Virus record (IMG/VR): IMGVR_UViG_3300033153_006232
Coordinates: 1-23,556 of that record
Origin: a virus
Reading direction: 5' to 3' (one strand)
DNA: 23,556 bases
In this document: in pieces, positions 1 through 23,556 of the stretch
How the letters are laid out: every line of letters begins with the position of its first letter
Position numbering within the stretch: position 1 is the stretch's first letter
The notes under the pieces: model-generated
Told to the model about the DNA's origin: nothing
The model's database searches: none
What the model saw: the letters and a program-made list of their open reading frames with translations, nothing else
Translations under genes and position numbers: made by a program

Positions 1-1
1 A

Positions 2-463
2 ATGCTCGGCAGTGCCAATTATTTGGGATCAAATGAATGCCGCCAGATTAAAGAAGTTAAAGCCTTGTGCGCCAACCTTTACAAGTATTCGCCGACACCG
101 ATAGGCAAAACAAGTTACTTTAATTCTAAAAAACCCACAGAGATACATCACCTGTTTTTTTATACCGGACAGGGCGGGGAGATGGTTTGTAAAGACTCGA
201 CGACCTGCAACCGGCTTTTCTGGCAATATTTGATGCACAACGGGATAAAAATGGAAGCGCAGGAACTTATAAATCAATCTTTAATCAATTTTGATGCGGA
301 AGTAAAATCGGCGGCCAGGCAGATAAAGGAAAATCGTCAGGCGAGACGGGAATACTTAGAAAATCTGGTTAAAAAAATCAGCAAAAAAACGGAAGGAGAT
401 AAAAATCGGCAAAAAATAGGGAAAACTGCCATAGAAGCCGATGACGGGACAAACTCGACTTAA
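2..463 (+). CDS. hypothetical protein, probably 5'-truncated
   Basis: The reading frame is open to the window edge, and the ATG at base 2 has no visible upstream sequence, so it may be an internal methionine. I do not recognise the family. The visible 153 residues have a mixed N-terminal half containing aromatic stretches (HHLFFYTGQGG, then CKDSTTCNRLFWQYL near residues 63-77). The last 60 residues are highly charged and probably helical or coiled-coil (QIKENRQARREYLENLVKK). No catalytic motif can be named. It ends with TAA 140 bases before the LRR operon. Position upstream of early-type genes suggests a DNA-metabolism or accessory role, but that is only inference from context. Confidence 0.6.
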   Translation: MLGSANYLGSNECRQIKEVKALCANLYKYSPTPIGKTSYFNSKKPTEIHHLFFYTGQGGEMVCKDSTTCNRLFWQYLMHNGIKMEAQELINQSLINFDAEVKSAARQIKENRQARREYLENLVKKISKKTEGDKNRQKIGKTAIEADDGTNST

Positions 464-465
464 CC

Positions 466-471
466 TATAAT
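466..471 (+). promoter_or_regulatory. possible -10 element (TATAAT) ahead of the LRR operon
   Basis: A perfect TATAAT hexamer lies just after the first gene's stop and 133 bases upstream of the first LRR gene. The best -35 match, ATGACG at 441-446, leaves a 19-base spacer, which is long. The position is sensible for a promoter driving 604 onward, but a hexamer match in AT-rich DNA can be chance. Confidence 0.25.
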
Positions 472-611
472 GGTTGACTTAAAAAAGATTATCGTTAAAA
501 TTTAAGCCGTTTCTGTTTGAATTTGAGCTTTTTAGGCTAATATCGGCGGTCAAAAATGAAGATTTAATCAAAAAGCAAGAAAAAGAGAGAAGGAGAAATA
601 AAAATGTATAA
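470..611 (+). pseudogene. possible small gene broken by a one-base frameshift
   Basis: ATG at 470 reads MVDLKKIIVKI and stops at 503-505. Skipping one base in the A run at 497-500 would continue the same protein as VKFKPFLFEFELFRLISAVK and onward to a TAA at 609-611, giving about 46 residues with a charged C-terminus (KKQEKERRRNKNV). The downstream frame has no start of its own. Either this is a small gene inactivated by an indel, a sequencing indel, or chance in AT-rich DNA. No function can be assigned. Confidence 0.25.
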
Positions 612-1302
612 CTGGATGAGTTTTTATGTCCACGATACTGGCAAAATAGTTCTTGGAGACCTGAGATGCCACACCAGAATAGCCGGATTCGGTATTGAGG
701 AGAAAGATACCACTTGGCATAAAGCAGAATGGACAACAGAAAACTATGACGGGTTAGCAGTTAAAGCGACAGACAACCCGATGGCGGATAAACTGATCAA
801 AGACATCTGCAAGAGATGGAAAAACAGGAGTGAGTTTTTTGAGTGGGCGGCTCCGCAACTGATAGAACTGGATTGTTGTAATAGTGGAATTACCGAACTG
901 CCTGAGCTACCTAAATGCAAAAGGCTTGACTGCTCTTATAACAACCTTGCTAAATTGCCGGAACTGCCTAAATGCGAGGTGCTATATTGCTATAATAACA
1001 ATCTCATTAAACTACCAGGATTACCTAAATGCAAAAGGCTTGACTGTTCTTATAATAAACTTACTACATTGCCGGAACTGCCGAAATGCAAGGTATTGTA
1101 TTGTTATGATAATAAACTCATCGAACTACCGGAATTGCCACAATGTGAGGAACTATATTGCGCTCATAATAATCTTATGGAATTGCCTAAACTGCCGGAG
1201 TGTAAAACCCTACTTTGCTACAATAACAGGCTCACCAAACTGCCAGAATTACCTAAATGTAAAGAATTGGATTGCCTTAATAACCCATTAAAGGAGAAAT
1301 AA
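604..1302 (+). CDS. cysteine-bearing leucine-rich-repeat protein (7 repeats)
   Basis: The 232-residue protein has a roughly 95-residue N-terminal domain (WMSFY.HDTGKI, WHKAEWTTENYD, RWKNRSEFF.WAAPQL) that I cannot place in a family. Seven 19-residue repeats follow (residues 96-228, consensus LTELPELPKCKELYCYNNN), then LKEK. The LPxLP...L.C..N.L pattern is that of bacterial LPX-type LRRs such as YopM and IpaH. Those use 20-21 residues; these use exactly 19 and carry cysteines at repeat positions 10 and 15. No signal peptide or membrane span is visible. The start is set by AGGAG at 591-595, 8 bases before the ATG. The protein is paralogous to the next gene. LRR solenoids usually bind proteins; the partner here is unknown. 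Confidence 0.8.
   Translation: MYNWMSFYVHDTGKIVLGDLRCHTRIAGFGIEEKDTTWHKAEWTTENYDGLAVKATDNPMADKLIKDICKRWKNRSEFFEWAAPQLIELDCCNSGITELPELPKCKRLDCSYNNLAKLPELPKCEVLYCYNNNLIKLPGLPKCKRLDCSYNKLTTLPELPKCKVLYCYDNKLIELPELPQCEELYCAHNNLMELPKLPECKTLLCYNNRLTKLPELPKCKELDCLNNPLKEK
889..1287 (+). repeat. seven tandem 57-bp LRR-coding repeats
   Basis: Seven in-frame units of exactly 57 bases, each encoding 19 residues with the invariant pattern C-x4-C followed by an asparagine-rich turn. The units are diverged at the DNA level but keep length without exception. Confidence 0.85.
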
Positions 1303-1304
1303 AG

Positions 1305-2645
1305 ATGTCTAATTGGATGAGTTTTTATATTCACGATACTGGAAAAATAGCTCTTGGAAATCTCAGAAGCCACTTCAGAATAGCCGAGATTGAAGGCATT
1401 GATGAAAAGGATACTTGCTGGCACAAAGCAGAATGGACAACGGAAAACTATGATAGCCTGACGATCAAAGTTTTAAATGACCCAATGGAAGGAATAACGG
1501 CAGACGAGCTGATTGACAGTATGTGGAAACGGTGGAAAAACAGGAGCGAGTTTTTCAAGTGGGCGGCTCCGCAGTTAGTAGAACTGGATTGTAGTAATAC
1601 TGGAATCACCGAACTACCGGAATTGCCTGAATGCAAGAATCTGTTTTGCTCTTATAACAACCTTACTAAATTACTGGCCTTGCCCAAATGTAAAAAATTG
1701 TATTGCTATTATAACAAGATTGCTGAATTACCTGAACTACCGAAATGCGAAAAACTTGACTGCTCTTATAACAAGATTGCCAAATTGCCGGAATTGTCCA
1801 AATGTAAGGTATTGTATTGTTATGATAATAAACTCACCGAACTGCCGGAACTGCGGGAGTGCAAGAATCTGTTTTGCTCTAATAACAATCTTTCTGAACT
1901 ACCGGGGCTACCCAAATGTAAGGTGCTGTATTGTCATCATAACAAACTCACTGAATTACCGGAACTATCTAAATGCAAAGAGTTACGTTGCTATGATAAC
2001 AAAATCACAAAATTACCTGAGCTACCAAAATGTGAGTATCTGTCTTGCTTTAATAATAAACTCATTAAACTACCGGAACTGCCGGAGTGTGAAACACTGA
2101 TTTGTTCTTTTAACAACCTCATGGAATTATCGGAATTGCCTGAATGTGAAGTGCTAAATTGTTATTATAACAACCTCACTAAATTACCAGAATTATCTAA
2201 ATGTGAAAAGTTGTATTGCTATAATAACAATCTTACCGAACTACCAGAATTACCTGAATGCAAAAGGCTTGATTGTTATTATAATAATCTTACTGCATTG
2301 CCGGAACTGCCGAAATGCAAGGTGTTATATTGTTCTAATAACAACCTTACTGAATTACCGGAACTGCCCGAATGTAAAGAACTATATTGTTCTAATAACA
2401 ACCTTACTGAATTACCTGAACTACCCGAATGTAAAGAACTATTTTGCCCTAATAACAACCTTACTGAATTACCTGAACTACCCGAATGTAAAGAACTATT
2501 TTGCCCTAATAACAACCTTACTGGATTACCGGAACTGCCCGAATGCGAAGAACTGTTTTGTTATTGTAACAAACTTACTGAATTACCTGAGCTACCAAAA
2601 TGCAAAGAATTGGATTGTCTTAGAAACCCATTAAAGGAGAAATAA
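1305..2645 (+). CDS. cysteine-bearing leucine-rich-repeat protein (18 repeats)
   Basis: A longer paralogue of the preceding gene, 446 residues: a 100-residue N-terminal domain (WMSFYIHDTGKIALGNLR, WHKAEWTTENYD, MWKRWKNRSEFFKWAAPQL), 18 repeats of exactly 19 residues (101-442), then the same LKEK end. Nearly every repeat has cysteines at positions 10 and 15; repeat 17 has an extra one (FCYCNK). Repeats 15 and 16 are identical even in DNA. The SD (AAGGAG, 1291-1296) lies within the last codons of the upstream gene, so the two are probably translationally coupled. No secretion signal is visible. Function is unknown; protein binding is the usual role of LRR folds. The pair clearly arose by gene duplication and then diverged in repeat number. 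Confidence 0.82.
   Translation: MSNWMSFYIHDTGKIALGNLRSHFRIAEIEGIDEKDTCWHKAEWTTENYDSLTIKVLNDPMEGITADELIDSMWKRWKNRSEFFKWAAPQLVELDCSNTGITELPELPECKNLFCSYNNLTKLLALPKCKKLYCYYNKIAELPELPKCEKLDCSYNKIAKLPELSKCKVLYCYDNKLTELPELRECKNLFCSNNNLSELPGLPKCKVLYCHHNKLTELPELSKCKELRCYDNKITKLPELPKCEYLSCFNNKLIKLPELPECETLICSFNNLMELSELPECEVLNCYYNNLTKLPELSKCEKLYCYNNNLTELPELPECKRLDCYYNNLTALPELPKCKVLYCSNNNLTELPELPECKELYCSNNNLTELPELPECKELFCPNNNLTELPELPECKELFCPNNNLTGLPELPECEELFCYCNKLTELPELPKCKELDCLRNPLKEK
1605..2630 (+). repeat. eighteen tandem 57-bp LRR-coding repeats
   Basis: Eighteen consecutive 57-base units, no indels between them. The last third (about 2289-2573) is the most homogeneous, suggesting recent expansion there. 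Confidence 0.87.
2401..2514 (+). repeat. perfect tandem duplication of one 57-bp LRR unit
   Basis: Bases 2401-2457 and 2458-2514 are identical at all 57 positions. The neighbours on each side differ at several synonymous and non-synonymous sites, so this is a recent duplication rather than selection on protein sequence. Confidence 0.9.
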
Positions 2646-2646
2646 A

Positions 2647-2751
2647 ATGAGTAGCTGGAAAAAAGATGATATAATTATTTTGATAATCGGTCTTATCACC
2701 CTTTGTCTTATTGGTCGTCTTATCTGCAAATATCTGACAGGGGGGCTATAA
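2647..2751 (+). CDS. 34-residue single-pass membrane peptide
   Basis: ATG at 2647 follows the LRR gene stop by one base and uses the SD inside that gene's tail (AAGGAG, about 9 bases upstream). The product starts MSSWKKDD and continues as a strongly hydrophobic span (residues 9-25, IIILIIGLITLCLIGRL), so an N-terminal cytoplasmic tail and one membrane helix are likely. Its TAA overlaps the next ATG (TAATG), a coupling junction that supports real translation. The role is unknown; small phage membrane peptides include superinfection-exclusion and lysis-control proteins, but nothing here selects among these. Confidence 0.55.
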   Translation: MSSWKKDDIIILIIGLITLCLIGRLICKYLTGGL

Positions 2752-3362
2752 TGAAAAAAATCAAAATCAAAACTGTTGATGGCAAGGTGATTGTTGAGTC
2801 AAAAGCTAAAGGTATGACAATAAAAGAATTAGCGGAAAAATATCGTGATGAATTAGCTTATGCCTATTTATCTTGTGCCGATTTATCTGGTTCTAATTTA
2901 TCTTGTGCCGATTTATCTAATTCTGATTTATCTTATGCCTGTTTAACTGGTTCTGATTTAACTGGTGTTGATTTATCAGGTTCTTTTTTATTTCAAACTG
3001 ATTTAGCTTATGCCTGTTTATCTGGTTCTAATTTAACTGGTGCTAATTTATCAGGTGCTAATTTATTTCAAGCTAATCTGTCTTTTACTAATCTGTCTTT
3101 TGCCAATTTGGATAATACCAAACTAACTGGGATCGAGGGATATTCGGATAGTCGGGAAATATTTCTTGAATTGTGCCGCCGGCAACTGATAGGAACTTTC
3201 AATTTGAAAGAGTTGGCGATAATAGGGCAATTGTCGCCACATCATCCTTGTTGGGATGAAATTAAAAGGAGATACGGCAAAACGGCTCTGTCTATTGCCA
3301 AAAAACTGGCCAAAGCAGGGTGGGATGAGTATTATAAAAAATACAAGGAGGTGTTAAAGTGA
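2751..3362 (+). CDS. pentapeptide-repeat protein, long copy
   Basis: The product has 203 residues. Residues 1-35 form an N-terminal segment (KTVDGKVIVESKAKGMTIKE), residues 36-125 about 18 pentapeptides of the A(D/N)LSG type (for example SGANL, TGVDL, SCADL), and residues 126-203 a helical C-terminal domain (EIFLELCRRQ, PCWDEIK.RYGKTALSIAKK, GWDEYYKKYKE). Pentapeptide repeats fold as a right-handed beta-helix; some family members (Qnr, MfpA) mimic DNA and bind gyrase, but this protein's partner cannot be read from sequence. The start at 2751 is chosen because it overlaps the upstream stop and matches the start of the paralogue at 5060. An upstream TTG at 2703 would read through the membrane peptide gene and is less likely. 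Confidence 0.85.
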   Translation: MKKIKIKTVDGKVIVESKAKGMTIKELAEKYRDELAYAYLSCADLSGSNLSCADLSNSDLSYACLTGSDLTGVDLSGSFLFQTDLAYACLSGSNLTGANLSGANLFQANLSFTNLSFANLDNTKLTGIEGYSDSREIFLELCRRQLIGTFNLKELAIIGQLSPHHPCWDEIKRRYGKTALSIAKKLAKAGWDEYYKKYKEVLK

Positions 3363-3805
3363 AATTAATTTTAATATCATTTCTAATAATTACAGCTTTG
3401 AGTGCAGACACAACAAAAATTAATTATGAAAATGCGACAGATGATTATCGGGCATATACTATTAAGGCTACTGAAAAAAGTTACGGGAAATGGATTGAGG
3501 GATTCATTCAAAGCGGCGGCACTATAACCCATTGGTATGATTACAATTCAACAAGATGGAATAATATTTTAATTGCAACGGAAGACTTTAAATTAGAGCC
3601 TTTGTATGGTGCGGCCTCGATAATGGTAATTGTTCCCATTGGTATTAACGTGGAATATGACGAATTAGGCCATAATAATATTTATTATCTGGACGGATAT
3701 AGGCACGATGGTTTTTTTGTCCCTTGTTTTAATGATATTATGAGCAGAGAGGATTATTTATTATTGAACTCCGATAACAAAATTATTGTGGGGGAGATAA
3801 AATGA
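3359..3805 (+). CDS. probable secreted protein of unknown function
   Basis: GTG start at 3359 overlaps the stop of the pentapeptide gene (GTGA) with a good SD, AAGGAGGTG, about 7 bases upstream. Residues 1-15 form a short signal peptide (MKLILISFLIITALSA, then DTTK), so export is likely. The mature part is about 130 residues and rich in Tyr, Asn and Asp (ENATDDYRAYTIKATEKSYG, HWYDYNSTRWNN, YDELGHNNIYYLDGYRHDG). I do not recognise the family. It interrupts the pentapeptide plus winged-helix gene order that is seen intact at 5060-6000, so it looks like an inserted accessory gene (moron). Confidence 0.65.
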   Translation: MKLILISFLIITALSADTTKINYENATDDYRAYTIKATEKSYGKWIEGFIQSGGTITHWYDYNSTRWNNILIATEDFKLEPLYGAASIMVIVPIGINVEYDELGHNNIYYLDGYRHDGFFVPCFNDIMSREDYLLLNSDNKIIVGEIK

Positions 3806-3849
3806 AAAAAGAGACGGCGGCCTCCGCAATTAGAGAAAGGGGAAAATAA
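3802..3849 (+). pseudogene. 15-codon remnant of a winged-helix gene start
   Basis: ATG at 3802 overlaps the upstream stop (ATGA) and reads MKKETAASAIRERGK before TAA. Its first 21 bases are identical to 5599-5619, the start of the intact gene that follows the second pentapeptide gene (MKKETAATAERL). The rest has been lost or replaced, so this is best read as a rearrangement scar. Confidence 0.6.
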
Positions 3850-3855
3850 AGAACC

Positions 3856-4260
3856 ATGCCAAAATTAAAAACACCAGCGGAAATCGCACCGTTGGTATAT
3901 GATTATTTGAGGCGGAATTGCATGGGGCATTCATCAGCAGAACCTGCCAGGCGGATAGCACTCGCATTCAAAACCAATATCGGCACCATCAAGGAAACAT
4001 GCGCTATGATACGAAATAATGGTGTGTTGATTGGTATTGGCAAAAATGGATATTTCATAATCGAAACCATCGATGAACTGGAATATGCAATCAAATTATA
4101 TCATAAAAGATATATCACATCCCGTAATTCATTTGATGCAATATTGAAAACGGCTCGCGCAAAATATGGCCATATTGCAATCAAAGCGATAATGAAAAAA
4201 ATATACAAGGAGAACGATAATGGGTATAGAACGGAAGATGAAAAGACAGAACAAAAATAA
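3856..4260 (+). CDS. winged-helix-like DNA-binding protein
   Basis: The 134-residue product has a helical N-terminus (PAEIAPLVYDYLRRNC) and a segment at residues 40-75 (GTIKETCAMIRNNGVLIGIG, then GYFI) that resembles the recognition helix and wing of a winged helix-turn-helix. The same R(D/N)NGVLIG...GY.FI signature occurs in the protein at 5599, so the two are related. The C-terminal half is basic (KRYITSRNSF, KAIMKKIYKEN). Such proteins in phage early regions often act in replication initiation or transcription control; which applies here is inference. The SD is weak (AAGGGG about 13 bases upstream). The 3' end overlaps the next gene by 41 bases. Confidence 0.65.
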   Translation: MPKLKTPAEIAPLVYDYLRRNCMGHSSAEPARRIALAFKTNIGTIKETCAMIRNNGVLIGIGKNGYFIIETIDELEYAIKLYHKRYITSRNSFDAILKTARAKYGHIAIKAIMKKIYKENDNGYRTEDEKTEQK

Positions 4261-4546
4261 ACAGGCGCAGACACCAGCCGATAAGCCGCCGCTTTGTCCG
4301 CATTGCGGGTTTTCGGTAATTGATCCGCAAATGATATGTCGTGATTTTAACAGCCGGGAAACTTTTGTGATGATTATTTGTCCGCATTGCAAAAAATTTC
4401 TCGATTCACATTTCCGGCCAACGGTTTTGATGCAAGGTGTCGACCCGGCAGACATTGAAGCGATGGCGAAGGGTAAAACCAAATCGGGGTTGATTGTTTC
4501 GCAAAGCGCATTGGTTAATTCCCGTAAACGTGATATTAAAAATTGA
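4220..4546 (+). CDS. zinc-ribbon protein
   Basis: The 108-residue product carries two CPHC knuckles, C26/C29 and C54/C57, separated by 24 residues, the layout of a four-cysteine zinc ribbon. The N-terminus is basic (ERKMKRQNKNKQ) and the C-terminus is charged and probably helical. Zinc ribbons of this size bind DNA, RNA or protein; no catalytic domain is present. The ATG is supported by AAGGAG 7 bases upstream even though this places the start inside the previous gene. The gene is probably part of the same transcript. Confidence 0.7.
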   Translation: MGIERKMKRQNKNKQAQTPADKPPLCPHCGFSVIDPQMICRDFNSRETFVMIICPHCKKFLDSHFRPTVLMQGVDPADIEAMAKGKTKSGLIVSQSALVNSRKRDIKN

Positions 4547-4568
4547 TGGATAAAAAAGGAATTTTGAT

Positions 4569-5063
4569 ATGTATCAAAACGAAAAGCCTGGAATGTTTCC
4601 GCCTGGAAGTATTGGGGCAAAAATCATCGGTATATTATTAGGTAGCGCATTGGGGTTTTTGATTATAATATTGATTTGTTCATGTTCAAAACAAGAAAAT
4701 CCATATGACAATATTGATTTACAGATGATTGCCCTGCATGATGAAATTATTTTGCGGGAGATACGGCAGACCAACAATATTCTGGACAGTGCCCGGATTA
4801 AATCATTTAAAATCAATGAAGATAAGACCGCCGATATAGTTTTTCATGATGACACTTCTGGCGTTGGCACACTGGGTATATTGATTTCCCGCAAAATGCC
4901 GCCCGATTCTGTTTTAATTATTCGGCGTAATGGTATTGCATGGGCATTCTGGTGTAAGCATTGGTTTGGCCATAAGTTAGATTTTAAAGATGTTGATAAA
5001 TGGATAATCAAAAATAAGATGTTGCGGAATAAATCCAAGAATGATATTGAGGAAATAAAATGA
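4569..5063 (+). CDS. membrane-anchored protein or lipoprotein, unknown function
   Basis: The product has 164 residues. A long hydrophobic stretch (residues 18-37, ending LIIILICSC) is followed by SKQENPYDN. The ICSC sequence is close to a lipobox (I at -3, S at -1, C at +1), so a lipoprotein is possible; otherwise it is a single-pass membrane protein with an exported domain. The remaining 125 residues are charged and mixed alpha/beta (FKINEDKTADIVFHDD, LIIRRNGIAWAFWCKHWFGH). I do not recognise the family. AAGGAA lies about 9 bases before the ATG. The stop overlaps the next pentapeptide gene start (ATGA). An envelope-exposed role is inferred from the anchor only. Confidence 0.65.
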   Translation: MYQNEKPGMFPPGSIGAKIIGILLGSALGFLIIILICSCSKQENPYDNIDLQMIALHDEIILREIRQTNNILDSARIKSFKINEDKTADIVFHDDTSGVGTLGILISRKMPPDSVLIIRRNGIAWAFWCKHWFGHKLDFKDVDKWIIKNKMLRNKSKNDIEEIK

Positions 5064-5602
5064 AAATCAAAACTGTCAATGGCAAAGTAATTGCCGAGTC
5101 AAAGGCTAAGGGTATGACGATAAAAGAATTAGCGGAAAAATATCGTGATAAATTAGCTTATGCCGATTTAACTGGTGCCGATTTATCTGGTATTGATTTA
5201 TTCCGTGCTAATTTATCAAATACTGATTTAGCTTATGCCGATTTATCTGATTCTGTTTTATCTTATGGCTGTTTATCTGGTTCTAATTTAATTGGTGCTA
5301 ATTTATCCGGTGCTAATTTATTTCAAGCTTACCTGTCTTTTGCCAGTTTAGATAATACTAAATTAACTGGAATTAAGGGATATTCGGAAATCTATGAAAT
5401 ATTTTTTGAACTGTGTCGTCGACAATCAACAAAAACCTTCACCTCAAAAGAATGGATGATAATAGGGCAACTGTCGCTACATCGTCCTTGTTGGGATGAA
5501 ATTAAAAAGAGATACGGCAAAACAGCTTTATCTATTGCCAAAAAACTGGCCAAAGCAGGCTGGGACGAGTATTACAAAAAATACAAGGAGATGTTGAAAT
5601 GA
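5060..5602 (+). CDS. pentapeptide-repeat protein, short copy
   Basis: This 180-residue paralogue of the protein at 2751 has the same N-terminal segment (KTVNGKVIAESKAKGMTIKE), about 14 pentapeptides (residues 33-102) and the same C-terminal domain (EIFFELCRRQ, PCWDEIKKRYGKTALSIAKK, GWDEYYKKYKE). It is 23 residues shorter: three at the N-terminus plus exactly 20, that is four pentapeptide units. The conserved C-terminal domain sits outside the repeats in both copies, so it is probably functional and not spacer. Start and stop both overlap neighbours by the ATGA motif. DNA mimicry or gyrase protection is known for some family members but is not shown here. Confidence 0.85.
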   Translation: MKIKTVNGKVIAESKAKGMTIKELAEKYRDKLAYADLTGADLSGIDLFRANLSNTDLAYADLSDSVLSYGCLSGSNLIGANLSGANLFQAYLSFASLDNTKLTGIKGYSEIYEIFFELCRRQSTKTFTSKEWMIIGQLSLHRPCWDEIKKRYGKTALSIAKKLAKAGWDEYYKKYKEMLK

Positions 5603-6000
5603 AAAAAGAGACGGCGGCCACGGCCGAGCGGTTATATCATCTTCTGTCGCAGGAACTGGGTGAGAAGTTTAATCCGGGGACAAAAATAACCGATGAGATA
5701 ATTAAGGCATCGAATTTTATAGAAAACGCCCTGTTTTCAAAAGACCGATTAAAATCTGATTATTTTGAAAAAAGATTAGGCTTGCCGGGGTGTCAAATAA
5801 GAAGGGCAATCGCCTATTTGCGGGATAATGGTGTTTTAATAGGTTCTGACAACGGCGGCTATTATTTTATCCGGTCGGCAGACGATTTCAGGGCGACTTA
5901 TAATCACTTGCTTTGCCGGGCAACAGCGATACTGTATCGGGCGAGGAACCTTGAAAAATCTTGGGCAAAAGAAAACCAGGGAGAGCTATGGAAAAAATAA
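5599..6000 (+). CDS. winged-helix-like DNA-binding protein, paralogue of 3856
   Basis: The product has 133 residues. The N-terminal half is helical and charged (TAERLYHLLSQELGEKFN). Residues 60-95 (FEKRLGLPGCQIRRAIAYLR, DNGVLIG, GGYYFIRS) look like a helix-turn-helix plus wing and match the corresponding segment of the protein at 3856. The C-terminal 40 residues are helical and basic. The start overlaps the upstream stop (ATGA) with AAGGAG 6 bases before it. The gene sits directly upstream of the resolvase gene, whose start lies inside its last codons. A role in replication or early transcription is inferred from fold and context. Confidence 0.65.
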   Translation: MKKETAATAERLYHLLSQELGEKFNPGTKITDEIIKASNFIENALFSKDRLKSDYFEKRLGLPGCQIRRAIAYLRDNGVLIGSDNGGYYFIRSADDFRATYNHLLCRATAILYRARNLEKSWAKENQGELWKK

Positions 6001-6386
6001 CTTTAAAAATCGAGGGCACTCCGATTGCCCAACCGAGACACAGACGGGCACAAAGCGGGCATTTTTATATCCCGGCGGCACATCCGATTCATAAGTGGAA
6101 AGAGCTTATCAGGTTAATAAGCCAAAGCGAAGTAAATGAGCCGACTGACGGGTATGTCCGTTTATCGCTTGAATTTATTTTACCAAGACCCAAGTCAATA
6201 CCTGACAGCCAATTATATTCCAAGCGGAAGCCTGACCTCGATAATTTAATCAAGGCCGTTCTGGATGCGCTTAACGGCGTTGTTTATGAAGATGACCGTC
6301 AGGTTTATCAGATTGAAGCGCACAAGATTTACGAAGATAAAATCAATACACCGGGACTGAAAATAAAACTGGCAACTACAAAATAG
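5988..6386 (+). CDS. rusA: RusA-type Holliday junction resolvase
   Basis: This 132-residue protein has the RusA hallmark KPDLDNLIKAVLDALNG at residues 81-97 followed by VVYEDDRQV (98-106). The aspartates D83, D85 and D103 correspond to the metal-binding acidic residues of the family, and K89 to its conserved lysine. The N-terminal TPIAQPRHRR also fits RusA (usually P.(P/S)K.R.R). RusA homodimers cut four-way junctions to resolve recombination and replication intermediates before packaging. The ATG at 5988 is chosen over an upstream ATG at 5961 because GGGAG lies about 5 bases before it and MEKITLKIEG is a normal family start. It overlaps the previous gene's end by 13 bases. Confidence 0.92.
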   Translation: MEKITLKIEGTPIAQPRHRRAQSGHFYIPAAHPIHKWKELIRLISQSEVNEPTDGYVRLSLEFILPRPKSIPDSQLYSKRKPDLDNLIKAVLDALNGVVYEDDRQVYQIEAHKIYEDKINTPGLKIKLATTK

Positions 6387-6395
6387 GAGGTATCA

Positions 6396-6626
6396 ATGGA
6401 CATTGACAAGGCTATTGCCAAAATGCTGTTAAAATCGCTCGGCCGGAAATTCAGCCATAAACAGCCGATAAAGGCCGTCAAGATGGAGTTTGATTTCACA
6501 ATTGACAACATCGCCGGACAAAATGGCGACTGGCTGATACAGGGAGCGGACGGCGATTTCAAGACGGTCAAGGCCGATAAGTTTAATAATCTTTACTGGC
6601 CTTACCGCAAACCGAGATCAAAGTAG
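6396..6626 (+). CDS. hypothetical protein, 76 residues
   Basis: A strong SD (AGGAGGT) 5-6 bases before the ATG and close packing behind the resolvase gene support translation. The protein starts with a helical segment (MDIDKAIAKMLLKSLGRKF) and continues with a probable beta-rich part (VKMEFDFTIDNIAG, GDWLIQGADGDF, LYWPYRKPRSK). It lacks membrane spans, signal peptide and known motifs. The family is not recognised. Confidence 0.65.
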   Translation: MDIDKAIAKMLLKSLGRKFSHKQPIKAVKMEFDFTIDNIAGQNGDWLIQGADGDFKTVKADKFNNLYWPYRKPRSK

Positions 6627-6638
6627 AAAGGAAGCGAA

Positions 6639-6683
6639 ATGAAGGTTTTAATCAAATCTCAAAAATTTCGCAGGATTAAGTGA
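6639..6683 (+). CDS. 14-codon ORF with strong SD before the terminator
   Basis: AAAGGAAG 6 bases upstream leads into MKVLIKSQKFRRIK, a very basic peptide whose TGA falls 10 bases before a strong hairpin. It may be a true micro-peptide, a degraded gene, or chance. Nothing beyond size, charge and SD can be said. Confidence 0.3.
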   Translation: MKVLIKSQKFRRIK

Positions 6684-6692
6684 GGGGAGAGC

Positions 6693-6720
6693 CTCCCGGA
6701 TATAGAGATGTATCCGGGAG
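6693..6720 (+). terminator. hairpin at the end of the early block
   Basis: CTCCCGGATA (6693-6702) and TATCCGGGAG (6711-6720) form a perfect 10-bp stem with an 8-base loop. What follows is T-rich but interrupted (CTATTCTTACCGTTTTATTT), so termination may be intrinsic but imperfect. It sits exactly between the early-type block and the intergenic region before the terminase genes. Confidence 0.6.
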
Positions 6721-6979
6721 CTATTCTTACCGTTTTATTTTATCGCTGATGTCGGAAACGATTTTCTTTAATTTTTTTTCAAACCATATAACATATCAAC
6801 AATCAATAACTTAATCCAGGTAGGCTTGCGCGCCGCACAAAAAATCCTTAAAATATTAGTTGACAAAAGATTAAATAACTCCATTATACTCTTAGAATTA
6901 TGGTTGTTTTCCATTATTGATTGGATGTGAAATTGCCTTTATACATCATATCCGGTCAATTTAAGGCGGGGGGTGCATC
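6721..6979 (+). other. non-coding module boundary
   Basis: About 260 bases with no convincing gene on either strand, AT-rich, with T runs (6751-6759), a GC-rich patch (GCGCGCCGC near 6828-6837) and the promoter candidate at 6860-6890. It separates the accessory block from the structural block. Confidence 0.6.
6860..6890 (+). promoter_or_regulatory. sigma70-type promoter candidate for the packaging and structural genes
   Basis: A perfect TTGACA (6860-6865) is followed by TATACT (6885-6890) at a 19-base spacer; overlapping alternatives ATTATA (6883-6888, 17 bases) and CATTAT (6882-6887, 16 bases) give better spacing. It lies in the only long intergenic gap of the window, upstream of the terminase operon, and downstream of the hairpin at 6693-6720. 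Confidence 0.5.
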
Positions 6980-7132
6980 GTGGTGCGAGTAAAAACCAAA
7001 ACCAAAAATGCCGATTTAACAACCAAATCTATACCCGAGATCAAGTTTATCAAACAATATCAAATATCAAAAATAAAACCCTGTAAATATAATCTACGCA
7101 ATAATATAAAAACAAAGGTGGTGAAGTTATAA
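6980..7132 (+). CDS. 50-codon ORF coupled to the small terminase gene; possible ParB-like remnant
   Basis: GTG at 6980 (or 6983) is preceded by a G-rich SD-like run (GGCGGGGGG, 6965-6973). The product is basic (VVRVKTKTKNADLTTK...) and ends VVKL with a TAA that overlaps the next ATG (TAATG). The stretch ISKIKPCKYNLRNN resembles the strand that opens ParB-like nuclease domains, usually of the form I..IkPy..NpR.n. If so, only the first element is left. It could equally be a short leader ORF. Confidence is low for function and moderate for translation. Confidence 0.4.
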   Translation: MVRVKTKTKNADLTTKSIPEIKFIKQYQISKIKPCKYNLRNNIKTKVVKL

Positions 7133-7644
7133 TGGGCAGGCGACCCATGAAAAACCCAACCGAGAAATTAAAAACCCCAAAGAAAGTCCGTGAGGCTATG
7201 TTTGCCTATTGGATGGCAACCGAGAACAAGAAGGAAGTATCCAAAAAATTCAAGGTTGCATATACGACAGTCCGGCGAATTTCCAAGCGTGAGGCCTGGC
7301 CAGCCCGCCGGTTGCAGGTTATAGCTGATGCCGAAAAAAAAACAAATGCCGCTATCATTGAAAAGGAATTGACCAATTTGGAGTTGGTTAAAGGTATCAG
7401 ACGGGGCGTGGCCACCCGATTATTGGAACGGATGAAAGAGGGAAAATATCATGCAACTGTGCGTGATTTTGTTTTAATTATGGAATTGGAAGGTAGGTTG
7501 GCGGGTAATATTCCGACCGACCCGGAAAAGCATGTCATCAATATCTTTAACAAATTGCCCGAAGCCGAACAAAATCAACTTGCACTCGACACTGCAAAGG
7601 TTCGTGACGCAATCAAGCAGAGAAATCGCTTTCGAATCACTTGA
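7132..7644 (+). CDS. terS: terminase small subunit
   Basis: The 170-residue protein has a helix-turn-helix at about residues 33-60 (NKKEVSKKFKVAYTTVRRIS, then KREAWPARR), the typical N-terminal DNA-recognition module of small terminases, followed by helical segments (EKKTNAAIIEKELTNLELVK and onward) suited to ring formation. TerS recognises the pac or cos site and feeds DNA to the large subunit. AAGGTGGTG about 8 bases upstream serves as SD. The 3' end overlaps the large terminase gene, the normal order. Identification rests on the HTH, size and immediate linkage to TerL. Confidence 0.8.
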   Translation: MGRRPMKNPTEKLKTPKKVREAMFAYWMATENKKEVSKKFKVAYTTVRRISKREAWPARRLQVIADAEKKTNAAIIEKELTNLELVKGIRRGVATRLLERMKEGKYHATVRDFVLIMELEGRLAGNIPTDPEKHVINIFNKLPEAEQNQLALDTAKVRDAIKQRNRFRIT

Positions 7645-9193
7645 ATCGTATTTGTTATTATATCATCACCGGAACAGCATCGGGCAACAATGCACATTTG
7701 ATCAGCGAGAGTGGGCGATTTCTATTTATCTCGACACCTCGCCGTATATTGTTATAATGAAATCAGTGCAATGCGGCATATCGGAATATCTGACCGTATT
7801 TACACTGGCGGAGATGATGCGGGGCAATTATGTTTTATATGGATTCCCGACCGATACCGACCGGGATGAATTTATCCATGACCGGCTCGATAAGGTAGTC
7901 GATAAGGTTAAATTATATATGGATGGCAAAGGCAGTGTTGATAATGTCGGCTTAAAACATTTTTGGGATGCCGGGTTATATGCCGTAACGACCGGATCAA
8001 AAACAGCCTTCAAATCAAAAACAGTGCAAACGGTTATCATCGATGAATTGGATAAATGCAACATGGAAAATCTTGTCCTGGCAAAAGACCGAACGGCGGC
8101 CTGTTATATATTATTAGGCCGGGAACCAAATTTTCGCAAGGTCGGCAATCCGACTATATCCGGGTATGGCATCCACGCTGAATTTGAAAAGACCGACAAA
8201 AAATATTATAGTTTCAAATGTTCACACTGCAATCAATGGCAGGATTTAAAATGGGAACGGAACATTTGCCGCCAGATCGATAATATGACTTATGAATTGA
8301 TTGACACCGAATGGACATTGGAATCAAAGCGAGATATAAACATTCATTGCAAATCATGTGGTGGTATCTTAAACCGCATCCATGATAAGGCCGAATGGAT
8401 AGCCGAGAAGCCATCGATTGAAAAATCAGGGTATCATATTAGCCAATTATTCACAAATCAATTTTCAATCAAATCTTTATGGAATGATTTCAATGAATCA
8501 TTATCAAAACCGCTTGAACATCAGGCCTTCATCAATTCCAAGCTGGGTTTACCATATACAGGGTCGGGTGAAAAGCTGTCGTTTTATGATTTAGATAATT
8601 GCAGTGCTGATTATTATTTCCCGTCAGGTCATGGCGACAGTTTTGCCGGGGTTGATGTCGGCAGGCTACTACATGTCCGAATCGATTGTTTTGCTGATGA
8701 CAAGCGCAAAATGATATGGGCGGGGACAGTCGCCGACTGGGACGCCTTAAATCGCCTGTTTGAACGTATGGGGGTTAGGTTTTGTATCATCGATGCCTTA
8801 CCTGAAACCCACAAGGCGCGGGAATTTATTGAAGCGTTTGGACATGGATTATTATGTTATTTCACCAAGTCGGAACGGTCGGGAACATTGAAGCCGAATA
8901 TTGAGGAACATACCATCAACGTCAACCGCACCGAACAGATAGATGATGCCACAAGCGTATATGTTCGGCGGCAATGTATCATTCCGAGTCATTACCGAAC
9001 GATTGACAATGGCGATTGGGTTGACCAGATGTTTGCGCCGACCAGGGTTCTTGATTTAATGCGCAACCCGCCGGTTTATAAATGGGACGCTGGCGATGAA
9101 CCTGATCATCATCGGTTCGCCGATGTTTATTGTAATATGGCCGCCCGGTTATTGGGTTGGGGCGATGCCGAACCTGTTATATTATGGCTTTAA
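7532..9193 (+). CDS. terL: terminase large subunit, GpA-like family
   Basis: The protein has 553 residues. The ATPase region holds a divergent Walker A (KSVQCGIS, 77-84) and a clear Walker B (VIIDE, 168-172). Two CxxC pairs (C230/C233 and C273/C276) form a zinc-binding insert typical of lambda GpA-like terminases. The C-terminal nuclease has acidic residues in FAGVDVG (D375), CIIDALPE (D421) and HHRFADVY (D531). The enzyme pumps DNA into proheads using ATP and cuts it. The ATG at 7532 overlaps the small subunit gene by 113 bases and has only a weak SD (GGA); a GTG at 7604 is an alternative start that keeps all domains. Before residue 50 the sequence is not recognisably conserved. Confidence 0.9.
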   Translation: MSSISLTNCPKPNKINLHSTLQRFVTQSSREIAFESLESYLLLYHHRNSIGQQCTFDQREWAISIYLDTSPYIVIMKSVQCGISEYLTVFTLAEMMRGNYVLYGFPTDTDRDEFIHDRLDKVVDKVKLYMDGKGSVDNVGLKHFWDAGLYAVTTGSKTAFKSKTVQTVIIDELDKCNMENLVLAKDRTAACYILLGREPNFRKVGNPTISGYGIHAEFEKTDKKYYSFKCSHCNQWQDLKWERNICRQIDNMTYELIDTEWTLESKRDINIHCKSCGGILNRIHDKAEWIAEKPSIEKSGYHISQLFTNQFSIKSLWNDFNESLSKPLEHQAFINSKLGLPYTGSGEKLSFYDLDNCSADYYFPSGHGDSFAGVDVGRLLHVRIDCFADDKRKMIWAGTVADWDALNRLFERMGVRFCIIDALPETHKAREFIEAFGHGLLCYFTKSERSGTLKPNIEEHTINVNRTEQIDDATSVYVRRQCIIPSHYRTIDNGDWVDQMFAPTRVLDLMRNPPVYKWDAGDEPDHHRFADVYCNMAARLLGWGDAEPVILWL

Positions 9194-9207
9194 TATGGAA
9201 ATAAAAC

Positions 9208-11367
9208 ATGCGCATATTTAATTACGAAATAACAAAATTGCCAAAAGCCAGGCCGCCAAAAGCAATCGCATCTGACGAGGGCAAAAAAGCTGTTTCCAGT
9301 GAAATAATTCAAAGGATAATTCGTATCGGCGGCCGTCCGGTAATATTCAACGCTACCGAATTTTCCGAAAGCAATGTCGACCTGACCAATGCCAATGTCG
9401 GATTGGCCGTTAAGATTATTGGCAATAATGTATCCACTTTGCCATTGATGGTGCGGCGCAAAGCGCGTGTCAATGGCAAGACAACTTGGGTCGATGAACC
9501 CGACCATGACGCTTTACAATTATTTAAAGAACCGAATCCGCATCATTCGCAATATGATATATTCACTCATATTGTCCAATCACTGGTCATTACCGGTAAG
9601 TCATATATAACCATGAATCCAATGTTCCAAAAGCCGCCGACCGAACTGCGCCCGCATCCATCATGGATGTTTAATATTAAATATGACAAGGCGACTGGCT
9701 GGCCGTCTGGATATATTTATGACCCTTATCAAAAGAAAATCAATTTCGAGTTAGAGGAAGTTTTATACACTCACTTTTATCATATGTCATCGCCGTTTGA
9801 AGGTGCCAATCCATTGTCAGCCATTATGGACGAGATTAAATCAAATTTCTATGCTATTAAATGGCATCAGGAATATTTTAAGAACAGTGCTTCACCCGAT
9901 GTCTTGTTCTTGAATAAAAGCCTCAAGGGAATGAGCCCGGAAGAAGAAGAAAAATTTCTAACATCATGGGCAAGACGGCATAAAGGATATAAAAAAGCTT
10001 TTAACGCCGGAATACTGCCATCCGGGTTTGATTTTAAACAACTGGATCAAAAGATAAAAGATTTGGTCATCGATACCATTATCACTTTGAACCGCGAACA
10101 GATTTTGGGGTTCCTGATGGTGCCGCCATCGGAAGCGGGGGTTTTGAAGGACGCATCATATGCCAACGCGATGATGCAGAAACGGTCATTCTGGGAAAAC
10201 AGCCTGATTCCGTTGGTCAAAATATATATGATGTCAATCAATCGGCAGGTAATCTGGCCTAATTGGTCAGATGAGTTTGAATTATATCAGGATATATCAG
10301 GTGTGGCGGCCTTGCAGGAAGATAAGGCGGTTACTTATAAGGCGATGCGCGATGGTGTTGAGGGGGGATTTCTGACTCCGAATGATGCTCGTCGCGGAGT
10401 TGGCCAGGAACCGATTGAAGATGAAAATGCCGATAAATTGAGAATTGCGCCGATGCCGGTTCCGAGTAACGCGGCTGACGGCGGGAAATCGTTATCGGTT
10501 AAATCGGCGGCCGATGACGACCCGCCCGATCCGCGTGTTATGCATTGGAAAGCCTTCGATGAAAAAACAATCAAATATGAATCATCGTTTGTTGAAATAA
10601 TTGAGAAGTTTTTTGAGGCGCAAAAGAAGCGGGTGCTGAATAATCTTTCCGGCGAAGCGACTGCTCGCGGCGCCTTCTTTAAGACATGGTTATTCAAGAT
10701 GAAACAGGAACCGCCCGAACTGAAACGTGGCGATTCACAGGAACTGCCGGATCATATTATCAAGTTTTTTAATATCCAATTAGAAGATGAAGCCCTGGAA
10801 GGATTGACCAAACAACCGATTACTGATGCGGTTGCTAAATCCGGGCAGGCATTTATTGCATCGCATAATTTGGATATATCGTTCAATCTTAAAAATCCAG
10901 ACGTATTGACTTCAATATCTCAACAAGTCAAACGAATCAAATATATTAATGACGATACATTTGTCAAATTGAAATCATTGCTTGATGACGCATATGATAA
11001 CGCTTGGACAATCAATCAACTGGAAAGCGGAATCAAAGATTTATATGACAAATGGATTGTTGGTGATTGGGACTATAAACTGAAATTACAATCACGCGCA
11101 CGGACAATTGCTCGAACCGAAATGGGTGCCGCCGTTAATGGCGGCGAATATTTTGGGCAATTACAGGCCGGCGTGACAAAACGGGAATGGTTAGCTACTG
11201 TTGATGGTAACACACGATTTGAACATGCGATTGCCGATGGTCAGAAAGTCGACATACAGGAATCGTTTACCGTAGGTGGTGAAAAATTGCGATACCCATC
11301 AGACCCTAATGGTTCGCCTGGCAATGTAATAAATTGCCGATGCACGGTGATTGAGTATTTCGATTAA
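9208..11367 (+). CDS. portal protein fused to Mu F/SPP1 gp7-like minor capsid domain
   Basis: In this 719-residue protein, residues 1-415 match an HK97-type portal: NANVGLAVKIIGNNVSTLPL (61-80), the ITGKSYI region (128-134), HMSSPFEGANPLSAI (192-206) and VPPSEAGVL (305-313). A disordered acidic linker (425-445) leads to a second domain ending in the head-morphogenesis signature: ARTEMGAAVNGG (635-646), W.A..DGNTR..H...DGQ (661-679), and PGNVINCRC (704-712). The portal forms the dodecameric DNA channel; the gp7/F domain protein is a minor head protein that associates with it. These are usually two genes, here one. No stop or frameshift lies at the junction. It follows TerL by 14 bases, as expected. 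Confidence 0.9.
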   Translation: MRIFNYEITKLPKARPPKAIASDEGKKAVSSEIIQRIIRIGGRPVIFNATEFSESNVDLTNANVGLAVKIIGNNVSTLPLMVRRKARVNGKTTWVDEPDHDALQLFKEPNPHHSQYDIFTHIVQSLVITGKSYITMNPMFQKPPTELRPHPSWMFNIKYDKATGWPSGYIYDPYQKKINFELEEVLYTHFYHMSSPFEGANPLSAIMDEIKSNFYAIKWHQEYFKNSASPDVLFLNKSLKGMSPEEEEKFLTSWARRHKGYKKAFNAGILPSGFDFKQLDQKIKDLVIDTIITLNREQILGFLMVPPSEAGVLKDASYANAMMQKRSFWENSLIPLVKIYMMSINRQVIWPNWSDEFELYQDISGVAALQEDKAVTYKAMRDGVEGGFLTPNDARRGVGQEPIEDENADKLRIAPMPVPSNAADGGKSLSVKSAADDDPPDPRVMHWKAFDEKTIKYESSFVEIIEKFFEAQKKRVLNNLSGEATARGAFFKTWLFKMKQEPPELKRGDSQELPDHIIKFFNIQLEDEALEGLTKQPITDAVAKSGQAFIASHNLDISFNLKNPDVLTSISQQVKRIKYINDDTFVKLKSLLDDAYDNAWTINQLESGIKDLYDKWIVGDWDYKLKLQSRARTIARTEMGAAVNGGEYFGQLQAGVTKREWLATVDGNTRFEHAIADGQKVDIQESFTVGGEKLRYPSDPNGSPGNVINCRCTVIEYFD

Positions 11368-11393
11368 CAAGTAAACAGAAAGGATTTTGCATC

Positions 11394-11981
11394 ATGCAAA
11401 AAAAGAAATTGAGATTATTGCCGGTGCTTGTCATGCTTGGTGTTCTTGCTATATTAGCGTCGATGAATCTTGTCGATGATGTCGATGCCAATATTCCGAG
11501 AACTCTAAACTATTCGGCATCATATTCGATGACGAAAATATCACCTGACACAACCGCCGCAGTAACGGATGGCCTTGATACAGGCGCATTGACACCGCCG
11601 TTCTTTTTTCAGGGATTGGGAGTATATGAAGATATTGAAGGATATATTTATATCTCCGGTGTCACCGTTGATACCGGCGATGCCGCGGCCGATACGATTG
11701 ACCTGTCAAAAGATTCGGTTTTATATCTGATGTATACGGCCTGTGATTATAACCGGACAATTAAAAATCTAATCGAGACTGGTTCGCTAACCGTATATAC
11801 TGGCGGGCGTTCACTTGACACGGTTTGGTTTACGCTTCCGCCTGGAACGGGCACTGGCGGTATATGCAATAATGTATTTTTTAATTTTGATTATGCGATT
11901 GCCGATTCGGATAACAGCGTGGCGCGGGCGGGCGCAGGTGTTATATATACCATAACCGTCAATATGGTTGCCAAATTATAA
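11394..11981 (+). CDS. signal-peptide-bearing protein in the head cassette, unknown function
   Basis: The protein has 195 residues. The N-terminus is a clear signal or anchor: basic MQKKKLRLLP, a hydrophobic core LVMLGVLAILA, then ASMNLVDDVDAN. The remainder is threonine-, glycine- and aspartate-rich and probably beta-structured (GYIYISGVTVDTGD, SLTVYTGGRSLDTVWFTLPP, VIYTITVNMVAKL). AAAGGA lies about 8 bases before the ATG. By position (between portal and protease/capsid) it would be a head decoration or assembly protein, but a cleavable or membrane-inserting N-terminus is unexpected for such a role. The family is not recognised. An alternative is an accessory envelope gene inserted in the operon. 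Confidence 0.65.
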   Translation: MQKKKLRLLPVLVMLGVLAILASMNLVDDVDANIPRTLNYSASYSMTKISPDTTAAVTDGLDTGALTPPFFFQGLGVYEDIEGYIYISGVTVDTGDAAADTIDLSKDSVLYLMYTACDYNRTIKNLIETGSLTVYTGGRSLDTVWFTLPPGTGTGGICNNVFFNFDYAIADSDNSVARAGAGVIYTITVNMVAKL

Positions 11982-11999
11982 CCCCCGCAGGTGATGACC

Positions 12000-14099
12000 A
12001 TGAAAAAACAGTTTAAACTTGAAGGTGATAAACAATTCCGGTTTGACGCATCCAAGGCGGCGGCACAGATTGACGGTTCGCTGATTATCGAAGGCTGGGT
12101 TTCAACGCCCGATCTTGACGATGGTATGGATATTGTCGAACCGACAGCATTCACCAAAGCGGTCATCGATGAATACATGCAGAAACCGATTGTCCTGTTC
12201 ATGCATCGGTATCACGACTTGCCGGTCGGCAAAACATTGGCCTTGCATGTCGTTCCCGATAAAGGTTTGTGGGCATCAATTCAATTGTTGCCGACCGAAT
12301 CGATGGGCAGAGACCTGATTCTGTTAGTCAAAGCTGGCGTGGTCAAATCGTTTTCATATTCATATCGTGTTAAAAAATTTACTGTCGATGAGGAAACGGG
12401 CATTCGCACGATACATGAATTTTCAAAGTTGTCGGAAATCACCGTTGCCAACCTGGGCATGGATTTCTACGCGACCTTTGAGGAAGCGGCCAAGGCTGGA
12501 GTTGAAATCAAGTCAAAAGAATTAATCGAATTAGCACGCGAAACGCTTGGCGATAAGTATAAGTCAATCGGCGTGCAGAAAGGAAATAATAAATTGAACG
12601 AAGAAGAAAAAAAGGCAATGCAGGAACAATTGGAAAAGACTCAAAATCAAGCTAATACTGCAACTGCCAAAATAAGCGAAGTCAAAAATGAGGTTGCCGA
12701 AGTTTCCAAGTTAATCATCGAAATGAAAGAAGCGCAGGAAAAAACGGATGCCGAGAAAACCGAATTTATGACAAAGATGCTGAGCGATTTCACCACATCG
12801 CATCAAGCATTGACCGAAGCGATTCAAAAGGTTTCCACATCCAAAACGATGTTTGGATCGGAAACCGAGGAATGTCCGTTTGATATTAAGTCTTTAATGT
12901 CAAAACCGACTGTCCGATTGAAACGAGTTTTCAGTGAAAGCAAGTTTGCGCAAATTGAGGATGTCAGACGACAAAATGATATGGTTTTGATGATTGATGC
13001 CATCAAATGTGCCGCCGATGAAAACTATCGGTCAAATCGCAAAGAAGACCGTATCGCTAATCTTGATTCATATAAGGAATTAAAGATAATGGCGAAAAGT
13101 GCGGGTGTTAATATGAAAGCAATGGACACCTCAACTTCCGATGAAGGTTCGCAATTTTTGCCGGTTGGCTATTCAGCCAGAATGCATGAGATGGTGCGTG
13201 AGGAATTGGCCGTTGTCAATATGCATCCCTCATTCCCGATGATTGCCGCATCACAGGTCGACCCGGTCGAAGGTTCTGATACTATTGCAACCCGCGCAAC
13301 CCAGAAGACAACGGTTGTAAGCGCCTTCAATACGACCGAGCAAACGCCCGGTTCGGCGAATAAAACTTTCACCGCAGAAAAGTTGCGTGGCCGCACGCAG
13401 TTCAGTGGTGAAGCCGATGAGGATTTGATTATTAGCATATTTGATTATGTTGAACGGAAGGTCGCCCGGTCGATTGCACGCGCTCTTGAGTATGCCTTCA
13501 TTTCCGGTGATGATGCCGGTGCAACCGGACTTGATTCCGGGGATACCCCTGGCTCGACTGATGCCCGATATTGTTGGGATGGTTTCAGGGTTGCCACACA
13601 ATCAGGAAACAAAGTTGATCTGTCAACATTTTCAGAAAAGAATTTGAATCTGTTAAGATCAAAAGGCGGCAAATACTTCAAATCACCGGATCAATTTTAC
13701 TGGTTGACCTCATTGGTGGTTTATTTGCTTCATTTCCTTGATCCTGATGAAATGCCATCGGTTCATACGATTGACAAGTATGGCGCGCAGGCAACGGTAG
13801 TGACCGGTGAATTAGGCAAGTATGGCGCATCACCGATTCTCACTTCGGAATTTGTGCTGAATACATATGACGCGACCGGTGTTTATTCCGGTGCGGGTCA
13901 GACCCGGTCAATCGTTCAGGCCGTTAACCGTGAGGCCTTTAAGCTGGGTGTCTGGAAAACGGTTTCAATCGAAGTCATTCGCAACGCCCTTGATGATGTT
14001 TATGACATTGTTGGCTGGTGGCGCGGTGATATGAAGTGCATCTATGACGAAACTGCCGAAGATGTTACCGCAACCGGTTACGGCGTAACGACAACTTAA
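12000..14099 (+). CDS. prohead protease-scaffold-major capsid protein fusion
   Basis: The product has 699 residues in three parts. Residues 1-165 are an HK97-family prohead protease: LIIEGWVSTPDLDDGMDIVE (28-47), HRYHDLPVGK with the likely catalytic histidine H69, and KSFSYSYRV with the likely serine S119, then the EI.V....D.YA strand. Residues 195-277 are a charged coiled coil like a scaffold or delta domain. From about 370 onward is an HK97-fold capsid (SDEGSQFLPVGYSARM, FSGEADEDLI, VERKVARSIARALEYAFISG, FKLGVW). The protease would mature the shell by removing the scaffold and itself. The ATG at 12000 is chosen because AGGTGA (11989-11994) is spaced 5 bases before it; GTG 11991 and ATG 11994 are upstream alternatives. 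No internal start with a strong SD was seen at the domain borders. Confidence 0.88.
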   Translation: MKKQFKLEGDKQFRFDASKAAAQIDGSLIIEGWVSTPDLDDGMDIVEPTAFTKAVIDEYMQKPIVLFMHRYHDLPVGKTLALHVVPDKGLWASIQLLPTESMGRDLILLVKAGVVKSFSYSYRVKKFTVDEETGIRTIHEFSKLSEITVANLGMDFYATFEEAAKAGVEIKSKELIELARETLGDKYKSIGVQKGNNKLNEEEKKAMQEQLEKTQNQANTATAKISEVKNEVAEVSKLIIEMKEAQEKTDAEKTEFMTKMLSDFTTSHQALTEAIQKVSTSKTMFGSETEECPFDIKSLMSKPTVRLKRVFSESKFAQIEDVRRQNDMVLMIDAIKCAADENYRSNRKEDRIANLDSYKELKIMAKSAGVNMKAMDTSTSDEGSQFLPVGYSARMHEMVREELAVVNMHPSFPMIAASQVDPVEGSDTIATRATQKTTVVSAFNTTEQTPGSANKTFTAEKLRGRTQFSGEADEDLIISIFDYVERKVARSIARALEYAFISGDDAGATGLDSGDTPGSTDARYCWDGFRVATQSGNKVDLSTFSEKNLNLLRSKGGKYFKSPDQFYWLTSLVVYLLHFLDPDEMPSVHTIDKYGAQATVVTGELGKYGASPILTSEFVLNTYDATGVYSGAGQTRSIVQAVNREAFKLGVWKTVSIEVIRNALDDVYDIVGWWRGDMKCIYDETAEDVTATGYGVTTT

Positions 14100-14115
14100 A
14101 GGATAATAACAAAAT

Positions 14116-14142
14116 GGCGGGTGTATCAATGGTGCGCCCGCC
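14116..14142 (+). terminator. GC-rich hairpin after the capsid gene
   Basis: GGCGGGTG (14116-14123) pairs with CGCCCGCC (14135-14142) with one G-U pair and an 11-base loop. There is no following T run, so it is more likely a partial attenuator or an mRNA 3'-end stabiliser than a full terminator. It would help set capsid mRNA above that of the downstream genes. Confidence 0.4.
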
Positions 14143-14168
14143 GATATTAAAATTGTGAGGAGAAAAAA

Positions 14169-14423
14169 ATGAAAATCGCATTTATACCAACAAAGGTTAT
14201 TTCGTTTTATTCCGGTAATGGCATCAATTGCAGTGGCGGCCAGATCGTCAGCGTTAACCTGGAAACCGCCGAAAGGCTATTGACTGACATGCCTGAAAAT
14301 TGGGAATTAAAGGGTGACGATCCCGAAACCAAGGCTCTCCAAAATAAACTGGCGGGCAAAAAGGTTGCCAAACAACCAGACGAAAACAAGGCGGCATTTG
14401 GCGGCAAAAAGAAAAAGGAATAA
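14169..14423 (+). CDS. small hypothetical protein in the head-neck region
   Basis: The protein has 84 residues. Its N-terminal half has a compact pattern GGQIVSVNLETAERLLTDMP, followed by NWE and a lysine-rich tail (FGGKKKKE). Short phage proteins next to capsid and connector genes often carry this kind of G-x-IV-x-V...A..LL motif; its job is not established. The small protein at 16467 shows a similar arrangement (AGKIVDVSAGKETKLLDGGY). GAGGAG 8 bases upstream supports the start. Confidence 0.65.
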   Translation: MKIAFIPTKVISFYSGNGINCSGGQIVSVNLETAERLLTDMPENWELKGDDPETKALQNKLAGKKVAKQPDENKAAFGGKKKKE

Positions 14424-14426
14424 CAA

Positions 14427-15017
14427 ATGCCACTCAATAATAACGCTTTGATTGATGTTGAGGAATTTAAGGAATATACCAATATCGATGCGGATGAATT
14501 AGTCTCAGATAAACAGATTGAATTGTTTATCAATTATGCATCGAAATATATTGAAGATTATACGGCGAGAAAATTCCGTTTGCCCTCGACCGCATACGAT
14601 GAGCGTTTTACGGGAGATAAAACCGGAAAACATTATACGAAATACTGGCCGCTGGTTTCGACAATATCATCAATTTATTATTTGAGTGACAACAACTGGA
14701 CAAATGCCTTGACCGGTGTGGAATTTACACAGGATAATGATAATGGCGAGATATATTTCACGGACGGAAATATATTTGATGATGCAATCGAAAACTATTA
14801 TATGATTTCCTATACATACGGATGGGCGATTGATGATATACCGGATGACCTGAAAATGGCTTGTGCCTCAATTACAGCGTTGCGGCGCGGTCAATTTGTT
14901 AATCGTCTGCACGGTATATCATCACGCACCATCGGCACCGATGCAAAGGCATATAGAGAAAATGCAATCGATAGTTGGGTTTTGGAAATATTGGAACAAT
15001 ATAAACGGCGGCACTGA
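14427..15017 (+). CDS. head-tail connector, gp6-like
   Basis: The 196-residue protein has the usual N-terminal helical pattern of gp6-like adaptors (LIDVEEFKEYTNIDADE, KQIELFINYASKYIEDYTARKF), a central beta region (ERFTGDKTGKHYTKYWPLVS) and C-terminal helices (IPDDLKMACASITALRRGQF). Gp6-like proteins bind under the portal after packaging and form the first ring of the neck. Order (after capsid, before gp10-like) fits exactly. It starts 3 bases after the previous stop. Confidence 0.8.
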   Translation: MPLNNNALIDVEEFKEYTNIDADELVSDKQIELFINYASKYIEDYTARKFRLPSTAYDERFTGDKTGKHYTKYWPLVSTISSIYYLSDNNWTNALTGVEFTQDNDNGEIYFTDGNIFDDAIENYYMISYTYGWAIDDIPDDLKMACASITALRRGQFVNRLHGISSRTIGTDAKAYRENAIDSWVLEILEQYKRRH

Positions 15018-15019
15018 TA

Positions 15020-15532
15020 ATGAGTTTGACAGTAACATTTCCGGGCGGTAAGTTTCAATCAAAGATATTAAACCGCATGAAAAAACAGATGCCGCATGAT
15101 TTGCCAAAAGGATTACAGGCGGCGGCGCGGATATTGAAGGGTGGTATCAAAAAGAATTTGAAACAGGGATTGACGAAACGTCCGTTCAAATCATATCACC
15201 GGAATTTGCGGTCAAGGGACGGAACCCTGCGTAATTCCATTACAACCAATCCGACAGTCGGCGCAAAAGGCAGTGGCCGCAATATGTATGTCATTGTCGG
15301 TTCCGGCGGTATGGCCGCCCGATATGGGGCTATCCACGAAACCGGCGGGCGCATCCGGGTGACCAAACGAATGCGCTGGTTTCTGGGAATGACAAAAGGG
15401 GTCTGGTTGAAGAAAAATAAAAAATGGATAGTAATTCCAAAACGGGAATGGTTTGCGCCGGCGATAAAAAAACATATTAAACCGGCGATGCGGGTCTTGA
15501 CCCGGATTGCATTTGAATCGGCGAGGCGATAA
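15020..15532 (+). CDS. HK97 gp10-like neck/tail protein
   Basis: The 170-residue basic protein contains the family signature of gp10-like proteins: RDGTLRNSI (73-81), a YGAIHETGGRI box (around 105-115) and a C-terminal REWFAPAIKKH segment. These proteins act at the head-tail junction. It starts 2 bases after the connector gene stop and ends one base before the next start. A highly basic stretch (TKGVWLKKNKKWIVIPKR) is notable but common for this family. Confidence 0.82.
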   Translation: MSLTVTFPGGKFQSKILNRMKKQMPHDLPKGLQAAARILKGGIKKNLKQGLTKRPFKSYHRNLRSRDGTLRNSITTNPTVGAKGSGRNMYVIVGSGGMAARYGAIHETGGRIRVTKRMRWFLGMTKGVWLKKNKKWIVIPKREWFAPAIKKHIKPAMRVLTRIAFESARR

Positions 15533-15970
15533 ATGAGCGTTGCGTCAACCATATTAGATAATCTGGTGGCGAAATTAAAGACCATCAAGAAATCAGGATC
15601 ATTCAGCATCGATGTTCAAAAAGTCGAACGGTTTCAATTACCGATTGAAGGCGAAAAGGAACGGCAACCGTTGATTTCAGTTGTGCCAGGCGAGGACAGA
15701 ATCGTCTTACGAGATGGCACTAACGCCCGGAAATATTTTGATATTGAATTGTTTATTTATCTGGCAAGCTATTCAAATTTGGAAGAAAAATTACAGGAAT
15801 TGATTGATGATATTTATGTTTTGATTTATGCGCCGATTGATCTGGGCTCCAATTGTATGGCAACCGAGATCATCAATACGTCCGATATGTTTATCTCAAA
15901 TGAGCAAAAAGACGGCGGCGCGATTGTTAATATTCAGGTTATCTATTATGCGAGTCTGGCGGCGTTTTAA
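15533..15970 (+). CDS. tail terminator or completion protein
   Basis: The 145-residue protein starts with a helix (ASTILDNLVAKLKTIKKS) followed by alternating strands, with LPLISVVPGEDR-type and YFDIELFIYLAS segments, a helix (EEKLQELIDDIYVL) and a last strand (GAIVNIQVIYYASLAAF). This alpha/beta order is that of tail terminators (lambda gpU and related), which cap the tail tube and join it to the neck. The identification rests on fold pattern and gene order, not on a diagnostic motif. ATG directly follows the previous stop. Confidence 0.6.
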   Translation: MSVASTILDNLVAKLKTIKKSGSFSIDVQKVERFQLPIEGEKERQPLISVVPGEDRIVLRDGTNARKYFDIELFIYLASYSNLEEKLQELIDDIYVLIYAPIDLGSNCMATEIINTSDMFISNEQKDGGAIVNIQVIYYASLAAF

Positions 15971-15982
15971 TGGAGAACTATA

Positions 15983-16459
15983 ATGGCTGAAATATGGGGA
16001 ACAGAAGCGACCTTTGAATTGAGCCGGGATAAATTAAAGTCAAAAATTGATGATTTGGTCACGGCTATGGCATCCGGGTATGACCCGGCTTTGAATTATG
16101 CCTATGATAATCATCTGGTTGCTCATCTGCGGCTAAACGCGGCAACAATTGAAATGGTTGATATGCGGGTGAAACATATCGGCATCGGGTCGCCGCTCGG
16201 CACATCTTTGGAATATGTTATCCCGTTTGAAATCAGGGTTCACACGGCATACGAAAATGGCCGGATGGATACCGTTAAAAATATGAGGTTATTATGTTCG
16301 ATTGATAATTATCTAAATACACACCGGGATTTATCGGATGGTTATCGCATCGGATTGACATCGAATTTGAATCCACAACAAATATTTGATGATTCAAAAA
16401 CATTGGGCGGTTCGATGGAAGTTGAAATAAATTACTTTATTAATCATATACAGGTTTGA
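15983..16459 (+). CDS. second tail terminator-like protein
   Basis: The 158-residue protein has an N-terminal helix (RDKLKSKIDDLVTAMASG), central strands (VIPFEIRVHTAYENG), a helix (MRLLCSIDNYLNTH) and a final strand (GGSMEVEINYFINHIQV), echoing the order in the protein at 15533. Neighbouring phages often have two adjacent small proteins here, one a terminator and one a neck or completion protein. Which is which cannot be settled by reading. GGAG lies 8 bases upstream. Confidence 0.5.
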   Translation: MAEIWGTEATFELSRDKLKSKIDDLVTAMASGYDPALNYAYDNHLVAHLRLNAATIEMVDMRVKHIGIGSPLGTSLEYVIPFEIRVHTAYENGRMDTVKNMRLLCSIDNYLNTHRDLSDGYRIGLTSNLNPQQIFDDSKTLGGSMEVEINYFINHIQV

Positions 16460-16466
16460 GGTTGAT

Positions 16467-16685
16467 ATGAAAATCAAATTGAAAAAAGGAAAGGTTTTGC
16501 CGCGTTTGATATGTATTCCCGGTCTTGATAAAGAACAATACCGATCATTACAGGCGGGTAAGATTGTTGATGTCAGCGCGGGCAAGGAAACCAAATTGCT
16601 TGATGGCGGATATTGTGAGGTAGTAACCAAAGTAACCGCCGCAAAGAAAGGAAGTGTCAATCATGGCGATGACAGTACTGACTAA
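16467..16685 (+). CDS. small hypothetical protein before the major tail gene
   Basis: The protein has 72 residues: basic N-terminus (MKIKLKKGKVLPRL), then QAGKIVDVSAGKETKLLDGG, then a charged tail. The layout resembles the protein at 14169, so the two may be distant paralogues. The role is unknown. The 3' end overlaps the major tail gene by 23 bases, suggesting coupled translation. Confidence 0.6.
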   Translation: MKIKLKKGKVLPRLICIPGLDKEQYRSLQAGKIVDVSAGKETKLLDGGYCEVVTKVTAAKKGSVNHGDDSTD

Positions 16686-17676
16686 AGAAGATTGCAAGGT
16701 GATATTGGTTGAACAGGCCACATGGGGAACCGCCGGGCTGGACAATGATGCCGGAATAATTCTGGACATCGAAACCATTGCAATCGATTTTGATGATAAG
16801 GTTGTGGAATCGGCACCGGCTCTGGCAACCCGCGTAGACGATGAGCGTGGATATTATACACATCAAAAAGCGGTCATGCCGAAATTTGAAATATCAGGCA
16901 TCGTTCATAATGATTCAATTGCTCGTTTTATTTATGGGTTCTGCCAGTTCGTTAATGAAGCGGCTACCACACCATACGGTAAGACGAATGTTGTTCATCC
17001 GACGCAACCGGATTTCACCGCCGATGAAGGATATTTCTTCACGCTGATAGTTGACCAGTCGGTATCATCAGTCTGCCATAAAGTTGCGGACTGTATTGTA
17101 ACCGAACTGGAATTTGATCAGCAACCGGGCGAGCCAATGACCTTTAAGGCCTCATGCGTCGGGCGCGGTGCGGTGGCGACAGATTCCGACCCATCGGGAT
17201 CATATAGTTATCCAGTCCAATCGTTTTATTTTGGTGAAGATCAGAGTGTGCATACCATCGATTTCGGTGGCGGTGCCTTAACGCCGGTCAATACCGGCGG
17301 CTTCAATATCAAATTAAGCCAGACCGCCGAACCTATCGGTATGGACGGTTCGGGTAATTTTGAATCGTTTGCGTTAAGCAAAAAAACCGGCACTTATACC
17401 GAAAAGGCGTTATTTGATTCGACTTCAAGAACTGCTTTTGCCAATCGCGCATCCAATACAGCGGTCGATATTGTTTGTCGGTGGGGAAATGCCGTGCCCG
17501 GCACTGATGATTTGGATTTGAGCTTTGCCTTACATGGAAAAATCACGCCGGCGACTATTCAAAATGTTGATGATTTGCTTGGTGTTGATATTGAAGTTAA
17601 ACTGGTTGGCGATATTGAAAGCGCAACCAAGATAGCAACTATTACTATTGCCGATGATGTTGATATGACATGGTAA
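16663..17676 (+). CDS. major tail protein (tail tube)
   Basis: The 337-residue protein is beta-rich, with hallmarks of phage tail-tube proteins: an N-terminal ATWGTAGL segment, an early strand pair (HQKAVMPKFEISGIVHNDSI), central VADCIVTELEFDQQPGEPMT and KASCVGRG, and paired strands in the second half (GGFNIKLSQTAEP, FALHGKITPATIQ). It forms stacked rings around the tape measure. ATG 16663 is chosen because AAAGGAAG lies 8 bases before it; GTG 16654 is too close to that SD. Position between terminators and chaperones fits. The length allows an extra C-terminal domain beyond the minimal tube fold. Confidence 0.75.
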   Translation: MAMTVLTKEDCKVILVEQATWGTAGLDNDAGIILDIETIAIDFDDKVVESAPALATRVDDERGYYTHQKAVMPKFEISGIVHNDSIARFIYGFCQFVNEAATTPYGKTNVVHPTQPDFTADEGYFFTLIVDQSVSSVCHKVADCIVTELEFDQQPGEPMTFKASCVGRGAVATDSDPSGSYSYPVQSFYFGEDQSVHTIDFGGGALTPVNTGGFNIKLSQTAEPIGMDGSGNFESFALSKKTGTYTEKALFDSTSRTAFANRASNTAVDIVCRWGNAVPGTDDLDLSFALHGKITPATIQNVDDLLGVDIEVKLVGDIESATKIATITIADDVDMTW

Positions 17677-17692
17677 TTGAAAGGAAATAAAA

Positions 17693-18013
17693 ATGCCGAT
17701 ACGTTTTATTAATCGCGATGAAATATTTGATATTGATGTCAATGGTTCAATCGTCAAAGTTAAACAGATGTGGCCTCAAAGTGATTTATTTTTATTGAAT
17801 AAGCATCGCATGAAACTTGCGACTGATGGTAGAAAAGAAGATTTGGACGCAATCTTTGCTATTCTCAAGAAATTCATCGTCGAATTTACAACCGCACCGG
17901 ACGGATGGAATGTTGATTTATGTCTTGAAAATATAAGTGGGAACGATCTTGCTAAATTAATGGATATGATGGTAAGCAAATCCGCATTTGATAAGGATGA
18001 GGAAAAAAACTAA
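17693..18013 (+). CDS. tail assembly chaperone, short form (gpG-like)
   Basis: The 106-residue protein has a mixed start (IRFINRDEIFDIDVNGSIVK) and mostly helical rest (FLLNKHRMKL, LDAIFAILKKFIVEF, LAKLMDMMVSKSAF), typical of the N-terminal chaperone domain that binds the tape measure. It lies between the major tail protein and the tape measure, the canonical place. Its last codons are GAA AAA AAC TAA, which contain a slippery A AAA AAC, so a share of ribosomes should move to the -1 frame and make the longer form. AAAGGAA 8 bases upstream is the SD. Confidence 0.82.
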   Translation: MPIRFINRDEIFDIDVNGSIVKVKQMWPQSDLFLLNKHRMKLATDGRKEDLDAIFAILKKFIVEFTTAPDGWNVDLCLENISGNDLAKLMDMMVSKSAFDKDEEKN

Positions 18014-18435
18014 TATTGCTCGTGCAGTTTAATTTATGGATAAAGAAAAAAGAAAAATATAATTGCGCGAGCTGTCAGGGTAAGATGCATAGGTGTTTGA
18101 TGCAGAAAAATGAAGTCGAAATTAAGGCGGTCAATTTGCCGAAGATGAAGATTAACAAAGATAATTGGCGAACGGCCGTTGATGCGTTCCGCGATAAAAT
18201 TGATAATCCGAATTATCCGGCCATCGGCGCATTGCAAAATTATAACCTTTGCCCGATTCCATTGTTCACTGAGTTATCAATTGAAACATGGAATTTATAT
18301 AACGCCATCGGCGGTATCGGAAAAGTAAACAGCCCGCAGGAATATTATAATTTGCAAGCATTTTATGTTGATGGCGTTCGTATCATTGAAAGTGCAATTG
18401 CAGATATTCAACCATATTTGAAAGAATCTTCATAA
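17693..18435 (+). CDS. tail assembly chaperone, -1 frameshift product (gpGT-like)
   Basis: Ribosomes that slip at 18004-18010 read CTA ATA TTG instead of TAA and continue to the TAA at 18433-18435, giving a predicted 247-residue fusion: 106 chaperone residues plus 141 from the -1 frame. The extension (open from 18010) has no convincing start of its own: the first candidate is a TTG at 18016 without SD. It carries a cysteine cluster CASCQGKMHRC, and a globular helical part (NWRTAVDAFRDKI, LFTELSIETWNLYNAIGG). In lambda and many siphoviruses the G:GT ratio set by frameshifting is required for tail assembly. The extension's stop overlaps the tape measure start (TAATG). Confidence 0.8.
18004..18010 (+). 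promoter_or_regulatory. -1 ribosomal frameshift slippery heptamer A AAA AAC
   Basis: In the chaperone frame the codons are GAA AAA AAC TAA; A AAA AAC fits X XXY YYZ exactly. After slippage, both tRNAs re-pair on AAA AAA, and the following -1 frame is open for 141 codons. The zero-frame stop is immediately 3' of the heptamer. Confidence 0.85.
18018..18072 (+). promoter_or_regulatory. frameshift-stimulating stem-loop
   Basis: GCTCGTGCAGTT (18018-18029) can pair with AATTGCGCGAGC (18061-18072): 12 pairs including two G-U, with a 31-base A-rich loop. The stem begins 7 bases after the slippery site, within the spacing known for -1 frameshift stimulators. Confidence 0.65.
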
Positions 18436-20033
18436 TGGGCACAGTCAATGAAAATATTCGGGCGAGGGTTTCGTTAGTCGACAATGCGACACCAAAACTG
18501 GCTAAAATAACCGCCGCCATCGGTGGTGCAGCATTAGCCTGGAAAGCATGGGATATTGGCCGAGATATTGTCAAAGCATCGATCGAGGAATTTTCCAATT
18601 ATGAATCGAGCATGGTTGGAATTAAATCATTAGTCGAAACCACCGGGCGCAGTTATGCAAAAACATTAGAAGCGATGACAAATCAAATGGGTGGGTTGGC
18701 ATCACAGGCGGCTATTGCCGAAACGTTCTTGAAGGGATTAACAACCGAATTAAATGTTGACCAGATAAATGAATTGACAACGGCGGTGCGCAACGCATCA
18801 ATCGCAATGGGTGAAGATTTTAACGTGCAATTACCATTAATTATTAAGGCGGTCAAACAATTAAATCCGGCAATTCTTGATAACATCGGTGTTACAGTTC
18901 GCTTGGATCGTGTCAATAAAAAAATCACCGAAGGTTATTATGGTATGAGCCGCGAGATAAATGAGGCCACACAGCAAAATGCTATATTTCAGGAAATAAT
19001 AAAACAGACGGCAAAATTTCAGGGAATGGAAGCGACTGCACTTGATACAACAAAAGGCAAAATGCAATTATTATCTGCGCAAACATCCGATTTATATAAA
19101 ATATTGGGTGAAGCTTTTAATCCCGAAGTGCAAAAGACAATTGATCTTATGAATGATCTGGCCGCCGGCATGATTAAATCCGCAACTGCTGCCGCTGCAA
19201 TGACTGATAAATCATTCATCGAGAGATATGCGGCATTTCTTTCCGGTATTGCAGAATCATTGGGATTGTTATCCGAACAAGGCAAATTGGGTTTGAATCT
19301 TATGGGGATATATGCCGAATGGAAAGCGAAACAAGATGCATTAAATGAATCGACGGAAAAAGGAAATGAAACAGCGGCCGCATCAACTGAAAAATGGCGT
19401 GAATATATCTCAACGTTATCCGAAGCGAATCAGGCTATATTTTGGTCTGATATGTGGAAACAGATATTTGAACGTCAACCGGCGATATTGCAATCGATGC
19501 ATGATGATTATGTTGCATTATTGGATGAGGAAGAAAATCAAACCGATGAAACTGCTGAATATGTCGCAGAACGATGGATGGATGTATCACAAAAAAAAAT
19601 ACGGGCATTGATCGAAGCCGCCGAAGCACAAAAAAGATTACAGGTTGATATGATGGGTGTGATGAATAATACAATGATGGGGTTCAGTCGGAATATTGTC
19701 AAATCGATGAAATTTCTGCATACCGAATCGACCGGAGTTTTCAAGAACATGGCCGTTGATTTCAGCCGGTATTTTATCGAGGAAGTCCTGCGAAAAATGA
19801 CAATGTTCTTGGTTCCTAAAATGCTTGGCATCCTGGGGTCGATTTTTGATACCCGCGCCAATGATATGATGGCGATGCGGCAGGGTGCGGATTTTGGCCG
19901 CTTCTTTAAGGATGGCGTTATAGCCGAAGTCAACCCGGATTCGATGGCGGCCATATTTGCCGATGCAACCGAATTCGACAGTGAAATCCAAAGACAAAAT
20001 ATGACAGGCGGTTCTAATGTCGCAATCTATTAA
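18435..20033 (+). CDS. tape measure protein
   Basis: The 532-residue, mainly helical protein has the usual N-terminal form (VNENIRARVSLVDNATPKLA) followed by a hydrophobic Ala/Gly-rich segment (KITAAIGGAALAWKAWDIG), then long helical stretches (EEFSNYESSMVGIKSLVE, EMTNQ-type repeats, AEAQKRLQVDMMGVM) and a second hydrophobic patch (MTMFLVPKMLGILGSIFD). Tape measures set tail length at roughly 1.5 angstroms per residue, so this short one would imply a tail near 80 nm if the rule holds. The ATG overlaps the chaperone stop. Its 3' end overlaps the next gene by 17 bases. Confidence 0.85.
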   Translation: MGTVNENIRARVSLVDNATPKLAKITAAIGGAALAWKAWDIGRDIVKASIEEFSNYESSMVGIKSLVETTGRSYAKTLEAMTNQMGGLASQAAIAETFLKGLTTELNVDQINELTTAVRNASIAMGEDFNVQLPLIIKAVKQLNPAILDNIGVTVRLDRVNKKITEGYYGMSREINEATQQNAIFQEIIKQTAKFQGMEATALDTTKGKMQLLSAQTSDLYKILGEAFNPEVQKTIDLMNDLAAGMIKSATAAAAMTDKSFIERYAAFLSGIAESLGLLSEQGKLGLNLMGIYAEWKAKQDALNESTEKGNETAAASTEKWREYISTLSEANQAIFWSDMWKQIFERQPAILQSMHDDYVALLDEEENQTDETAEYVAERWMDVSQKKIRALIEAAEAQKRLQVDMMGVMNNTMMGFSRNIVKSMKFLHTESTGVFKNMAVDFSRYFIEEVLRKMTMFLVPKMLGILGSIFDTRANDMMAMRQGADFGRFFKDGVIAEVNPDSMAAIFADATEFDSEIQRQNMTGGSNVAIY

Positions 20034-20826
20034 ATTATATACGATGAAGCCGATGATAGAAGCGGTTTGTGATAGTGCAACTACCGAAGCCACAGGACAT
20101 CAAAAAGAATTCTTATTGGACGGTAATCCCGATACATATTGGAAACCGTCAACGGCGACGACACAAGTGATTGATTTAGATTTACAGAGTGCGCATATCA
20201 TCGATGCTGTTGGCTTTTGGATACATGATTATAATTTTAATCACGGCCCTGGCGAAACAAACGAATATTCATGTCTATTTGAATATTCGGATGACGATTC
20301 GAGTTATACACATGCGCATGCAACGACTTCTATTAACAACGAGCCAATGCCGTTATTTATTATCGATATAACACAGGTTTCTCATCGATATTGGCGATTG
20401 CATTTATATCCCCAAGCATCGCCGCCAGTTTCCGAATATATTGAATTATCATGGATATTTTTATTGCAGGAATATGATTTGGGGCAGGGCGATGAATATC
20501 CAATCGGTGATTCATGGACATATCACAATCGAATCATCAAAGGTGCGGGCGGGCGAACTTATTCCAAATTAATCAATAGCGCAATGCATAAGAAATATAA
20601 ACGTGCATTTATTTTTAATGACGCTGTAAAATATGCGAAATTGGTAACTGCTATTCAAGACAGTCAGGGCGGTAATTTGCCGATGATATTGAATCTTGAT
20701 GGTCTTAATGTAGATGCTGTCCGTTTTGTCGGTGAATTTAACGGCAACCAAATGGGTTATGATGATTATCGACCGGGCGTTGTTTTTGAATCAATCCCAT
20801 ATATACCGGACGGTGCTATATTATGA
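20017..20826 (+). CDS. distal tail protein with discoidin-like domain
   Basis: The protein has 269 residues. Residues 25-150 resemble an F5/8 type C (discoidin) beta-sandwich: FLLDGNPDTYWKPS, IDLDLQSAHIIDAVGFWIHD, then YWRLHLYP near residues 125-132. The remaining part (GAGGRTYSKLIN, FIFNDAVKYAKLVTAIQDSQ, GEFNGNQMGYDDYRPGVVFE) is like the last part of tail-tip proteins. F5/8C folds commonly bind sugars or lipids, so a host-surface contact at the tail tip is plausible. Gene order after the tape measure fits a distal tail (Dit-type) protein. No direct signature for Dit is visible, so that label is positional. Confidence 0.6.
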   Translation: MSQSIKLYTMKPMIEAVCDSATTEATGHQKEFLLDGNPDTYWKPSTATTQVIDLDLQSAHIIDAVGFWIHDYNFNHGPGETNEYSCLFEYSDDDSSYTHAHATTSINNEPMPLFIIDITQVSHRYWRLHLYPQASPPVSEYIELSWIFLLQEYDLGQGDEYPIGDSWTYHNRIIKGAGGRTYSKLINSAMHKKYKRAFIFNDAVKYAKLVTAIQDSQGGNLPMILNLDGLNVDAVRFVGEFNGNQMGYDDYRPGVVFESIPYIPDGAIL

Positions 20827-23087
20827 GTTTAACACCACCAACATATTTTGAAGATTATTATTGGCGTGACGGCCAGATTAATAATACCATTGTCAAATTG
20901 GTTCAGGATGGAAATACCTATTATTTTTCAGAAACCGATATGCAAATCGGTGATGTCCATGTTTATGGGATGCTCTTAAAACATTCCGGCATCAAAGAAG
21001 AAATAAATATCATGCGGAAAACGTGGAAAGTATCGAGTGTTAAACTGACTTTCAACAATCTGCCGTTTTTGGTTAACACGTCGGGCGTGAAGCAACGCAT
21101 GTCAGATATACTTTATAATATACGGGGTAATGAGGCTGTTATTTATTTACAGGCGGGCAAGAATATTCCGACTGATATTGAAACTAATTGCATGGAACGA
21201 TTTAAAGGCGTGGTGGCCTTGGAACCGGCATACGATGATGAATATTTGTCTTTGCAATTATCAGATAAAATGTTATTTGATGATGTCGAAATTCCCAATA
21301 GAATCATGTCGTCGATTTATTCCGACACACCGTCAGAATATGCCAACGATGTTATTCCATTAGTATATGGAAAATTTACAATTACAGGTGATGATACTAC
21401 CGATTTTGATTTTTCCGGCAACGGATTGGCGATTGCAATACCAACACAAATTATCTTCCCCCCTAAATGTGTTGTATCAGATCATGTCTTACATGCCATC
21501 ACAGCGATGTATCTTAAACTTGATGGGATTGACGACCCGGCCATTTATGATTCGCCGACATTGACTGCCGATGATTCAAATAGAGGGACAGCCACAGCGA
21601 ATGATACGGCAAAATTATATATGTATCCCTCTGATAATGAAGATACTGGTTATGATACTGATTCCTATGCCAGCCCAATAAATTCCGACCGGGCATATAA
21701 TCGTGATACATCAGATTATGCTATTTTATTAGATTCAATCGATGATGGTTCAACTGGTACAGCTTATGGCACATGGCGATTATCTAACGGCTCAAAATTA
21801 ATGGAATTATTTTATGAACGTGGAATAATGCTTCGCATTCAAGGTTATCTGGAATCAAATGTTGGCACATTGATCAATGAACAAGTTGAATTCGTTGGTG
21901 TTAATGGAGATAAATCGGTGGTTGGTCCAATAATAGTTGATTCAACTTGGCAAACAAGTTCTGGCCCTGCATGGACACCGACAAATTTAAAACCAGAAGA
22001 ATATAATGCCATCACTATTCGTTGTCAAAAAACATCATGGGCTAATGCTGATGGCATTGCTGACAACTGGTCAGCCGGGTTGATGTTTGTTCATGGATTG
22101 CGGGCGAGATTGGAATTTCGACCGGGTAATTTTACGACACCGGCTGAAAACCCAATGAGCGCACAAAGACTGAATCCCGAACAACCGGGCGGTATGTTGC
22201 CCTCGTCGAATCCAGACAGCCCGCCGTTGCTTATAACAACCGAACCGTTAAACACTCCGGCGTTTGTTGCATGTGAAGGGATGGAATATGAATCATGGAT
22301 AACCGGCCGATCCTCAAATTATACATCTGGTGATTGCATTGAAGACCCGGCGGGTATTATTGAATCATTATTGCGTGAACAACTATCGTATGGAAATTCC
22401 GATTTGGATTTAACAAGTTTCATCGATGCCGAAAATACATCAGTCAAAATGCGATTGAATCTGCATAAAGGGAATAAAGCACCGATTTCATCTATAATAA
22501 AAAAAATATGTGAGCAATCAACCTTTACCTTTTTTATGTCGGCGGCGGGCAAGGCAAAATTGATTCCATTAAACGATCAATCGCCGACAACGGCGGCTAT
22601 AATCAAACATAGTGAACTGGTCAAGGGTAAATTAAAAATAAGTAAATTATCATCGATTGTTGAAACGATTAATGTGCATTCCCGGTATCAACAAGAATAT
22701 GGGGGTATTTATCGTGATTATGCGACTTACACCAATGCCAATGCTGACGGTGTTGTATATAACGCCAAATGGCCAAATATCGCCGGAACATCAGCCCAAC
22801 ATGTGGCACGGCATTTAATAAAAAAGATTAATGGTACAGATTCTGATGGTGATGGGCTTTGGGCGAATGAACATTTTCAAATCGAAATTGAAACCTTTGG
22901 ATTTTTGTATGCCCATTTACAGGTGGGCGATTGGATTGAATTAGATGCCAATAGTTTTGACGACCAGTTAAAAGCAGTATTTACACTCACAACCTCATGG
23001 GATGGACAACAATTTTTGATTACGAAAATTATTCAAAAATTGGATTCAACTTATATCAGAGCAATTCATCTTTTTGACAATATATAG
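20823..23087 (+). CDS. large tail protein, probable tail hub or tip
   Basis: The protein has 754 residues. The N-terminal part (KTWKVSSVKLTFNNLPFLVN, LQLSDKMLFDDVEIPNRIM, VIPLVYGKFTITGDDTTDFD) reads like central tail hub proteins. A middle, low-complexity-poor beta region (about 250-480) may be a jelly-roll insert (GTAYGTWRLSNGSKLMELFY, EFRPGN). The C-terminal third (LLREQLSYGNSDLDL, KKICEQSTFTFFMSAAGKA, FGFLYAHLQVGDWIELDANS) returns to hub-like pattern. Such proteins sit beneath the distal tail protein and bind or carry receptor-binding elements. Start overlaps the previous stop by 4 bases. There is no peptidase motif that I can identify. Confidence 0.6.
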   Translation: MSLTPPTYFEDYYWRDGQINNTIVKLVQDGNTYYFSETDMQIGDVHVYGMLLKHSGIKEEINIMRKTWKVSSVKLTFNNLPFLVNTSGVKQRMSDILYNIRGNEAVIYLQAGKNIPTDIETNCMERFKGVVALEPAYDDEYLSLQLSDKMLFDDVEIPNRIMSSIYSDTPSEYANDVIPLVYGKFTITGDDTTDFDFSGNGLAIAIPTQIIFPPKCVVSDHVLHAITAMYLKLDGIDDPAIYDSPTLTADDSNRGTATANDTAKLYMYPSDNEDTGYDTDSYASPINSDRAYNRDTSDYAILLDSIDDGSTGTAYGTWRLSNGSKLMELFYERGIMLRIQGYLESNVGTLINEQVEFVGVNGDKSVVGPIIVDSTWQTSSGPAWTPTNLKPEEYNAITIRCQKTSWANADGIADNWSAGLMFVHGLRARLEFRPGNFTTPAENPMSAQRLNPEQPGGMLPSSNPDSPPLLITTEPLNTPAFVACEGMEYESWITGRSSNYTSGDCIEDPAGIIESLLREQLSYGNSDLDLTSFIDAENTSVKMRLNLHKGNKAPISSIIKKICEQSTFTFFMSAAGKAKLIPLNDQSPTTAAIIKHSELVKGKLKISKLSSIVETINVHSRYQQEYGGIYRDYATYTNANADGVVYNAKWPNIAGTSAQHVARHLIKKINGTDSDGDGLWANEHFQIEIETFGFLYAHLQVGDWIELDANSFDDQLKAVFTLTTSWDGQQFLITKIIQKLDSTYIRAIHLFDNI

Positions 23088-23096
23088 GAGAATATG

Positions 23097-23417
23097 ATGC
23101 CAAAAATAAACAGCATATCAATTAAAACATTCAGTGTCGTTGTCGGCATCTTGATAGGATTGGGCGCGCTTGGGATATTTACGAGCCGGGCAGATGTTCA
23201 GGACACCGTTGATACGGCCATCATTGCTAACGATAAAATTGATGATGGAAAATATTATAACAAAACGGACGGCGCAAGACTTGAGGAAAAATTTGAAGCG
23301 GTTAAAGAAGACGTTATCGAAATCAAATCGGAAGTCAAAGCCATCAATCGACAAATAACACAACAATTGATATTGCTTGAAAAGATGAATGCCAAATTGG
23401 GGAAAGATAGTATATAA
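23097..23417 (+). CDS. membrane-anchored coiled-coil protein, possible lysis or holin-type gene
   Basis: The 106-residue protein has one hydrophobic span near the N-terminus (FSVVVGILIGLGALGIF, residues 12-28), then DVQDTVDTAII and a long charged coiled coil (LEEKFEAVKEDVIEIKSEVK, QLILLEKMNAKLG). This topology is like some XhlA-type or spanin-like lysis proteins, but XhlA-type holins have the hydrophobic part at the C-terminus, so the label is unsure. The ATG 23097 is favoured over 23094 because AGGAG ends 6 bases before it. A 12-codon ORF overlaps its stop (23417-23455) and probably is chance. Confidence 0.6.
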   Translation: MPKINSISIKTFSVVVGILIGLGALGIFTSRADVQDTVDTAIIANDKIDDGKYYNKTDGARLEEKFEAVKEDVIEIKSEVKAINRQITQQLILLEKMNAKLGKDSI

Positions 23418-23464
23418 TGAAAATTGGCAGGAAAATAACGATAGAGAAAAATTAGGAGGCATAG

Positions 23465-23556
23465 ATGAAAAAACTCGGCAGTTTCAAACATTATGTTTGG
23501 ACGGTTATTATATTTTTGGTTGTTCTCTGGTTTCTGTATCCGAAAGCCGAAGCGGG
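23465..23556 (+). CDS. exported protein, 3'-truncated by the window end
   Basis: GGAGG 6 bases upstream and an ATG lead into a basic start (MKKLGSFKHY), a hydrophobic core (VWTVIIFLVVLWFLY) and PKAEAG, a good signal peptide. Only 30 residues are inside the window, so the function cannot be given; position behind a membrane protein would suit a lysis or tail-associated exported protein. Confidence 0.6.
   Translation, partial: MKKLGSFKHYVWTVIIFLVVLWFLYPKAEA

Follow-up and report, generated by a model that had tools for sequence, protein, structure and literature searches.

How is a reading frame translated when it follows a tail gene in the -1 frame? This question is raised by two frames, G and T, of IMGVR_UViG_3300033153_006232, the complete contig of one uncultivated tailed phage. 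The whole 23,556-nt contig was analyzed and is called the window here. The preliminary description of this DNA proposed that the tail chaperone genes contain a cassette for -1 frameshifting.

Gene neighborhood of the locus

The window encodes a terminase, a portal protein with a Mu F-like domain (9208-11367), a protease-capsid protein, head-tail connectors, and a tail terminator. The protease and capsid are a single ORF (11991-14099), in which a prohead protease (Peptidase_S78) is fused to the capsid protein. After the tail terminator come the tail tube gene (16654-17676), G, T, the tape-measure gene (18435-20033), and more tail genes; tail tube through tape measure lie on the plus strand. The product of the major tail tube gene has a Pfam Phage_tube_2 match slightly under the cutoff (E 5e-6) and matches the tail protein family phrog_290 (E 4e-5). 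The tape-measure protein matches phrog_3779, tail length tape measure (E 1e-10). T is the -1 frame ORF after G; the pair is flanked by the genes for the major tail protein and the tape measure. The order tail tube, G, T, tape measure also occurs in L031 and other relatives described below, and it is the order of phage lambda.

Right behind the tape-measure gene, 20017-20826 encodes a protein with a discoidin-like (F5/8 type C) domain, and L031 has a similar-looking ORF at the equivalent position (5737-6522). Elsewhere in the window, an adjacent and probably paralogous ORF pair (604-2645) carries short leucine-rich-like repeats (LxxLPELPKCxxLxCxxN); the longer ORF, of 446 aa, is highly repetitive. 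The similar proteins of a second pair (2703-3362 and 5060-5602) share a C-terminal region, and both have pentapeptide-like repeats (A[DN]L[ST]x).

The heptamer and the two reading frames

G (17693-18013) encodes a 106-aa putative tail assembly chaperone and is preceded by a Shine-Dalgarno (SD)-like AAAGGA at 17680-17685. Across its end the G frame reads GAG GAA AAA AAC TAA. This places a slippery heptamer, A_AAA_AAC (18004-18010), in phase with G, and the zero-frame stop TAA (18011-18013) adjoins it, both as first described. The T domain occupies the -1 frame (18010-18435), which is open for 141 codons past the heptamer, the length originally reported; G and T together would make a 247-aa GT fusion. 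The -1 frame ends at a TAA (18433-18435) that overlaps the tape-measure ATG.

A TGA at 17998-18000 closes the -1 frame upstream, which limits the stretch where the zero and -1 frames are both open to 18001-18013, and the heptamer is the sole slippery site within this overlap. A-rich heptamers are common in the window, where AAAAAAC/G occurs 37 times on both strands. This abundance favors a reading in which G and T are two ordinary neighboring genes, or the product of a frame error in the contig, with motifs present by chance. Among the 21 in-phase heptamers in the main genes of the window, the one at 18004-18010 is the only one followed by more than 28 open -1 codons.

The -1 frame was also said to have no start codon of its own. 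This is wrong: TTG at 18016, GTG at 18022, ATG at 18085, and others lie in frame. T might then be a separate protein made by termination at the TAA at 18011 and reinitiation at TTG 18016 or GTG 18022, which begin 2 and 8 nt past the stop. TTG and GTG are, however, weak starts, and the nearest SD-like sequence, GAGGA, is 12 nt ahead of the TTG. In this genome, reinitiation is a formal though improbable alternative.

The downstream stem-loop

The heptamer is followed by a 7-nt spacer (18011-18017, sequence including the stop) and a presumed stimulatory stem. Its 5' arm, GCTCGTGCAGTT (18018-18029), pairs with the 3' arm, AATTGCGCGAGC (18061-18072), which also codes for the N-C-A-S of the cysteine motif of T. 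Spacer and stem agree with the preliminary description, with the addition that two of the 12 pairs are G·U. An X_XXY_YYZ heptamer, a short spacer (about 5-9 nt), and a stable stem are the elements by which a -1 signal is recognized, and the junction has all three.

The 72 nt that follow the heptamer were dinucleotide-shuffled 500 times. The minimum free energy (MFE) of the native sequence was matched in 0.6% of the shuffles, and none of the 500 gave a stem of equal length at the same spacing. When the -1 frame was recoded synonymously, keeping the protein, the stem length was matched in 1.6% of trials. The raw MFE of the site is in the lowest 14% of the window and is not extreme by itself. Since plain stability is unremarkable, the case was built on position and conservation. 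An Rfam search gave nothing useful.

Conservation in related phage contigs

Eleven other distinct contigs of uncultivated phages were collected through the tape measure, the downstream tail gene, or a DNA pattern. Seven of them (L002, L004, L005, L011, L012, L044, and L047) were found via the tape measure or the downstream tail gene, with no use of the heptamer. The remaining four (L019, L022, L025, and L031) were fetched by a pattern that included the heptamer together with some of the 5' arm and are, therefore, not independent evidence for either. Neither G nor T, used as the only query protein, retrieved a relative from viral contigs or isolate phages, and the T alignment was too divergent for use as a scan query. 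The tape measure had no match in bacterial and archaeal genomes, and the downstream tail gene gave no useful match among isolate phages. All ten matches of the cassette pattern in genomes, and five in viral sequences, were rejected as chance matches with the ORFs missing.

An in-phase heptamer lies at the G/T junction of all 12 loci, the window included. It is A_AAA_AAC in 11 of these (the window and ten relatives) and G_GGA_AAC, in the same phase, in L004. This distribution bears on transcriptional slippage, in which RNA polymerase would produce frame-changed mRNAs on the A run (seven A's in the window, 18003-18009). An A-rich run is indeed present at the junction of 11 of the 12 loci, but it consists of just six or seven A's in the loci inspected. 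The GGGAAAC of L004 has only three A's at the same place, which argues against transcriptional slippage as a shared mechanism. RNA polymerase, moreover, needs no stem conserved at a ribosomal spacing. We consider transcriptional slippage extremely unlikely.

The stop abutting the heptamer is found in three loci: the window and L002 (TAA) and L012 (TGA). It is absent from the other nine; there, the zero frame runs on past the heptamer, often as a serine-rich tail; among the seven loci that were counted, this extension is 15-38 codons long.

The relatives also bear on reinitiation. L012 keeps both TTG and GTG at the codons where the window has them, and L002 keeps the GTG, as reinitiation would have it. 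Against this, six relatives (L004, L005, L011, L019, L031, and L044) have no ATG, GTG, or TTG in the first 40 codons of the T frame, so the conserved beginning of T cannot be translated independently from a standard start there. The argument from a missing start, which fails for the window, stands for these six, where frameshifting is the route that would work. The conserved KLxLLV of T starts at the heptamer, including in relatives without a start codon, and its KL residues precede any start. The heptamer, furthermore, is kept in phase at every locus. Reinitiation as the source of T is, in our estimation, very improbable.

In L047, a distant relative, A_AAA_AAC and GKKL are retained at the junction (2203-2529), followed by an unrelated T domain. 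This suggests that T domains may be swapped behind a fixed shift site.

Covariation of the stem

A stem begins 6-7 nt past the heptamer in 10 of the 12 loci (the window and nine relatives) and is bulged in L004. L044 and L047 keep the heptamer and have no stem at 7 nt. In nine of the ten loci, the length of the stem exceeds that seen in dinucleotide shuffles (p 0.006 or less).

Covariation was examined in eight distinct aligned cassettes, with loops removed, over nine core pairs; the three loop-proximal pairs of the stem are not conserved. The core pairs are 100% paired across the eight cassettes, and both-sided changes occur at pairs 1, 7, 8, and 9. Shifting the register of the partners by 1-3 columns reduces pairing to 39-48%, and no shuffle reached the covariation score of the stem. 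Compensatory changes at four of nine core pairs maintain the stem. Independent both-sided events are few, because the changes mostly separate two clades. The 3' arm coincides with the cysteine-motif codons in the clade of the window and is located upstream of the motif in the other clade; pairing is therefore kept even though the encoded residues differ. When the window is compared with L002, residues that did not change use the same codon at 11 of 13 positions in the two arm regions vs 36 of 68 elsewhere in T, a difference that is no more than suggestive.

Conservation in 12 distinct contigs, the covariation, and the six relatives without start codons all speak against neighboring genes or a contig error with chance motifs, a reading to which we give next to no credence.

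The G and T proteins

Members of the G family gave weak, single-member matches to tail assembly chaperones in PHROG (E 0.002-0.05). With Foldseek, the best named matches of the G model are also tail assembly chaperones (E 0.015-0.02). The window G protein matched no Pfam family and had no PDB match. G has no confident match to any known family and a weak likeness to tail chaperones.

T proteins of the core family align from the heptamer on and share LxLLV, three cysteines, and one tryptophan. In the window, the C-x2-C-x6-C codons span 18064-18096, with cysteine codons at 18064, 18073, and 18094. Judged from the T alignment, this is a possible metal site. The structure model of T is confident, with a pLDDT of 86; profile, PDB sequence, and structure searches with T gave no match. 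By analogy, G and T may function as tail assembly chaperones do, and the PHROG and fold matches of G lend weak support to this.

Comparison with known frameshift sites

The lambda heptamer is G_GGA_AAG, whereas that of the window is A_AAA_AAC. The window resembles lambda in that the pair lies between the tail tube and tape-measure genes, with a heptamer in phase close to where G ends and a -1 extension, T, that leads directly into the tape-measure gene. Unlike lambda, the clade of the window has a zero-frame stop right after the heptamer and a covarying stem 7 nt downstream, and its T belongs to a family that contains cysteines and for which no relationship to known T domains was detected. As summarized in PMC5009743, the -1 frameshift of lambda G/GT yields tail assembly chaperones (Levin 1993; Xu 2004, 2013), G and GT are made at about 30:1, G binds the tape measure, and T binds the tail subunit. 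The same source describes g-t frameshift sites in the haloarchaeal tailed viruses HCTV-1, HCTV-2, and HCTV-5. Two of these sites use G_GGA_AAC and A_AAA_AAC, both found here; the likeness noted is one between heptamers.

With E. coli dnaX, the junction shares a slippery A-rich heptamer, a short spacer, and a downstream stem-loop. dnaX, in contrast, has A_AAA_AAG and an upstream SD, and its shift truncates the product, whereas here the product would be extended. A dnaX-type SD stimulator, expected roughly 10 nt ahead of the heptamer, was also considered. Such an element varies across loci: anti-SD pairing upstream of the heptamer ranges from -0.2 to -8.4 kcal/mol, strong in some loci and absent in others.

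Proposed mechanism

The heptamer, its phase, the stem, the gene order, the conservation, and the covariation are observed directly in the DNA. The heptamer at 12 of 12 loci, the stem at 10 of 12, the compensatory changes, and the gene order support the cassette first proposed. We conclude, with a probability of about 94%, that the junction is a programmed -1 ribosomal frameshift site yielding a lambda-type G/GT tail assembly chaperone pair. We infer both that slippage occurs and that it is infrequent. The majority of ribosomes would translate G and terminate at the TAA at 18011. A minority would move one base back on A_AAA_AAC while AAA occupies the P site, AAC the A site, and the stem stands at the mRNA entrance. 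Slipped ribosomes would read on as LILLVQFNLW... to produce the 247-aa GT fusion. If both tRNAs slip in tandem, the tryptic peptide across the junction would be NLILLVQFNLWIK. By analogy with lambda, we infer the binding partners: G would coat the tape-measure protein, and the T domain of GT would recruit the tail tube subunit.

The weaker heptamer counts against this mechanism; in E. coli, A_AAA_AAC is far less slippery than A_AAA_AAG (PMC5009743). The missing stem in L044 and L047 and the lack of a confident family match for G also count against it.

The stop that abuts the heptamer might itself be part of the signal, with termination competing with slippage so that the supply of release factor sets the G:GT ratio. 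We regard this as doubtful. In the phages used to train PRFect, the distance from slippery site to stop averages 26 nt (PMC10885494). A distance of zero is short by comparison, yet it is no new principle, and other systems are known in which a stop adjoins a recoding site (PMC5009743). If the stop did act in this way, tail-chaperone stoichiometry would be coupled to the termination rate of the host.

Significance

The G/GT kind of frameshift is already well known. New here are the group of phages, its family of T proteins, a stem that covaries, and, in three loci, the way heptamer and stop are arranged. The finding would extend the G/GT frameshift rule to a group of tailed phages without close isolate relatives for their tail genes, and with a T that matches no profile. 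The covarying stem, together with a stop that is present or absent behind the same heptamer, provides a natural set on termination vs -1 slippage.
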